64,000 nt of DNA from Kribbella pratensis (GTDB lineage Bacteria; Actinomycetota; Actinomycetes; Propionibacteriales; Kribbellaceae), in the NCBI RefSeq assembly GCF_004366075.1, contig NZ_SODU01000001.1, positions 1,178,001 through 1,242,000 on the forward strand, read 5' to 3'. How positions within the stretch are numbered: position 1 is the stretch's first letter; the number at the start of each line of letters is the position of its first letter. A program made the translations under genes and the position numbers. Of the stretch, positions 1-64,000 are shown piece by piece. Under the pieces are notes generated by a model. The model was not told the DNA's origin. It saw only the letters and a list, made by a program, of their open reading frames with translations, and did not search any database.

Positions 1-59
1 CCGGCAGAGAAGATGGTCTCAAACACCATACAGTGTGGGTTCGAATCCCACCCAGGGCA
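1..59 (+). tRNA. tRNA gene, 3' part only (anticodon reads CAA)
   Basis: The window opens inside a tRNA gene. Visible are part of the D arm, an anticodon arm with a 5-bp stem (13-17 with 25-29) and 7-base loop 18-24, a T arm (stem 35-39 with 47-51, loop TTCGAAT) and the 3' acceptor strand 52-58 with discriminator A at 59. No CCA is encoded. The anticodon at 20-22 reads CAA, which would decode leucine TTG. The variable region between anticodon and T arms is only about five bases (30-34), unlike normal tRNA-Leu, which has a long variable arm. The amino-acid identity is therefore uncertain, and the 5' half lies outside the window. Confidence 0.7.
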
Positions 60-95
60 CAGAAACTGTCGGTTGCGGCTGGAAATTTAGCCGTT

Positions 96-845
96 GTGTA
101 CGACGAGCAGACCCGGGCGATGGCGCATACCGCGATGGCCGCCGGTGAGAGTCTCAGCGCGATCGGCAAGCGGCTCGGGGTCAGTCGGGCGGCGCTTCGG
201 GAGTGGCGGGACGGCAAGGTACGTCGGACTCCCCCGAGCGGCTGCCCGCGGTGTGGAAGCGGGATGCTCGACGCCTCGTCGTACGCGCATCTTCTGGGGC
301 TGTATCTAGGGGACGGCTGCCTGTCGAGGCACCGGCGTGAGGTGTATGCGCTGCGGATCGCCTGTGATGATCTCTACCCGCGGCTCATCGACGAAGCGGC
401 CGCCGCGGTGGGCGCGGTCCATCCGAGTCGACCGGTGCACCGGGTCCAGGCGGTCGGCTACACGTCAGTGGTTTCGTACTGGAAGCACTGGCGGTGCCTG
501 TTCCCGCAGCACGGTCCCGGGCCGAAGCACCGGCGTACGATCGCGCTCGCAGACTGGCAGCAGGAGATCGTTGCCGAGTTCCCCCAACTGTTCCTCCGCG
601 GCCTCTTCAACTCCGACGGCTGCCGCATGACCAACTGGACAACCCGAACAGTCGCCGGCCAACCGAAACGCTACGAATACCCGCGCTACATCTTCTCCAA
701 CGAATCCACCGACATCATGCACCTCTGCCAATGGGCCCTCGATCAACTCACCATCCCCTGGCGCATGCCCCGCCCGAACGCTCTGTCCGTTGCTCGTCGG
801 GAAGCCGTGGCCGCGCTCGACAGCTTCATCGGCCCGAAGTCCTGA
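96..845 (+). CDS. HTH and LAGLIDADG-like (homing-endonuclease-type) protein
   Basis: A 249-residue protein when started at GTG 96, which has GGAAA about ten bases upstream. A longer open frame begins at ATG 33 inside the tRNA T arm and is an unlikely real start. The N-terminus has a helix-turn-helix (about residues 10-35, SAIGKRLGVSRAALREW). Two LAGLIDADG-like motifs follow: LLGLYLGDGC near residue 70 and LRGLFNSDGC near residue 170. Each places an acidic residue where this endonuclease fold has its catalytic site. One CPRC pair lies between the HTH and the first motif. The family resembles free-standing homing endonucleases or regulators found beside actinobacterial tRNA genes. Whether it cleaves DNA or only binds it cannot be told from sequence. 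Confidence 0.7.
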   Translation: MYDEQTRAMAHTAMAAGESLSAIGKRLGVSRAALREWRDGKVRRTPPSGCPRCGSGMLDASSYAHLLGLYLGDGCLSRHRREVYALRIACDDLYPRLIDEAAAAVGAVHPSRPVHRVQAVGYTSVVSYWKHWRCLFPQHGPGPKHRRTIALADWQQEIVAEFPQLFLRGLFNSDGCRMTNWTTRTVAGQPKRYEYPRYIFSNESTDIMHLCQWALDQLTIPWRMPRPNALSVARREAVAALDSFIGPKS

Positions 846-850
846 GACGG

Positions 851-882
851 CGAAGCGGGCGGTTGGTCGACCGCCCGCTTCG
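851..882. terminator. Bidirectional hairpin terminator
   Basis: A perfect 13-bp inverted repeat (851-863 with 870-882) with a six-base loop lies between the stop of the HTH/LAGLIDADG gene and the stop of the convergent pyk gene. No long T-run follows, as is common for actinobacterial terminators. Confidence 0.75.
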
Positions 883-906
883 AGCTCGAGTCTCGTCAGC
901 CCGTGG

Positions 907-2358
907 TTACGGGTTGGGGCTTCGGTAGGCGGGGGCGTTGCCTTCGATGGCGTCGCCCATGCGGTGGACGCGGAGGGCGTTGGTGGAGCCGGGGATGCTG
1001 GGTGGGGAGCCGGCGACGATGACCACCAGGTCGCCCTTGTTGAGGATGCCGAGTTCCAGGAGGCGCTGGTCCACCTGGCGGACCATTTCGTCGGTGTGGT
1101 CGACGGTGGGGACGATGTGGGTGGTGATGCCCCACACCACGCTCAGCCAGGCGCTGACCGACGGGACAGGTGTGAACGCGAGCAGCGGGACATCGGTGCG
1201 GTAGCGAGCGAGGCGGAGCGCGGTGTCACCGGACTGGGTGAACGCGATCAGGTACTTCGCCTCCAGCCGCTCCGCGACGTCCGCGGCCGCGCGGGCGATC
1301 ACGCCGCCCTTGGTCTTCGGCTCCCACTCGATCTCCTGGATCCGGCCGAGACCGTGCTCCTCGGTCGACTCCACGATCCGGGCCATCGTCTTGACGGTCT
1401 CGATCGGGAACCGGCCGACGCTGGTCTCACCGGACAGCATCACCGCGTCGGCGCCGTCGAGTACGGCGTTCGCGACGTCGGAGGCCTCGGCCCGGGTCGG
1501 CCGCGGCGCGGAGATCATCGACTCCAGCATCTGGGTGGCGACGATCACCGGCTTCGCGTTCAGCCGGGCCTGGTCGATGATCAGCTTCTGGACCAGCGGG
1601 ACCTCCTCGAGCGGGAGCTCCACGCCGAGGTCGCCGCGGGCCACCATGAACCCGTCGAACGCCTCGATGATCTCGTCCAGGTTGGCGACCGCCTGCGGCT
1701 TCTCGATCTTCGCGACGACCGGGATCCGCAGACCCTCCTCGTCCATGATCTTGTGCACCAGCTGGATGTCGGCGGCGTCCCGGACGAACGACAGCGCGAT
1801 CATGTCGGCCGGCAGGTGCAGCGCCCAGCGCAGGTCCTCGGCGTCCTTCTCCGACAGCGCGGGCACGCTGACCGAGACGCCGGGCAGGTTGATGCCCTTG
1901 TGGTTGGAGACCGGCCCGCCGACGGTGACCCGGCAGACCACGTCGGTCTCGGTCACCTCCTCGGCGACGAGCGCGATCCGGCCGTCGTCGATCAGCAACT
2001 GGTCGCCCGGATTCACGTCACCCGGCAGACCGTCGTACGTCGTACCGCAGATGGTCTGGTCACCAGGCACCTCCCGGGTGGTGATCGTGAAGCGCTCGCC
2101 GTAGGTCAGCGTTGCCTTGCCCTCGGCGAACTCGGCCAGCCGGATCTTCGGCCCCTGCAGGTCGACCAGGATGCCGACATTGGCCCCGGTCTCCGCCGCA
2201 GCGGTGCGGATCCGCTGATAGATGCGCTCATGCTCGGCGTGGGCGCCGTGGCTCAGGTTGAGCCTTGCGACGTCCATACCTGCTTGGACGAGTTCTGTGA
2301 TGCGCTCCGGGGCGGCCGTAGCCGGGCCGAGCGTACAAACGATCTTTGCGCGACGCAC
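907..2358 (-). CDS. pyk: Pyruvate kinase
   Basis: This cytoplasmic enzyme converts phosphoenolpyruvate and ADP to pyruvate and ATP in the last step of glycolysis. At 483 residues it is a normal bacterial length. It starts at GTG with the conserved opening RRAKIVCTLGPA, then VARLNLSHG (nucleotide and K+ site region), the family signature IPVVAKIEKPQAV with its catalytic lysine, and MVARGDLGVELP for Mg2+ and substrate binding. A GGAGTAGGG ribosome site lies about ten bases upstream. It is the last gene of a leftward gltB-gltD-phosphoesterase-pyk row, 99 bases after the phosphoesterase, so it may also have its own promoter. Confidence 0.97.
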   Translation of the reverse strand: MRRAKIVCTLGPATAAPERITELVQAGMDVARLNLSHGAHAEHERIYQRIRTAAAETGANVGILVDLQGPKIRLAEFAEGKATLTYGERFTITTREVPGDQTICGTTYDGLPGDVNPGDQLLIDDGRIALVAEEVTETDVVCRVTVGGPVSNHKGINLPGVSVSVPALSEKDAEDLRWALHLPADMIALSFVRDAADIQLVHKIMDEEGLRIPVVAKIEKPQAVANLDEIIEAFDGFMVARGDLGVELPLEEVPLVQKLIIDQARLNAKPVIVATQMLESMISAPRPTRAEASDVANAVLDGADAVMLSGETSVGRFPIETVKTMARIVESTEEHGLGRIQEIEWEPKTKGGVIARAAADVAERLEAKYLIAFTQSGDTALRLARYRTDVPLLAFTPVPSVSAWLSVVWGITTHIVPTVDHTDEMVRQVDQRLLELGILNKGDLVVIVAGSPPSIPGSTNALRVHRMGDAIEGNAPAYRSPNP

Positions 2359-2457
2359 GTCACAAAACCCTACTCCTGCAAACCACTGGGTCCGCTGGTC
2401 CGCCCCCGTTACTGGACAGTTAACAGTAGAAGACGAGCAGCGGCATCGCCTGAATCG

Positions 2458-4044
2458 TCAAGAACCCAAGGGGGTGTAGGGCCCGACGGTCACGTCGCCG
2501 CTGGGCTGGGCGGTGACCGCCTGCAGACCGACCGGAAGGCCCTTCTGGTAGGTGATCAGGGTGACCTCACCCGGTTTGCGCAGTGTGTAGCCCAGCGCGA
2601 AGGCGTACGCCGCTCCCCCGGTCGTCCCGTTCGTGTACGTCGTGACCGCGCGGTTGTCGACCACCCGGTGTTCGGGCCCGACCTGGCGATGCAGATGACC
2701 GGACAACAGCAACGTCGCGCACCCTCGCGCCGCGGTGTCGGCGAACGACGACGGGTCGTGCACCACCATCGTCGAGATCCGCTTGTCCTCCGGCTGGTCG
2801 CAGGCGATGTCCGCGAGCCGCTGCGACTGGTGCTCGATGGTCTCGTCGCCCGGGCTGTCCGCGCTGCCCAGTCCGGTGCGCGTCGGGTCGCTGTCGCCGA
2901 GGAACCGGATCCCCTCGACCTCGACCGGCTTGCTGTCGAGCACGGTGAACCCGGCCTTGCGCATGGACCCCTCGATGTGGCCGCCGGCGTCGTGGTTGCC
3001 GGCCACCGCGACCACCTTGAAGTCCTTGAAGTGCTGCCGCAGCGAGTTGATGCTGAATGCTTCCCAGCTCTGCCCGGACGAGGTGTCGTCACCCGCGTCG
3101 ATGAGCAGCTTTGCGCCGCCCGCTTTGGCCACCGCGGCCGCGAAGCCGTCGATCCCGATGTTGTCGTGCCGGTCCGAGACCAGCAGGGCGACCTTCTCGT
3201 TCTCGTTCGGCTGGTGCAGTTGCGGTGCGACGTCGGCGACCCGGTCCTTGAGCCTGCCGTACAGCTCGGTGGACTTGCGGTACGTCTCGACCAGCGTGCG
3301 GATCACGCCGACCCCGCCGGTGGTGGAGAACCCGGACGCGACCTCGACCGTCTTCAGCCGGTCGTCGAACGACATCTCCGGCAGCAGCTTGAACAACGGC
3401 TGCCACTGCGTCGGCGGTACGTCGGGCTGCCGCATCCGTCCCGGTCCGTAGATCGACGCGATCGTGATCAGCATCGCGACCAGGACGACGATCATCCGGT
3501 GCTCGGTCCGGCGTTCGTGCCGATGCACCAGGTGCCACAGTTCGCTCCGGCGCCGTGCCCCGAGAGCCGTCCACAGGGTCGCGACCACCACCACGACGAG
3601 CAGGCCGGACCCGGCCCCGGCGACCGCGTTGTCGACCGCCATCTCCTGGACGACCTGCTGGATCCGCCCGATCTCACCGTCGGGCTGGGAGGCGATCAGG
3701 GTGTCGCGGGTGAGCAGCTCGGTGAGGTTGCCGGCGTCGGTCTCCTGGACGTCGACGTTGACGCCGATGCCGCCGGGCGCGTTCGTCGGGATCCGCAACC
3801 GCGGCAGTACTGCGCCGAGGTCGACGGTCGCGTGCCCGTCGAACGTCGGCGACACCGTCGCCGCGTGGGCGCCGATCGTGACCCGCTCGGAGTCGTTCAC
3901 GAACCCGAACAGTCCCACGAGGACCGAGGTCAGGACGAAGAGCAGGCTCAACCCGGCCCACGGCACAACCGCCCGCAGCCGCTCCTTCGTCACCAGCCGT
4001 ACCACCACACTCACCAACCTACCGAGAAGCCCCACCTCGAGCAC
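2458..4044 (-). CDS. Membrane-anchored metallophosphoesterase
   Basis: A calcineurin-like phosphoesterase with membrane segments in its N-terminal half. From GTG 4044 it is 528 residues. A longer frame to 4185 would run into gltD and adds a low-complexity Arg/Pro stretch, so it was not used. There is one hydrophobic segment near the N-terminus (PWAGLSLLFVLTSVLVGLFG) and two more before the catalytic domain. The C-terminal domain carries the metal-site series: SDRHDN, DAGDD, AGNHD and SGHLH. The natural substrate is unknown; extracytoplasmic nucleotide or phospholipid esters are possible. It lies between gltD and pyk on the same strand. Confidence 0.8.
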   Translation of the reverse strand: MLEVGLLGRLVSVVVRLVTKERLRAVVPWAGLSLLFVLTSVLVGLFGFVNDSERVTIGAHAATVSPTFDGHATVDLGAVLPRLRIPTNAPGGIGVNVDVQETDAGNLTELLTRDTLIASQPDGEIGRIQQVVQEMAVDNAVAGAGSGLLVVVVVATLWTALGARRRSELWHLVHRHERRTEHRMIVVLVAMLITIASIYGPGRMRQPDVPPTQWQPLFKLLPEMSFDDRLKTVEVASGFSTTGGVGVIRTLVETYRKSTELYGRLKDRVADVAPQLHQPNENEKVALLVSDRHDNIGIDGFAAAVAKAGGAKLLIDAGDDTSSGQSWEAFSINSLRQHFKDFKVVAVAGNHDAGGHIEGSMRKAGFTVLDSKPVEVEGIRFLGDSDPTRTGLGSADSPGDETIEHQSQRLADIACDQPEDKRISTMVVHDPSSFADTAARGCATLLLSGHLHRQVGPEHRVVDNRAVTTYTNGTTGGAAYAFALGYTLRKPGEVTLITYQKGLPVGLQAVTAQPSGDVTVGPYTPLGS

Positions 4045-4099
4045 CGACCACCGTTTCCCTGCCGGGTTTGGTTGCCTGGGGCCCAAGGTGGGGCTGCTG

Positions 4100-5566
4100 T
4101 CAGACTGCGAGGGGGCGGGCGGTGGGCGGGATCGGTGTCGGGAGCGTCGACGATCCGGTGAGGTGCGCGTCGACGCCGCCGGCACAGGAACGGCCTTCGG
4201 CGATGGCCCATACGATCAGCGACTGGCCGCGGCCGGCGTCACCGCAGGCGAAGACACCCTCGACCGAGGTCTGGTACCGGTTGTCCCGCTTCACGTTGCC
4301 GCGCTCGTCGAGCTCGACCCCGAGCTGCTCGAGGAAACCCTCGCGCTCCGGGCCGACGAAGCCCATCGCCAGCAGCACGAGCTGCGCCGGGATGGTCCGC
4401 TCGGAGCCCTCGACCGGGGTGAACTTCCCGTCCTTGAACTCCACCTCGACCAGGTTCAGCCCCGAGACGTTGCCGTCGGCATCGGCCTCGAAGTTCACCG
4501 TGGAGACGGCGTACACCCGGTCGCCGCCCTCCTCGTGCGCGGAGGCGACCCGGTAGATCATCGGGTACGTCGGCCACGGCTGGTGGCCCGGGCGGTCGTC
4601 GCCGGGTCGCGGCATGATCTCCAGCTGGGTCACCGTCCGCGCGCCCTGCCGGTGCGCCGTACCGAGACAGTCGGCGCCGGTGTCGCCGCCGCCGATGATC
4701 ACCACGTCCTTGCCGGTCGCGACGATCTGGTTCTCGACGGTCTGCCCGAGCGCGGCCCGGTTGGACTGCGGCAGGTACTCCATCGCCTGGTGGATGCCGC
4801 CGTACTCACGGCCCGGCACCGGCAGGTCACGGGCCGCCGTGGCACCGGTCGCGATCACCACCGCGTCGTACCGCTGCTTGAGCTGGGTCCCCGTGACGTC
4901 CACGCCGACGTTGACGCCGGAGCGGAAGACCGTGCCCTCCTCCTTCATCTGCTGGATGCGCCGGTCGACCTGGATCTTTTCCATCTTGAACTCGGGAATG
5001 CCGTACCGCAGCAGGCCGCCCGGGGCGTCGGCGCGCTCGTACACCGCGACCGTGTGCCCCGCGCGGGTCAGCTGCTGCGCGGCGGCCAGTCCGGCGGGAC
5101 CGGACCCGACGACCGCGATCGTCTTGCCGGTCAGCCACTCCGGCGGCTGCGGGTTGACGTCACCGGTCTCCCAGGCCTTGTCGATGATCGCGACCTCGAC
5201 GTTCTTGATCGTCACCGGGTCCTGGTTGATGCCCAGGACGCAGGACGTCTCGCACGGCGCCGGGCAGAGCCGCCCGGTGAACTCCGGGAAGTTGTTGGTC
5301 GCGTGCAACCGCTCGATCGCACTCGACCAGTCGTCCCGCCAGACCAGGTCGTTCCACTCCGGGATCAGGTTTCCCAGCGGACAGCCGCTGTGGCAGAACG
5401 GGATACCGCAGTCCATGCAGCGGCCGGCCTGCTTGGTGATGATCGGCAGCAGCGCCTTGCCGGGACCGCCGGGGTAGACCTCTTTCCAGTCCTTGACCCG
5501 CTCCTCGACCGGCCGCCGGTCGGCGACCTCCCGCGGGGTGGTCAGGAATCCCTTGGGGTCAGCCAT
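4100..5566 (-). CDS. gltD: Glutamate synthase (NADPH), small subunit
   Basis: The beta subunit of glutamate synthase passes electrons from NADPH through FAD to the large subunit. It has 488 residues. The N-terminal cysteine clusters (CMDCGIPFCHSGCPLGN) bind Fe-S clusters. A Rossmann motif GSGPAGLAAAQ binds FAD, and VVIIGGGDTGADC binds NADPH. The ATG overlaps the gltB stop by one base (TGATG), which indicates translational coupling. This start gives the family-typical opening [15 protein letters not shown] much longer upstream frame through gltB in a different reading phase is spurious. Confidence 0.96.
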   Translation of the reverse strand: MADPKGFLTTPREVADRRPVEERVKDWKEVYPGGPGKALLPIITKQAGRCMDCGIPFCHSGCPLGNLIPEWNDLVWRDDWSSAIERLHATNNFPEFTGRLCPAPCETSCVLGINQDPVTIKNVEVAIIDKAWETGDVNPQPPEWLTGKTIAVVGSGPAGLAAAQQLTRAGHTVAVYERADAPGGLLRYGIPEFKMEKIQVDRRIQQMKEEGTVFRSGVNVGVDVTGTQLKQRYDAVVIATGATAARDLPVPGREYGGIHQAMEYLPQSNRAALGQTVENQIVATGKDVVIIGGGDTGADCLGTAHRQGARTVTQLEIMPRPGDDRPGHQPWPTYPMIYRVASAHEEGGDRVYAVSTVNFEADADGNVSGLNLVEVEFKDGKFTPVEGSERTIPAQLVLLAMGFVGPEREGFLEQLGVELDERGNVKRDNRYQTSVEGVFACGDAGRGQSLIVWAIAEGRSCAGGVDAHLTGSSTLPTPIPPTARPLAV

Positions 5567-8500
5567 CAGATGGCCTCCATCATCGCTCGCGTGGTGGCAT
5601 CCTCGTCCAGCCCGTCGCGCTCGGCGGCCGCCTTGGCCGCCAGCACCCGGGCGTAGTCGCGGGGCATCACCGTGGTGAACCTGGCAGCAGCGGCCGGCCA
5701 GTCGGCGAGCAGCTTGGCCGCCCGCTCCGAACCGGTCTCCTCGAAGTGCCTGCGGACCAGGTCGTGCAGCAGTTCGGACTCGTCCGTGGTGACCGGGTGC
5801 AGATCCACCAGCTCCGGGTTCACCAGGGTGTGGTCCAGGTCGAGCACGTGGGCCACGCCGCCCGACATGCCCGCCGCGAAGTTCCGGCCGACGGCGCCGA
5901 GTACGACGACGCGCCCACCGGTCATGTACTCGCACGCGTGGTCGCCGACCGACTCGACGATCGCGGTCGCGCCGGAGTTCCGGACGCAGAACCGCTGGCC
6001 GGCGCCGCCGCTGATGAACAGTTCGCCGGACGTCGCGCCGTACGCGATCACGTTGCCGGCGATGATCTGGTCGGCAGCGTCGAACCGGGCGCGCCGGTCG
6101 GGCCGGATGACGACCCGGCCGCCGGACAGTCCCTTGCCGACGTAGTCGTTGGCGTCGCCCTCGAGGCGCAGGGTGACACCGCGCGGGACGAAGGCGGCGA
6201 ACGAGTTGCCGGCCGACCCGGTGAAGGTGAGGTCGATGGTGCCGTCGGCCAGTCCGGCCGCGCGGTACCGCTTGGTGATCTCGTGGCCGAGCATCGTGCC
6301 GACGGTCCGGTTGACGTTGCGGATCGCGAGCTGTGCCCGGACCGGTTCGCCGTTGTCCAGCGCGGGCTGGCAGATCCGGATCAGCTCGTTGTCGAGGGCC
6401 TTGTCCAGACCGTGGTTCTGCTCGATGGTCTGGTGCAGCGACGCGCCCTCGGGCAGCGCCGGCACGTGCAGGATCGGCGACAGGTCGAGCCCGTCGGCCT
6501 TCCAGTGGTCGACGGCGCGCTCGATGTCGAGTACTTCGGCGTGCCCGATCGCCTCGTCCAGCGTCCGGAACCCGAGCTCCGCTAGGTACTCGCGGACCTC
6601 CTCGGCGATGAACTCGAAGAAGTTCACGACGAACTCGGGCTTGCCGCTGAACCGCTCCCGCAGCACCGGGTTCTGGGTCGCGACCCCTACCGGACAGGTG
6701 TCCAGGTGGCAGACCCGCATCATGATGCAGCCCGACACCACCAGCGGAGCGGTCGCGAAACCGTACTCCTCCGCGCCGAGCAGCGCCGCGACGATCACGT
6801 CCCGACCGGTCTTCAACTGACCGTCGGTCTGTACGACGATTCGGTCCCGCAAACCGTTCAGCAGCAGGGTTTGCTGCGTCTCGGCCAGACCCAGCTCCCA
6901 CGGCCCGCCCGCGTGCTTCAGCGAGGTCAGCGGCGCCGCACCGGTACCGCCGTCGTGGCCGGAGATCAGTACGACGTCCGCGTGCGCCTTGGAGACACCG
7001 GCCGCGATCGTGCCGACGCCGACCTCGGAGACCAGCTTCACGTGGATCCGCGCCTGTGGGTTCGCGTTCTTCAGGTCGTGGATCAGCTGCGCCAGGTCCT
7101 CGATCGAGTAGATGTCGTGGTGCGGCGGCGGCGAGATCAGGCCGACGCCCGGCGTCGAGTGCCGGGTGCTGGCGACCCACGGGTACACCTTCGGGCCGGG
7201 CAGCTGCCCGCCCTCACCGGGCTTCGCGCCCTGCGCCATCTTGATCTGGATGTCGTCGGAGTTCGTCAGGTACTCCGCGGTGACGCCGAAGCGGCCGGAC
7301 GCGACCTGCTTGATCGAGCTCCGCCGGGCCGGGTCGTACAACCGGTCGGCGTCCTCGCCGCCCTCACCGGTGTTCGACTTGCCGCCGAGCTGGTTCATCG
7401 CGATCGCCAGCGTGGTGTGCGCCTCGGCGCTGATCGAGCCGTAGCTCATCGCACCGGTGGAGAACCGCTTGACGATCGCACTGACCGGCTCGACCTCGTC
7501 GATCGGGATCGGCTGCCGGTCACTCTTGAACCCGAACAGGCCGCGCAGCGTCATCAGCCGCTCGGACTGCTCGTCGACCCGCGACGTGTACTGCTTGAAG
7601 ATGTCGTACCGCCCGGTCCGGGTGCTGTGCTGCAGCCGGAAGACCGTCTCCGGGTCGAACAGGTGCGGCTCGCCCTCGCGGCGCCACTGGTACTCGCCGC
7701 CGATCTCGAGCTTGCGGTGCGCCGGCAGGATGCCGTCGGCCGGGTACGCGCGCAGGTGCCGGCGGCGTACCTCCTCGGCGATCGTGTCCAGCCCGACGCC
7801 GCCGATCCTGGACGACGTACCGGTGAAGTAGATGTCGACCAGGAACGGGGACAGCCCGTTCGCCTCGAAGATCTGGGCGCCGGTGTACGACGCGACCGTC
7901 GAGACACCCATCTTCGACATGACCTTGAGCACGCCCTTGCCGAGCGACTTCACGACGTTGCGGATCGCCTGCTCCGGCTCGATACCGGGCAGGTACGTGC
8001 CCTGGCGGCACAGGTCCTCGACGGACTCGAGCGCCAGGTACGGGTTGATCGCGGCCGCGCCGTACCCCATCAGGAGCGCGACGTGGTGCACCTCGCGGAC
8101 GTCACCGGCCTCGACGACGAGACCGACCTGGGTGCGGGTCTTCTTCCTCACCAGGTGGTGATGAACCGCCGCGGTCAGCAGCAGCGACGGGACCGGCGCG
8201 CTGTCGGCGTTCGAGTGCCGGTCGGACAGCACCAGGATGCGGGCGCCGTCACGGATCGCGGCGTCGGCCTCGGCGCAGATCTCGTCGAGGCGTGTGCGGA
8301 GCGCCTCACCCCCGCCTTCGACGTCGTACACGCCGCGCAGGACCGTGGTGGCCAGGCCGGGCATGTCGCCGTCGAGGTTGATGTGCCGGAGCTTGGCCAG
8401 CTCGTCGTTGGTGATCACGGGGAACGGGATCACCACCTGCCGGCAGGAGGCCGGGCTCGGGTTGAGCAGGTTGGACTCCGGGCCGAGGCTGGACGACAGC

Positions 8501-10104
8501 GAGGTCACCAGCTCCTCGCGGATCGCGTCCAGCGGCGGGTTCGTGACCTGTGCGAACAGCTGCGCGAAGTAGTCGAACAGGAGCCGCGGCCGGTCGCTCA
8601 GGACGGCGATCGGCGTGTCGGTGCCCATCGAGCCGATCGGCTCCGCGCCGGACTTCGCCATCGGGGTGAGGATGACGCGCAGCTCCTCCTCGGTGTACCC
8701 GAAGACCTGCTGGCGCCGGGTCACCGACGCGTGGCTGTGCACGACGTGCTCCCGCTCGTGCAGGTCCTCGAACCGGATCAGGCCGGCGTGCAGCCACTCG
8801 TCGTACGGGTGCTCTGCTGCGAGCGCGTTCTTCACCTCGGCGTCGGTGATGATCCGGTGCGCGTCGACGTCGACCAGGAAGATCCGGCCCGGCTCGAGCC
8901 GGCCCTTCTCGGTCACGGTGGCCGGGTCGATGTCCAGGACGCCGGCCTCGGAGGCGAGGACGACGAGACCGTCGTCGGTCACCCAGTACCGCGAGGGCCG
9001 CAGGCCGTTGCGGTCCAGGACCGCGCCGACCTTGGTGCCGTCGGAGAAGACGACCGACGCCGGGCCGTCCCAGGGCTCCATCAGCGTCGAGTGGAACTCG
9101 TAGAACGCGCGCCGCTTCGGGTCCATCGTGGTGGCGTTCTCCCACGCCTCCGGGATCATCATCAGCATCGCGTGCGGCAGCGAGCGGCCGCCGAGGTGCA
9201 GGAGCTCGAGAACCTCGTCGAACGACGCCGAGTCCGAGGCGCTCGGCGTACAGATCGGGTAGAGCTGCTCGAGGTCGCCCGGGATCAGGTCGCTGGAGAG
9301 CAGCGCCTCGCGGGCGCGCATCCAGTTCCGGTTGCCCTGGACGGTGTTGATCTCACCGTTGTGGGCGATGTAGCGGTACGGGTGGGCCAGTGGCCAGGAC
9401 GGGAACGTGTTCGTCGAGAACCGCGAGTGCACGATCCCGATCGCGGAGGCGAGGTCGGGGTCGGTCAGCTCGGGGAAGAACTTGTCCAGCTGGTCGGTGG
9501 TCAGCATCCCCTTGTAGGTGATGGTCCGGCCGGACAGCGACGGGAAGTACGTCTCGGTCTCCTTCTCGGCGCGCTTGCGCAGCCGGAAGGCCATCCGCTC
9601 CAGCGCCAGGCCGAGCACGCGGCCCGCCTTCGCCGTCACGAAGAGCTGCTTGAAGGTAGGCATCACCGAGCGTGCGGTGGCGCCGAGCAGATCGGGGTTG
9701 GTCGGGACGTCGCGCCAGCCGACCACGGCCAGGTCCTCCTCGGCCGCCAGCTCCTCGATCCGCGCGATCGCCTTCGCGGCGTCGTCGGGATCGGCGGGCA
9801 GGAAGGCGATACCGGCCGCGTAGCTGTGCGGCGCGGGCAGCTCGAACTCGCACACCTTGCGGTAGAAGGCGTCCGGGACCTGGATCAGGATGCCGGCGCC
9901 GTCACCGGAGTCGGGCTCGGCACCGGACGCGCCACGGTGCTCGAGGTTCCGCAGGGCGGTCAACGCCTTGGCCACGATGTCGTGGCTCGGTACACCGGTC
10001 AGGGTCGCGACGAAAGCGACTCCACAAGCGTCGTGCTCATGGTTTCCGTCGTACAGGCCCTCGCTGGGGCGGTGCCGGTTTTGGGCAGGGGGGACACCAA
10101 ACAT
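5566..10104 (-). CDS. gltB: Glutamate synthase, large subunit
   Basis: The alpha subunit hydrolyses glutamine and transfers ammonia to 2-oxoglutarate, making two glutamates. Its 1512 residues fit the family. The class II amidotransferase domain begins at Cys27 in EHDACGVAF; this cysteine becomes the N-terminal nucleophile after removal of a 26-residue propeptide. A central domain, the FMN-binding synthase domain with the 3Fe-4S cysteines in [17 protein letters not shown], and the C-terminal glycine-repeat beta-helix follow. Start ATG 10104 has GGGAG seven bases upstream. A 250-base leader without genes separates it from the divergent kinase-like gene, so the promoter should lie there. It is the first gene of the gltBD unit. 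Confidence 0.97.
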
Positions 10105-10354
10105 TCAGGAGCTCCCGTCGTCCTACGGTCAACACAACTGGCCGCGGGACAACACTGGCCCAAGCCGGGAGTCCCGAGACTACCTCATGACGCCCGCCAG
10201 TTGGACTTCCTGTCCATCACGAAACGCCTTGATAACCCTCCGTAAGCAAGCGCTCACTATGGCCTCCCATCATCCCAGCCCACCTCCGTCACAGCCACCC
10301 ACACCCGCTCGAAATTCACCTGCTGAGACCGCGAGATCCTGATAGGCCAGCTCT

Positions 10355-11203
10355 ATGCCCTGGCACCCCTCCCTCGACTGGCAACCGCTGACTGCCGGCA
10401 CAGGCCAAGCCACCGGTGGGGTCTGGCGAACCCCCGACGGCGTGGTGGTGAAGCGCCTGGTCCCCGGCGTACGGGACCCACGTCACCACGCCTACTGGGA
10501 ACGGCAGGCGCTGGTGGCCGAGTCCGGCGTGGTTGCTGGTACGGCGGGAGTTCGCGCACCCGCCTGCCTCGGTGTCGAGCGGGATGCCGACGGGATCACG
10601 CTGCGGATGGCGTACACGCCTCCCACTGAGTGGGCTCCCGAGGCGCTGGCCGGGGCTCTGGGGCGGTTTGCGGCCTCCTCCTTAGAAGAGCCCGCCTGGG
10701 GCGCTCGCGACGTACTGCGGGACCGTCTGGGGACTGTGGAGCGGCGCGGCGGGTGGACGTCGCTGAGCCGCGCGGGGGTCGCGTCGCCCGCGATTGACGA
10801 GCTGTGGAGGCTGCGGGACAGCGCGCTGGCAGTGCTGGATGACCTGCCTCGGGTGCCAACGCATGGTGACGCACATCCGATGAACCTGCTCGGCCGCGCG
10901 GGTGACGACGTGGTCGCGATCGACTGGGAGCAGTTCGGCCTGGGCCCGATCGGCTTCGACCTCGGCTACTTGCTCCTCGCCGTCGACGTACCGCTGGACG
11001 AACTGGTGGCGGCGCATGGCGGCGACATGGCTGCTGTACGACGTGGAGCTGTCCTGACTGCGGCGTACACCGTCGTTTCACGCGCAGCCTGGTCGCTCAC
11101 CCAGCCGCATCCCGGGGATCACGTGAGGCACATGCTCGACCTGTCCGCAGTTGTGGAGGAAGCTGCCGGCCAGATCTGTGGGTGGAGTGGACCAATCGGG
11201 TGA
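10355..11203 (+). CDS. Aminoglycoside-phosphotransferase-like protein
   Basis: A 282-residue member of the APH / choline-kinase-like fold. The Brenner motif HGDAHPMN (170-177) supplies the catalytic Asp172, and AIDWEQF (188-194) supplies the metal-binding Asp190. The substrate is not predictable; such orphan proteins phosphorylate small molecules or have unknown roles, so resistance should not be assumed. The gene contains a TTA leucine codon (in SSLEEP, near residue 110), which is rare in such G+C-rich genomes. A decayed second copy follows 12 bases downstream. It is transcribed away from gltB. Confidence 0.8.
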   Translation: MPWHPSLDWQPLTAGTGQATGGVWRTPDGVVVKRLVPGVRDPRHHAYWERQALVAESGVVAGTAGVRAPACLGVERDADGITLRMAYTPPTEWAPEALAGALGRFAASSLEEPAWGARDVLRDRLGTVERRGGWTSLSRAGVASPAIDELWRLRDSALAVLDDLPRVPTHGDAHPMNLLGRAGDDVVAIDWEQFGLGPIGFDLGYLLLAVDVPLDELVAAHGGDMAAVRRGAVLTAAYTVVSRAAWSLTQPHPGDHVRHMLDLSAVVEEAAGQICGWSGPIG

Positions 11204-11215
11204 TAAATCTGCGCG

Positions 11216-11470
11216 ATGGTTTGGCAACCGGAGCGTGACTGGAACCTGCTCACCGTGGGCAACGGACCGGCGGACGGCTCGTCCATGGCGACGCACAGTG
11301 CAGCTACGTGGCCGGCCGATTCGGTACGGCGAGGCGCCGTGCTGATCGCTGCCGTCACCCTGGTCGCGCGCGCGGCGTGGGCGCTCGGTCAACCCGACCC
11401 TGGGGTGCATGTGGAGCGGTTGGTCACGCTGTCGGCGGTCGTGGACGAAGCGGTCAGCCACCTGTCGTAG
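11216..11470 (+). pseudogene. Internally deleted tandem copy of the upstream APH-like gene
   Basis: An 84-codon frame whose two ends match the two ends of the preceding gene. Its first about 17 residues (MVWQPERDWNLLTVGNG) align with MPWHPSLDWQPLTAGTG. Its last about 45 (RRGAVLIAAVTLVARAAW onward) align with RRGAVLTAAYTVVSRAAW onward. About 195 residues in between, including the HGD and DWE catalytic motifs, are missing. The product could not be a kinase. The last 82 bases overlap the 3' end of the convergent kinase-like gene. This is read as a remnant of tandem duplication followed by internal deletion. Confidence 0.75.
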
Positions 11471-12195
11471 AACGCCTGGTAGCTGGGAAAGCGAGCGGTC
11501 GTCGCCTCGAGCAGGACGGCGTGCAGCGCGGGCGGCGGCTCCGGCAGCAGGACCAGCGCGGTGCGAGCCATGACGTACGCCGTCGTACGGCTGTCGACAG
11601 GTGCTCCGAGAGTGAGCTCCTCGGGAGCCATGAAGCGCTCGGATCCGAACATACGGCCCATGGTGTTGCGGTACGGGCCGCGGTGGTAGGTGTCGAGGTC
11701 GATCGCGGTGAGCCGACGGGCAGCGAAGTCGTAGAGCAGGGCGCCGTCGTAGAAGTCGCCCTCGACCCAGCCGGCCGAGTCCAAGGCGACATGCAGCTCG
11801 TACAAGTCGCCGAGGGCGGCCAGGATCTCCTCGGTGGGCAGCGCCCGGAAACGCTCGCGGGCCGGCGGGTCGTGCAGCAGGTCGCCGTCGCGCCACTCGT
11901 AGACGAGCAGCGGACCGGCCGGCGACTCGATCACGGTGTGCAGCGCCGGCATCGTGTGGTGCGTGACCGAAGCCGCGAGCTCCGCCGCAGTACGCAGGAG
12001 TGCGACGCGGCCGTCGAAGTCGAGGTACGGCCTGGTGTACGAGGGGTCGCCTGCGGTCTTGACGAAGTACCGGGCGTCGTCGGTCTGTACGCCGTACGCG
12101 ATGTTGCCGGAGTCCTGGGTGTCGAAGCGGGTGAAGATGGTGCCTAGCTGATCGAGGTACGTGGCCGGAGGGACGTCGATCTCACCGGGGAACAT
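11389..12195 (-). CDS. Protein-kinase-like (Ser/Thr kinase fold) protein
   Basis: A 268-residue kinase-fold protein. Likely landmarks are Lys46 (ARYFVKTAG) for ATP, catalytic-loop Asp147 (WVEGDFYDG), metal Asp166/168 in TAIDLDTY where DFG normally sits, and the activation-segment motif SERFMAPEE (185-193). The HxD arginine-type loop is divergent, so it could be an atypical or small-molecule kinase. The recognisable fold ends near FYDRWLTA. The last about 25 residues are translated antisense to the APH remnant and look like read-through into decayed DNA. Its ATG is only 25 bases from the divergent acdS start. Confidence 0.7.
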   Translation of the reverse strand: MFPGEIDVPPATYLDQLGTIFTRFDTQDSGNIAYGVQTDDARYFVKTAGDPSYTRPYLDFDGRVALLRTAAELAASVTHHTMPALHTVIESPAGPLLVYEWRDGDLLHDPPARERFRALPTEEILAALGDLYELHVALDSAGWVEGDFYDGALLYDFAARRLTAIDLDTYHRGPYRNTMGRMFGSERFMAPEELTLGAPVDSRTTAYVMARTALVLLPEPPPALHAVLLEATTARFPSYQAFYDRWLTASSTTADSVTNRSTCTPGSG

Positions 12196-12220
12196 CCGCC
12201 GATCGTAGTGGGAGGAACTG

Positions 12221-13270
12221 ATGGGACTCAGCGATTTTCCGCGGTACCCGTTGTTGTTCGGGCCAAGTCCGGTGCATCCGCTCGAACGGCTGAGTGCGTA
12301 CCTGGGTGGGGCGAAGGTGTGGGCGAAGCGGGAGGACTGCAACTCGGGGCTCGCGTACGGCGGGAACAAGACCCGGAAGCTGGAGTACCTGATCCCGGAC
12401 GCGCTGGCGCAGGGCGCCGACACGCTGGTGTCGATCGGCGGGTACCAGTCGAACCACACCCGCCAGGTGGCCGCCGTCGCGTCGAAGGTCGGGCTGAAGG
12501 CGGTGCTGGTCCAGGAGAACTGGGTGAACTGGCCGGACGCCCTCAACGACCGGGTCGGGAACATCCTGCTCAGCCGGATCATGGGCGCGGAAGTACGCCT
12601 CGACCCGGCCGGATTCGGGATCGGGTTCAAGGACAGCTGGAAGCAGGCGCTCGCGGACGTCGAGGCTCGCGGAGGTACGCCGTACGCGATCCCGGCCGGT
12701 GCTTCGGACCATCGGCTCGGCGGACTCGGGTTCGCGCAGTGGGCGTACGAAGTGGAGCAGCAGGAGCGGGAGCTGGGGGTCTTCTTCGACACGATCGTGG
12801 TCTGCTCGGTGACCGGGTCGACGCACGCCGGGATGATCGCCGGCTTCGCGGGCCAGGACCGCCCGCGGCGGGTGATCGGGATCGACGCCAGCGCCAAGCT
12901 CCAGGAGACCCGCGACCAGGTCGAACGGATCGCCCGCGCCACCGCGGAACTGATCGACCTCGGCAGGGACCTCCGCGCCGACGAGATCACCGTCCTGGAG
13001 GGCTGGGCCGGCGACGAGTACGGCGTACCCGTGCAGTCGACCCTCGACGCGATCCGGCTGACCGGTCAGCTGGAGGGGATGATCATCGACCCGGTCTACG
13101 AAGGAAAGTCCATGGCCGGCCTCATCGACCTGATCAGCACCGGCGACATCCCCAAGGACTCAACCGTCCTCTACGCCCACCTCGGCGGCCAACCCGCCCT
13201 GAACGCCTACAGCAGCCTGTTCACGCACACTCAGCCGATGCCGGGGCCGACGAGTGTGCCGACGAAGTAG
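12221..13270 (+). CDS. acdS: 1-aminocyclopropane-1-carboxylate deaminase
   Basis: This PLP enzyme splits the ethylene precursor ACC into 2-oxobutyrate and ammonia. The 349-residue sequence follows the Pseudomonas enzyme closely: [19 protein letters not shown] lysine Lys50 in GGNKTRK, Ser77 in QSNHTRQ, PLP-phosphate loop SVTGSTHAG, Tyr293/Glu294 in DPVYEGKS and Leu327 in PALNAYS. The Glu and Leu residues separate true ACC deaminases from D-cysteine desulfhydrases. A GGAGGA ribosome site precedes ATG 12221. No lrp-type acdR regulator is adjacent. The last eleven residues extend past the usual end and overlap the convergent VIT gene by 40 bases. The gene suggests a soil or plant-associated lifestyle. 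Confidence 0.93.
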
Positions 13271-13956
13271 GTGAGGCCCGCGGCCGCGGCGCCGAGGAGG
13301 AGTTGGCGGAGGCCGGAGTACCACCAGGAGCGGCTGGTGACGCGGGAGACGACGGCGCCGCAGACGAAGAGGGCGGTCAGCGACAGGATCAAGGAGGGTA
13401 TGACGGAGCCCGCGCCGAACAGGTACGGCGCCAGCGGGATCAAGGCGCCGATGGCGAAACAGATGAACGACGAGGCGGCCGCGACCACCGGGTTCGGGAG
13501 GTCGCCGGGGTCGATACCGAGTTCCTCGCGGACGTGCTCCTCGAGCGCCTGGTCCGGGTCGGCGTGGAACTGCTTCGCGACCTTGCTGGCCAGGTCCGGG
13601 TCGAGACCCTTCGCCCGGTAGGTCTCGGCGAGCTCGATCTCCTCGTCGAGCGGGTGCTTCTTGATCTCCGCGCGCTCGACCTCGATCTCCGCACGGGCCA
13701 GCTCGCGCTGGGAGGCGACCGACGTGTACTCCCCCGCCGCCATCGAGAAGGCGCCGGCGGCGAGACCCGCGAGGCCGGCCAGCACGATGAACTTCGAACC
13801 GGAGCTGGTGCCGCCGTCCATGCCGGCGATCAGCGCGAAGTTCGACACCAGGCCGTCCATCGCGCCGAACACCGCCGGGCGCAGCCAGCCGCCGTTCACA
13901 TCACGGTGCGTGTGGTCCCCGTGATGTTCGGCTGAAACCTCCGGCGTCTCAGTCAC
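13231..13956 (-). CDS. VIT1/CCC1-family iron or manganese transporter
   Basis: A 241-residue inner-membrane protein. The start [24 protein letters not shown] is the first membrane helix of the vacuolar-iron-transporter family. A second helix ([21 protein letters not shown]) follows, then a charged, Glu-rich cytoplasmic stretch (residues 85-150), which binds metal in this family, and three C-terminal helices. It probably moves Fe2+ or Mn2+ out of the cytoplasm. Its start overlaps the lgt stop by eight bases, so it should be co-translated with lgt. Its 3' end overlaps acdS convergently. Confidence 0.88.
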
Positions 13957-14962
13957 GAGACCCGTCGTCGAACTCGGACCCGTTGGTGCTCCCAGCCTTG
14001 GCCGGTGCCGCCTCCTCCGCCTCGTCAGCAGCGGTTTCGTCAGCAGCGGCTTCGGGCTCGGTGGTTTCGGGCTCGGTGGTTTCGGGGTTTTCGGTAGCAG
14101 GGGTCTGGCCGGCGGCGGGGCCGGTCGCGATGTCCTCCTGGCCAGGGCGCGTGCGGGCGCTGACGACGAAGGCGACGACGGCCAGGACGAACAGGATGAT
14201 CGCGGTCCACACGTTCAGCCGCAGGCCGAGGAAGTGGTTCACGGTGTCGATGCGCATGTTCTCGATCCACGCGCGGCCGGCGGTGTACGCCGCGACGTAC
14301 AGGAAGAACGCCCGTCCGTGACCGAGTTTGAACCGGCGGTCGGCGAGCAGAATGAGCGCGACCACACCGAGGTTCCAGACCGCTTCGTAGAGGAACGTCG
14401 GGTGGAACGTCGCGAAGTCGGCGTACCCGGCCGGCCGGTGGTCCGTCGAGATCTCCAGGCCCCACGGCTTGGTCGTCGGGCCGCCGAACAGTTCCTGGTT
14501 GAAGTAGTTCCCGAACCGGCCGAAGATCTGCGCCAGCGCGATCCCCGGCGCCATCGCGTCCGCGACCGCCAGGAACGGCACCTTGGCCCGCCGGCAGGCG
14601 ATCCAGGCGCCGAGCGCGCCGAAGCCGACCGCACCCCAGATGCCGAGCCCGCCGTGCCAGATCTTCAGCGCGTCGATCGGGTGCTTGCCCTCGCCGAAGT
14701 ACAGCTCGGCGTCGGTGATCACGTGGTAGATCCGCGCACCGACCAGCCCGAACGGGATCGCCCAGAACATGATGTCGGCGAGCACCGTGGCCGAGCCGCC
14801 GCGCGCCACCCAGCGCCGGCGACCGAGCCAGTAGCCGACGAAGATGCCGGCCAGGATGCAGAGCGCGTACGCGCGGATCGGCAGACCGAGGACGTGCCAG
14901 ACACCTTGGCTCGGGCTGGGGATGAACGCCGGCACTGTCACGGCGAGACTCAGACTAGACAT
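13949..14962 (-). CDS. lgt: Prolipoprotein diacylglyceryl transferase
   Basis: This membrane enzyme attaches diacylglycerol from phosphatidylglycerol to the lipobox cysteine of prolipoproteins. It has 337 residues with about seven membrane helices and the Lgt signature FGRFGNYFNQELFG around residues 155-168. The C-terminal tail beyond about residue 275 is Glu/Thr/Ala-rich and low in complexity (ETTEPETTEPE), typical of actinobacterial Lgt. ATG 14962 opens with MSSLSLAVTVPAFIPSPSQGV. It lies downstream of the trp genes, a linkage common in actinobacteria, with the SCO1/MauE/DsbA set between trpA and lgt here. Confidence 0.96.
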   Translation of the reverse strand: MSSLSLAVTVPAFIPSPSQGVWHVLGLPIRAYALCILAGIFVGYWLGRRRWVARGGSATVLADIMFWAIPFGLVGARIYHVITDAELYFGEGKHPIDALKIWHGGLGIWGAVGFGALGAWIACRRAKVPFLAVADAMAPGIALAQIFGRFGNYFNQELFGGPTTKPWGLEISTDHRPAGYADFATFHPTFLYEAVWNLGVVALILLADRRFKLGHGRAFFLYVAAYTAGRAWIENMRIDTVNHFLGLRLNVWTAIILFVLAVVAFVVSARTRPGQEDIATGPAAGQTPATENPETTEPETTEPEAAADETAADEAEEAAPAKAGSTNGSEFDDGSRD

Positions 14963-15013
14963 GGCAAAGGGGAACGCTACTCGACCCGTCAGACCACGGC
15001 CACAAACCCCGGG

Positions 15014-15718
15014 TCACGATGCGATCGCGTCGACGGCCTTCTGCAGGCCCTCGGCGGTGAGCTGGTCGGTCTCGAGCTGCTTGCCGTTGACGTAGACGGT
15101 CGGCGTACCGGTCACGCCCCGGTCGTCGGCCGACTTGCCCACGGACTCCAGCCAGCTCGCGTACGTGTTGTCCTGCACGGCCTGCTGGAACTTCGCGTCG
15201 CCGACCCCGAGCTGCTTGCCGAGCTCCAGCAGCTGGTCGGTGGTCCAGGACTTCGAGAAGTCGCCGTACAGCTCGTCGACGAAGCTCAGCGCCTTGCCGT
15301 TCGCGGCCGCCGCGGCGAACGCGTTCGCGAGTCGCGGTGAGGCGTCCGGGTTCACGAACTGCAGCGGCCAGTACGTGAGCGTCGCCGTACCGTCCTGGAC
15401 CAGCTTGTCCACGGTTGCGCCGCTGGCTTCCTCGAACTCCGCGCAGTGCGGGCAGCGGAAGTCGAGGTACAGGTCGATGTTGACCTTCGCGCCGGGCTTG
15501 CCGACCGTCACGCCCTTGCCGGACGTGCCCGGACCGGTGACGACCGCGGGCTCCGGGCGCCCGTTGGAGCTCACCTCGACCTTGGAGTGGCCGCGGTAGT
15601 ACTGCACGCCGACACCGGCGCCGAGGGCCAGCACCAGGACGATCACCACGATGATCCCGGGTGAGATCCGGCGCTTGGGCTGCAGCAGCGGATTCCCAGG
15701 GGAATTGGTCTTGCTCAC
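15014..15718 (-). CDS. Membrane-anchored DsbA-family thiol oxidoreductase
   Basis: A 234-residue protein with one N-terminal membrane segment (IIVVIVLVLALGAGVGV, about residues 21-37) and an extracytoplasmic thioredoxin-fold domain. The redox motif is CPHC (in DFRCPHCAEFEE), and a cis-proline loop GVTGTPTVYVNG lies near residue 210. It probably forms or shuffles disulfides outside the membrane. Its ATG overlaps the stop of the MauE-like gene by four bases; a MauE-like protein is a plausible electron-transfer partner. A 51-base gap separates it from lgt. Confidence 0.9.
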   Translation of the reverse strand: MSKTNSPGNPLLQPKRRISPGIIVVIVLVLALGAGVGVQYYRGHSKVEVSSNGRPEPAVVTGPGTSGKGVTVGKPGAKVNIDLYLDFRCPHCAEFEEASGATVDKLVQDGTATLTYWPLQFVNPDASPRLANAFAAAAANGKALSFVDELYGDFSKSWTTDQLLELGKQLGVGDAKFQQAVQDNTYASWLESVGKSADDRGVTGTPTVYVNGKQLETDQLTAEGLQKAVDAIAS

Positions 15719-16221
15719 GACGCGGTGACTCCTTGCGGTCCTGTGTCCGGTCCTGTGTCCGGCCCTGTGTCCGGTTCTGATACGACAGCGAACTTACTGG
15801 TGGGCTTCAACCAGAGCCAGCCGGCCAGCACCAGCAGCCCGAGATCGCGGAGGATCTCCTGCAGGTACTTCGTTTGTCCCGGGGCGACCTCACCGCCGCC
15901 GCCGAAGCAGCCGCAGTCGATCGACAGGCCGCGGGCCCACGCGGACGACACCGCGGCGATGAACACGATCAGGAAAACACCCGCGGCCACCGCGGAGGCG
16001 CGGACACCGAAGCCGATGATCAACAGCAACCCGATCGCGATCTCCAGGAACGGCAGCCCCCAGCCGACCGGCTCCACCAGGGCCGACGGGAGCAGCTCGT
16101 ACGCGCGGACCGCCTGCGCCGCGGTCTCCGGATCGGTCACCTTCAGCGCGCCGGCGACCAGCATCACGCCGCCGAGCATCAGCCGCGCCACCAGGGAAAC
16201 CCAGGGAATCCACGGCTTCAC
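15715..16221 (-). CDS. MauE/DoxX-like membrane protein
   Basis: A 168-residue protein with four hydrophobic helices and the motif CGCFGGGG at the end of helix three, typical of MauE-type (VKOR-like) proteins that handle disulfides or help mature periplasmic enzymes. It starts at GTG 16221, overlapping the SCO1 stop by four bases, and ends by overlapping the DsbA start by four bases. The three genes are therefore translationally coupled. The C-terminus carries three DTGP repeats encoded by 12-bp DNA repeats. A thiol-redox role alongside the DsbA protein is inferred from context. Confidence 0.85.
   Translation of the reverse strand: MKPWIPWVSLVARLMLGGVMLVAGALKVTDPETAAQAVRAYELLPSALVEPVGWGLPFLEIAIGLLLIIGFGVRASAVAAGVFLIVFIAAVSSAWARGLSIDCGCFGGGGEVAPGQTKYLQEILRDLGLLVLAGWLWLKPTSKFAVVSEPDTGPDTGPDTGPQGVTAS
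15740..15775. repeat. Three 12-bp tandem repeats in a coding tail
   Basis: The 12-mer cctgtgtccggt occurs three times head to tail (one copy differs at its last base). It encodes the repeated DTGP units at the C-terminus of the MauE-like protein. Such in-frame repeats can change copy number by slippage without shifting the frame. Confidence 0.85.
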
Positions 16222-16874
16222 CGGTTGTCCTCCACCAGCTTCCCGAAGTCGTGCGCCAGGTCGCCGATGGCGGCGTTCGACAGCCAGAGCACGTTCGCCT
16301 TGTCGTTCTTCCCGAAGCCGATCACCTGCGCTCCGTGAGCGACCTCGTACCCGCCGGACGGAAGCCTCTGCATCCCTTCCACCGGTACGCCGACGGCCTT
16401 CGCGATGTCCTTGATCGACGTCAGCGATCCGGTCAGCCCGACGAACGCCGGGTCGAACCGGTCCAGGTACTTGCGGATCACCGGCCCGGTGTCGCGCGCC
16501 GGGTCGGTGGTGATGAACAGCATCTGGATCTGGTTCTGCACCTGGTCGTCGAGCTTGGTGAGCGCGGACGCCACGTCGGCCATCACCGTCGGGCACACGT
16601 CCGGGCAGTTCGTGTACCCGAAGAACACCAGCGTGACCGGCTTCTTGGTGGAGGTGACCAGGTTGAACGGGTTCCCGGCGGTGTCGGTCAAGGTGGCCGC
16701 GGGCATCGTGTACGGCCGGTCGAGGGTTGCACCGCGCAACCCGTTCAGGTCCTGGCTGCTGCGGATGATCGCGCCGCCGGGGTTGTCCGGCTTCTCATCC
16801 TTGCCGCTGCAGCCCGCGAGGGCGAGCAGAGCCACCGCCGCCAGGAGCAGGACAGCGTTCCTCGATCGACTCAC
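16218..16874 (-). CDS. SCO1/SenC-family lipoprotein
   Basis: A 218-residue lipoprotein. The start GTG 16874 gives a short positive N-terminus, a hydrophobic run and the lipobox LAGC near residue 23. The thioredoxin-like domain contains the copper/redox motif GYTNCPDVCP and a later histidine in EVAHGAQ, as in SCO1 proteins that deliver copper to cytochrome c oxidase. A longer frame upstream overlaps trpA and was rejected. It begins seven bases after trpA and overlaps the MauE-like gene by four bases. Confidence 0.92.
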   Translation of the reverse strand: MSRSRNAVLLLAAVALLALAGCSGKDEKPDNPGGAIIRSSQDLNGLRGATLDRPYTMPAATLTDTAGNPFNLVTSTKKPVTLVFFGYTNCPDVCPTVMADVASALTKLDDQVQNQIQMLFITTDPARDTGPVIRKYLDRFDPAFVGLTGSLTSIKDIAKAVGVPVEGMQRLPSGGYEVAHGAQVIGFGKNDKANVLWLSNAAIGDLAHDFGKLVEDNR

Positions 16875-16881
16875 GGCGGTT

Positions 16882-17698
16882 CTAACGTCCGGCGGTCGCG
16901 CGGGGTTCCCGGCGGACGCCTTCGGCCAGGGCCTCTGTGAGCTTGCGAACACCCGCGGGGCCGCCGTCCTGGAGTGCCTTGACGAGGGCCGCACCAACGA
17001 TCGCCGCATCCGCGAACGCCGCCACACCGGCTGCCTGGTCGCCGTTCGAGATGCCGAGACCGACGCCGACCGGCAGGCCGGTCGCCGACTTCACCCGGGC
17101 CACCAGCGGCGCCGCGAGATCCGACGGCTTGTCCCGCGCACCGGTGACACCCATCACAGCGGTCGCGTAGACGAAGCCGCGGCAGTTGGCCGTCGTCATC
17201 GCGATCCGCTCGTCGGTCGACGACGGCGAGACCAGGAACACCTTGTCCAGCTCGTTCTTGTCTGCGGCCGCGATCCACTCCGCGCCCTCGTCCGGGATCA
17301 GGTCGGGCGTGATCAGCCCCGCTCCCCCGGCGGCGGCGAAGTCGGCCGCGAACCGGTCCACGCCGTACCGCTCGATCGGGTTCCAGTACGTCATCACGAG
17401 CAGCGGTACGTCGGAGTACGCCGCGACCTTCTCGACCGTGCTGAGTACGTCGCGGGTCCGCAGCCCGCCGGCCAGCGCGACCTCGGTCGCCCGCTGGATC
17501 GTGACACCGTCCATCACCGGATCGCTGTACGGCAGGCCGATCTCGACGACGTCGACGCCGCCGTCGATCAACGCCTTGATCCCGTCCACGCCACCGTCGT
17601 ACGACGGGAAGCCTGCCGGCAGGTACCCGATCAGGGCGCCGCGGCCCGCGTCGTTCGCCTTCCGGATCGCGACCCCGGCCTTGCCCAGGGCAACCACA

Positions 17699-17706
<8 letters not shown>
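16882..17706 (-). CDS. trpA: Tryptophan synthase alpha subunit
   Basis: This subunit splits indole-3-glycerol phosphate into indole and glyceraldehyde-3-phosphate and channels indole to TrpB. It has 274 residues. The catalytic glutamate is in [17 protein letters not shown] and the catalytic aspartate region is [12 protein letters not shown]. The phosphate-binding turn lies in [10 protein letters not shown]. Its start overlaps the trpB stop by eight bases, as expected for subunits made in equal amounts. Confidence 0.97.
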
Positions 17707-18901
<1,195 letters not shown>

Positions 18902-18917
18902 CCGACAAACCTTCCAA

Positions 18918-18971
18918 CCCGGCCTTGTGGCACGGGAGAGTTGCTGTCCCGTGCCGTTTGGACCGGCCGGG
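18918..18971 (-). promoter_or_regulatory. Nested hairpin between trpC and trpB
   Basis: An inner perfect 9-bp stem (18929-18937 with 18947-18955, nine-base loop) sits inside an outer 7-bp stem (18918-18924 with 18965-18971). The structure fills most of the trpC-trpB spacer and leaves about 16 bases before the trpB ATG. It could be an intercistronic attenuator, a processing or stability element, or a partial terminator that sets the subunit ratio. The role is inferred. Confidence 0.55.
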
Positions 18972-18976
18972 AAGGG

Positions 18977-19783
18977 CTAGTGCCGCTGCTGGATGGCGGG
19001 GTGCGATCCGGCGGCGACGAGATCGGCGACCGAGGCGCGAGGATCGCGGCCGGTCACCAGAGTTTCACCGACGAGGACGACATCGGCCCCGGCGCGCGCG
19101 AACTCGATTACATCACGTGGACCGCGGACCCCGGACTCGGCCACCCGGACGAGCTCGGTCGGGATCGTCGGCGCGACCCGGGCGAAGGTGTCCCGGTCGA
19201 CCTCGAGAGTCTTCAGGTTCCGGTTGTTCACGCCGATGAGCTGGGCGCCGGCGTCCACCGCACGCCGGGTCTCCTCCTCGTCGTGCACCTCGACCAGCGG
19301 GCACAGGCCGATCGAATGGGCCCGCTCGATCAGCGAGACCAGTGCCTCCTGCTCCAGCGCCGCCGCGATCAGCAGCACCATGTCGGCGCCGGCCGCCCGG
19401 GCCTCCCAGAGCTGGTACGACGAGACGATGAAGTCCTTGCGCAGCACGGGTACGTCGACCCGGCCGCGGACGGCACGGAGGTCGTCGAGGCTGCCGTTGA
19501 ACCGGCGCTCCTCGGTCAGCACCGAGATCGCCGCGGCGCCGCCCAGCTCGTACTCACCGGCCAGCGCAGCCGGGTCGGTGATCTCGGCCAGCTCGCCCTT
19601 GGACGGGCTGGACCGCTTCACCTCGGCGATGATCGCGATTCCCTCGCCGCGGAACACCGGCATCGGGTCCTTGGCGTCGGGCTTGCGCTGGGCCTCGAGC
19701 TTCAGGTCGTCCAGGCTGACCAGCGCCTGGCGCTCCGCGAGGTCCTCCCGGACCCCCGCGAGAATGTCGTCAAGCACAGTCAT
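18977..19783 (-). CDS. trpC: Indole-3-glycerol-phosphate synthase
   Basis: It closes the indole ring from CdRP in tryptophan synthesis. It has 268 residues, a (beta/alpha)8 barrel. The motif [13 protein letters not shown] supplies a substrate-binding lysine, VLRKDFIV the catalytic lysine, and [11 protein letters not shown] and VAESGV complete the site. It is monofunctional: there is no fused TrpF domain. Thirteen bases separate it from the small membrane gene upstream. Confidence 0.97.
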
Positions 19784-19796
19784 GTCCGTCCGCCCT

Positions 19797-20051
19797 TCAG
19801 TGGTCGCCGTCGGCCGGGACCCCGAAGCCGAGCAGCTGCAGCACCTTGCCGGCCAGCGCCCCCAGCACCGCGATCCCGACGGAGATCCAGAACAGCACCC
19901 AGTTCGGTCCCAGCACCATGGCGATGGCGCCGACCGTGAACGCGACCAGCACGATCGCCACCGCCGTCCACGCAGCCGGGCTGTTGCCGTGCAGATCGTG
20001 CGGAGCTTCCTCGGTCCGAGCTGCCCCTTGATCCGCCACCGTATTGTCCAT
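19797..20051 (-). CDS. Small two-helix membrane protein (HGxxPAAWT family)
   Basis: An 84-residue protein from ATG 20051, preceded by AGGAGGAG about ten bases upstream. The sequence [12 protein letters not shown] starts the first of two membrane helices; a short loop GPNWV and a second helix follow. This is the small family (DUF6704-type, as far as I recognise it) found between trpE and trpC in actinobacteria. No function is known. Its conserved position suggests a link to tryptophan synthesis or to the neighbouring membrane protein. Confidence 0.75.
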
Positions 20052-20107
20052 AGTTGGCGCCACTCCTCCTCGTCGTCCCGTCCTATTGTGGCGGTAGCCC
20101 GCCGACA

Positions 20108-20650
20108 TCAGAGAGTCGGGTCCTCCCCGGCGTCGATCGCCTTCCACTGATCCGCCCCCTGATCCGACCTGGCGGTGGCCGGGTCACGCTCGTAACGCTG
20201 GGTCGCGCTGCGCCAGCGGTGCGCCGTCAGCACGGTGAGCAGACCGGCCGCGACGAGCGCGATTCCGCCGCCCAGGGCGAACCACGGCGCCGGGCCTCCG
20301 GTCTGCACGACCTGATCGGTCAGTACGGCGCTGAGCACCGGCCGGATCCGGCTCAACTCGGCGCCGTCGGGCCGCACCAGCAGCGCGACGGCGACCGCGA
20401 TCGCACCCAGCACCACGACAAGAGCACCGAGCAGGCGGCGCAGCGCCGTACCTGCGAGTTTGGTGATCACCACCGCCACCAGCGACGCGAGCGCCAGCGC
20501 GACCGGGGCCTTGGTGATCGTGTAGCCGTTGAAGACCTCGTCCACGCGACCGGTGCCCGGGTTGACCGACACCCAGGTCAGGTACGCCGAGAGGCCGAGC
20601 AGGACGACCGCCACCAGGGTCAGCAGGTCGACCAGCCGTTGCGGCTTCAT
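20108..20650 (-). CDS. Trp-operon-associated membrane protein (TIGR02234 type)
   Basis: A 180-residue membrane protein starting at ATG 20650, overlapping the trpE stop by four bases. Four hydrophobic segments are visible. The first ([22 protein letters not shown]) and its extracytoplasmic loop match the family of membrane proteins encoded in actinobacterial trp operons. Function unknown; transport or feedback roles have not been shown. A longer frame into trpE was not used. Confidence 0.85.
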
Positions 20651-22149
20651 CCGTCCGCCAGGACGTCGCTGAACGTTCCGGCGACCGCGATCGCGTTCAG
20701 GACGGCGGCCGCCTTCGTCCGGCACTCGGCGTCCTCCGCGGCGGGATCCGAGTCCGCGACGATCCCGGCTCCGGCCTGGACGTACGCCGTACCGCCGCGC
20801 AGCACCGCGGTGCGGATGGCGATCGCGGTGTCGGCGTCGCCGGCGAAGTCCAGGTAGCCGACCACACCGCCGTACACCCCACGCCGGGTGACCTCGAGCT
20901 TGTCGATGATCTCCATCGCGCGCGGTTTCGGTGCCCCCGACAACGTGCCCGCGGGGAACGCGGCGGTGAGCGCGTCGAAGGCCGTCATGCCGGCCTTGAG
21001 CTGCCCGGTGACCGTCGACTCCAGGTGCATCACGTGGCTGTAGCGGCGGACGTCCATGAAGTCGACGACCTCGACCGTGCCGGGCGCGCAGACCTTGCCG
21101 ACGTCGTTGCGGCCGAGGTCCACGAGCATCAGGTGCTCGGCGCGTTCCTTCACGTCCGCGCGCAGCTCCTCCTCCAGCGCGTGGTCCTCCTCCGGCGTCG
21201 CGCCGCGGCGGCGGGTGCCGGCGATCGGGTGCAGGATCACCTTGTTCTCGGTGACCTTGACCAGTGCCTCCGGGCTGGAGCCGACGATGTCGAAGCCGTC
21301 CAGGCGGACCAGGTACATGTACGGGCTGGGGTTCGAGCGCCGCAGCACCCGGTAGATGTCGAGCGCGGAGGCGCTGCTCTGCAGCTCGAACCGCTGCGAG
21401 ACGACGATCTGGAACGCCTCGCCGGCGCGGATCTCCTCCTTCGCGTCCTCGACCGCTTGGCGGTACTCGGCGCTGGAGCGCTGCCGGTGCGGGTCCGGCT
21501 GGGCCTGCCGGTCCGCGTGCACGACGTACGACGGGGTGGGCCTGGCGAGGTCGCGCTCCATGGCGTCCAGGCGGCGTACGGCGTCGGCGTAGGCCTCGTC
21601 GACGCGCTCGTCGGAGTCGTCCCAGTTGACCGCGTTCGCGATCAGCCAGATCTCACCGGTCTCGTGGTCGAGCGCGGCCAGGTCGGTGGCGAACAGGAAC
21701 GTGAGCTCGGGCAGGCCGAGGTCGTCGGTGGTCGTGTCCGGCAGGCGCTCGAGGCGGCGTACGGCGTCGTACCCGAGGAAGCCGACCATGCCGCCGGTCA
21801 GCGGCGGCAGGTCCGGCAGCCGCGGCGTGTGCAGGATCTCGAGCGTCTCGCGCAGCGCCTTCAACGGGTCGCCGGTCTGCGGCAGGCCTACGGGCGGGTT
21901 GCCGGTCCAGACGGCCTCGCCGTTGCGTTCGGTGAGGGTCGCGGAGGAGCGGACACCGATGAACGAATACCTGGACCAGACGCCGCCGTTCTCCGCCGAC
22001 TCCAGCAGGAACGTGCCTTCCCGTTCGGCCGCGAGCTTGCCGTACACGCCGATCGGGGTCTCCGCGTCGGCCAGCAGCCGCCGCGTCACCGGGATGACCC
22101 GGCGGTCCTTCGCGTACTCGCGGAACGTCTCGAGCGCCGGCGCCGTCAC
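20647..22149 (-). CDS. trpE: Anthranilate synthase component I
   Basis: It makes anthranilate from chorismate, using ammonia from a glutaminase partner not encoded in this window. It has 500 residues from GTG 22149, which overlaps the hisI stop by four bases (GTGA). The N-terminal domain carries the tryptophan feedback region ([18 protein letters not shown]). The C-terminal chorismate-binding domain includes [28 protein letters not shown] and [17 protein letters not shown] much longer upstream frame is spurious because it crosses hisI and the dipeptidase in other phases. No leader peptide with Trp codons was recognised upstream. Confidence 0.96.
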
Positions 22150-22478
22150 GCTGCCTTCACCTCGATCTCGCCGTGCTCGAAGCAGCTGCGGGTCCCGGTG
22201 TGACAGGCGGGGCCTTCCTGGTCGACGAGGACCAGCAGGGTGTCGGCGTCGCAGTCGACGAGGATCTGCTTGACGTGCTGACGGTGGCCGCTGGTTTCGC
22301 CCTTCACCCAGTACTGCTGCCGGCTGCGCGACCAGAACGTGCTCCGCCCGCTCTCCGCGGTACGGCGCACCGCCTCGGCGTTCATCCAGCCCACCATCAG
22401 GACCTCGCGCGTGTCGTACTGCTGCACCACTGCCGGGATCAGACCGGCCGCGTCGAAGGTCAACTCGTCGATAATCAC
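22146..22478 (-). CDS. hisI: Phosphoribosyl-AMP cyclohydrolase
   Basis: It opens the adenine ring of PR-AMP in histidine synthesis. It has 110 residues from GTG 22478. Motifs: [28 protein letters not shown], metal-binding DCDAD, and the zinc cysteines in [12 protein letters not shown]. It is monofunctional, without the HisE domain found in enterobacteria. It is the first gene of the leftward his-trp array, 64 bases from the divergent dipeptidase, so the array's main promoter probably lies in that gap. Confidence 0.94.
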
Positions 22479-22542
22479 CCGCCCATTGTCCCCGATCCGG
22501 GGTTGCCTTCTGACCACGGTCCCGAACTGCGAGGATGGCGCA

Positions 22543-23649
22543 ATGACTAGTGAGGCGCGGATCGAGGCGCTGCTGGCGGAGCATCCGGTGATCGACGGGC
22601 ACAACGACCTGCCGATCGCGTTCTACGAGCTGTGCGGGTACGACCTGGACGCGTACGACCTGGCCGGTTCGGTGCCGCAACTCCACACGGACCTGCCGCG
22701 GCTGCGCGCGGGCCACGTGGGTGCGCAGTTCTGGTCCCTGTGGGTGCCGCAGGACGAGCACGCGGTACGGCGTACGTTCGAACAACTCGACTTCGTCCGG
22801 CGACTCGTCGAGCGGTTCCCGTCGGACCTCCAACTGGCGGATACCGCCGACGACGTGGACGCGGCGATCAAGGCCGGCCGGGTCGCGTCGCTGATGGGGA
22901 TGGAGGGCGGCCATTCGATCGGTGAGTCGCTCGGCGTGCTGCGGGTGATGCGCGCGCTCGGCGTGCGGTACATGACTCTGACCCACAACAACAACGTGTC
23001 CTGGGCGGACTCGGCGACCGACGAACCGGTGCTCGGCGGGCTGAACGAGTTCGGCGAGGACGTCGTCCGGGAGATGAACCGGATCGGCATGCTGGTCGAC
23101 CTGTCGCACGTCTCCGCGGACACCATGCGGCACGCGCTGCGGGTGACGAGTGCGCCGGTGATCTTCAGCCACTCGTCTGCGCGCGCGGTCTGCGACGTAC
23201 CGCGGAACGCGCCGGACCACGTCCTCGAGACGCTGACCGGCAACGACGGCGTCTGCATGGTGACGTTCGTGCCGTACTTCACCTCCCAGGCGTACGTCGA
23301 CTGGCTCGACGGGATGCACGCACTGGCAAAGGAGCACGGCCTCGAGGCACCTGAGCATCGCGAGAAGGTCGAGGCGATGTACGGCGTGCCGCGGCCGGAG
23401 GTCACGCTCGCGGACGTGGTCGAGCATGTCGAACACGCCCGCGAGGTCGCGGGGGTCGACCACATCGGTCTCGGCGGGGACTACGACGGCTGCCCCGAGT
23501 TCCCGGTCGAGCTGCCGGACGTGGCGTCGTACCCGGTGCTGTTCAGCGCGCTGGCCGACCGCGGCTGGAGCGACGAGGAGCTCGGCAAACTTGCCGGAGG
23601 CAACATCCTGCGCGTGCTCCGGGCCGCGGACGACGCAGCTACCGCCTAG
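22543..23649 (+). CDS. Membrane-dipeptidase-type peptidase (M19)
   Basis: A zinc dipeptidase of the renal-dipeptidase family, 368 residues from ATG 22543 with GAGGA upstream. Metal-site motifs: VIDGHNDLP (His and Asp), GMEGGHSI (bridging Glu), LVDLSHVS and FSHSSAR (His), and [13 protein letters not shown] near the C-terminus. No signal peptide, so it is probably cytoplasmic and active on dipeptides, D-amino-acid-containing peptides or similar amides. Its TAG stop shares the tetranucleotide CTAG with the convergent GNAT gene. Confidence 0.93.
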
Positions 23650-24512
23650 GCGTCCCGGTACTGGGAGCGGATCTCGTCCTGGGGTTCGAGCCCGGCGGCC
23701 TGGTACGTCGCGACCGCGCCGACGTTCGTTGCCGGGGTGACCGTGTAGACGCTGGACGCCCCCATCTCCTGGAGCGTGCGGGCGCAACCGAGGACCATCG
23801 CGGTGCCGTACCCGCGGCCGCGGTGCAGGCGGTGGACGCCCATCGGCTCGATGTAGCCGGGGCGTCCCTCGCCGGCCGACCAGACGGTGGCGGCGGCAAC
23901 GGATTCGCCGAGCTCGTTGCGGAGCACGAGATCGCGTGCGTCGGCGTACGGCAGGCCGTCGGCCATCGCGAACCAGCGGTCGTCGGTGAACGTCGACCCG
24001 TCGAACGACGCCCGCTGTACGCCGGTCCGCTCGTGAGCCTCCTCCGGGCCGATCACGTCGATCCGTACCCCCGGATCCGGCACCGGGTCGGTCAGGTCGC
24101 GCCACACCGGGACCCACGGCACGTCCGCATTCCAGCCGTCCTTGAACAGCAGGTCCTGGACGAGCGCTCCCATCGGCGTCTCGACGTACACCTTGCCCTC
24201 GATCAGCACACCCCGCGCGGGCTCCGACACGTCCTCGGCGATCCGGTGCGCGAGCTCCTCGTCACGCTGGAGGTCCGGCTCGATCGCCATCCGCAGCCAG
24301 TCCGGCTCGTCGAGCATCCCGATCGCGACGATCTCCCCGCCCCGCCGCCAGATCCGGGTCGCCGCCGCGGTCCGCTCCTCGCCGAACCGCCAGAACCACC
24401 CGAGATCCCCCGGATGCAACTGCGACGCCACCCCTTCCCGCTGCCACTCCCGCAGCACCCCCACGACATCCCCCAACTCCCCGGCCCCCGCCGTAACCAT
24501 CTCAATACCCAT
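23646..24512 (-). CDS. GNAT-family N-acetyltransferase
   Basis: A 288-residue protein. The C-terminal GNAT domain has the acetyl-CoA loop [17 protein letters not shown] followed by a helix and [15 protein letters not shown], the usual end of the fold. The N-terminal half looks like a degenerate second GNAT-like domain. ATG 24512 was chosen; ATG 24500 is an alternative. The substrate is unknown. Its stop overlaps the dipeptidase stop by four bases. Its upstream region is unusually C-rich on the + strand. Confidence 0.82.
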
Positions 24513-24704
24513 CCCCCGATCACACACCATCGGCCCCACCCCCCGCACCCCACTTCCAGCCCCGGCACCCGACTTTGAGGCCCCACCAACCACCCCACCG
24601 CCACCTTGAGCCTCCACCAACCAAAATCCGCCGCGAGATTTGGGTGGCCCGTGCTCAAAGACGTTTTCCACAGGTCGGTGGGTAACGGGGTGCGGGGGTG
24701 ATGT

Positions 24705-24725
24705 GGGTGGAGGGAGGGTGGTGGG
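24705..24725 (+). promoter_or_regulatory. G-quadruplex-type motif overlapping the ribosome site
   Basis: Four GGG runs (24705-24707, 24712-24714, 24716-24718, 24723-24725) with loops of four, one and four bases end exactly at the ATG at 24726. They form the only purine-rich ribosome site for that gene. A folded quadruplex in the mRNA would block initiation. The pattern is clear; the function is inferred. Confidence 0.5.
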
Positions 24726-25733
24726 ATGGATCGGCTTGATCATGGGGTGCGGGAGCGGCTGGCTGTGGTTGCGCGGACTCCGCAGCGGCGCGCCGCCCTG
24801 CGTGAGCTCGGGCTCGGTGACGCCGACCTCCGGAGGCTGGTACGGCGTGGTGCTCTGCGACACCACCACGGCCATTACGTCGACGGGCGTCTCGATGAGC
24901 AACTCGCGGCGATCGCCTGCGCACATGCGGCGTACCCGGGCTCTGTCGTGAGTCACTTCAGCGCCGCCCGGCTGGCCGACATCCCGGTGTGGACCGACCG
25001 CGGCCGCCCGAGTGGCGTCCCGATCGATGCCGCGTGGCTGACCCGTCCGCCGGAAGCCCCGCGCAATCAGCGACGCGCGGACATCGTCGTACGGCGTGCC
25101 GGCCTGACGGTGGCTGACCTGTCACATCACTTGTGGCTACCGGTCACCTGCAGCGCCCGGACCGTGCTCGACCTCGCCCGGGAACTGCCGCTGCGCGAGT
25201 CGATCGTCACGGTCGACGCCGCGTTGCGTAGCGGTACGGCGATGGCGGACCTGCACGCAATGGCCGAACGCCAGGAGCATTGGCCCGGCATCCGGCGAGC
25301 ACTGTCGGCCATCGCGTTCGGTGACCCCGCGTCGGAGTCCCCTTTGGAGTCGATCGCCCGGGCCAGGTTCGCGGCCGCCGGTCTGCCTTCTCCCGTTCTC
25401 CAAGTGCAGTTCTTCGACGGCTTCGACTGGATGCTCGAGCGGGTTGACTTCTGGTGGCCGTGGTTTCGTACGGTCGGGGAGGCGGACGGGCTTGCGAAGT
25501 ACGAAGCAAGCAGCCCGGAGGAGCGTCGGCGTCTGCTGCGCCGGAGCCACCGGCGTGACCAGCGGCTCAGTGACCGTGGCGTCGAACTCGTTCACTTCGG
25601 TTGGGAGGACGTGGTCGATCCGAGGTCGGATCTGATCGATCGCTTCCGAGCGGCCTTTGCGCGCGGCGAGGCGCGTCACACCGAGCCACCCCACTGGCGT
25701 ACCGCTCCGCCGCCGCACGTCGATGCCGCGTGA
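24726..25733 (+). CDS. AbiEi-antitoxin/DUF559-like protein
   Basis: A 335-residue protein of a large actinobacterial family. The N-terminus resembles a winged-helix AbiEi-type domain (LGLGDADLRRLVRRGALRHHHGHYV). The C-terminal region resembles a PD-(D/E)XK or very-short-patch-repair-like nuclease fold: SESPLESIARARF, then ERVDFWWPW, then GEADGLAKY, which could supply the Glu, Asp and Glu-x-Lys set. Members are often annotated as hypothetical or as type IV antitoxin-like. No AbiEii-type toxin lies next to it. The gene is flanked by a 14-bp inverted repeat and its ribosome site lies in a G-quadruplex-type motif. Confidence 0.65.
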   Translation: MDRLDHGVRERLAVVARTPQRRAALRELGLGDADLRRLVRRGALRHHHGHYVDGRLDEQLAAIACAHAAYPGSVVSHFSAARLADIPVWTDRGRPSGVPIDAAWLTRPPEAPRNQRRADIVVRRAGLTVADLSHHLWLPVTCSARTVLDLARELPLRESIVTVDAALRSGTAMADLHAMAERQEHWPGIRRALSAIAFGDPASESPLESIARARFAAAGLPSPVLQVQFFDGFDWMLERVDFWWPWFRTVGEADGLAKYEASSPEERRRLLRRSHRRDQRLSDRGVELVHFGWEDVVDPRSDLIDRFRAAFARGEARHTEPPHWRTAPPPHVDAA

Positions 25734-25856
25734 CCTTGAGCACGGGCCAGCCGTTTTCGAGGCGCGTCCGTGGTTGGTGGGTGCTCGAGGAGTGTTTGAG
25801 GTTTCGGTGGTCGGGCACGGGGCGTGGGCTAGTGACAATCGACGGATGGAGTGGCT

Positions 25857-26171
25857 GTGCTGACCCTGACTGAGAACGCGACGCTGGTGATCAAGAGCAT
25901 CACCGGGGTCGAGGGCGCGCCGGACGGGGCCGGGGTGCGGATCTCGCAGGAGAACCCGGCGGATCCGGCGCTCGCGGTGACCACGACCGAGGCTCCGCAA
26001 CCGGGTGACCAGGTCGTCGAGGACGCGGGTGCCCGGGTCTTCCTCGAGCAGAACGCCGCGAACGCGCTCGACGACAAGATCCTGGACGCGGCGGTCGACG
26101 ACAAGGGCGGTGTCGAGTTCCTGCTGGTACCGCAGCCGGGCCCGAGCAACGGCGCGGCCCCGACCCCCTGA
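25857..26171 (+). CDS. HesB/IscA-fold small protein without cluster cysteines
   Basis: A 104-residue protein starting LTLTENATLVIKSITG, the typical opening of the actinobacterial HesB-like (ErpA-fold) family. GTG 25857 has GGA six bases upstream; GTG 25851 is an alternative. IscA/ErpA proteins bind Fe-S clusters through three cysteines, but this sequence contains none, so a cluster-carrier role is doubtful. These cysteine-free relatives are sometimes annotated as Fe-S biogenesis or adhesin proteins; the function is unknown. The convergent ABC gene lies beyond a terminator-rich spacer. Confidence 0.75.
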   Translation: MLTLTENATLVIKSITGVEGAPDGAGVRISQENPADPALAVTTTEAPQPGDQVVEDAGARVFLEQNAANALDDKILDAAVDDKGGVEFLLVPQPGPSNGAAPTP

Positions 26172-26181
26172 GCCAACCACG

Positions 26182-26203
26182 TTTGCCTGGTCGGCCAGGC
26201 AAA
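26182..26203. terminator. Hairpin terminator, first unit
   Basis: A 9-bp stem (26182-26190 with 26195-26203) and four-base loop eleven bases after the HesB-like stop. The 20-base core recurs at 26269-26288 with one mismatch. Confidence 0.7.
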
Positions 26204-26249
26204 TGAGGGGTTCTACACCCTGAAAGTGGGTGACAAACCCCGGACTTGG

Positions 26250-26282
26250 CTGGCTGACCAGGCAAATTGCCTGGTCAGCCAG
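26250..26282. terminator. 33-bp palindromic terminator, second unit
   Basis: An almost perfect palindrome, 16 bp per arm (26250-26265 with 26267-26282) around one central base, six bases from the stop of the convergent ABC gene. It works in either direction. The very short loop also allows cruciform extrusion in DNA. Confidence 0.7.
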
Positions 26283-26287
26283 GCAAA

Positions 26288-28084
26288 TTAGAGGGCGCTG
26301 CGCTGGGCGATCCAGCTGTCGTGCAGGCGGGTGTAGACCCCGCCTGCGCCGACGAGTTCGGCGTGCGGGCCGCGTTCCACGATCTTGCCCTCGTCGAAGA
26401 CCAGGACCTCGTCGGCTGCCTCGGCCGTCGACAGGCGGTGCGCGATGGTGACCGACGTACGGCCGGACATCAAACGCTCCAGTGCCGCGTTCACCCGCAC
26501 CTCGGTGCCGGGGTCGACCGCTGAGGTCGCCTCGTCGAGCACGAGCAGGTCCGGGTCGGCGATGTTCGCGCGGACCAGGGCCACCAACTGCCGCTCCCCG
26601 GCCGACAGCGACTCGCCGCGCTGACCGACCGGCGACTGCAGCCCGTCCGGCAGCGACTCCAGCCAGTCCGTCAGTCCGAGCGACTCGAACGCCGTGACCA
26701 GCTCCGCGTCCGTCACCTCGGGCCGTCCGAACCGCACGTTCTCGGCCAGCGACGCGTCGAACAGGTACCCGTCCTGCGGCACCATCACGACCCGCTCCCG
26801 CAGCGACTCGAAGGAGATCTCGCGGGCGTCCACCCCGTCCAGCCGCACCGCCCCGGACGTCGGATCCATCAACCGGGTCAGCAACTTCGCGAACGTCGTC
26901 TTGCCGGACCCGGTCTCCCCGACCACCGCGACCCGCCGATGCGGTTCGATCCGTACGTCGACGTCACGCAGCACCAGTTCGCCTTCCGGATAAGCGAAAT
27001 CGACGTCGTCGAACTCGACCGTGATCGGCCCGCGCGCCTGCTTCACGCCGTCCTCGCCCGGGTCCGCGACATCGGCCGGCGTCGCGATCACACCGAGCAC
27101 CCGGCGCCAGCCGGCGAACGCACTCTGCGCATCCGTCAGCACCTGCGTGGCGATCTGCACCGGGTCCGAGAACAGGGCCACCAGGAACATGAACGCGAGC
27201 AGCTCGCCGAGCGTCGCCTGCTTGTCGATGCCGAGCAGTACGCCGACCGTCAGTACGCCGGCGTTCGCGAGGCCGGCGGCCAGACCGCCGATCGAGAACG
27301 TCAGACCGGTGAGCGCCTGCGCCTTCGTCGCCGTACGGCGGTAGTCCTCGATCGACGCGTCGATCCGGTCCTGCGTGCGCTGCTCGATGGCGTACGAGCG
27401 GACGACCTGCGCGCCGACCACCGGCTCGGCGATCGCGGACAGCATCTCGCCGACCTTCGCCCGCACCACGCCGTACGCCTTCGACATCGCGCGCTGCAGA
27501 TACTTCAGGCTGCCGAACAGCGGAATGAAGCAGGCCAGCACGACCAGCGCGAGCTGCCACGAGTAGAAGAACATCACGATCGTCGCGAGCAGCATCTGCC
27601 CGAGGCTGACCAGGAAGATGAACCCGCCGAACTGCAGGAACTGCGACACCGTGTCCACGTCCGACGTGACCCGGCTGACCAGCGCCCCGCGCCGCTCGGT
27701 GCTCTGGGTCAGCACCGGCAGGTCGTGCACGTGCCGGAACGCCTTGATCCGCATCGTCGCCAGCCCGTGCTCCGAGTTGACCGCGAGCCGCACGGTCGTC
27801 AGGTACGACGCTCCCGCGGTGAGGATCACGCCCACCGCGCAGATCAGGCACATCCAGGCGACGTACGACGTATCCGGACCGCCCGGGCCGGACAGGCCCT
27901 TGTCGATGGTCTGCTGCACGGCGATCGGTACGACGATCCGCCCGGCCGTCATCGTCAGCGCGAGGAGCCCGGTCAGCCACCACCCGCGCGCGAGCTCGGG
28001 CGAGACCTTCAGACCGTCCTTGAGGGTCTGCAGTCCGCCCGCGTTGTCGCCGTGGTCAAGCCGCGAAGCTTCCGCCGCGCTCAC
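26288..28084 (-). CDS. ABC exporter half-transporter, catalytic-competent subunit
   Basis: A 598-residue type IV (exporter) ABC protein: six membrane helices in about residues 35-310, then the ATPase domain. Walker A is GETGSGKTT (about 389-397) and the Q-loop is near 437. The signature is non-canonical (LSAGE, about 493). Walker B ends in Asp517-Glu518 (LLVLDEATS), keeping the catalytic glutamate, and the switch histidine is His549 (IAHRLST). Its start overlaps the upstream partner by four bases, so the two should form a heterodimer. The substrate is unknown; multidrug or lipid export is typical. Confidence 0.93.
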   Translation of the reverse strand: MSAAEASRLDHGDNAGGLQTLKDGLKVSPELARGWWLTGLLALTMTAGRIVVPIAVQQTIDKGLSGPGGPDTSYVAWMCLICAVGVILTAGASYLTTVRLAVNSEHGLATMRIKAFRHVHDLPVLTQSTERRGALVSRVTSDVDTVSQFLQFGGFIFLVSLGQMLLATIVMFFYSWQLALVVLACFIPLFGSLKYLQRAMSKAYGVVRAKVGEMLSAIAEPVVGAQVVRSYAIEQRTQDRIDASIEDYRRTATKAQALTGLTFSIGGLAAGLANAGVLTVGVLLGIDKQATLGELLAFMFLVALFSDPVQIATQVLTDAQSAFAGWRRVLGVIATPADVADPGEDGVKQARGPITVEFDDVDFAYPEGELVLRDVDVRIEPHRRVAVVGETGSGKTTFAKLLTRLMDPTSGAVRLDGVDAREISFESLRERVVMVPQDGYLFDASLAENVRFGRPEVTDAELVTAFESLGLTDWLESLPDGLQSPVGQRGESLSAGERQLVALVRANIADPDLLVLDEATSAVDPGTEVRVNAALERLMSGRTSVTIAHRLSTAEAADEVLVFDEGKIVERGPHAELVGAGGVYTRLHDSWIAQRSAL

Positions 28085-29940
28085 GCTGAAACCCCTTCCG
28101 AATCAAGCTGCGCATCCTCTTGGGCTTCTTCCAGGCGGCGCTCGGTGTCCTTCTCGTACGCGTCGACCAGGTCCCGGTAGGCCGGCGTCGAAGCCTGCAG
28201 CTCGGTGTGCGTCCCGTGCGCCTGGATCCGGCCTTCGTCGAGGAACAGCACCTCGTCGGCGAGCGAGATCGTCGCTTTGCGATAGGCGATCACCAGCACG
28301 GTCGTCGCCGCACCGGTGTCGTCCTGCCCCGACGACTGGACGGCGGATCGCAGTCCGGCCAGGATCCGCGCCTCGACCTGCGGGTCGACCGCGCTCGTCG
28401 CGTCGTCCAGGATCAGCAGCCGCGGCCGCCGTACCAGCGCCCGCGCCAGCGCGATCCGCTGCCGCTGCCCGCCGGACAGCGTCGTACCGCGCTCGCCGAC
28501 CTTGGTGTCCAGCCCGTCCTGCAGGGCTTTCACGAAGCCGTCGCCCTGTGCGATCCGCAGCGCGTCCCACACGTCGTCGTCGCTGTAGTCCCCGCCGAGC
28601 GTGATGTTGCCGCGGATCGTGTCGTCGAACAGGAACGCGGTCTGCGCGACCAGCGCGACCGATCCGGCCAGCTCGTCGCGCGCGAGTTCTCGTAGGTCGA
28701 TCCCGTCGATCTTCACCGCACCCTGCTCCGGGTCGACGAGCCGGGTCAGCAGCGTCGTCAGCGTCGACTTCCCGGCTCCCGTCGGCCCGACGACCGCGAC
28801 GGTCCGGCCGGGCTCGATCGTGAAGTCCACCCCGGTGAGTACGTCGCGCTCCGGGAGGTACCCGAACCGGACGCCGGCGACCTGCAGCCGGGCCGCCTTC
28901 GTCGACGTCAGCCGCGCCTCGCCGTACTCCGTCCCGCCCTCGGCCGTCAGCACGCGCTGCACGCGGTCCCACCCGACGACCGACCGCGGAAGCTCACCGA
29001 GCACCCAGCCGAGCGCCCGGATCGGGAAACCGATCAGCGTGAACAGGAACGCCACCTGGACCACGTCGCCCGCGTCCGCACCGCCGGACCGCACCCGCCC
29101 GACGCCGACCAGCAGCACCGCGAGTACGCCGAGCCTGGGCAGGCCGTCGATCACCGGGTCGAACATGCCGCGGGCCTTGTTCACCGCGATGTTCGCGTCC
29201 CGGAGCGCGTACGTCGGCGCGCGGAACCGCTCCGTCTCGGCGGCCTCGCGGCCCAGCGTCTTCACCACCAGCGCGCCGTCGAACGACTCGTGCGCGACCT
29301 CGGACACGTCCGCGCGGAGCTGCTGCGCCCGGGTCGCGAGCGGCTGCAGGTAGCGCTGGAAGATCACGTTCGCGACGAACACCAGCGGGAACACCAGGCA
29401 CCCCACCAGCGCGAGCCAGGCGTCGGCCGCGAACATCGCGATGGTCGCGAACACCAGCATCGCGATGACGCCGATCGCCATCGGCAGCGGCGCGATCACG
29501 AACCAGGTCGACTCCACGTCGGCGTTGGCGTTCGACAGCAACATGCCGGTCGAGTGCTGGTGGTGCCACTCCAGCGGCAGCTTCAGGTACTGCCGGGTGA
29601 CCCGGCGGCGGTACGTCGCCTGCAGGCGGAACTGCATCACGCCGGCCCCGAGCCGCCGTCCGACGACCCCGATCGCGTTCAGGATCGCGATGCCCATGAA
29701 GAGCGAGATCAGCGCCGCGATCGTGCCGCCGGTGGTGTCACCGCGCTCGAACGACGGGCGGATCAGGTGGTCGGTGGACCAGCCGAGCGCCCAGCCGCCG
29801 GCCACCGTCATCGCGCCGTAGAGCATGCTGGCGAGCACGGACAGCGCGAAGACGCCCGGCTGCTCCCAGATCGCGACCCGCAACACCCCGAAACCTCTTC
29901 GAGTGACACTGCCCTTGTCTGGGACTTTCGGCACAGGCAA
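28081..29940 (-). CDS. ABC exporter half-transporter, degenerate-site subunit
   Basis: A 619-residue ABC exporter protein with six N-terminal helices and a C-terminal ATPase. Walker A is GPTGAGKST (about 385-393) and the signature is canonical LSGGQ (about 488). Walker B ends Asp512-Asp513 (LLILDDATS), so the catalytic Glu is Asp, and the switch histidine is replaced by Tyr553 (VIAYRKAT). It therefore supplies the degenerate ATP site but the canonical signature for its partner. The start is probably TTG 29940, with GGAG six bases upstream; GTG 29934 is possible. It is the first gene of the pair, divergent from the TIGR03085 gene. Confidence 0.92.
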   Translation of the reverse strand: MPVPKVPDKGSVTRRGFGVLRVAIWEQPGVFALSVLASMLYGAMTVAGGWALGWSTDHLIRPSFERGDTTGGTIAALISLFMGIAILNAIGVVGRRLGAGVMQFRLQATYRRRVTRQYLKLPLEWHHQHSTGMLLSNANADVESTWFVIAPLPMAIGVIAMLVFATIAMFAADAWLALVGCLVFPLVFVANVIFQRYLQPLATRAQQLRADVSEVAHESFDGALVVKTLGREAAETERFRAPTYALRDANIAVNKARGMFDPVIDGLPRLGVLAVLLVGVGRVRSGGADAGDVVQVAFLFTLIGFPIRALGWVLGELPRSVVGWDRVQRVLTAEGGTEYGEARLTSTKAARLQVAGVRFGYLPERDVLTGVDFTIEPGRTVAVVGPTGAGKSTLTTLLTRLVDPEQGAVKIDGIDLRELARDELAGSVALVAQTAFLFDDTIRGNITLGGDYSDDDVWDALRIAQGDGFVKALQDGLDTKVGERGTTLSGGQRQRIALARALVRRPRLLILDDATSAVDPQVEARILAGLRSAVQSSGQDDTGAATTVLVIAYRKATISLADEVLFLDEGRIQAHGTHTELQASTPAYRDLVDAYEKDTERRLEEAQEDAQLDSEGVSA

Positions 29941-30099
29941 GACACACTCCAGGACAGTCAGGTGCGTACGTGGGACACAGGCATGACAACGAATGACATT
30001 CTGCCACCCCCCAACCCCTCCCCCTCAATCTTTTCTTCCCCTCCCTCCCACCAGCCGAAGGAAAGAAGGAAAAAGAAGGTGAGGAATAGGATCGGATAT

Positions 30100-30741
30100 G
30101 TGACCGACTACAGCCGGGTAGAACGACTCGCACTGTGTGACCTGTTCGAGGAAGTCGGACCCGCCGCTCCGACGCTGTGTGACGGCTGGGACGCCTACGA
30201 CCTCGCGGTCCACCTGTACGTCCGGGAAGCGGACCCGATGGCGGGCCCCGGGATCATGATCCCGGCGCTCGCGGACACCACCGAGAGACGGATGCAGCGG
30301 GCCAAGGAGCGCTACGGCTTCGCGGAGGTCGTCGGCAAGGTACGCAACGGCCCGCCGCCGGTCTCGATCTACGCGCTGCCGAAGCTCGGGCACCAGCTCA
30401 ACACGACCGAGTACTTCGTCCACCACGAGGACGTCCGCCGCGCCCAGCCGTCGTACGACGTCCGCGACCTTCCGGCCGAGCAGCAGGACGCGCTGTGGAA
30501 GGCGGTCCGGCTGGCGGCGAAGACGATGATGCGGAAGGCGCCGAGCGGCCTGGTGCTCAAGCGGACGGCCGGTACGACGGCCCTCGCGAAGCGGCCGAAC
30601 GACAACGGTTCCGTCACCGTGACGGGCGAGCCCGGCGAGCTGGTGCTGTTCTGCTTCGGGCGGCAGCAGGTGGCCGACGTACAGCTGGACGGCGACGCGG
30701 AGACGGTCGAGCGGCTCCGCAACGCGTCATTCGGCGTGTGA
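30100..30741 (+). CDS. TIGR03085-family protein (mycothiol-dependent DinB-like)
   Basis: A 213-residue member of the DinB / maleylpyruvate-isomerase-like four-helix-bundle family of actinobacteria. The metal-site histidines are likely in YDLAVHLYVRE near the N-terminus and in TEYFVHHEDVRRA in the middle. The C-terminal domain is SCP2-like. GTG 30100 was chosen because the family begins close to VTDYSRVERLALCDLF. Frames starting earlier (ATG 29983) would translate the Pro/Ser-rich pyrimidine tract. Its 3' end overlaps the convergent DedA gene by 15 bases. The exact reaction is unknown. Confidence 0.8.
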   Translation: MTDYSRVERLALCDLFEEVGPAAPTLCDGWDAYDLAVHLYVREADPMAGPGIMIPALADTTERRMQRAKERYGFAEVVGKVRNGPPPVSIYALPKLGHQLNTTEYFVHHEDVRRAQPSYDVRDLPAEQQDALWKAVRLAAKTMMRKAPSGLVLKRTAGTTALAKRPNDNGSVTVTGEPGELVLFCFGRQQVADVQLDGDAETVERLRNASFGV

Positions 30742-31308
30742 TTTACGCCGGGCGCGCTGGATCAGACTGCTCACCACTGTGGTGAGGATGACCAGCACGA
30801 TCGCTGCCACCACGCCCTGCCACGGCTCGTCGAAGAGCGCGTAGCCGAGCAGGCCGATCGCCATGTAGACCGCCGCCCACAGCGATGACGCGAACAGGTC
30901 GACGAGCGCGAACCGCTCCCACTTGTAGCCGGCGAGCCCGGCCGCGAGCAGCACCGGGACCCGGCCGCCCGGGATCAGCCGGGACGTGAGCAGGACGCTG
31001 ATCTCGTGCTCGGCCAGCCGCTCCCGGAGCGCGTCCAGCGACCCGTTGTTGCGCAACCACCCGACCCGCTTCGCCAGTCGTTCGCCACCGAACCGGCATC
31101 CGGCGTACACGATCAGGTCCCCGACGTACGCTCCGGCCGCGCCCGCGATCAGTACGCCGACCAGCCCGATCGGATTGCTGTGCGACGCCAGTACGGCGCC
31201 CGCCGACACCGCGGCGCCGGTCGGCAACACGGGCAGCACCGCTCCGATCAGGACCGCACCGGCCAACGCGAACAAGTACCAGAGATCGAACGTGGTGTCA
31301 CCCGTCAC
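30727..31308 (-). CDS. DedA-family membrane protein
   Basis: A 193-residue integral membrane protein from GTG 31308, which overlaps the UlaG-like gene stop by four bases. The SNARE-associated/DedA domain shows the re-entrant region with GAYVGDLIVYAGCRFGG, the conserved SRLIPGGRVPVLLAAGLAGY stretch, and helices at both ends. DedA proteins act in lipid-carrier recycling and membrane homeostasis. Which lipid is handled here is unknown. It lies downstream of two hydrolase genes on the same strand. Confidence 0.9.
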   Translation of the reverse strand: MTGDTTFDLWYLFALAGAVLIGAVLPVLPTGAAVSAGAVLASHSNPIGLVGVLIAGAAGAYVGDLIVYAGCRFGGERLAKRVGWLRNNGSLDALRERLAEHEISVLLTSRLIPGGRVPVLLAAGLAGYKWERFALVDLFASSLWAAVYMAIGLLGYALFDEPWQGVVAAIVLVILTTVVSSLIQRARRKSHAE

Positions 31309-32069
31309 GTAGGCACCTCGATCGACTCGCCCGGCACCAGAACCTCCACCTTCACCGCGGGATCCACCTCGGTCATCGCAGCCTTGAACCTGTCCCCCGG
31401 TGGCAGGAACAGCTCCGGTTTGACCCAGTCGAGACCGATCGGCCAGAACGTCCCGAAATGTACCGGCACCGCCGTCGACGCACCGACCCGCCGCACCGCC
31501 TCGGCAGCACGGATCGGGTCCAGGTGCCCCGGCCCGAGCGACGGTCCCCATCCGCCCACGGGCACCAGCGCGAGATCGATCGCGCCGGTCTCGGCCGCGA
31601 GGTCGTCGTACAGATCGGTGTCCCCCGCGAACCAGACACTCGACGAGCCGTCGACCCGGTACCCGAGCGGCTGGGCGGCGTACGACGACCACGGCAGCCG
31701 CCGCTCGTCGTGGTGGGCCGTGACGGCGGTGATCTCGAGCGACCCGATCCGGACCTGATTGCCGGGCGCAACCTCGATACAGCGGTCCGAGTACATCGGC
31801 CCGCTGTCGGCGTGGATGAGCCTGGCCGCACCGCGGGGCACGATCAGCGCGGCGTCCGGCGCGATGAACGGCAGCGACGTGAGGTGCAGGTGGTCGGCAT
31901 GCAGGTGCGAGATCAGGACCGCGTCGCACTGACCCGCCTCGGCGGCCGGCGTCGGGCCGCGGCGGCGGCGCAGGTGCGCGATCCGCGAGGTCAGCACCGG
32001 ATCTGTCAGGAGCCGCGTGCCGTTCGCCTCGATCGTGCTGGTGGCATGCCCCCACCATGTCACCCGCAT
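31305..32069 (-). CDS. UlaG-like metallo-beta-lactamase-fold hydrolase
   Basis: A 254-residue protein starting MRVTWWGHATSTIEANG, typical of the UlaG / YtnP-like group. The metal motif is SHLHADHLH, with further ligands in TAHHDER (His), WFAGDTDLY (Asp) and VPVHFGTFWP (His). It probably hydrolyses a phosphorylated lactone, cyclic ester or N-acyl lipid, as relatives such as NAPE-PLD do; the substrate is not determined. It lies 14 bases after the alkaline-phosphatase-fold gene and overlaps the DedA gene, so the three appear to form one unit. Confidence 0.88.
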   Translation of the reverse strand: MRVTWWGHATSTIEANGTRLLTDPVLTSRIAHLRRRRGPTPAAEAGQCDAVLISHLHADHLHLTSLPFIAPDAALIVPRGAARLIHADSGPMYSDRCIEVAPGNQVRIGSLEITAVTAHHDERRLPWSSYAAQPLGYRVDGSSSVWFAGDTDLYDDLAAETGAIDLALVPVGGWGPSLGPGHLDPIRAAEAVRRVGASTAVPVHFGTFWPIGLDWVKPELFLPPGDRFKAAMTEVDPAVKVEVLVPGESIEVPT

Positions 32070-32083
32070 GTCACTCGCACGCT

Positions 32084-34183
32084 TCAGGCCTCCACCTTCG
32101 ACTCGACCGGTAGGTCCTTGCGCTGTCCCAGCTTCTCCAGCCAGTCGATGAGCACTTCGTGGACCGCGTCGGAGCCTACGGGAGGCTCGTTCAGCACCCA
32201 GCGACTCGGGTGCACCAGAACCGCCTCGGTCTGCCAGCCGCCGATCCCGCCGTGGCACCCGACCAGTTCCTCGAACGCCGCCACCTCGTGGGTGTACTCG
32301 TCCAGCCGGCTGACCACCACCAGGTCACCGTTGTGCGGCATCTCCGCCTGGTGGAGCAACGACGGCGCCGCAAGTTCGCCGTACGCCGCCAGCGGGTCCT
32401 CACCCTCCACCCGGCCGGACCGCAGGACCCGGACCCCGGCCCGTCCGATCGCGACCGGTCCCTCGGCGAGCGAGTCGACCACGACGAACCCGATCCCGGG
32501 ATGGGTCGCGAGACCCGGGATCAGCTTCGGGTGCAGCAGCTCGATCTCCTCCAGCGGCACCCGGCCGGGCGTCGTCGCGAGGTAGATCAGCGCCAGGTTG
32601 CCGGACGCGGTGACGACCATCTGCTCGTCCGCGGCGATCATCGGCTCGCAGTCCTTCGGGCCGAGCTCGACCTCGCCGGTCTTCACGTGCAGCGCCCTAC
32701 GGGTCACGGACCCGGCGACGCTGCGGCGCATGCTCAGCTCGGTCAGGAACGCGTTCACCGGGCCCCAGCCCTCGGACTTGCCGACCGCCGCGACCGGTTC
32801 CTTGGTGGTGTCGACGAGGTCGTCGACGACCTCGGCGAGTGTCCGGCCGTAGCGCTGCAGGAAGGTCGCTCCCTGACTCTGGCCGTGGTCCGACAGCACG
32901 ACGATCTCGTACGAGTGCGGGAGGATCTCGATGATCCGCTGCAGCGCGCCGAGCACCCGGTCGAGACCTTCGAGGGTCTGCAGAGACTCGGCGCGGGTCG
33001 GGCCGGCGTGGTGCGCGACCTCGTCGTAGTCGACGAAGTCGCAGTAGATGGCCGGTGTGCCCTTCACCAGCTCGTCGGTGATCAGCGAGACGTTCAGGTC
33101 GCGGAGCAGGACATTGGTGACCGCGCGCAGGAAGATGTACGCGCCGCCGCGCTTCACCCGCGGGACCAGGTGCCGGACACGCTGCCGGCGGGCCTGGTGC
33201 AGCTCCTTGACCATCTCGGCCACGCACAGCACCAGGCCGCGCGCGGCGCCCTGCGGGCTGGAGAAGAACCGCACATAGCCGCGACTGCGGCTGTTCGGCA
33301 GGGAGGCCCGGCTGAACACCAGCTCGCACTTGTCCGCGTCGCCGGACCAGTTGTTGCTGATGCTGACGCCGCCGTCCGCGAGCAGGCCGCGGCCGGTGGA
33401 CATCCGGGCCTCGATCTCCGCCGCGTCCCGGCCGCGGTTGGTGACCATCACCCTGCCGGTCTCCTTCTCGTACCACCGGAACGCCGGGATGTGCCGGGAG
33501 CCGCCGTGCAGGATCCCGGCCTGGCTCGCCGGGGTCGTGGCCGGTACGCCGGTGTGCCAGGCGAGCATCGAGTGCTTGCCGTCCCGGATCCAGCCGCCGA
33601 GGTTCGGCAGGTTGCCGGCCAGGACCATCCAGTTCAGCAGCGGGGCGGACAGGCCGTCGATCTGGATGATCAGCATCCCGGTCTTCGACGCGGGCTGGAT
33701 CCGCCGGGCACGGCGGTGCACGACCCGCATCACCTCCGCGACGTACGCGTCGTCACTGCCCGCGTACGCGACCCAGCCGACGAAGGCGCTCACCGACGCC
33801 ATCCAGATCGACACCAGCAGCGGCGCCTCCACCCCGCCGTGCAGGCTCACCCCGGGATCGACGGTGATGGCGAGGTAGACGACTCCGAACTGTGACAGCA
33901 GCCCGCCGATCAGCACCCCGAGCGAGCCGATCAGCACCGCGACCCCGGCCAGCACCCAGCGCACCAGCACCGAGAACACCGCCAGCAGGACGACCAGCCG
34001 GAGGATCGGGAGCCGGCCGTCGCTGCTGATCTGCGGCAGCGTCCAGAACGTGATGATCAGCGAGATCAACGACAGCAGGCCGCCGACCAGCATCGCCTGC
34101 AGGCCGCGTCCGGTGCGGCGCAGGTCCAGCCACACCGGACGTCCACGCCTGTTCTTCGACACCTGTTCTGGTGGTTTCGCCAT
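32084..34183 (-). CDS. Membrane protein with alkaline-phosphatase-fold domain
   Basis: A 699-residue protein. About four hydrophobic helices (residues 30-135) precede a phosphodiesterase/nucleotide-pyrophosphatase-like domain. Metal-site motifs: MLIIQIDGLS with first Asp, followed by the nucleophile-region VPATTPASQAG, then DFVDYDEVAHHAG and VLSDHGQSQG. The likely product is a phosphodiesterase or phosphatase acting at the membrane; some annotations call this a phage-holin-family or nucleotide pyrophosphatase protein. With the downstream UlaG-like and DedA genes it suggests phospholipid or lipid-carrier turnover, which is inference. Confidence 0.8.
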   Translation of the reverse strand: MAKPPEQVSKNRRGRPVWLDLRRTGRGLQAMLVGGLLSLISLIITFWTLPQISSDGRLPILRLVVLLAVFSVLVRWVLAGVAVLIGSLGVLIGGLLSQFGVVYLAITVDPGVSLHGGVEAPLLVSIWMASVSAFVGWVAYAGSDDAYVAEVMRVVHRRARRIQPASKTGMLIIQIDGLSAPLLNWMVLAGNLPNLGGWIRDGKHSMLAWHTGVPATTPASQAGILHGGSRHIPAFRWYEKETGRVMVTNRGRDAAEIEARMSTGRGLLADGGVSISNNWSGDADKCELVFSRASLPNSRSRGYVRFFSSPQGAARGLVLCVAEMVKELHQARRQRVRHLVPRVKRGGAYIFLRAVTNVLLRDLNVSLITDELVKGTPAIYCDFVDYDEVAHHAGPTRAESLQTLEGLDRVLGALQRIIEILPHSYEIVVLSDHGQSQGATFLQRYGRTLAEVVDDLVDTTKEPVAAVGKSEGWGPVNAFLTELSMRRSVAGSVTRRALHVKTGEVELGPKDCEPMIAADEQMVVTASGNLALIYLATTPGRVPLEEIELLHPKLIPGLATHPGIGFVVVDSLAEGPVAIGRAGVRVLRSGRVEGEDPLAAYGELAAPSLLHQAEMPHNGDLVVVSRLDEYTHEVAAFEELVGCHGGIGGWQTEAVLVHPSRWVLNEPPVGSDAVHEVLIDWLEKLGQRKDLPVESKVEA

Positions 34184-34263
34184 CGCCTGCTTCGTGCTCC
34201 CCGTCCGTCGCCCTGCGGCACCTCACAGTGCCAGTACGAGGGTACGGGGTCCTACAGACGGAT

Positions 34264-35562
34264 TTACTGCACCTCGAGGTAGTCAACCTCCGTGTAGAGC
34301 GTGCCCTTGGTCAGCCGGATCGTGTTCCAGCCGGCGTTGAGCGTGACGGAGACCGAGCTCTGCTGCCAGTTGTCCCAGCCAGTGACCGGATAGCTGACCG
34401 CACCGGCATTGTTGCCATTGACAACGAGACCGTGGCTCGCCGTGGACGCCGAACCGTTGGCGTACCCGACATGCAGCGTGTAGCCGCCGGCGACCGGCGC
34501 GAACACCGTGTTCTCCACCCACGAGTCGGCGTAGTCGATGTACGCGACCACCTTCCCGTCCGACGCGCCGGCCGCGTTCGACCGTACGACGCAGTGGTTG
34601 AGCGTGCCGCGCTCCGCCTCGTACCGGACCCGGCTCCCGCGCACCACCGGGTACTCGTTCGCCCACCCGACGTCAGCGACGTACAGATGCCGTCCGCCGT
34701 TGACCCAGCCGTGGACGAACACCTTGTCCCCGACGACGTCCGCGCCACCCGGCCCGCAGACGTGGTTGTCGAACGTCGCCGTCGTCATCAACGGCCGGTA
34801 CGCCGTGGTCCACGGCCCGCTCAGACTCGTCGAGGTCGCGTACGACGTCAGGTAGTTGCAGTCGTTGTACCCACCGCCGGAGAAGAACAGGACGTACTGG
34901 CTGCCGCGCTGGACGAGATCCGGCGCCTCGATCACACCGCTCGAGGTAAGCATCGCGGTGTTGCCGCCGACGAGACTCCGACCGTTGTTCGCCGTACGGG
35001 TCAGCCAGAGCGTCGACGGCCGGCTGATGGCGTTGCCGTCGTTCTTCCAGACCAGGTACCGGGTGCCGTCGTTGGCGACGAACGTGTTCGCGTCGATCGC
35101 GCCGCCCAGGTCGAGCGGGCAGATCAACGGCGCCGTACCGACCGGCTGGAACGGCCCGAGCGGACTCGTTGCGGTGGCCACGCCGATGCACTGGCGGCCG
35201 GAGGCCTTGTGCCAGGCGGTGTAGGTCAAGGTGTAGGTGCCGTCGGAGTTCGGATAGACGTCCGGCGCCCAGGTGCGGCCGGGTTGGGCCCAGGCGCTGG
35301 ACGGCCCGCCGGGCATCGCGTCGCCGCGGACCGTCCACGGCCCGTTCGCGCTCGGGGCGGTCGCGACCGGAAGCGTGCCGCGACTGCCGTTCGTCGCGTA
35401 GGCGTACCAGGTGCCGTTCTGCTCGAAGACGTCCGGGTCGGGGAAGTTCTCGCCGATGATCTCGCTCGGGAAGACCGCCGCGGTGGTGGCGGCGTGGACC
35501 GCGGGTGACAGGAAGGCGGTGAGGCTGAAGACGGCCAGAGCGGCCGCCAGAAGTCGTCTCAT
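34264..35562 (-). CDS. Secreted GH43-family glycoside hydrolase with C-terminal CBM
   Basis: A 432-residue exported enzyme. ATG 35562 has GAGGAG six bases upstream and starts a signal peptide (MRRLLAAALAVFSLTAFLSPAVHA). The five-bladed propeller shows FPDPDVF (general base Asp), TWAPDVYPN (pKa modulator Asp) and GVIEAPDLV (acid Glu), the GH43 triad. The last about 130 residues (YEAERGTLNH onward) resemble a CBM6/CBM35 sugar-binding module ending EVDYLEVQ. Likely substrates are arabinan, xylan or galactan side chains. It is divergent from the carboxypeptidase gene. Confidence 0.9.
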   Translation of the reverse strand: MRRLLAAALAVFSLTAFLSPAVHAATTAAVFPSEIIGENFPDPDVFEQNGTWYAYATNGSRGTLPVATAPSANGPWTVRGDAMPGGPSSAWAQPGRTWAPDVYPNSDGTYTLTYTAWHKASGRQCIGVATATSPLGPFQPVGTAPLICPLDLGGAIDANTFVANDGTRYLVWKNDGNAISRPSTLWLTRTANNGRSLVGGNTAMLTSSGVIEAPDLVQRGSQYVLFFSGGGYNDCNYLTSYATSTSLSGPWTTAYRPLMTTATFDNHVCGPGGADVVGDKVFVHGWVNGGRHLYVADVGWANEYPVVRGSRVRYEAERGTLNHCVVRSNAAGASDGKVVAYIDYADSWVENTVFAPVAGGYTLHVGYANGSASTASHGLVVNGNNAGAVSYPVTGWDNWQQSSVSVTLNAGWNTIRLTKGTLYTEVDYLEVQ

Positions 35563-35710
35563 GTGTGACTCCTCAGGTGGGGGCGGATACCTGTGGGACG
35601 AACTTTTCCATCGATTCACCTGAAACACGAGACCTCAATCCCTGGACCCCGACGACTGCGAGGTGTTGACTCCCGCTAGTTGGTTTCCGCCAGGGGTGAG
35701 GGAGTGTCTC

Positions 35711-37265
35711 GTGAGTCGTTTACCGAGAGGGATGATCGCCGCGGTCGCCGCGGTCGCGGCCGCTGTGGGTGGGGTCGTGACACAGTCCGTCGCCGCGCCC
35801 ACCGCCGTACAAGCATCTGCTTTGCAGCAGCGGCTCGACGGGCTGTTGAACGACAGCCGGTACGACGGTTCGCAGGTCGCGCTCGTGGTCCGCGACGCGA
35901 CCACCGGCGAGACGCTGTACGACCGGAACGGCGGCCCAGCGGATGCTGCCCGCGTCGAACACCAAGCTGTTCAGCTCGACCGCCGCGATGCACGTCCTCG
36001 GCCCGTCGTACCGCTTCCACACCGACGTCCTCGCCGGCGCGCCCGTCCGCGGCGGACAGCTGCTCGGCAACCTCTACCTGAAGGGGTACGGCGACCCGAC
36101 CGCACTCGAGTCGGACTACGCGGCACTGGCCAAGCAGCTCAAGGCGGCCGGCGTACGGCGGGTGTACGGCGACCTGATCGCGGACGACACGTACTTCGAC
36201 CACGTCCGTCTCGGTGACAGCTGGGCCTGGGACGACGAGCCGTTCTACTACAACGCGCAGATCTCCGCACTCACGCTCGCCCCGAACACGGACTACGACT
36301 CCGGTACGGCGATCGTCGAGAGCCGCCCCGGGGCGACCGCCGGCGCACCGGTGCAGCTGACCATGGTCCCGGCGAACGGCGTACTCACGATCGTCAACAC
36401 CGCGACGACTGGCGCGGCTGGTTCCTCGAACACGCTGAACGTCGAGCGCGACCACGGCACCAATGTGGTCCGGGTCAGCGGCTCGCTGCCGCTGGGTGCC
36501 TCGGTCGACCAGGAATGGGTGACCGTCTGGGAGCCCGAGCTGTACGCCGCCGACGTGTTCCGGCGCGCGTTGTCCGCCCAGGGCATCTCCGTCAGCGGAC
36601 GGATCAAGAACGCGGCCACTCCGGCGAGCGCGACGCGCCTGGCCCGGGACGAATCGATGACGGTCGGCGAACTGATGACGCCGTTCCTGAAGCTCTCGAA
36701 CAACATGCACGCCGAGACGCTGGTCAAGGCGATGGGTGCCGTCGTCGAGGCGGACGGCTCCTGGTCGTCCGGGCTGGGCGTCGTCACCGACTACGCGAAG
36801 AGCATCGGCGTCGACACCAGCCGGATCCGGCTCTCCGACGGCTCCGGTCTGTCGCGCAAGGTGAACGTGACCGCGGACTCGATCACCGACGTACTGATCG
36901 GTGCGCAGAAAGAGTCCTGGTGGAAGCAGTGGTACGACGCGCTGCCGATCGCGGGCAACCCGGATCGGTTCGTCGGCGGCACGCTGCGCAGCCGGATGCA
37001 GAACACGCCGGCCGCCAACAACCTGCACGGCAAGACCGGCTCGCTCACCGGCGTCACCTCGCTGTCCGGGTACGTGACGAACAAGGACGGCCGGAAGCTG
37101 GTGTTCTCGATGATCAGCAACAACTACCTGGTCAGCCCGCGTTCGATCGAGGACGCCGTCGGCGTCACGCTCGCGTCCTGGTCCGACCAAGCACCTCCCG
37201 CGGCCGTGTCCACGTTGCGAACCGCCCAGACCACGTGTGAGCTGGAGTGGGACAAGGCGTGCTGA
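35711..37265 (+). CDS. PBP4-type D-Ala-D-Ala carboxypeptidase, apparent frameshift
   Basis: A class C, S13-family DacB-like peptidase acting on peptidoglycan outside the membrane. GTG 35711 (GGGAG six bases upstream) opens a signal peptide and the frame runs to VVRDATTGETLYDRNGG. The frame then breaks at a CCC run (35935-35937). Removing one C gives GGQRM and joins the frame that starts at ATG 35943 and continues to 37265. The second frame holds all catalytic motifs: SNTK (SxxK), SNN in KLSNNMHAE (SxN) and GKTGSL (KTG). Codon 4 is a rare TTA. It could be a true inactivating mutation or a sequence error. Confidence 0.85.
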
Positions 37266-37285
37266 TGCCTCTTTAATGCCTTGGA

Positions 37286-37331
37286 CAGTACGGCGGTCGT
37301 TCATCACCATGTGGGAATGACCGCCGTACTG
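37286..37331. promoter_or_regulatory. 13-bp inverted repeat over a start codon
   Basis: cagtacggcggtc (37286-37298) and its exact reverse complement (37319-37331) flank a 20-base loop. The loop holds the GGGA ribosome site and two bases of the ATG of the first double-GNAT gene. The structure could sequester the start in mRNA, terminate the upstream gene, or be a protein-binding dyad. Confidence 0.6.
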
Positions 37332-38270
37332 CCCAGCACCTACACCGTCCGGCCCCCGTCGAAGGAGGACGCGCAAGCGGTCCTCGACCTTGTCGCCGCC
37401 TACAACACCCCGGTGATCGGCTTCGCCGACTACACCCTCGAGGATGCGGAGGACCAGCTCACCGAGCCCGGCTTCGACCCGGCGACCGACGGCTGGCTCG
37501 TGTTCGACGACGGCCGGCTGGTCGGGTACGGCTCGGTCTTCGGCAAGGGCGATCATCGCCAGCTCGACCTCGATGTCGTCACCACCGACCCCGTCGTGGA
37601 GCGTTTTCTGCTCGACCGGGTCGAGCGTCGCGCAGCCGAGCTCGCCGCGGAGTACGGGCACCCGGCCGCGCTGGTCGACATCGTCAACTACCAGGCCGAC
37701 AAGGCCCGCGAGGAACGGCTGGCCGGCTACGGATTCGAACGCGGCACGATCTTCCACCGGATGCGGATCAACCACGACGGGGCGGTGCCGGCGCCCGCGG
37801 TTCCGGACGGAGTCACGGTACGGCGGGGCGCGCCGGACGAGGCGAGCCGCCGGGCGGCGCACGACGTACTGAATGCCAGCTTCGCTGGGCAGTTCGGGTT
37901 CTCGCCGCGCTCGTACGAGGAATGGCACGCTTCGCTGGAGAACTTCTCGGGGTTCGACTGGTCCCAGCAGACGCTGCTCGAACTGGACGGCGAGGTGGTC
38001 GCGATGCGGCTGTGCAACGACCAGTTCGTCGAGGACGAGAACTGCGGCTACATCGGACGGCTCGGCGTACTCGAGAAGGCTCGCGGGAAAGGCCTCGCGA
38101 AGTTCCTGCTCCGCGACCAGTTCGCGCTCGACGCGGCCGCCGGCCGGACCGGCACGATCCTGCACGTCGACACCAACAACCCGACGCCGGCACTCGGCGT
38201 GTACCTGTCGGTCGGTATGCAGGCCGTCCTCGTGATGGAGGTCTGGCGACGCGAGGTGCCCGCCGCATGA
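37317..38270 (+). CDS. Double-domain GNAT acetyltransferase, copy 1
   Basis: A 317-residue protein with two GNAT-like domains. The N-terminal one begins YTVRPPSKEDAQAV. The C-terminal one begins VTVRRGAPDEASRRAAHDVL and has the acetyl-CoA region GYIGRLGVLEKARGKGLAKFLL, followed by NPTPALGVYLSVGM. Architecture resembles mycothiol synthase (MshD), but the substrate is unknown. ATG 37317 lies inside a 13-bp inverted-repeat structure. It overlaps copy 2 by four bases (ATGA). Confidence 0.85.
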   Translation: MTAVLPSTYTVRPPSKEDAQAVLDLVAAYNTPVIGFADYTLEDAEDQLTEPGFDPATDGWLVFDDGRLVGYGSVFGKGDHRQLDLDVVTTDPVVERFLLDRVERRAAELAAEYGHPAALVDIVNYQADKAREERLAGYGFERGTIFHRMRINHDGAVPAPAVPDGVTVRRGAPDEASRRAAHDVLNASFAGQFGFSPRSYEEWHASLENFSGFDWSQQTLLELDGEVVAMRLCNDQFVEDENCGYIGRLGVLEKARGKGLAKFLLRDQFALDAAAGRTGTILHVDTNNPTPALGVYLSVGMQAVLVMEVWRREVPAA

Positions 38271-39208
38271 CTGTATTGATGCCGCCCGGTTACACCGTTC
38301 GGCCGATGCGGCAGGAGGACGCCGCGCTGATCGCGGAGCGGTCCGGGGTCTATACGTCGGCGCTGCTCGGTTTCCCGAAACACAGCCCGGAGGATGTCGC
38401 CAACTACCTCCGGGATCCCGGCATCGACCTGGCGACCGACGCGTGGGTGGTGCTCGGCCCGGACGGCGACTTCGCCGGCTCCGCGACGGCCGTCCCGATC
38501 ACCGCCGGCACCCACCTGAATCTCGACGTCCTCAGCGAGGACCCGGCCGTCCTCGACTGGCTGCTCGACCGGTCGGAGCGCCGCGCCCGCGAGATCGGCC
38601 GGGACGAGGTGATCCTCAGACTCGGCGTGATCCGGCAGGACGATCGAGTCGCCAAGGTGGCCGCGGCGCACGGCTTCACGGTCGGTACGTCGACGCATCG
38701 GATGCGCATCACCTTCGACGGCCCGGTGCCACCACCGGCCGTACCGGAGGGCGTCGTCGTACGGCGCGGCGCTCCGGACGAGGCGAGCCGCCGGGCAGCG
38801 CACGGCGTACTGATGGAAGCTTTCGCGGACCAGCCCGGGACCCTGCCGAGACCGTTCGAGGACTGGGCCGCATCGCGCGAGAGCCGGTCGACGTTCGACT
38901 GGTCGCAGGTGACGGTCGTCGAGGTCGACGGCCGGGCGGTCGGGATGACCGAGTGCAACCACAACTTCCTCAGCACCGACAACTGCGGGTATATCGGCCG
39001 ACTGGGCGTCGTACCGTCCGCCCGCGGCCGGGGCCTGGCCAAGTTCCTCCTGCAGAACGCGTTCGCGGTCGACGCCGCCGCCGGCCGCACCGGCACGATC
39101 CTGCACGTAGACGCCGGCAACCCAACCCCGGCGGTCGCCCTCTACACAGGCGCCGGCATGCGCCCAGACGTCACGAGCGACATCTGGACCAAGACAATCC
39201 ACTCCTGA
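38267..39208 (+). CDS. Double-domain GNAT acetyltransferase, copy 2
   Basis: A 313-residue paralogue of the preceding gene with the same two-domain plan. Shared landmarks include VRRGAPDEASRRAAHGVL, NCGYIGRLGVVPSARGRG LAKFLL and AGRTGTILHVDAGNPTPAVALY. The N-terminal halves have diverged more than the C-terminal acetyl-CoA-binding halves, suggesting the two enzymes acetylate related but different substrates. It is translationally coupled to copy 1 (ATGA). Confidence 0.85.
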   Translation: MTVLMPPGYTVRPMRQEDAALIAERSGVYTSALLGFPKHSPEDVANYLRDPGIDLATDAWVVLGPDGDFAGSATAVPITAGTHLNLDVLSEDPAVLDWLLDRSERRAREIGRDEVILRLGVIRQDDRVAKVAAAHGFTVGTSTHRMRITFDGPVPPPAVPEGVVVRRGAPDEASRRAAHGVLMEAFADQPGTLPRPFEDWAASRESRSTFDWSQVTVVEVDGRAVGMTECNHNFLSTDNCGYIGRLGVVPSARGRGLAKFLLQNAFAVDAAAGRTGTILHVDAGNPTPAVALYTGAGMRPDVTSDIWTKTIHS

Positions 39209-39215
39209 CCACCGG

Positions 39216-39237
39216 CCCTCCTGTCGACGCTGGAGGG
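39216..39237 (+). terminator. Weak hairpin after the GNAT pair
   Basis: A 6-bp G/C stem (39216-39221 with 39232-39237) with a ten-base loop lies eight bases after the GNAT stop. There is no T-run. It is a possible terminator only. Confidence 0.35.
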
Positions 39238-39255
39238 ATTGCTTTCGGGAGATCT

Positions 39256-39269
39256 GAGAGATTACTCTC
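39256..39269. promoter_or_regulatory. Candidate ArsR-type operator
   Basis: An inverted repeat gagag-atta-ctctc lies six bases before the ATG of the ArsR-type regulator, in a locally A+T-richer stretch. It is a plausible autoregulatory site covering the promoter. Identification rests only on symmetry and position. Confidence 0.35.
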
Positions 39270-39274
39270 GAAAC

Positions 39275-39868
39275 ATGTCTCTCAGGAATCCGTACGGCGA
39301 TTTCGAGATCACCGACCCGCAGGCGATGCGCGCGCTGGCGCATCCGGTGCGGCTCGCTGCGCTCAGCTATCTGCAGAAGAACGGCCCGGCGACGGCGACG
39401 CAGCTGTCCGAGCACGTCGGCGCCTCCCCCTCGGTGACCAGTTGGCACCTGCGGCACCTGGCCGAGTTCGGGCTGGTGATCGATGTACCGCCGCCGAGCG
39501 GAACGGACCGGCGCCAGCGCTGGTGGAACGCCGCCGCCCGCGGATTCCGGTACGAGATGCCGGACACCCCGGAGGGTGCCGAAGCCGGCCGGCTGCTGCG
39601 CACCGAGATGATGAACCAGGTTCTCGAGGCGGCCCAGCAATGGCTGGTCGAGACCGAGCCGAATCTGGACCCGGAATGGAGCCGGCTGGCCGGCTCGGCG
39701 AACACCCTGATGGTCGTCACGTCCGCCGAGGCCGAAGCCCTCGAGTCCGCCATCGAGCAGCTGATGGCGCCGTACATCCAGCGTCGCGACGCGGGCGAGT
39801 CCCCCGACGACGCCCGCCCGGTGCGGTACGTCCGCATCTCCTTGCCTGAAGCAACGGAGCGACCATGA
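39275..39868 (+). CDS. ArsR-type winged-helix transcriptional regulator
   Basis: A 197-residue regulator. The winged-helix domain is in residues 15-90: MRALAHPVRLAALSYL, then the recognition helix in GASPSVTSWHLRHLAEFGLV. It belongs to the HTH_20/ArsR-like group without the metal-binding cysteines of ArsR itself. The C-terminal half is helical and probably dimerises or senses a ligand. The stop overlaps the MFS start (ATGA), so it most likely controls that exporter and itself. Confidence 0.88.
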   Translation: MSLRNPYGDFEITDPQAMRALAHPVRLAALSYLQKNGPATATQLSEHVGASPSVTSWHLRHLAEFGLVIDVPPPSGTDRRQRWWNAAARGFRYEMPDTPEGAEAGRLLRTEMMNQVLEAAQQWLVETEPNLDPEWSRLAGSANTLMVVTSAEAEALESAIEQLMAPYIQRRDAGESPDDARPVRYVRISLPEATERP

Positions 39869-41121
39869 AGACGCTGCCCGCCCCCAGCCTTTGGCGCGAC
39901 CAACGGTTCCGGACCTTCTGGTCCGCTCAGGGCGTCTCCGAGTTCGGGGATCGGATCACCGAGCTCGCGCTGCCGCTGATCGCCGTCACCATGCTCAACG
40001 CCTCCCCCAGCCAGGTCGGCTTCCTGACCGCGGCGGTGTGGCTGCCGAACCTTGCATCGCTGTTCATCGGCACCTGGGTCGACCACCGTCGCGACAAACG
40101 ACCGCTGATGATCGCCGCCGACCTGGCCCGGACGATCCTGCTGCTGACCTTGCCGATCGCCTACTGGTTCGATCTGCTCGCCCTTGGTCAGTTGTACGTG
40201 ATCGCGATCCTGGCCGGCACGGCGCATGTCGTGTTCGGTACGGCGTACGCCTCGTTCTTCGTCCGGATCGTCGAGCGGGACCAGTTCCTCGAGGCGAACA
40301 GCAAGCTGTCCGCGACACGCTCGATCTCGTTCATGGGCGGGCCGGCGGTTGGCGGTCTGCTCGTCCAGTGGCTGACCGCGCCGGTCGCGATCGTTGTCGA
40401 TGCGTTGACGTTCGTGTTCTCGGCTGTTCAGATCAGCCGGCTCAAGGTCGAGCCGGGGGCATCCGAGCAGTCGGACGAGCCGCTGCTCCGCCGGGCCGCC
40501 GCCGGGATGCGGTACGTGCTCAAGCATCCGTACCTCAGCCGCAGCCTGGGCTGCGCGACCACGGTGAACTTCTTCAACCTGATGAGCATGGCGCTGCTCG
40601 TGCTGTTCGCGAGCCGCATCCTCGGGTTGTCCGCGGGCGTCATCGGCGTTGCGTTCGGGGTCGGCGCGTCCGGCGGTCTGCTCGGCGCGGTCACCGCGTC
40701 ACCGCTCAGTCGCCGGTTCGGCGCCGGTCCGGTGATCGCGGCCGGCGCGGTCGTCTTCCCGGCCTCGATCGCGATCGCTGCGCTCGCGGACGGACCGACG
40801 TGGTACAAGGCGGTCGCGCTCGCAGTCGCCGAGTTCATCGGAGCATTCGCGGTGATGTGCTTCGACGTACCGCTGAACTCGCTGCAGGCGGCCGTCGTCC
40901 ACGACCACATGCGCAGCCGGGTCGCGGGCGCGTTCAGCAGCATCAACTACGGCATCAGGCCGCTCGGCGCGGTCGTCGGAGGGTTCCTCGGCACCTGGAT
41001 CGGTGTCCGCGAAACCCTCCTCGTCTCCGCCGCCGGCGGCCTGCTCGCCGTACTGTGGCTGGTCGGCTCCCCGATCATCCGCACCCGCGAACTGTCCGGC
41101 CTCGAACCACCCGAGCTCTAG
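39865..41121 (+). CDS. MFS transporter
   Basis: A 418-residue major-facilitator protein with about twelve hydrophobic helices. It starts LWRDQRFRTFWSAQGVSEFGDRITELALPLIAV, typical of the MFS_3 / enterobactin-exporter-like group common in actinobacteria. The cytoplasmic loop after helix two has WVDHRRDKRPLM. The partner regulator gene overlaps it. The substrate is probably a drug or siderophore and is not predictable. Its TAG stop shares CTAG with the convergent DHA2 transporter. Confidence 0.9.
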   Translation: MKTLPAPSLWRDQRFRTFWSAQGVSEFGDRITELALPLIAVTMLNASPSQVGFLTAAVWLPNLASLFIGTWVDHRRDKRPLMIAADLARTILLLTLPIAYWFDLLALGQLYVIAILAGTAHVVFGTAYASFFVRIVERDQFLEANSKLSATRSISFMGGPAVGGLLVQWLTAPVAIVVDALTFVFSAVQISRLKVEPGASEQSDEPLLRRAAAGMRYVLKHPYLSRSLGCATTVNFFNLMSMALLVLFASRILGLSAGVIGVAFGVGASGGLLGAVTASPLSRRFGAGPVIAAGAVVFPASIAIAALADGPTWYKAVALAVAEFIGAFAVMCFDVPLNSLQAAVVHDHMRSRVAGAFSSINYGIRPLGAVVGGFLGTWIGVRETLLVSAAGGLLAVLWLVGSPIIRTRELSGLEPPEL

Positions 41122-42701
41122 TCCTCGATCACGTCGACCTTGGCGACGGTCGTGCGGAGCGGGACCTCCTTGATGAAGAGGACCGCGATCAGGCTGACCA
41201 CCGCACAGGCGGCCGCGATCAGGAAGATCCGTCCGGTTGCGTCGCCGTACGCGTGCCGCACCAGCTCGGCCAGCTGCGGCGGCAGATGGTTGACGTCCAG
41301 CAGGCTCGTGCCGCCGGAGCCACCCTCCTGCAACTTCCTCGCGGCCTCGGCACCACCTGGACCAGTGGCCAGCAGACCGTCGACGATCAGGTCCTTCACC
41401 CGGACCGCCAGGACGGCGCCCAGTGCGGAGACACCGACCGCACCACCGAGGCTGCGGAAAAATGCGACCGTCGCGCTCGAGGCACCGATCTGGGTGACGT
41501 CCACAGTGTTCTGCACAGCGAGGACCAGGTTCTGCATGGTCATGCCCATGCCCAGGCCCATCGCCAGCATGCCGAGCCCGACGAACCAGTACGGCGAGGT
41601 GTGGTCGATCGTGCCGAGGATCAGTAGACCGCCGAGCAGCAGGATGCCGCCGGCAACCAGGTACCGCTTCCACTTGCCGTAGCGGGTGATCAGCTGACCG
41701 GAGCCCGCCGAGCCGACGAACGAACCGAGCATCATCGGGATCGTCAGCAGGCCGGCCTCGGTCGGGCTGTAGCCGCGGGCGATCTGGAAGTACTGACCGA
41801 GGAACAGCGCGCTGCCGAACATCGCGACACCGACCGCGAGGCTGGCGATGATCGCCAGCGCCGTGGTCCGCTCCCGGACGACCTTCAGCGGGACCAGCGG
41901 CTCGGCCACCCGGTTCTCCACCACGACGGCGAGGAACCCGAACAGCAAGGTGCCGCCGACGAACAACGCGGACTGCCAGGACATCCAGGCGAAGTCCGAG
42001 CCGGCGAAGGTGACCCAGAGCAGCGGCAGGCTGGCCGTGATGCTGATCAGCACCGCGCCGAGGTAGTCGATCCGGACCTCACGTTTCAGCACCGGCAGGT
42101 GCAGGTACTTCTGCAGGATCACCAGGCTGACCACGGCCAGCGGGACGCACACGTAGAAGCACCAGCGCCAGCCGAGCCACGAGGTGTCGACGATGACGCC
42201 GCCGATGAGCGGGCCGCTGACGGTCGCGACCGCCATCACGGCGCCCATGTATCCGGAGTACCGACCCCGCGACCGCGGTGGGATGGCGGCGCCGATGATG
42301 GCCTGGGCGAGCGCCATCAGTCCGCCCATCGCGATCCCCTGCAGGACCCGGGCGCCGATCAGGAACGGCACGTTGTGGGACAGGCCGGCCAGTGCCGAAC
42401 CGACCACGAAGAGCGAGATCGCGAGCTGGACCAGCAGTTTCTTGCTCATCAGGTCCGACAGCTTGCCCCAGATCGGGGTGGACACCGTGGTGGCCAGCAG
42501 GCTCGCGGTGAGGACCCAGGTGTACTGCGTCTGGGAACCCTCGAGCTCGGCGATGATCGTCGGCAGCGCATTGCTGACGATCGTCGAGCTCAGCATCGCC
42601 GTGAACAGCGCGGCGAGCAGCCCGATCAGGATCTCGAGGATCTCGCGGTGGGTGAGTTCCGGCGCACTGGGCAATTGGCGCCGGGTCTCGGTGACAGTCA
42701 T
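41118..42701 (-). CDS. DHA2-family (EmrB/QacA-type) drug exporter
   Basis: A 527-residue MFS protein with 14 predicted helices. Near the N-terminus are the motif AALFTAMLSSTIVSNALPTI, as in QacA/EmrB proteins, and the loop WGKLSDLMSKKLL (motif A). The motif C region lies in IPPRSRGRYSGYMGAVMAVATVSGPLIGGVI. Proton-driven export of hydrophobic compounds is the family role. Its ATG overlaps the stop of the upstream MarR gene by one base, indicating joint control. Confidence 0.92.
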   Translation of the reverse strand: MTVTETRRQLPSAPELTHREILEILIGLLAALFTAMLSSTIVSNALPTIIAELEGSQTQYTWVLTASLLATTVSTPIWGKLSDLMSKKLLVQLAISLFVVGSALAGLSHNVPFLIGARVLQGIAMGGLMALAQAIIGAAIPPRSRGRYSGYMGAVMAVATVSGPLIGGVIVDTSWLGWRWCFYVCVPLAVVSLVILQKYLHLPVLKREVRIDYLGAVLISITASLPLLWVTFAGSDFAWMSWQSALFVGGTLLFGFLAVVVENRVAEPLVPLKVVRERTTALAIIASLAVGVAMFGSALFLGQYFQIARGYSPTEAGLLTIPMMLGSFVGSAGSGQLITRYGKWKRYLVAGGILLLGGLLILGTIDHTSPYWFVGLGMLAMGLGMGMTMQNLVLAVQNTVDVTQIGASSATVAFFRSLGGAVGVSALGAVLAVRVKDLIVDGLLATGPGGAEAARKLQEGGSGGTSLLDVNHLPPQLAELVRHAYGDATGRIFLIAAACAVVSLIAVLFIKEVPLRTTVAKVDVIED

Positions 42702-43207
42702 CAGTCTCCAGTCTTGGGGTTACGCCTCACGACCTTGTTGGCCTCGACGATGGCGGTGGCGACCCGCTGCATGGTGGCCGCGGCTGCGGTCATCGCGTCG
42801 TCGTCGAGGTCCGCAAGGGTGGTTCTCAGTTGCCGGGTGTAGGACGAATAGAGCGCCTCGAGCTGGGCCTTGCCCTGGGACGAGAGGCTGACCAGCCCCA
42901 CGCGGGCATCGGCCGGGTCAGGCCGACGGCTCACCAGTCCGTCGGCCTCGAGCGCGGTCAGCTGCCTGCTCACCACCGACGCGTCGACGCCGAGCTTGGC
43001 GGCGATCTCGCCGCCACGCTGCTCGCCGTCCTTCATCAGCACCTTGAGCACACTCGCGTCGGAACGACGGAGTCCGCCGTCGCCGGCCAGGTGCCGGTGC
43101 TCGATACACCGCACGGCGCGCACCAGCGAGCTGACTCCTTCGAGCAGCTCCTGCGCGGCCGCATCCCGCTCTACCCCCGGGACGAGGGGTTGCTGAGCTA
43201 GTTGCAT
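42701..43207 (-). CDS. MarR-family regulator of the DHA2 exporter
   Basis: A 168-residue winged-helix regulator. The HTH is GGEIAAKLGVDASVVSRQLTALEADGLV and the wing is RRPDPADARVGLVSLS, both standard for MarR. It is followed directly by the exporter (one-base overlap). A near-palindromic site lies four bases before its start codon, so autorepression with release by a drug ligand is likely. That is inference from family and layout. Confidence 0.92.
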   Translation of the reverse strand: MQLAQQPLVPGVERDAAAQELLEGVSSLVRAVRCIEHRHLAGDGGLRRSDASVLKVLMKDGEQRGGEIAAKLGVDASVVSRQLTALEADGLVSRRPDPADARVGLVSLSSQGKAQLEALYSSYTRQLRTTLADLDDDAMTAAAATMQRVATAIVEANKVVRRNPKTGD

Positions 43208-43210
43208 AAC

Positions 43211-43234
43211 CCAACTATATAGCTAGGTAGTTGG
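43211..43234. promoter_or_regulatory. Candidate MarR operator and promoter
   Basis: Arms ccaacta (43211-43217) and tagttgg (43228-43234) flank ten A+T-rich bases containing TATAGCTA. The site ends three bases from the marR ATG. A half-site-like CAACTAG recurs just inside the gene. The region could also supply the -10 element, which would make the transcript nearly leaderless. Confidence 0.6.
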
Positions 43235-43287
43235 TTTCCACAACCATATGCACAAGCTGTGGAAAACTGGTTACGAGTAGTGAGCCC

Positions 43288-43785
43288 TCAGCCGAGGTCG
43301 GCGTTGAGGCGGCCGAGCAGGCGGCCGAGGTCGGCGAGGTCGGTGGGGTTCCAGCGGTCGAGGATGGCGCGGAACTCGGTTTGACGTTGCGTTCGCATGG
43401 CCTCGAAGCGTTCGGCGCCGGTGGTGGTGAGGCGGAGCAGGCGGGCACGGCCGTCGTCCGGGTCGCCGACGCGTTCGATCAGACCGAGGTTCTCCAGCTG
43501 GGTGATGCCGCGGCTGACGGTGGACTTGTCGAGGCCGAGCACCTGGGCGACGTCGGACGCGCGTACGCCGGCGCTGCTGCCGGTGCCCATCTCGATCTGG
43601 GAGATCAGCGCGTAGCCGGCCGCGTCCATTTCCGGGTGCACGCGGCGGGCGAGCCGCAGCGAGGCCGACCGTGACCGGCGGAACAGCGCCGACAGTTCCT
43701 GCTCGATCGCTGCCACCATCTGCTCCGACCGCTCACCAGACGGGGCCGGCTGGTTCGAGTGGTCGACCTCGGCGGGTGTGCTCAC
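43288..43785 (-). CDS. MarR-family transcriptional regulator
   Basis: A 165-residue MarR protein: recognition region [33 protein letters not shown] and wing [17 protein letters not shown] 43785 overlaps the hisF stop by four bases, so it is translated with the histidine locus rather than with the exporter regulator downstream. Its target is unknown. It is a candidate regulator for the lipid-like genes upstream in the same row. Confidence 0.9.
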
Positions 43786-44543
43786 CGGACCACGATCCCG
43801 GCGTCGCGGAGCGCCTTCTTCACGTCGGCGATCCGGAAGTCGCCGAAGTGGAACACGCTCGCGGCGAGTACGGCGTCCGCACCGGCCTCGACCGCGGGCG
43901 GGAAGTGTTCCGGCGCCCCCGCTCCCCCGCTGGCGATCAGCGGTACGTCGACCACCGCGCGGACCGCCTTGATCAGCTCGAGGTCGAATCCCTGTTTCGT
44001 CCCGTCGGCGTCCATCGAGTTGAGCAGGATCTCCCCCGCGCCCAGCTCACAGCCGCGCTGCGCCCACTCGATCGCGTCCAGCCCGGCCGACTTCCGGCCT
44101 CCGTGCGTGGTGACCTCGAACCCGCTCGGCTGCTCCGCGGCCCGTCGTACGTCGAGGGACAGCACCAGCACCTGGTTGCCGAAGCGGTGCGCGATCTCGC
44201 GGATCACGTCCGGCCGCGCGATCGCGCCGGTGTTGATCCCGACCTTGTCCGCACCGGCCCGCAGCAGCCGGTCCACGTCGCCCACCTCGCGGACCCCGCC
44301 GCCCACGGTCAGCGGGATGAACACCTGCTCGGCGGTCCGCCGGACAACGTCGTACGTCGTCTCGCGCGACCCCGACGACGCGGTGATGTCGAGGAAGGTC
44401 AGCTCGTCCGCACCCTCCGCGTCGTACACCTGCGCCATCTCGACCGGATCCCCGGCGTCCCGCAGATCCGCGAAGTTGACGCCTTTCACCACCCGTCCGG
44501 CATCAACGTCCAGACACGGAATGACTCGCACAGCAAGGCTCAC
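43782..44543 (-). CDS. hisF: Imidazole glycerol phosphate synthase, cyclase subunit
   Basis: This barrel enzyme uses ammonia from HisH to form imidazole-glycerol phosphate and AICAR. It has 253 residues from GTG 44543. The catalytic Asp near the N-terminus is in [18 protein letters not shown] and the other in [18 protein letters not shown]. The phosphate loops are LTVGGGV and IASGGAG. Other parts of the his pathway in the window are hisI and priA. Its partner hisH is not in view. Confidence 0.96.
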
Positions 44544-44589
44544 GCGGCCAAGCGTACCGAGCCGGGCCGTCCGATCCGGTCAACCTGTC

Positions 44590-45180
44590 TCAGAGGAGCA
44601 GCGCGCGGACGACAGGCCACGCGATCAGCACCCCCGCGGCCGCCGCACCGAGCAGCCACAGAAAGTTCAACGGGTTGCGCTTGTACGCCGGGTCGACGCC
44701 GATCTCACGCACCAACTCGAGCGAGCCCATCGTCGCGCGATGGTCCACCGGAAGGCCGATCGCGCTCGTCACGGTGTGGAAGTCGGTGTCCGTCCAGAGC
44801 CAGCGGGCTCCTCCGATGCGTGTGCCGTCCGCGGCGAGGACGACCAGCAGACCCATCGGCAACGACCCCTTGACCCGGCCGATCGTCAGCACCCTGACCA
44901 CCTGGGCGCGCGGAACCACCTTCGTCGGCGACCAGGCGGAGGACCGGACGGCGACCGCATCCGGGCTGACCCAGATCCTGGCACCACGGATCGCCAGCCA
45001 GAACAGGAGCGTCAGTACGGCGACCAGTACGACGAACAGACTGCCGGCCGCCGCCCAGCTCAGGGCCCAGGTCGCGAGCGAGACACAGAGCACCGCGGGC
45101 AGCACCAGGTAGGCGCCGGCGAGGATCCAGAACGGGCGGCCGGCCGCGCCGAAACGCGGCCGGACCTCGATGGTCGTCAC
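44590..45180 (-). CDS. PH-domain membrane protein
   Basis: A 196-residue protein with two N-terminal membrane helices (residues 18-64), a bacterial PH-like domain (about 66-160, RGARIWVSPDAVAVRSS to GLPVDHRATMGS) and one C-terminal helix. Proteins of this actinobacterial type are common and unassigned. GTG 45180 overlaps the acyltransferase stop by four bases, and hisF begins 46 bases downstream. Confidence 0.8.
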   Translation of the reverse strand: MTTIEVRPRFGAAGRPFWILAGAYLVLPAVLCVSLATWALSWAAAGSLFVVLVAVLTLLFWLAIRGARIWVSPDAVAVRSSAWSPTKVVPRAQVVRVLTIGRVKGSLPMGLLVVLAADGTRIGGARWLWTDTDFHTVTSAIGLPVDHRATMGSLELVREIGVDPAYKRNPLNFLWLLGAAAAGVLIAWPVVRALLL

Positions 45181-46109
45181 TTCCAGGCGCGGCGGCGGTT
45201 GTCGGTGGACTTCATGGGGCGGGTGGACTCCCAGACGCGGCGCCAGCGGGCTGCTTCGGGGCCGGTCTGCGAGGGCGAGGCGCCGATCGCGGCGCGGCGG
45301 CGGGCCTCGTACCAGGTGGTGGACTCCTCGTCGAGGAGGGCCGAGACGGCAGCCGCGATGCGAGGCGCGAAGTCGCGAGCGCTCTCACCCTCGGCGGGCT
45401 TCAGCGGGTCGCCGTACCGGACGTGCACCGCCGGGCGACCGGGGATCGGCCAGCCGCGGCCGCGCGGCATCGCGGCGAACGAGCCCTTGATGCCGACCGG
45501 GATCACCGGCACGTCGTGCTCGACGGCCAGGTACGCCGCGCCCATCCGGAACCGCTGGATCCAGCCGTCCGGCGAGCGCGTGCCCTCCGGGAAGACCACG
45601 ACGTTCCAGCCGTCCGCGAGCAGGTCGCCGGGCGTGGAGCTCATCTTGCCGCCGCGGCGCTCGATCGGGAACGTGTTGAACACGATCGCCGAACCGGCCG
45701 CCCGCCACCAGGTGTCGAAGAAGTAGTCCGCCGCGGCCGCGAACGCCGTCTTGCGGCGCATCGCGTCCGGCAGCGACAGCAGCAGCAACGGGGTGTCCAG
45801 GTGCGACGAGTGGTTCGCCACGATGATCGCCGGGCCGTCGAGCTTGAGCAGCGAGTCCAGGCCGCTGACCCGCGGGCTGACCTCGAAGTTCAGGACGGCG
45901 TTCAGCGGACCCTTCTGGAGCAGGTCGCGGATCGCGATCGCGGCCGGCGTCCGGGCCCACTTCGTCGGGAAGACCGTGGACTCCTTCGGGATCACGTACG
46001 GCTCGGCGGACCGCGGCACCTGCGGCCGCCGGCCCCAGCGCCACCCGCGCGCGACCTGCTTCACGTCGCGCGCGGTGTCCTTGCCGAACTTCACCAGACT
46101 CGCGCCCAT
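45177..46109 (-). CDS. Lysophospholipid (1-acylglycerol-3-phosphate-type) acyltransferase
   Basis: A 310-residue PlsC-domain protein. Motif I is NHSSHLD (His and Asp catalytic pair), motif II NTFPIERRGG, motif III VVFPEGTRS and motif IV VPVIPVGIKG. It moves an acyl group onto a lysophosphatidate-like acceptor or other alcohol. It is coupled to the LarA-like gene (TGATG) and to the PH gene (GTGA), inside a cluster with an acyl-reductase/phosphatase fusion. It is therefore probably not the housekeeping PlsC. Confidence 0.9.
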   Translation of the reverse strand: MGASLVKFGKDTARDVKQVARGWRWGRRPQVPRSAEPYVIPKESTVFPTKWARTPAAIAIRDLLQKGPLNAVLNFEVSPRVSGLDSLLKLDGPAIIVANHSSHLDTPLLLLSLPDAMRRKTAFAAAADYFFDTWWRAAGSAIVFNTFPIERRGGKMSSTPGDLLADGWNVVVFPEGTRSPDGWIQRFRMGAAYLAVEHDVPVIPVGIKGSFAAMPRGRGWPIPGRPAVHVRYGDPLKPAEGESARDFAPRIAAAVSALLDEESTTWYEARRRAAIGASPSQTGPEAARWRRVWESTRPMKSTDNRRRAWK

Positions 46110-47689
46110 CAGCGCACGTCCGCGAGCAGGTGCGGCGGGTTGTGCAGGTACGTGATCGACGGCGACCGGCCGACCGAGTGGCTGACCATCTCGAGTGCGT
46201 CCTGCAGCGTCGACGCGGACCGGAAGCCCATCCGCTCGACAGTCTTGCGGTTCGCGCCGACCCAGACGATGTCACCGCAGTGGTCCAGCGCGTGGGAGAT
46301 CCAGTACCACATGTAGAACGGGTGTACGCCGTGGTACGCGTACGACGTCCGGTACAGGTGGATGTACCACGGGTCCTCGGCGTACTGCTTCTCGAACTTC
46401 GCCTCGATCGTCGCCGGATCGGTCGACTCCGACAGCACTTCCTCGAAGAAGTCGACGTACGACGGGTGGTGCAACTGGCTGAACTCGTAGTCGACCGGGT
46501 GGTACAGGATCACCGCGCCGTCCTTGCGGACGACCGGGTTGCCCCGGTACGAGTTGAAGTAGTAGCCCAGGCCCATGCACGCGGCCAGGATCGGGTTCAT
46601 CACCGAGTTCACGTTGTACGGGCCGACGAACGGCACGCCCATGATCGCGACATCGGACTGGCCCTGGACCTCGACCAGGTGCTGGCGGTGCACGGCCTCG
46701 ATCGTCTTCTCGTGCACCGGCTCGATCGCCCCGGCGTTGATCCCGGTCAGGCCGTAGTTCGACCGGACGTCGGTGAAGATCTTGTGCCGGACCTTGGCCG
46801 GCGCGGCGGCCAGCGCGCGCTTGGTGCCGAGCATCGAGGCCTGGTCCTTGATCGACCACTCCCACTCGCGCTTCTGCAGGAACTCGATCGGCCCGCCGAA
46901 GATGTCGTTGTTCAGCGTCGTCTCGATCTGGAAGACCTTGACGTGGCTGGTCAGCACCTCGCCCATCCGCCAGGCGGAGTGGTGCATCTTCGAGGCCTTG
47001 TGGTCCATGAACGACCGCGAGTGGATCATCGTGTGGCTGTTGTGGTGGTGCTTCAGCGACTTGTACGACGCCAGCCCGATCGACGTCGACTTGTGGCCGC
47101 CGTCCATCGCCACCAGGTTCACGTTCACGTAGACCAGCAGGTCGGACTCGGCCGCCCGCTTGGAGATCTCGACGTCCTCGCCGTGCCGGGTCTGGCCCAG
47201 GTGGGTCAGGTTGTCGCGGTCCTCGGCGTCGAAGTTGTAGAGCTTCCCGTCCGGGAAGAACGACCGGAAGACCCGCTCGCCGACGATCTCGCGCAGCTCG
47301 TTCGGGGTCAGCCGGCGGTGCAGCGCGTTCGCCGAGATCAGCTCGACGTCGTCGACACCGGCCTGTGCGGCCAGCTCCAGCACCGCCTCGATGACGCGCT
47401 GCCGGATGTCCGGCTTCTTCATCGGGGGCAGCGGCAGCGAGATGTCGTCGAACGCGATCGTCAGCCGCATCCCGGCGCGCAGCAGCTCCGGCAGCGGCTC
47501 GGAGTCGATCGGGTTCAGCAGCGCGTTCTGGATCGCCTCGTCGACGTCGCGGACCGGCGGCAGCGCCTCCGGCGGGTACACCACCCGGGTGCCCTGCGGG
47601 AACCGCTCCAGCAGGAAGCCCTCGCCGTTGTGCACGAGCAGCGGCGGCGTCCGGTCGTCCACCTCAAGCACGAAACCTGGCCGAGACAT
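46109..47689 (-). CDS. LarA-like (DUF2088, lactate-racemase-domain) protein
   Basis: A 526-residue protein. Its N-terminal 230 residues resemble LarA: His124 in ALHRR, then DLLVYVNVNLVAMDGGHKSTS where Lys200 aligns with the lysine that carries the nickel-pincer cofactor, and a His-rich stretch 214-223 that could hold the metal-binding His. The LarA catalytic histidine before GGxK appears to be absent (VNLVAMDGG). The long C-terminal part has no recognised motif. No larB, larC or larE is nearby. It may be an epimerase or dehydratase on a hydroxy acid or polyol. It lies 45 bases after the dehydrogenase. Confidence 0.75.
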   Translation of the reverse strand: MSRPGFVLEVDDRTPPLLVHNGEGFLLERFPQGTRVVYPPEALPPVRDVDEAIQNALLNPIDSEPLPELLRAGMRLTIAFDDISLPLPPMKKPDIRQRVIEAVLELAAQAGVDDVELISANALHRRLTPNELREIVGERVFRSFFPDGKLYNFDAEDRDNLTHLGQTRHGEDVEISKRAAESDLLVYVNVNLVAMDGGHKSTSIGLASYKSLKHHHNSHTMIHSRSFMDHKASKMHHSAWRMGEVLTSHVKVFQIETTLNNDIFGGPIEFLQKREWEWSIKDQASMLGTKRALAAAPAKVRHKIFTDVRSNYGLTGINAGAIEPVHEKTIEAVHRQHLVEVQGQSDVAIMGVPFVGPYNVNSVMNPILAACMGLGYYFNSYRGNPVVRKDGAVILYHPVDYEFSQLHHPSYVDFFEEVLSESTDPATIEAKFEKQYAEDPWYIHLYRTSYAYHGVHPFYMWYWISHALDHCGDIVWVGANRKTVERMGFRSASTLQDALEMVSHSVGRSPSITYLHNPPHLLADVR

Positions 47690-47734
47690 GTCAGAACCTC
47701 TCTCGTCGTACGTACTGCACAGGTGTCACGGCCC

Positions 47735-48934
47735 TCATGAGGCCCTCACATCGAAAGCAACCTTGACTGTTCCCAGTCGGCCGGCGGAGTGCGCATGGTC
47801 GAGCGCCTCGCGCCAGCGGTACAGCGGGTAGCGGGCCCCGACGATCCCGTCCAGCGGGGCCCGGCCGGCGAGTTCCAGCGCGGTCTCGAACGCCGGGCGG
47901 CCGTTCGGCTCCTCCCGTGCGGAGGCGTACGTGCCGGTGACCTCGAGCTCGCGGAACCACACCGGCGACAGGTCGGCGCCGCTGGCCGGCATCCCGGACA
48001 GCACCACGCGGCCGCCGGCCTTGGTGACCCGCAGCACGGTGTCGATCGAGTCCTTGCTGCCGACCGCGTCGACGGCGACGTCGACGCCGCCGAGCAGGAA
48101 CTCGCCGCCGCTGAAGTCCTGCTTCAGCCGGAACGCCCCGGTCGCCCGCCGTACGCCGCGGAACACCTCGTCCGGCGCCACGACATCGCTGGCCCCGAAC
48201 GCGCGCGCCAACTCGCGCTGCTTCGGGTGCTTGGCGACCACGGTGATCCGTCCGGCCTGCGTCAGCTCACGCAACGCGAGCGTCGCGAACAGCCCGACCG
48301 CACCGGCACCGCTGACCAGCACGGACTGTCCCGGCTCGACCTTGGCCCGCAGCGCAGCGTGTACCGCACCCGCCAACGGCTCGACCAGTACGGCGCGCTC
48401 GTCGGACATCCCGTCCGGTACGGCGTACAACTGGCTGCGATGCGCGACCATCAGGTTGCCCCAGCCGCCGCCGGTGTCGCGGCAGAACCCGGTCTGCAGA
48501 CCCGGCGCGACATGGCCGACCGTGATCCGGTCGCACCTGTTGGTGTTTCCGGACACGCAGCCCTCGCACGGCTCGACGCCGCGCGCCGCGCAGGTCAGGA
48601 CGCTGTCCATCACCACGCGGGTGCCCTTCGGCAGGTCCTCGCAGTCGTCGAGCAACTCGCCGACGATCTCGTGACCCGGGACGAACGGCAGCGACACGAC
48701 CGCGGAGAAGTACAGCTTCGTGGCGCCGGTGACCATGCCGAGGTCCGAGCCGCAGATGCCGGACAGGATCGGCCGGATCCGCGCCCAGCCCTCCCGCTCG
48801 GCCTTCGGCTCGTTGATCGTGACGAGGCGCAGCGGGGCGGCCGGTCCGGTCAGGATGCCGGGGATACGGCCGCCGACCGCCTTGGCCGCCAGGTACTTCG
48901 CCGGCGACCGGTACATCTCGAGAGCGAGCATCAT
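47735..48934 (-). CDS. Zinc-dependent medium-chain alcohol dehydrogenase
   Basis: A 399-residue MDR protein. Catalytic zinc: Cys in SGICGSDLG and His in VPGHEIVGE. The structural-zinc cysteines are in CAARGVEPCEGCVSGNTNRC. The nucleotide-binding fold is VLVSGAGAVGLFATLAL. The first 40 residues are longer than usual. ATG 48934 overlaps the stop of the reductase/phosphatase fusion by four bases. It probably oxidises or reduces an intermediate of the same pathway. Confidence 0.88.
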   Translation of the reverse strand: MMLALEMYRSPAKYLAAKAVGGRIPGILTGPAAPLRLVTINEPKAEREGWARIRPILSGICGSDLGMVTGATKLYFSAVVSLPFVPGHEIVGELLDDCEDLPKGTRVVMDSVLTCAARGVEPCEGCVSGNTNRCDRITVGHVAPGLQTGFCRDTGGGWGNLMVAHRSQLYAVPDGMSDERAVLVEPLAGAVHAALRAKVEPGQSVLVSGAGAVGLFATLALRELTQAGRITVVAKHPKQRELARAFGASDVVAPDEVFRGVRRATGAFRLKQDFSGGEFLLGGVDVAVDAVGSKDSIDTVLRVTKAGGRVVLSGMPASGADLSPVWFRELEVTGTYASAREEPNGRPAFETALELAGRAPLDGIVGARYPLYRWREALDHAHSAGRLGTVKVAFDVRAS

Positions 48935-51231
48935 CGAGCGTTCACCCCGGGGAGCTCCAGACGGGACGATGTGGACGGTGTCTTCCAGTCGACGATCTGC
49001 CAGCGCGCGGCCCGGGCGGCCCGGAACAGCGACACGTCGGGCGAGACCGCGACCGGGTTGCCGACCGCTGACAGCATCGGCAGATCCGAGTGGCTGTCCG
49101 CGTAGGCGTACGACTTGGACAGGTCGATGTTGGTCTGCCGCGCGTGGTGCTTGAGCCAGGCGGCCCGCGACTCACCGACCAGCGGCGGGCCGGACAGGAA
49201 GCCGGTGCAGCGGCCGCGGTCGTCGACAGCCAGCTCGGCGGCGACGATCTCGTCGAACAACGGCTCCAGCGGACGGGTCAGCGGCCGGACCGCCCCGGTG
49301 ATCAGGATCGTCTTGTGCCCCGCGGCGCGGTGCTCGCGAATCCGGCGTACGGCGGCGCCGCTCAACCGTTCCAGCACGTGCTCGGCGAGGATCTCGTCGA
49401 CGATCTGGTTCAGCTCCTCCAGATCCGCGCCGGCGTACCGGCGGTAGATCGTGCGGAGGAACGTGCCGCGGTCCTTGCGCTCGGCGGCGATCAGCTTCGG
49501 GAGCTTGCGGAGCATCGCGCCGATCTCGCCGGCCCGCTGCGGGCCGTCCAGCTCGGGCAGCCGCATCCACAGGTAGGTCTCGATCACGTTCGACGACAGC
49601 AGCGTGCCGTCCATGTCGAACGCCGCGACCACCTTCGCCTCGGACGGCTCGACCTTCTTGAGGACCCCCGCGGACTCGGCGAGCGCCTTGTTCCGCTTCT
49701 TGCGGACGACGTCCAGCCGGCGCATCGACTCGGTGACGCTCGGGCAGTGCAGCTCCTGCAGGTAGTACTGCCAGTCGACGACCGCGGTGTCGCAGGCGAA
49801 CTTCTCCTTGTCGTCGCCTTCGAGTGCGTTGTGCAGCGCGAGCACGTTGTCGTCGATGAACTGCAGCTCCGCCTGTGCGTACTCGGAGTACAGGTCCATG
49901 TAGCGGCGCAGGAAGTCGAGGCGGCGCTTCTGGACGTCGAGCTCGCGGGCGTACTTCCGGGTCCGCTCACCCCGCGGGATGGTGGTGATGATCTTGTCGG
50001 CGATCTTGTGTGCGCGTTCGCCGTACCTGAGCATGCTCTCGACCGAGTCGCCGCCGGGGAACTTCCACACCGGCAGCCGGACCGCGCCGCGCTCGCCGAG
50101 GTCGAAGGGATGCTTGGAGAAGTACGCGCGGACGCCCGCGTACAGCTGCTCGAACGTCAGCGGGTTCCGGGCGCCGGAGCCGATGTGGTAGTACTCCGGC
50201 TTGCTCAGCTCGGGCTCGGTCGCCATCACCGCGCAGATCGCGCCGACGACGTGGTCGACCGGGATGATCTCGATGACGGAGTCCGGCGACGCCGGGAACT
50301 CGGGCAGCTCGCCGCGGCCGTAGGCCAGGATCAGCGGCTCGGCCATCTTGAAGCCCTCGATCCAGCCCGGGTGCGGGCTCTGCAGCGCGGACTCGATGAT
50401 GGCCGGCCGGACGATCGACGTCGGCAGCTTGCCGGAGAACTCCTCCACCACGCGCTCGCCGAGCGCCTTGGTGAACGTGTAGCAGTCGGTCCAGCCGAGG
50501 CTGCGGGCCCGCTCGGTGCCGGTCTCGACCAGCCGCTTCGCGACCCATTCGGTACGCCGCCGCTCGGTGTCGGCCGCGGCCGTCAGGTGACCGGCGCGCC
50601 GGTGCAGCTTCTCGGCCTCCTTGCGGAACTTCGCCAGCATCGGCGCGGACCGGGACTGCTCCTCGATCCGGGACTTCATCGCCATCCCGGCCTCGGCCTC
50701 GGTCCGCCAGTCGACGAGGTGGTCGACCGGGGCCTCCGGGATCGCACCGCGCCGGCGGCCGGCCGTGTAGGCGGTGGAGATGTGCACGTAGTGGACCTGC
50801 CGGCCCGTTTCGACGATCCGCTCGAGCAGGCTCTTGGTGCCGAGCACGTTGGTCGTGAACGCCTCGTGGATCGGCGGGTCGAAGCTCACGTCGCCGGCGC
50901 AGTGCACGACGATGTCGAGATCCTTCGGCAGCTCCGGTACGTCGGACAGGTCGCCGTCGATCACCTGGATCCGGGCGGCCGACAGGGCCTCGGCGTCGGC
51001 GTACTCCGTGCCCTCGCCGTAGAACGGCTTGAAGATGTCCTTCCGCAGCAGCTGCGCCATCCGGTCGGTGCCGGTCATCGAGCCCTTCGGCCGGATGATC
51101 GCGACCACGGTGGTGCCGGGAAGCTCGCCGATGATCCGGTGCAGCAGCGCCTCACCGACGAAGCCGGTGACACCGGTGACCAGGACCTTCTTGTCCTTGA
51201 GCTTGTCCTTGAGCTTGCCGCGCACACTCAC
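48931..51231 (-). CDS. Fatty-acyl-reductase-like SDR fused to a HAD-IB phosphatase
   Basis: A 766-residue two-domain enzyme from GTG 51231, which overlaps the priA stop by four bases. Residues about 12-410 form an extended SDR like fatty acyl-CoA reductases: [15 protein letters not shown] (NADPH), HISTAYTAG and YTFTKALGE (Tyr-x3-Lys). A helical FAR_C-like linker follows. The last about 250 residues are a HAD-IB phosphatase: [13 protein letters not shown] (nucleophile Asp), [10 protein letters not shown] and [15 protein letters not shown]. It could reduce an acyl thioester and dephosphorylate a phospho-lipid or polyol intermediate. Confidence 0.88.
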
Positions 51232-51965
51232 TTGTCGCCTCCACGCGTGAGCTCGAGTGCCTGTTCCAGGGTGAACGCGCCGGCGTAGAGCGCTTTGCCG
51301 ACGATGACGCCCTCGACGCCGTCCTTGACGAGCGTGCTGAGAGCTTTGAGATCGTCGAGGCTGGAGACGCCGCCCGACGCCACGATCGGCTTGTCGGTGC
51401 GTGCGCACAGGTCGCGGTACAGGTCCAGGTTCGGGCCCTGGAGCATGCCGTCCTTGGTGACGTCGGTGACGACGTAGCGCTCGCAGCCGGCCGTCTCCAG
51501 CCGGGCGAGCACCTCGTACAGGTCGCCGCCTTCCTTGGTCCAGCCGCGGGCGGCCAGCGTGCGGCCGCGGACGTCCAGACCGATCGCGACGCGGTCGCCG
51601 TACTGCTGGATGATCCGGTCGCACCACTGCGGGTCCTCGAGCGCGGCGGTGCCGATGTTCACCCGGCGCGCGCCAGTTGCCAGCGCTGCCTCCAGGGAGT
51701 CGTCGTCGCGGATGCCACCGGACAGTTCGACCTGTACGTCGAGCTTGCCGGTCACCTCGGCGAGCAGCTCACGGTTGCTGCCGCGACCGAACGCCGCGTC
51801 CAGGTCGACCAGGTGGATCCACTCCGCACCGGCGTCCTGCCACGCCATCGCCGCCGCCAGCGGGTCGCCGTACGACGTCTCACTGCCGGCCTCGCCCTGC
51901 ACCAGCCGAACCGCCTGACCGTCCGCCACATCGACGGCAGGCAGCAGCACCAGGTTCTCAGACAT
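51228..51965 (-). CDS. priA: Bifunctional HisA/TrpF isomerase PriA
   Basis: The actinobacterial phosphoribosyl isomerase A works on ProFAR in histidine synthesis and on phosphoribosyl anthranilate in tryptophan synthesis. It has 245 residues from ATG 51965. Catalytic Asp in [10 protein letters not shown] and in [13 protein letters not shown]; phosphate loops VELSGGI and [23 protein letters not shown] matches the Arg/Trp loop that lets PriA accept both substrates. No trpF is seen near the trp genes, which fits. The next gene is coupled to it by GTGA. Confidence 0.93.
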
Positions 51966-52044
51966 GGCCACACCCTAGAGGGCGATGCGGAAAGATTCGT
52001 AACCCGGAGGCCTCCTGAGTCGTTTAAATCCGATCTGTCTCAGC

Positions 52045-52068
52045 AATACCAGTCTGTCCAGTGGTATT
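52045..52068. promoter_or_regulatory. Candidate operator upstream of the P450 gene
   Basis: The perfect inverted repeat AATACCA (52045-52051) and TGGTATT (52062-52068), ten-base spacer, lies 17 bases before the P450 start and between divergent priA and the P450. It resembles a TetR- or GntR-type site, but no regulator is adjacent. Confidence 0.45.
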
Positions 52069-52085
52069 ACGCCTAGGCTGGGCGG

Positions 52086-53198
52086 GTGGTGACCGTCGAA
52101 CAACTCGAGAACGATCCGCATCCGACCCTCGCGCAGATCCGGCCGATCGGGTGGATCGAGGCACTGAACAGCTGGGTCGTCACGTCGCGCGCACTCGTGC
52201 TGACCGTCCTGCGCGATCCGGACACGTTCACGGTCGACGATCCGCGATTCTCGACGGCCCAGGTGGTCGGCCCGTCAATGCTGTCCCTGGACGGCGGCCT
52301 GCACAAAGCGCACCGCGATCCCTTCGAGTCACCTTTCACCCTGGCCGAGACTCGTCGTCGCTTCACCGGCCCGGTCCAGCAGACCGTCGAGGAACTGATG
52401 GCTGCCCTGAAACAGCCTGCTGATCTCCGCACCGGGCTGGCTGGTCCGTTGTCCGTCGCGGTGGTCGCGATGTCGCTCGGCCTGCCGCCGGCGTCGGCCT
52501 CGACGGTGCTCGACTGGTACACCGCGATCTCCGCCTCCGTGTCCGGCGTCTCCGCCGGTCGCCCGGTCACCGCCGAAGGCGCCGCCGCCTTCGCCGAGCT
52601 GCACAAACATGTTGCCGCGGGCATCGACTCGTCGGACTCCCTGGTCGCCACGGCCGCGCACGCCGGGCTCGGCGTGGACGAGGTCGTCGCCAATGCCGCC
52701 GTCCTCATGTTCGGCGGGATCGAGACGACCGAGGGCATGATCACCAACGCGCTCTGGCACCTCCTGACGCATCCCGAGCAGCTCGACCTGGTGCTGGCCG
52801 ACCCGTCGCTGCTGCCGAACGCGATGGAGGAGTCGCTCCGCCTCGAACCGGCCGCCGCCGTCGTCGACCGCTACGCCACCCGCGACATCGAGCTTGCGGG
52901 CCGGGAGATCCGTCGTGGCGACATGGTGACCGTGTCGCTGGCGGGTGCCGGTCGTGATCCCGAGGTGTTCGAGTCGCCGGACGACTTCGACGTACGGCGG
53001 GCCAACGCCCGTCGCCATCTCGCCTTCGCGAGCGGACCGCACATCTGTCTCGGCATGCACCTGACGCGCCTGGAAACACTCGTCGCCCTGGAGGCCGTCC
53101 TCGAACTTCCCGGGCTCCGCCTGGCCGCGGACTCGCCTCCGCCGCGCGGGCTGGTCTTCCGCAAGCCGTCGGCGTTGCGGGTCAGCTGGGACGCGTGA
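52086..53198 (+). CDS. Cytochrome P450
   Basis: A 370-residue soluble P450, slightly short for the usual about 400. The I-helix is FGGIETTEG (209-217), the ExxR motif is Glu249-Arg252 (EESLR), and the heme loop FASGPHICLGMHL places the iron-ligating Cys321. No ferredoxin gene is next to it. The N-terminus lacks the usual Pro-rich lead and the substrate-recognition B-C region looks shortened. The substrate is unknown. Start GTG 52086 (or the next GTG). The 3' end overlaps the convergent methyltransferase by 17 bases. Confidence 0.93.
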   Translation: MVTVEQLENDPHPTLAQIRPIGWIEALNSWVVTSRALVLTVLRDPDTFTVDDPRFSTAQVVGPSMLSLDGGLHKAHRDPFESPFTLAETRRRFTGPVQQTVEELMAALKQPADLRTGLAGPLSVAVVAMSLGLPPASASTVLDWYTAISASVSGVSAGRPVTAEGAAAFAELHKHVAAGIDSSDSLVATAAHAGLGVDEVVANAAVLMFGGIETTEGMITNALWHLLTHPEQLDLVLADPSLLPNAMEESLRLEPAAAVVDRYATRDIELAGREIRRGDMVTVSLAGAGRDPEVFESPDDFDVRRANARRHLAFASGPHICLGMHLTRLETLVALEAVLELPGLRLAADSPPPRGLVFRKPSALRVSWDA

Positions 53199-53940
53199 GC
53201 ACGAGCATCGTCGCGGAGTAGACGGGCATCGGCCGGTCCGGATCCCGCTCCGCGTCCTCGGCGAACATGGCGAACCCGGACTCGATCTCGTCCGCCGGCA
53301 GATGCTCGAACGTCGACAGCGCACGATGGCTGAGCCGCTCGTACCGCTCCCGCAAGGTGCGCGGCTCCTCGGCGGTGATCTCGACGACGTCGTCGCCCGG
53401 CGTCAGCCCGGCCTCGACCGCAAGCGCCTGCGTCGCGGACAGCGAGAGGTACATCGCGGCGTCGACCTCCCGCGCGGACGGGAAGTACTCGTACCAGAAC
53501 AGGTCCGGCATCAGGTCCGCGAACTGCGTGCGCAGCAGCGCCACTCCCCCGGGCCGCAGCACCCGGCGTACCTCACGGAGTCCCTGCAACGGATCCGGGA
53601 AGTGATGGAACGACAGGAACATCAGCACCGCGTCGACCGATGCCTCAGGCAACGGAATGTCCTCCGCGGCGCCCTTCAGGTAGGTCACCCCCGGATGCGG
53701 GGCCTCCTCGGCCGCGGCACGCATCCGGTCCGACGGCTCCACGCCGTACACCTGGCCCTGGAACCGCGCGGCCAGACCCGGGGTGAGCCGACCGGTCCCG
53801 CTGCCCAGGTCGAGGACGTCCAGCGGGCGCCGCTGCGGGAGGTACGTCGCGAAGGCGCTGGTCCAACGCTCTACCTCGGCGGGCGAGATGCCGCGGCCCG
53901 CGACGTACACACTGCCCATCCGACCGTTGTAGTCGACCAT
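53182..53940 (-). CDS. Class I SAM-dependent methyltransferase
   Basis: A 252-residue protein with a methyltransferase_11-type core: LDVLDLGSGTGRLTPGLA (SAM loop), YGVEPSDRM, AAEDIPLPEASVDAVLMFLSFHHF and VLRPGGVALLRT. The substrate is unknown; small-molecule methylation is likely. Together with the convergent P450 it could belong to a tailoring pathway, but there is no biosynthetic core nearby. Confidence 0.9.
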   Translation of the reverse strand: MVDYNGRMGSVYVAGRGISPAEVERWTSAFATYLPQRRPLDVLDLGSGTGRLTPGLAARFQGQVYGVEPSDRMRAAAEEAPHPGVTYLKGAAEDIPLPEASVDAVLMFLSFHHFPDPLQGLREVRRVLRPGGVALLRTQFADLMPDLFWYEYFPSAREVDAAMYLSLSATQALAVEAGLTPGDDVVEITAEEPRTLRERYERLSHRALSTFEHLPADEIESGFAMFAEDAERDPDRPMPVYSATMLVLTRPS

Positions 53941-53949
53941 GACCCGAGG

Positions 53950-54408
53950 TTATCCGCCTTGGCCGAGCATTGCCGCGAAGGACAGGAGTGCCGCTAGCAG
54001 TGCTAGGACTGCGGCGGCGTACGCGAGGATCGTCGTGGACAGCGCAAAGGTGCGGCCGCTGGGCCGGTCACGTGCCTCCTGGCGGACCGCATGCGCACAG
54101 CGCACCGCTGCGATGCCGACCAGCAGGCCAGGTACGGGTTGGAGCAGAAAGCCAGGGGCGTCGAACGACGGGTCCGAGTACGCGAGGTCGTACATCGTCG
54201 TGAAGGCGGCCCAGATCACCAGTGGCGTGGACAACGCGAGCAGAACGGCCGCCGGGGCCGCCGGCACCCAGAGCGGTCCATCGGCGTTCGAGGGATTCAC
54301 CCACGAACCGCCGCGACGGCGGCTCGCGGCGAGCACCGCGGCCAGGCCGAACGCGACCAACCCGATGAACGACCACAGAGCGACGTTGTCCCGTTGCACG
54401 GCCCCCAC
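53950..54408 (-). CDS. Four-helix membrane protein, unknown function
   Basis: A 152-residue protein with four hydrophobic segments (about residues 10-28, 46-70, 84-102 and 124-147). It has no recognisable domain. It lies nine bases upstream of the methyltransferase on the same strand, so the two may be cotranscribed. ATG 54408 is the only sensible start. Confidence 0.6.
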   Translation of the reverse strand: MGAVQRDNVALWSFIGLVAFGLAAVLAASRRRGGSWVNPSNADGPLWVPAAPAAVLLALSTPLVIWAAFTTMYDLAYSDPSFDAPGFLLQPVPGLLVGIAAVRCAHAVRQEARDRPSGRTFALSTTILAYAAAVLALLAALLSFAAMLGQGG

Positions 54409-54439
54409 CTCCCCCGCGGCCTACGGTACAGACGCGGTG

Positions 54440-55216
54440 TCAGGCGAAGAAGACGTCGTACGCGAGGCGCAGGATCAGCGCCGAGACCACGACCAGGAAG
54501 ATCACCCGCACGAACTTGCTGCCGCGCGCGACCGCCGTCCGGGCGCCGAGCAGACCGCCGAGCATGTTGGCGGCCCCCATGATCAGGCCGAGCCGCCACA
54601 GCGGTGCGCCGTTCAGCGCGAACACCGCGATCGCGCCCAGGTTCGTGGCCACGTTGGCGATCTTCGCATTCGCGCTCGCCTGCAGGAAGTTGTACCCGAG
54701 CAGGCCGACCAGCGCGAAGATCAGGAACGATCCGGTCCCCGGCCCGACCGCGCCGTCGTAGAAGCCGATCAGTACGCCGACGCCGCCCGCCGCGAGGTAG
54801 TGGTCGCGGCCGTCGAACCGCAGCGCGGTGCGGGCGCCGAGGGACGGCTTCATCGCGGTGTAGATCGCGACCGCCACCAGCAGCACCAGGACGATCGGCT
54901 TGAACCACGACATCGGGATCCTGGTCGCCACCAGGGCACCGGCCGCCGCCCCGAGTCCGGCCAGGATCGCCATCGGGAGCACGGTCTTACGGTCCGGCCG
55001 CACCTTCACGCCGAACGTGACCGCACTGGTCGTCGTACCGAACAACGACGAGATCTTGTTGGTCGACAGGATCTGCGCCGGCGACGCGTTCGGCAGCCCG
55101 AGCAGCATCGCGGGCAGCTGCAGCAACCCGCCGCCGCCGACCACCGCATCGATCCAGCCGGCCGCGAAGGCGGCGACCACCAGGAACAGCAAGGTCAGCA
55201 ACGAGACATCAGGCAC
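54440..55216 (-). CDS. TauE/SafE (TSUP) family permease
   Basis: A 258-residue membrane protein with about eight helices. The start LTLLFLVVAAFAAGWIDAVVGGGGLLQLPAMLLG is the first TauE/SafE repeat, and YLAAGGVGVLIGFYDGAVGPGTGSFLI is the second, each with the glycine-rich turn of this family. It probably exports sulfite, sulfonates or small organic acids. The substrate is not indicated by neighbours. Confidence 0.9.
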   Translation of the reverse strand: MPDVSLLTLLFLVVAAFAAGWIDAVVGGGGLLQLPAMLLGLPNASPAQILSTNKISSLFGTTTSAVTFGVKVRPDRKTVLPMAILAGLGAAAGALVATRIPMSWFKPIVLVLLVAVAIYTAMKPSLGARTALRFDGRDHYLAAGGVGVLIGFYDGAVGPGTGSFLIFALVGLLGYNFLQASANAKIANVATNLGAIAVFALNGAPLWRLGLIMGAANMLGGLLGARTAVARGSKFVRVIFLVVVSALILRLAYDVFFA

Positions 55217-55246
55217 AGCAGCAAGTCCTCACGGCCCGATGATCCG

Positions 55247-55275
55247 GTAAGGGCGTAGTACAGCTCAACCCTTAC
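55247..55275. promoter_or_regulatory. Inverted repeat between TSUP and DGPF genes
   Basis: gtaaggg (55247-55253) and cccttac (55269-55275) with a 15-base spacer lie in the divergent gap. It is a possible regulator site; no match to a known operator is claimed. Confidence 0.3.
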
Positions 55276-55320
55276 ACCGCGGAGTGAGAGCCATGACACC
55301 TCATCCGGGAGAATGGCAGG

Positions 55321-55707
55321 GTGAAGTTTCTACTGCTGATCCACAACAACCTCGAGGCGCTCAAAGGATTCACCGAGGACCAACTGGTCGAGCTGTCCGG
55401 CGGGCGGGAACACGTCGCGACGCTCGCCCGCGACCTGCTGAAGACCGGTGAGCTGGTGTCGGTCCTCGGGCTGAACGAGCCCGGCGAGGAGAAGGACGTC
55501 CAGCTCGTCGCCGGTACGCCGGTGATCTCCGACCGGCCGTTCCTGGAGACGAAGGAGTACCTGGCCGGTGCGATGGTGCTGCACTGCGCGTCGGTCGAGC
55601 GAGCGCTGGAGATCGCGGCGATGATCCCGCTGGCGCAGTTCCGGCGCGTCCAGTTGCGGGAGATCCGGCTCGACCAGGACGACTTCCTGGCGGAGCTCGG
55701 CGAGTAG
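55321..55707 (+). CDS. DGPF/YCII-domain protein
   Basis: A 128-residue YCII-related protein. The family motif DGPF is replaced by DRPFLETKEYLAG in the middle of the fold, and the end CASVERALEIAAMIPLAQ fits the family. GTG 55321 has GGGAGA nine bases upstream. Such proteins are regularly encoded beside ECF42 sigma factors and are their typical target genes. The biochemical role is unclear. The sigma gene starts nine bases downstream. Confidence 0.85.
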   Translation: MKFLLLIHNNLEALKGFTEDQLVELSGGREHVATLARDLLKTGELVSVLGLNEPGEEKDVQLVAGTPVISDRPFLETKEYLAGAMVLHCASVERALEIAAMIPLAQFRRVQLREIRLDQDDFLAELGE

Positions 55708-55716
55708 TTACAGCCC

Positions 55717-56934
55717 ATGAGTGAGCTCGAGGCGGCGATCAGGGCGGCGGCGCCGCGGGCGCTGGCCGCGCTGGTCCGGCGGTACGGCGTGTTCGACCAG
55801 TGCGAGGACGCCGTACAGGAGGCGCTGCTCGAAGCGTTCGTGCAGTGGCGTGCGAACGGCGTACCGGAACAGCCGATCGGCTGGCTGATCAGTGTCGCGT
55901 CGCGGCGGATGATGGACGGGTGGCGGCGGGACAACGCACGCCGGCAGCGCGAGCTGAACGACTACCTGCGAGCGCCGGACGATCTGTACGACCCGGACGA
56001 CTACCGCGAGGACGCCGACGACACGGTCCGGCTCCTCGTGCTGTGCTGCCACCCCGAGCTGACACCTGCATCGCAGATCGCGCTGACGTTGCGCTCGGTG
56101 GGCGGCCTGACCACGGCCGAGGTGGCTGCCGCTCTGCTCGTCAGCGAGACCACCGTCGCCCAACGCATCAGCCGCGCGAAGCGACAGCTCAAGGACGCAC
56201 GTTTCGAGCTGCCGACGGCCGAGGAGTACGACGTGCGGATGCGCGCCGTACTGCAGGTGCTCTACCTGATCTTCAACGAAGGGCATACCGCCAGCGCGGG
56301 CGACTCGTTGCAGCGCGTGGATCTGGCCGAGGAGGCGCTCCGGATCACCCGCCTGCTCTGTCAGGCCACCGGCGAGGCCGGAGAGGTGGCCGGCCTGCTG
56401 GCGTTGATGATCCTCACCCACGCCCGCCGCGACGCGCGGACCGGCCCCGGTGGCGATCTGATCCCGGCCGATCGACAGGACCGATCCCGCTGGTACGCCG
56501 ACGAGATCGCCCAGGGCGTCCGCATCGTCGAGGAGACACTGCGCTCCGGCCCTCTCGGCCCGTACCAGCTGGAGGCGGCGATCGCGGCCGTGCACAGCGA
56601 GGCCGACTCGGTCGAAACCACCGACTGGGAACAGATCGCCGGGCTCTACCGGATCCTCGAGAAGATCGACCCAAGTCCGATGGTGACGCTCGGGTCCGCC
56701 GTCGCGGTCGCGATGACCGAAGGCCCGGACGCCGGGATCGCGATCGTCGAAGACCTCGCCGACGACCGGTACCTCGGGGATCACCACCGCCGGCTGTCCG
56801 TCCTCGCCCATCTCCACGAGCTCGCCGGCCGCCCGGACCTGGCCCGCTCCAACTACCTCGCGGCACTGGAGCGGACCCGGAACACGGCCGAGCAGAACTA
56901 CCTCCGCGACCGCATCGCCCACCTCATCAGATGA
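55717..56934 (+). CDS. ECF42-type RNA polymerase sigma factor
   Basis: A 405-residue ECF sigma factor, twice the usual length. Region 2 is in residues 25-90 (YGVFDQCEDAVQEALLEAF), and region 4 near 125-165 (GGLTTAEVAAALLVSETTVAQRISRAKRQL). The long C-terminal extension (DUF6596/TPR-like; LYLIFNEGHTAS onward) is the mark of the ECF42 group, whose activity depends on this extension rather than on an anti-sigma factor. The partner DGPF gene precedes it. Its 3' end overlaps the convergent oxidase by 37 bases. Confidence 0.9.
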   Translation: MSELEAAIRAAAPRALAALVRRYGVFDQCEDAVQEALLEAFVQWRANGVPEQPIGWLISVASRRMMDGWRRDNARRQRELNDYLRAPDDLYDPDDYREDADDTVRLLVLCCHPELTPASQIALTLRSVGGLTTAEVAAALLVSETTVAQRISRAKRQLKDARFELPTAEEYDVRMRAVLQVLYLIFNEGHTASAGDSLQRVDLAEEALRITRLLCQATGEAGEVAGLLALMILTHARRDARTGPGGDLIPADRQDRSRWYADEIAQGVRIVEETLRSGPLGPYQLEAAIAAVHSEADSVETTDWEQIAGLYRILEKIDPSPMVTLGSAVAVAMTEGPDAGIAIVEDLADDRYLGDHHRRLSVLAHLHELAGRPDLARSNYLAALERTRNTAEQNYLRDRIAHLIR

Positions 56935-58286
56935 CGGCGCCCGCCCGTCCACTCTGGACGCGGCGGCACGCTCAAGGGACTACGGAACACGTGGCCGGGG
57001 TCGACCGCCTGCTTGAGTGCGGCCAGCCGGGCGCGGTGCTGCTCCGGGAAGCAGCTGTCCAGGTCCGCGTCGGTCGGGTCGGAGATGAAGTTCTGGTACG
57101 CGCCGTTCGGATTCATCGACCGCCACAGGGCGTCGAAGTCCTTGGGCTGCTGGGTTCCCTGCTGTTCGGGCGATCCCATCAGCACCGAGTTGACCAGGAA
57201 CCGCGCGTCACGGTGCGCGAACGCGGTCGCGTCCGCGGGCATCGCGCCGTACGCACCACCGAGCGACCGGATCTCGATCGCGAGTCCCGGGATCCGCGGG
57301 CGGGCCTCCAGCAGTCTTTGGCTCAGGTCCGGCGACCAGGCGTTGTAGAAGCCGTTGCGGATCCGCGGGCGCCAGTCCGCCGGCATCGACATGTCGGAGA
57401 ACACGTCGGCGTACGGGACCTCGGACACCTTCTCGGTGATCATCGAGCCGAGGTGACGCAGCGGTTCCAGTGCCGCGTCCACATCACCGGTCACACACAC
57501 CATGATCGCGACCGGAACCTGCCGGTCGGCCATCATCGTCGGCGCCAGTTGCAGCGACGACGTCAGCTCCTCGGGCGCGTCCGCGGCGTACTCCGCCCAG
57601 CCCTCGAGCACCTGCTCCGCCTGTGTCCACGGGTACAGCAGGGTGCCGAAGTGCACGGTGGGTCGGCGTACGGCGCTGATGTCGTACGACGTGACCACTC
57701 CGAGGCTGCCCGCTGCACCGCGGAGTCCCCAGAACAACTCCGAGTCCGTGGCGGCGTCGACCCGGCGTACCGAACCGTCCGCGGTGACCACCTCGGCCGA
57801 GACCACGTTGTCGATCGCCAGCCCGTGCTTGCGGACCATCCACCCGATGCCGCCACCGGCCATCAACCCGCCGACACCAACGCTCGCCGTGTCACCGGAC
57901 GAGATCGCCAGACCGACCTTGCCGAGCCGCTCGGCGACGCGGCCCCAGGTCGCGCCGGTGCCGATCCGGACGACGTCGTCCGGCAGCAGCCTGACCTCGT
58001 CCATCGGCCGTACGTCGATCACGACGCCGCCGTCGTTCGTGCCGAACCCGGCCGCGTGGTGCCCGCCGCTGCGGACCGCGATCGGCAGGTCGTTCGTCTC
58101 GGCGTACTTCAACGCCGCCACCACGTCGTTCGCGCTCGCACACCGCACGATCACCTGCGGCCGGCCCTCGGCCGTCATCACCCGCCCGGCGTCCGGGTAC
58201 CCCGCGTCCCCGTCCACCAGCACGTCACCCGCAACGGCCTGCCGCAGCCCGTCGATCCCCCGCCCATCCAGCACAGATTCCCTCAT
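56898..58286 (-). CDS. FAD-linked oxidoreductase with BBE domain
   Basis: A 462-residue flavoenzyme from ATG 58286 (AGGGAG six bases upstream). The FAD_binding_4 domain contains AVRSGGHHAAGFGTNDGG, where the second-position His is the usual site of covalent FAD. Further landmarks are ASVGVGGLMAGGGIGWMVRKHG and AAGSLGVVTSYD. The C-terminal berberine-bridge motif is NPNGAYQNFISDPTDADL with VFRSPLSVPP. No signal peptide is evident. It probably oxidises a sugar, oligosaccharide or secondary metabolite. Confidence 0.9.
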   Translation of the reverse strand: MRESVLDGRGIDGLRQAVAGDVLVDGDAGYPDAGRVMTAEGRPQVIVRCASANDVVAALKYAETNDLPIAVRSGGHHAAGFGTNDGGVVIDVRPMDEVRLLPDDVVRIGTGATWGRVAERLGKVGLAISSGDTASVGVGGLMAGGGIGWMVRKHGLAIDNVVSAEVVTADGSVRRVDAATDSELFWGLRGAAGSLGVVTSYDISAVRRPTVHFGTLLYPWTQAEQVLEGWAEYAADAPEELTSSLQLAPTMMADRQVPVAIMVCVTGDVDAALEPLRHLGSMITEKVSEVPYADVFSDMSMPADWRPRIRNGFYNAWSPDLSQRLLEARPRIPGLAIEIRSLGGAYGAMPADATAFAHRDARFLVNSVLMGSPEQQGTQQPKDFDALWRSMNPNGAYQNFISDPTDADLDSCFPEQHRARLAALKQAVDPGHVFRSPLSVPPRPEWTGGRRHLMRWAMRSRR

Positions 58287-58390
58287 CGCCAACTCCCTGT
58301 CTCCCGGACGCCCCCTCAGGCGCCACACCCCGGGATCGGAGCCGACCGACGTTCCTCGACATCAAATGCCGAAGAAAATATGCCGGAAAA

Positions 58391-58423
58391 TCCGGCCCGC
58401 TCCCTCATGGGGAACGGGCCGGA
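58391..58423 (-). terminator. Intrinsic terminator of proS
   Basis: A 9-bp outer G/C stem (58391-58399 with 58415-58423) plus an inner paired block lies five bases past the proS stop. On the - strand it is followed by TTTT. This is one of the few classical hairpin-plus-T terminators in the window. Confidence 0.8.
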
Positions 58424-58427
58424 AGGT

Positions 58428-60191
58428 TCAGCTGCGGACCGTGGTGACCAGGTGGTCCACGACGTCGGCGAGCGGGACGTCTTCGCGGTCGCCGGTGCGG
58501 CGGTTCTTGACCTCGATGGTGCCGTCGGCGAGGCCCTTGCCGACCACGGCGATGGTCGGTACCCCGATCAGCTCGGCGTCCTTGAACTTCACGCCGGGCG
58601 ACACCTTCTCGCGGTCGTCGTAGATCACCGTCAGGCCCCGGGACTCCAGCTCGGCGGCCAGCTCGGCGGCCTTCGCGAAGAGTTCCTTGTCCTTGCCGGT
58701 GGCAACCAGGTGCACGTCGGCGGGCGCGATCTCGCGCGGCCAGACCAGGCCGAGCTCGTCGTGGTTGCCCTCCGCGATCGCCGCCACCGCGCGGGTGACC
58801 CCGACGCCGTACGAGCCCATGGTGACCGTGACGAGCTTGCCGTTCTGGTCGAGGACCTTCAGGTCGAGCGCGTCGGCGTACTTGCGGCCGAGCTGGAAGA
58901 TGTGGCCCATCTCGATCCCGCGCGCGGTCTCCAGCACACCCGAACCGTCCGGCGCCTCGTCGCCGTCGCGGACCTCGGCGGCCTGGATCGTCCCGTCCGC
59001 GGTGAAGTCCCGGCCGTGCACCAGGTTGACGACGTGGAACCCGGGCTTGTCCGCACCGGTCACCCACGCGGACCCCTCGGCCACCCGCGGGTCGAGCAGG
59101 TACCGGATGCCGGAGGTGTTGTCCTTGCCGAGCACGCCCGGACCGATGTAGCCCTTCGCGAGCGACGGGTACTTCTCGAAGTCGGCCTCCTCGAAGGCGA
59201 CCACCTCGGCCGGCTCCACCTGCGCGCCGAGCCGCTTCTCGTCGATCGCGCGGTCCCCGGGGACGCCGATCGCGAGCGGCTCGCGAGTGCCGTCGGGGTG
59301 CACCAGCATCACGAGCACGTTCTTCAACGTGTCCGCGGCGGTCCACTCGCGGCCGTCGGTCCGCGCGTGCTTCGCGTTCATCGCGTCCACGAGCGTGTCG
59401 ATGGTCGGCGTGTCCGGGGTGTCCACGACCTCGGCGGCCGGTACGCCGGACGCGTCGACGGGCACCGACTGCGGCACCACGACCGCCTCGACGTTGGCGG
59501 CGTACCCGCCCGGCGAGCGGACGAAGGTGTCCTCGCCGTTCTCCGCGATCGCCAGGAACTCCTCGGACCGCGAACCGCCCATCGCGCCGGACATGGCCTG
59601 CACGATCACGTAGTCGAAGCCGAGCCGGTCGAAGATCTTGATGTACGCCTCGCGGTGCTTCTCGTACGACGCGGCGAGGCCGTCGTCGTCGACATCGAAC
59701 GAGTACGAGTCCTTCATCACGAACTCGCGCCCGCGCAGCACGCCTGCCCGCGGCCGTGCCTCGTCGCGGTACTTGTTCTGGATCTGGTAGATCGACAGCG
59801 GAAGATCCTTGTACGACGAGTACAGGTCCTTCACGACCAGCGTGAACATCTCCTCGTGCGTGGGGCCGAGCAGCATGTCGGCGCCCTTGCGGTCCTTCAG
59901 CCGGAAGATGTTCGGCCCGTACTCCGTCCAGCGGCCGGTGGCCTCGTAGGGCTCGCGGGGCAGCAGCGCCGGGAACACCAGCTCCTGCGCGCCGATCGCG
60001 TCCATCTCCTCACGGACGATCCGCTCGACGTTCCGCAGGACGCGCAGGCCGAGCGGCAGCCAGGTGTAGATACCGGGCGCGGCCCGCCGGATGTACCCGG
60101 CGCGGACGAGCAGCTTGTGGCTCGGGACCTCCGCGTCCGCCGGGTCCTCGCGAAGGGTGCGGAGGAACAACGACGACATACGCAAAATCAC
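58428..60191 (-). CDS. proS: Prolyl-tRNA synthetase
   Basis: It charges tRNA-Pro. It has 587 residues from GTG 60191, with GGAG six bases upstream; a TTG at 60203 overlaps that site and is less likely. Class II motif 1 is near MRSSLFL-type opening [19 protein letters not shown], motif 2 in [29 protein letters not shown] and motif 3 in [16 protein letters not shown]. The long insertion between motifs 2 and 3 (about residues 220-380) is the editing domain of bacterial-type ProRS. The anticodon-binding domain ends the protein. Confidence 0.96.
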
Positions 60192-60293
60192 GGGAGTCTC
60201 CAAGCGTGCAAAAGTAGCTGACCGGACGTCACAGAGAATATCGGTCCGGCGAACATGCTCTCACCACGTTATCCACAGGCGCACACCGGCTCA

Positions 60294-61118
60294 TCAGAAC
60301 AGGATCGTCGCGAACGTCTCGATCGTGCGGAACCCGACGCGCTCGTACGCCGCCCGCGCCGGCAGGTTGAAGGCGTTCACATAGAGCGTCACCACCGGGC
60401 TGATCTGCCGGGCCAGCTCGACCACGGCCGCCATCCCGGGCGCGGCCAGCCCGCGACCGCGGTACTCCGGATCCACCCAAACGCCCTGGATCTGGCACAC
60501 GCCCGATCCGACCGAGCCGACCTCGGCCTTGAACACGACCCGTCCGTCCTCGATCCGCGCGAACGCGCGCCCGGCCCGGATCAGCTCCGCGACCCGCGAC
60601 CGGTAGAACGTCCCGTCCGGCCCGGTCTGCGGCGGTACGCCGACCTCCTCGGTGTACATCGCCACGCACGCCGGGTAGAGGATCGGCAGCTCGACCGGCT
60701 CGACCGCGCGGACCAGCGGATCCGGTGCGATCGACGGCGGCCCTTCGATCACCATGAACGGCTGGTCGTCGCGCACCTCGCGGGCCGGTCCCCAGTGCGG
60801 CTCGAGAATGTGCCACAGCTGCTCGACCGCGCGGGCCTGCCCGAGGATCTGGAAACAGTTCCGCCCGCGGCGCATCGCGTACGCCGCGAACGCCCGGAGT
60901 GCCGCGTCGTCGGCGCCGACCGGCACCATGTTCCCGCCCGCGTGACACAGTGCCTCGAGCGCGCCTTTCTCGACGTACCCCCAGACCTCCGCACCGCGCC
61001 GCGGGTCGAGTCCGGACGCCTGCACGAGGCTGTCGACGAACACGTTGATGACCGGATCGCGAGCGATGACCGCACGCGCCGCCGCGAGGTCGCGAGGACC
61101 GAGAACCCGTACGCCCAC
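60294..61118 (-). CDS. DUF4081-type GNAT acetyltransferase
   Basis: A 274-residue protein. The N-terminal DUF4081 region begins VRVLGPRDLAAARAVIARDPVINVFVDS. The C-terminal GNAT domain has VCQIQGVWVDPEYRGRGLAAPGMAAVVEL for acetyl-CoA and NLPARAAYERVGF at the end. This two-part family is specific to actinobacteria and is usually encoded close to proS or ispG. The substrate is unknown. A 102-base gap separates it from proS. Confidence 0.88.
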   Translation of the reverse strand: MGVRVLGPRDLAAARAVIARDPVINVFVDSLVQASGLDPRRGAEVWGYVEKGALEALCHAGGNMVPVGADDAALRAFAAYAMRRGRNCFQILGQARAVEQLWHILEPHWGPAREVRDDQPFMVIEGPPSIAPDPLVRAVEPVELPILYPACVAMYTEEVGVPPQTGPDGTFYRSRVAELIRAGRAFARIEDGRVVFKAEVGSVGSGVCQIQGVWVDPEYRGRGLAAPGMAAVVELARQISPVVTLYVNAFNLPARAAYERVGFRTIETFATILF

Positions 61119-61179
61119 GCGCAGAACCTAGCGGATCATCGACACCTCCGTATGCAACGGGGGCCGCAACGGGGCCGGG

Positions 61180-62445
61180 TCAGCCGGCCTGCGGCTCGTG
61201 GTCCGCGGCGATCCGGCGCAGCGGCGACGTCCACGCGAACACCACGCCCGCGCAACCGAACAGACCCATCAGCACCATCCCGGTCCGCGGCCCGAACGCG
61301 TTGCCGAGCAGTCCGCCGGCGACCGATCCGATCGTCCACCCGACACCCCAGGACAGCATCCGGCCTGCCGTGTTCACCCGGCCGAGCAGGTTCTCCGGCG
61401 TGACCTGCTGCCGGTACGACACCGCGTTGACGATCACCAGCACGTACGCCGAACCCCAGACCAGCAACGCCAGCGCGGCCACGATCCAGTTGGGCGACAA
61501 CGGCGAGAGCACTCCGAGCAGCGCCGACACCGGCAGCGCGTACAGCGTGATCGCCGCGGGCGGCATCCGCCGCAGCAGCCGCGGGAGGCTGAGCGCCGCG
61601 ATCAGCCCGCCGATCCCCCACACCCCCCACACCAGTCCGAAGCGGACTCCCGACGTACCGATGTCGAGGACGCGGTCGCACCACACCACGATCAGCGCCA
61701 TGAACCCGCCGCCCGCGAAGGACTGCACGCTGCCGATGACCGTCATCGTGCGAACGCCCGCGTGCCGGATCAGGAAGCGCAGGCCGTCACCGATGTCGTT
61801 CAGCACCACCTTCGGCCGTAACGGCGGCTGCCCGTCGCGGGACTCCGACATCGCCCGCACGATCCCGCGGACGGCGAACGCGGACGCCGCGAAGCTCAGG
61901 GCATCGAGCGTGAGCAGACTGGCCGGATCGAGTACGGCGAGGAGCAGACCGGTCGCCGGCGGGACGAGCAACTCGATCAGACTCGACGCCGTCCAGACCG
62001 CGGAGTTCGCCTGGGCCACGCGGGCGCGGCCGACGAGGACGGGCAGCGCGCCGAAGTTCGCGCCGTCGAAGAACGTGTAGACGGCCTGCACGGTGAACGC
62101 GACGATCAGCACCTGTACGACGGTCAGCACACCGAGCAGATGCGCCGCCGGCACGGAACCCACCAGGACCGCGTTGATGGCCTCCGCGGTCACCATCGTG
62201 CGCCGCCGGTTCCAACGGTCCGCGAGGGCGCCGGCGAACAGACCGGCCAGCAGGTACGGCGCGGACTCGAGCGCGGTCACCACCGCGGTCAGCATCGTCG
62301 ACCCGCTGAGCCGGTAGACGAGCACCGGCAATGCGATCGCCGTCACCATCGACCCGGTGATCGACAAGGCGCGAGCCGACCAGTACCGCCGGAAATCCGG
62401 ATCGTCGCGCAGCCTGCCAGGCGCCACCGTCGTCATGACGCGCAT
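61180..62445 (-). CDS. MFS transporter
   Basis: A 421-residue (or 418 if started at ATG 62436, which has AGGA eight bases upstream) major-facilitator protein of the MFS_3 group. It has twelve hydrophobic segments, the opening DDPDFRRYWSARALSITGSMVTAIALPVLVY, and the loop GALADRWNRRRTMV after helix two. Export of a small molecule is likely. No regulator is adjacent. Unrelated in close sequence to the MFS gene at 39865. Confidence 0.88.
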   Translation of the reverse strand: MRVMTTVAPGRLRDDPDFRRYWSARALSITGSMVTAIALPVLVYRLSGSTMLTAVVTALESAPYLLAGLFAGALADRWNRRRTMVTAEAINAVLVGSVPAAHLLGVLTVVQVLIVAFTVQAVYTFFDGANFGALPVLVGRARVAQANSAVWTASSLIELLVPPATGLLLAVLDPASLLTLDALSFAASAFAVRGIVRAMSESRDGQPPLRPKVVLNDIGDGLRFLIRHAGVRTMTVIGSVQSFAGGGFMALIVVWCDRVLDIGTSGVRFGLVWGVWGIGGLIAALSLPRLLRRMPPAAITLYALPVSALLGVLSPLSPNWIVAALALLVWGSAYVLVIVNAVSYRQQVTPENLLGRVNTAGRMLSWGVGWTIGSVAGGLLGNAFGPRTGMVLMGLFGCAGVVFAWTSPLRRIAADHEPQAG

Positions 62446-62485
62446 CCTGCAACTTCAGGTCCGGTCGAGGTCAAGACATCAGGCT

Positions 62486-63130
62486 TCATCCGTGGACTAC
62501 CACGAGCTGACCGTCCGGGTCGACGATCTCGAGGCCGGCCTCGGTACGGGACCCGCCGACACGGCGCTGCACGTCGTCTAGGTCCTCGGTCGTGGTCAGG
62601 TCGAGTCGTACGGCGAAGTCGCCGTCGGCCGGCCCAAAGCGGACCACCGTCTGCACGCCGAGCGCGCCGAGGAACCGCTGCCAGGGCGCCTCGTCCGCTC
62701 CGGTCAGGTACGGCGTGACCGACCAGCGATCGTCCGGGGCGGCGTCGTGCAGCTTGTACCCGTACAGATCGTCGCTGCGCTCGTCGACCCAGATCACCAC
62801 CCCCTCGGGCCCACTGACCGACAGCACCCGCCCGTACGCCTCGTCGAAGACCGTCGCGTCGACGAACCCCACCTGCTCCAGGCGGTCCTTCAACTCGTCG
62901 AGCTTGTCCGCCTCGAACGACAGCGTCGTCTGCCCCGGCTGCCCGCCCGTCGAACTCGAGGCCGCATCGTGCAACGCGACCATCCCGCGACCGGTCAGCA
63001 TGTCGACCCATCCCCCGCGCTCGGACTCGATCCGCGACCGCAACCCCAGCCTCTCCAGGAACGCCTGCATCGCCTCCACGTCCGCCGTGAACCGCAGCGG
63101 CCTGATCACCGCGTTCTCCAGGTCGTTCAT
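62486..63130 (-). CDS. VOC (glyoxalase-fold) protein
   Basis: A 214-residue protein with two vicinal-oxygen-chelate repeats. The first starts [23 protein letters not shown] and ends [11 protein letters not shown]. The second starts near [23 protein letters not shown] and ends [13 protein letters not shown]. Metal ligands of true glyoxalases are not all evident, so a binding or sequestering role is possible. Its ATG overlaps the stop of a ribbon-helix-helix gene by four bases, an arrangement like that of antitoxin-toxin pairs. Confidence 0.85.
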
Positions 63131-63291
63131 CCCCGGGCCTCCCCATGGTTGTCGAGGTACTCAGCCAGCGCCTGCTCGACGAGCGCGGACAGACTCGCCC
63201 CGTCGTCGATCGCCTTGTGCTTCACCCGCCGCACCAACTCCGGCGGCAGGTACACGTTGAACTGCACCTTCTTGTCACCAACATCGACCAT
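63127..63291 (-). CDS. Ribbon-helix-helix (CopG/Arc-type) protein
   Basis: A 54-residue protein starting at ATG 63291. The strand [20 protein letters not shown] is followed by [19 protein letters not shown], a clear ribbon-helix-helix DNA-binding fold as in CopG-type antitoxins and small repressors. Its TGA overlaps the start of the VOC gene (ATGA), so the two are co-translated. It probably binds the short gap upstream and regulates this pair, and perhaps the divergent VOC gene. Confidence 0.85.
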
Positions 63292-63294
63292 GGC

Positions 63295-63313
63295 TATATT
63301 GCTAGCATCCTAG
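63295..63313. promoter_or_regulatory. Candidate promoter/operator of the RHH-VOC pair
   Basis: An A+T-rich TATATT (63295-63300 region) adjoins two CTAG tetranucleotides (63302-63305 and 63310-63313) spaced eight bases apart, directly upstream of the ribbon-helix-helix gene. Regularly spaced short palindromes are typical of RHH operators. CTAG is generally rare, which makes two together notable. Confidence 0.4.
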
Positions 63314-63346
63314 AAAGCCAACCGTCAATCCTCAGGGAGTCCGACA

Positions 63347-63718
63347 ATGAATCTCCGCTTCGACCACCTCGGCCTACTGACGGACAGCCGCGAGAAGAAC
63401 CAGGACATCGCCGACTTCTTCACCGGCGTACTCGGCCTGGAAGTCTCCGGCAACGCCGGCGAGGGGTACGCCGAGGTGAAGGCCGGCGCGATGACGATCG
63501 CCCTGCACACCGGCGCGATGATCGACGACTTCGGGACCCACGGCGGGACGCTCCTGCAGTTCAGCAGCGACGACGTCCGCGCCGACGTCGAGGATATCCG
63601 CGGCCGCGGCGGCAACATCGCCCTCGAGCCCGTCGACACCGACTGGGGTACCACGTCGGCCTACGTACGTGGCCCCCACGGCGTCCTGGTCGAGCTCTAC
63701 CAGTTCAACGGCTCATGA
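63347..63718 (+). CDS. VOC-family (glyoxalase-like) protein
   Basis: A 123-residue single-domain VOC protein: start NLRFDHLGLLTDSREKNQDIADFFTGVLGLEV, middle TLLQFSSDDVRADVEDI, end YVRGPHGVLVELYQF, where His6 and the final Glu are usual metal ligands. ATG 63347 follows AGGGAG. It is divergent from the RHH gene across 55 bases. Its stop overlaps the next start (ATGA). Confidence 0.88.
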   Translation: MNLRFDHLGLLTDSREKNQDIADFFTGVLGLEVSGNAGEGYAEVKAGAMTIALHTGAMIDDFGTHGGTLLQFSSDDVRADVEDIRGRGGNIALEPVDTDWGTTSAYVRGPHGVLVELYQFNGS

Positions 63719-64000
63719 GCGGGTTGATGTGGAACCTGCTCGGCAGGTTGGTGCGCCGAGGAGCTGCCCCGCCGGGGATCGAGCGCCCCGGCGGCGGGTG
63801 GATCAGCGCCTTCGCCTACCTCTCATGGCCGCTGCGGAGGTGAGACTTCTACGACAAGTACCTGCTGGACGACGCCGTCGGTGACCAAGTTCGGGATCAT
63901 CGACACGTCACAGCGCTTGTGGAGGGCAACGAGGTCTACGTCCCGTCGTACGCGAGCACCGTCTGGACTGACGTCCACGGCGACTGGCGAGTCGCCTTCC
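63715..64000 (+). pseudogene. Gene interrupted by an in-frame TGA, runs off the window
   Basis: ATG 63715 overlaps the VOC stop and encodes 42 residues ending SAFAYLSWPLRR before TGA at 63841-63843. The same frame then stays open to the window edge and reads like protein (DFYDKYLLDDAVGDQV, then EGNEVYVPSYASTVWTD). TGG instead of TGA would restore one reading frame. Either a nonsense mutation has broken the gene or two short frames abut. No family was recognised. Confidence 0.45.

Follow-up and report, generated by a model that had tools for sequence, protein, structure and literature searches.

In the present study, the 335-aa AbiEi/DUF559-like gene at positions 24726-25733 (forward strand) of the window, by which we mean the whole 64,000-nucleotide stretch analysed here from the genome of the soil bacterium Kribbella pratensis, was found to lie between two imperfect palindromes of 59 nt that belong to a family dispersed through this genome and those of its relatives. 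The anatomy of this arrangement, which consists of a gene, the palindromes that flank it and their dispersed copies, is well supported by comparisons among genomes. We consider it somewhat more probable than otherwise (approximately 0.57) that the arrangement represents a REPtron-like system with an AbiEi/DUF559-like nuclease, the putative spreader of the hairpins, in the position otherwise held by the HUH transposase. In the text below, genomes and loci carry working numbers (G and L), and G000 is the genome that contains the window.

Inverted Repeats at the Window Gene

The earlier note on this DNA drew attention to a perfect 14-mer and its inverse just outside the gene. The 14-mer TGGCCCGTGCTCAA is present at 24645-24658 on the forward strand and at 25736-25749 on the reverse strand, with an exact match at 14 of 14 positions on opposite strands around the gene, but the pair is a fragment: on either side of the gene there is an imperfect palindrome of 59 nt, and the 14-mer copy forms one of its arms. 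The upstream palindrome occupies 24603-24661 (59.3 bits with the covariance model R1 described below; fold z -2.7) and the downstream palindrome, in the opposite orientation, 25733-25791 (60.5 bits; fold z -1.9); both are decayed. An extra outer half-site, a direct repeat at 24572-24592 on the forward strand, is located 31 nt upstream of the left arm of the upstream palindrome and reflects the phasing discussed below.

Regarding a chance origin of the pair, a genome-wide search, as the earlier note had proposed for the 14-mer, gave two exact occurrences of its 13-nt core GGCCCGTGCTCAA in 8.39 Mb, both flanking the window gene, against approximately 0.7 expected from base composition and one occurrence of the reversed control pattern, and of 5000 control pairs of window stretches, 5 had an exact inverted match of 14 nt. 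The genome count and the control pairs together rule out chance. Since a model-free hairpin score misses both window palindromes, they were recognised through their relatives: the nearest paralogue in the same genome (68% identical, G000:C1:965010-966002) has near-perfect hairpins on both sides, and the repeats at the window gene belong, in decayed form, to this hairpin family.

Known RNA families were ruled out at this locus, as no Rfam match in 24400-26300 exceeded its gathering score; the five weak ones obtained all fell on a separate hairpin at 26181-26300. Nested near-perfect palindromes, TTTGCCTGGTCGGCCAGGCAAA and TTGCCTGGTCAGCCAGGCAA, are found at 26182-26287 between the gene for a 106-aa protein and a convergent ABC transporter gene, and are not matched by R1. 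The other two hairpins in the 64-kb window with a model-free score of at least 13 are at 37282-37335 and 851-882. A weak solo palindrome matched by R1 is located at 4034-4089 on the reverse strand (E=3.1e-6 for the loci searched, with a second value of E=4.2e-5).

The Encoded Protein and Its Relatives

The gene had previously been read as an AbiEi-like winged helix joined to a nuclease-like C-terminus, and both halves of this reading persist at the level of profile matches and conserved residues. The AbiEi-like part covers approximately residues 23-182 (24792-25271, forward strand) and is matched by PADLOC AbiEi profiles (E=2.4e-4 and 3.4e-4), which also match 30 of 31 aligned relatives. The nuclease-like part, with estimated bounds of approximately residues 200-320 (25323-25685, forward strand), was delimited from the alignment and from the single, weak match in a PDB profile search, to the endonuclease-like protein 3hrl (E=0.057). 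It contains E208, D241, E252 and K258. E208, D241, E252 and R277 are conserved in 31/31 aligned relatives, and D254 and K258 in 29/31; E208, D241, E252, D254 and K258 are candidate catalytic residues. This half is presumably of the Vsr-like or PD-(D/E)XK type.

The window protein itself has no Pfam match at E<=1 and no significant NCBIfam match. Among the 31 aligned relatives, DUF559 matches three and REase_MTES_1575 two at E<=0.01, AbiEi_4 matches ten, and PF01797, the RAYT transposase domain, is absent from the families matched. An AlphaFold2 prediction from five input sequences had a mean pLDDT of 39.

Named matches of the window protein were all from Kribbella, the top one at 92% protein identity. 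A relative at E<=1e-20 is present in 33 of 38 Kribbella genomes, and one at E<=1e-15 in 144 of 293 genomes of the order; relatives at E<=1e-80, which define the subfamily in the present study, occur in 23 of the 38 Kribbella genomes. The four neighbour genes scanned encode an M19 peptidase, a GNAT protein, an ABC transporter and the 106-aa protein, which belongs to no family; neither an AbiEii partner nor a defence-system gene was found among them. The phage records and viral contigs searched contained no relatives, and plasmids gave two weak matches, both from Tsukamurella, on which grounds carriage by phages or plasmids was ruled out.

Palindrome Structure Around Subfamily Genes

Forty-three palindromes were extracted around subfamily genes, and the 35 of exactly 59 nt were aligned; one duplicate was removed, as were seven palindromes of other lengths (three of 58 nt and four of 60 nt). 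At its foot (ACYTTGNG / CNCAARG) the palindrome hardly varies, in contrast to its inner stem. Pairing holds for 86.8% of cells across the 21-nt arms and drops to 33-42% if one arm is displaced against the other, and 15 of the 21 stem pairs have changed on both sides with pairing kept. The alignment demonstrates, at the level of sequence, that the stems are preserved by compensatory changes. Neither GTAG nor CTAC was present in any of the 35 aligned Kribbella palindromes. Three near-perfect copies, folded as single-stranded DNA, had z values of -8 to -12 against shuffles.

According to the earlier note, its reading would fall if flanking repeats were absent around all other family members. They are present: of 24 fetched Kribbella subfamily loci, 22 have palindromes on both sides according to the covariance model R1, for the training of which many of these flanks were used, the exceptions being L034, at a contig edge, and L044 in G031, which has a different palindrome on both sides. 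With the model-free score, which was applied to the flanks of 35 of 36 gene loci, 11 of 23 subfamily genes have a hairpin scoring at least 13 on each side, whereas a single stretch of background DNA reached this score in 1 of 288 cases; among 12 paralogues that are more distant, such hairpins are found on both sides in 1/12 and on at least one side in 6/12. Two distant paralogues, L049 (G035) and L047 (G015), are each bordered by a matched hairpin pair of their own, of the types GGGTTGCCC and CCCTCA, respectively. Directly downstream of another distant paralogue, L272 (G028), there is an R1-like palindrome at 2581-2650, and a weaker one is at 1527-1556.

The two flanks of one gene resemble each other more than expected, with a mean of 14.7 differences against 22.8 after shuffling and none of 10,000 shuffles as close; the upstream and downstream palindromes are mutually closest in just 8 of the 19 genes (from 27 gene copies) used for this comparison. 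The inverted arrangement of the flanking palindromes was established at the window gene. In most subfamily genes, the upstream palindrome precedes the start codon by approximately 60-200 nt. Several Kribbella loci also have the extra outer half-site, 30-31 nt out, and the half-sites are helically phased, at 30-31 nt in Kribbella and approximately 20 nt in another genus of the order (see below).

Dispersal and Turnover of the Palindromes

The genome that contains the window has 42 R1 sites, four of which flank its two subfamily genes while 38 are solo. Eighteen of the solo sites were examined, and none was inside a predicted gene; with crude gene calling, 5/18 overlapped the end of a predicted ORF by 36-66 nt, and the neighbouring genes were codirectional at eight sites, convergent at five, divergent at four and unassigned at one. 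Locally, palindromes may also be clustered, as in L162 (G013), in which four R1 palindromes occupy 440 nt (894-1331) in a BIME-like manner.

If the palindromes were transcription terminators or insulators, strong intergenic stems would be expected, and such stems are what is seen. This explanation is very improbable considering that 8 of the 18 solo sites lie between codirectional and four between divergent genes, and that the presence and stem of a site vary between species while its neighbours remain constant. A role as terminators was ruled out on the basis of the four sites between divergent genes.

R1 matches were found in 34 of 38 Kribbella genomes. With both strands counted and at most 145 candidates scored per genome, the median number was 88 in genomes with a subfamily gene (n=23) and 20 in those without (n=15), a difference with p=0.0097, or p=0.0003 when G001 and G004 were removed, both values being uncorrected for relatedness. 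Several genomes in which no subfamily gene was found nevertheless have many matches, namely, G001 and G004 (at least 145 each), G009 (93), G015 (76) and G022 (60). Three palindromes of G022 (at L101, L234 and L245) share a CCACCGCGC inner stem, and no subfamily gene was found in that genome.

The turnover of solo sites was followed at three sites from G000:C4:372000-386000. The first is filled in five and empty in six of 11 aligned genomes, with L188 (G005) left out, and in G020 it is filled by a different stem type. The second is present in four and absent in two of six genomes, and the absences are probably one shared deletion. The third is filled in all five aligned genomes, and in G029 and G020 the inner stem differs between conserved flanks, which indicates that the palindrome was rewritten in place. 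Both of these genomes hold more than one palindrome type. Between G000 and G025, four alignable sites of the eight queried are shared and have paired changes inside their stems. Across the aligned genomes, solo copies have evidently been gained or lost, and swapped in place, between species. Fresh insertion with target duplication was rejected as a description of the sites; no duplication was recognised, and the four alignable G000 sites are shared with G025.

These data also bear on the view that the protein is a regulator, in which the palindromes would serve as dispersed operators for the AbiEi-like half, which would also autoregulate its own gene from the flanks, the nuclease-like half would be secondary, and the palindromes would duplicate by ordinary means and be kept for regulating their neighbours. 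Helically phased half-sites fit duplex binding, the upstream palindrome is suitably placed ahead of the start codon in most subfamily genes, and AbiEi profiles match the protein. We consider this view unlikely all the same: a palindrome occurs downstream of the gene just as regularly as upstream, convergent genes enclose 5 of the 18 solo sites, species differ in the presence of sites and in their stems, and the candidate catalytic residues are conserved.

Loci of the Gene

The window gene occupies what we call locus A, the interval between the GNAT gene on its left (23646-24533, reverse strand, PF00583) and the gene for the 106-aa protein on its right (25851-26171, forward strand), the latter being found in 38/38 genomes, including those in which the AbiEi/DUF559-like gene is missing. 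Locus A was fetched in 30 of the 38 genomes and found but left out in the other eight. The gene or its remains are present in 18 of the 30, eight are empty, two have a longer spacer without the gene, and two stop at a contig edge. In the eight empty genomes, the neighbours are separated by 95-131 bp, within which there are no R1 matches. A comparison by eye of empty and filled loci, the flanks of which have diverged, revealed no recognisable target-site duplication. The draft contigs L063 (G001) and L081 (G004) break off at locus A, such that the absence of the gene from these two genomes is uncertain; contig ends at this position are as expected if palindromes disrupt assembly.

In G023, the locus A gene is 58% identical to that of G000 whereas the gene for the 106-aa protein and the ABC transporter gene are 97% identical, and the palindromes are of the TTTGTGCAC type, which differs from that of G000; the gene and its palindromes were thus replaced together. 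The second copy in G000 occupies locus B, which is common to six compared genomes (G000, G013, G023, G025, G029 and G032). At this locus in G025 (L022), the gene copy has lost an internal part and the palindromes at 4851-4909 and 5845-5903 are identical at 59/59 positions, which suggests conversion between the two flanking palindromes.

The earlier note considered the gene and its repeats compatible with a small mobilisable cassette of the defence type. Such a gene would be mobile together with the inverted repeats at its termini and would act against phages. Inverted repeats are present at both ends, locus A is empty in some relatives and filled in others, and the gene and repeats were jointly replaced in G023. 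The empty sites that the note proposed to compare exist, and no target duplication was recognised by eye between their diverged flanks. Furthermore, the genome that contains the window has two subfamily copies, both intergenic and each at a locus common to several species, instead of copies at many places; there is no AbiEii and no defence gene among the four neighbours, and no relative in the phage records and viral contigs searched. Numerous scattered copies exist of the palindrome and not of the gene. A mobile defence cassette is accordingly improbable.

Cognate Palindrome Types

The palindrome type that flanks the gene in G031 had 60 pattern matches in that genome compared with 2-8 in seven others, and reversed controls gave 0-5; R1 had no match in G031 at 1e-5. 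In the other genus of the order, a GCTTCGCTACC/GGTAGCGAAGC repeat flanks the gene in L251 and L253, and in both genomes the corresponding hairpin was found at four places, including the flank of the gene itself, whereas six other genomes, of which two belong to the same genus, had none. Among seven loci inspected outside Kribbella, four had matched repeats on both sides and three did not. In the other genus, the half-sites form arrays with a period of approximately 20 nt that converge on a centre, and GTAG, by which classical REPs are tagged, is part of the half-site. The two other-genus genomes follow the same plan in unrelated letters. The sequences show that the dispersed palindrome in G031 and in these two genomes is the type that flanks the genome's own gene.

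The cognate rule is not strict, because G020 and G029 carry mixed types, and one palindrome for one gene as a rule is further weakened by the palindrome-rich genomes without a gene and by the G022 stem. The same facts are the main attraction of the view that another enzyme or host recombination moves the palindromes, with the nuclease gene as a frequent neighbour or cargo located between two of them. Hitch-hiking of this type is, however, difficult to reconcile with the flanking of 22/24 subfamily copies at two different loci, with the fit between palindrome type and gene in G031 and the two other-genus genomes, or with the near absence of the RAYT domain from Kribbella, and we rate it as unlikely, below a regulatory role and above a mobile cassette.

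Comparison With Known Systems

A search for PF01797 was positive in 1 of 38 Kribbella genomes, with the E. coli control positive; together with the absence of GTAG from the 35 aligned palindromes, this rules out a classical RAYT/REP system in Kribbella. The resemblance to REPtrons concerns the arrangement. In the papers compared, RAYT genes are flanked by two inverted REPs (PMC2817692), are single-copy and vertically inherited, with REPINs more numerous in the presence of the gene (PMC8049555; also PMC8266576), REPtrons do not move as a unit while REPs are likely mobilised (PMC6006769), and some palindromes apparently have no dedicated enzyme (PMC3733652). The likenesses to the systems in these papers (PMC2817692, PMC3733652, PMC8049555, PMC6006769, PMC8266576) are a gene between two inverted palindromes, the intergenic dispersal of cognate palindromes, their clusters, a small number of gene copies at stable loci, and a higher mean copy number where the gene is present. 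The differences are that the window protein has no Y1/HUH domain and resembles AbiEi plus a DUF559-type nuclease, that the palindromes are 59 nt compared with the 20-40 bp given for REPs, and that the GTAG foot is absent (0/35). The system would thus work like a REPtron without being a member of that class, as its predicted enzyme differs.

Other known systems share single features. The AbiEi-like N-terminal half recalls the AbiE type IV toxin-antitoxin systems, from which the missing AbiEii among the four neighbours, the fused nuclease-like half and the dispersed palindromes set it apart. The conserved E..D..ExDGxxK residues recall DUF559, REase_MTES_1575 and Vsr-like endonucleases, whereas the window protein has no Pfam match at E<=1. 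TIRtrons/TIRYTs and MITEs, as described in PMC3733652, likewise have inverted repeats of a gene that are also present as dispersed copies; the enzyme is a different one here, each repeat is a palindrome, and no target duplication was recognised. A terminal-inverted-repeat transposon would not be expected to have just two subfamily copies in its own genome at loci shared across species. A description of such a nuclease-palindrome system was not found in the open-access literature searched, for which some queries covered the best 10-20 of 619-2,538 matches.

Proposed Mechanism and Significance

The REPtron-like reading is supported by the palindromes at 22/24 subfamily loci, the compensatory stems, the dispersal, turnover and cognate types of the palindromes, their greater number where the gene is present, the joint replacement in G023, and the occurrence of PF01797 in 1/38 genomes. 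Arguing against it are the palindrome-rich genomes without a gene, the orphan stem of G022 and the mixed types, flanks that are mutually closest in 8/19 genes, the distant paralogues (1/12), the decayed state of the window palindromes, the three of seven other-genus loci without a shared repeat, the GTAG in the other-genus half-site, and the mean pLDDT of 39.

In the mechanism that we propose for the REPtron-like system, the AbiEi-like half would recognise the cognate palindrome, either in duplex DNA, through the phased half-sites, or after extrusion of a hairpin, and the PD-(D/E)XK-type half would nick it; repair from another copy would then rewrite the palindrome in place or establish a copy in a new intergenic position. 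For the most part, the gene would be inherited at fixed loci, and it would sometimes be replaced jointly with its palindromes, and its decay may leave orphan palindromes. We also advance, tentatively and with less than even confidence, the broader proposal of a categorically new repeat-spreading enzyme, in which a restriction-type PD-(D/E)XK nuclease fused to an AbiEi-like half for DNA recognition nicks the palindromes of its own family and drives both their copying and their conversion in place. Unrelated enzymes would then have given rise to REP-like systems on at least two occasions, with palindrome codes specific to lineages across this actinobacterial order.

In the papers compared, REP systems rest on one enzyme superfamily (HUH Y1). 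If a second, unrelated enzyme with this genome architecture is indeed involved, the combination of a nuclease and a palindrome population would be a recurrent solution, and the unsolved copying step would gain a second, independent test. The large class of AbiEi/DUF559-like genes that lack an explanation would also be given a role, and the system may help to show how such repeats spread.
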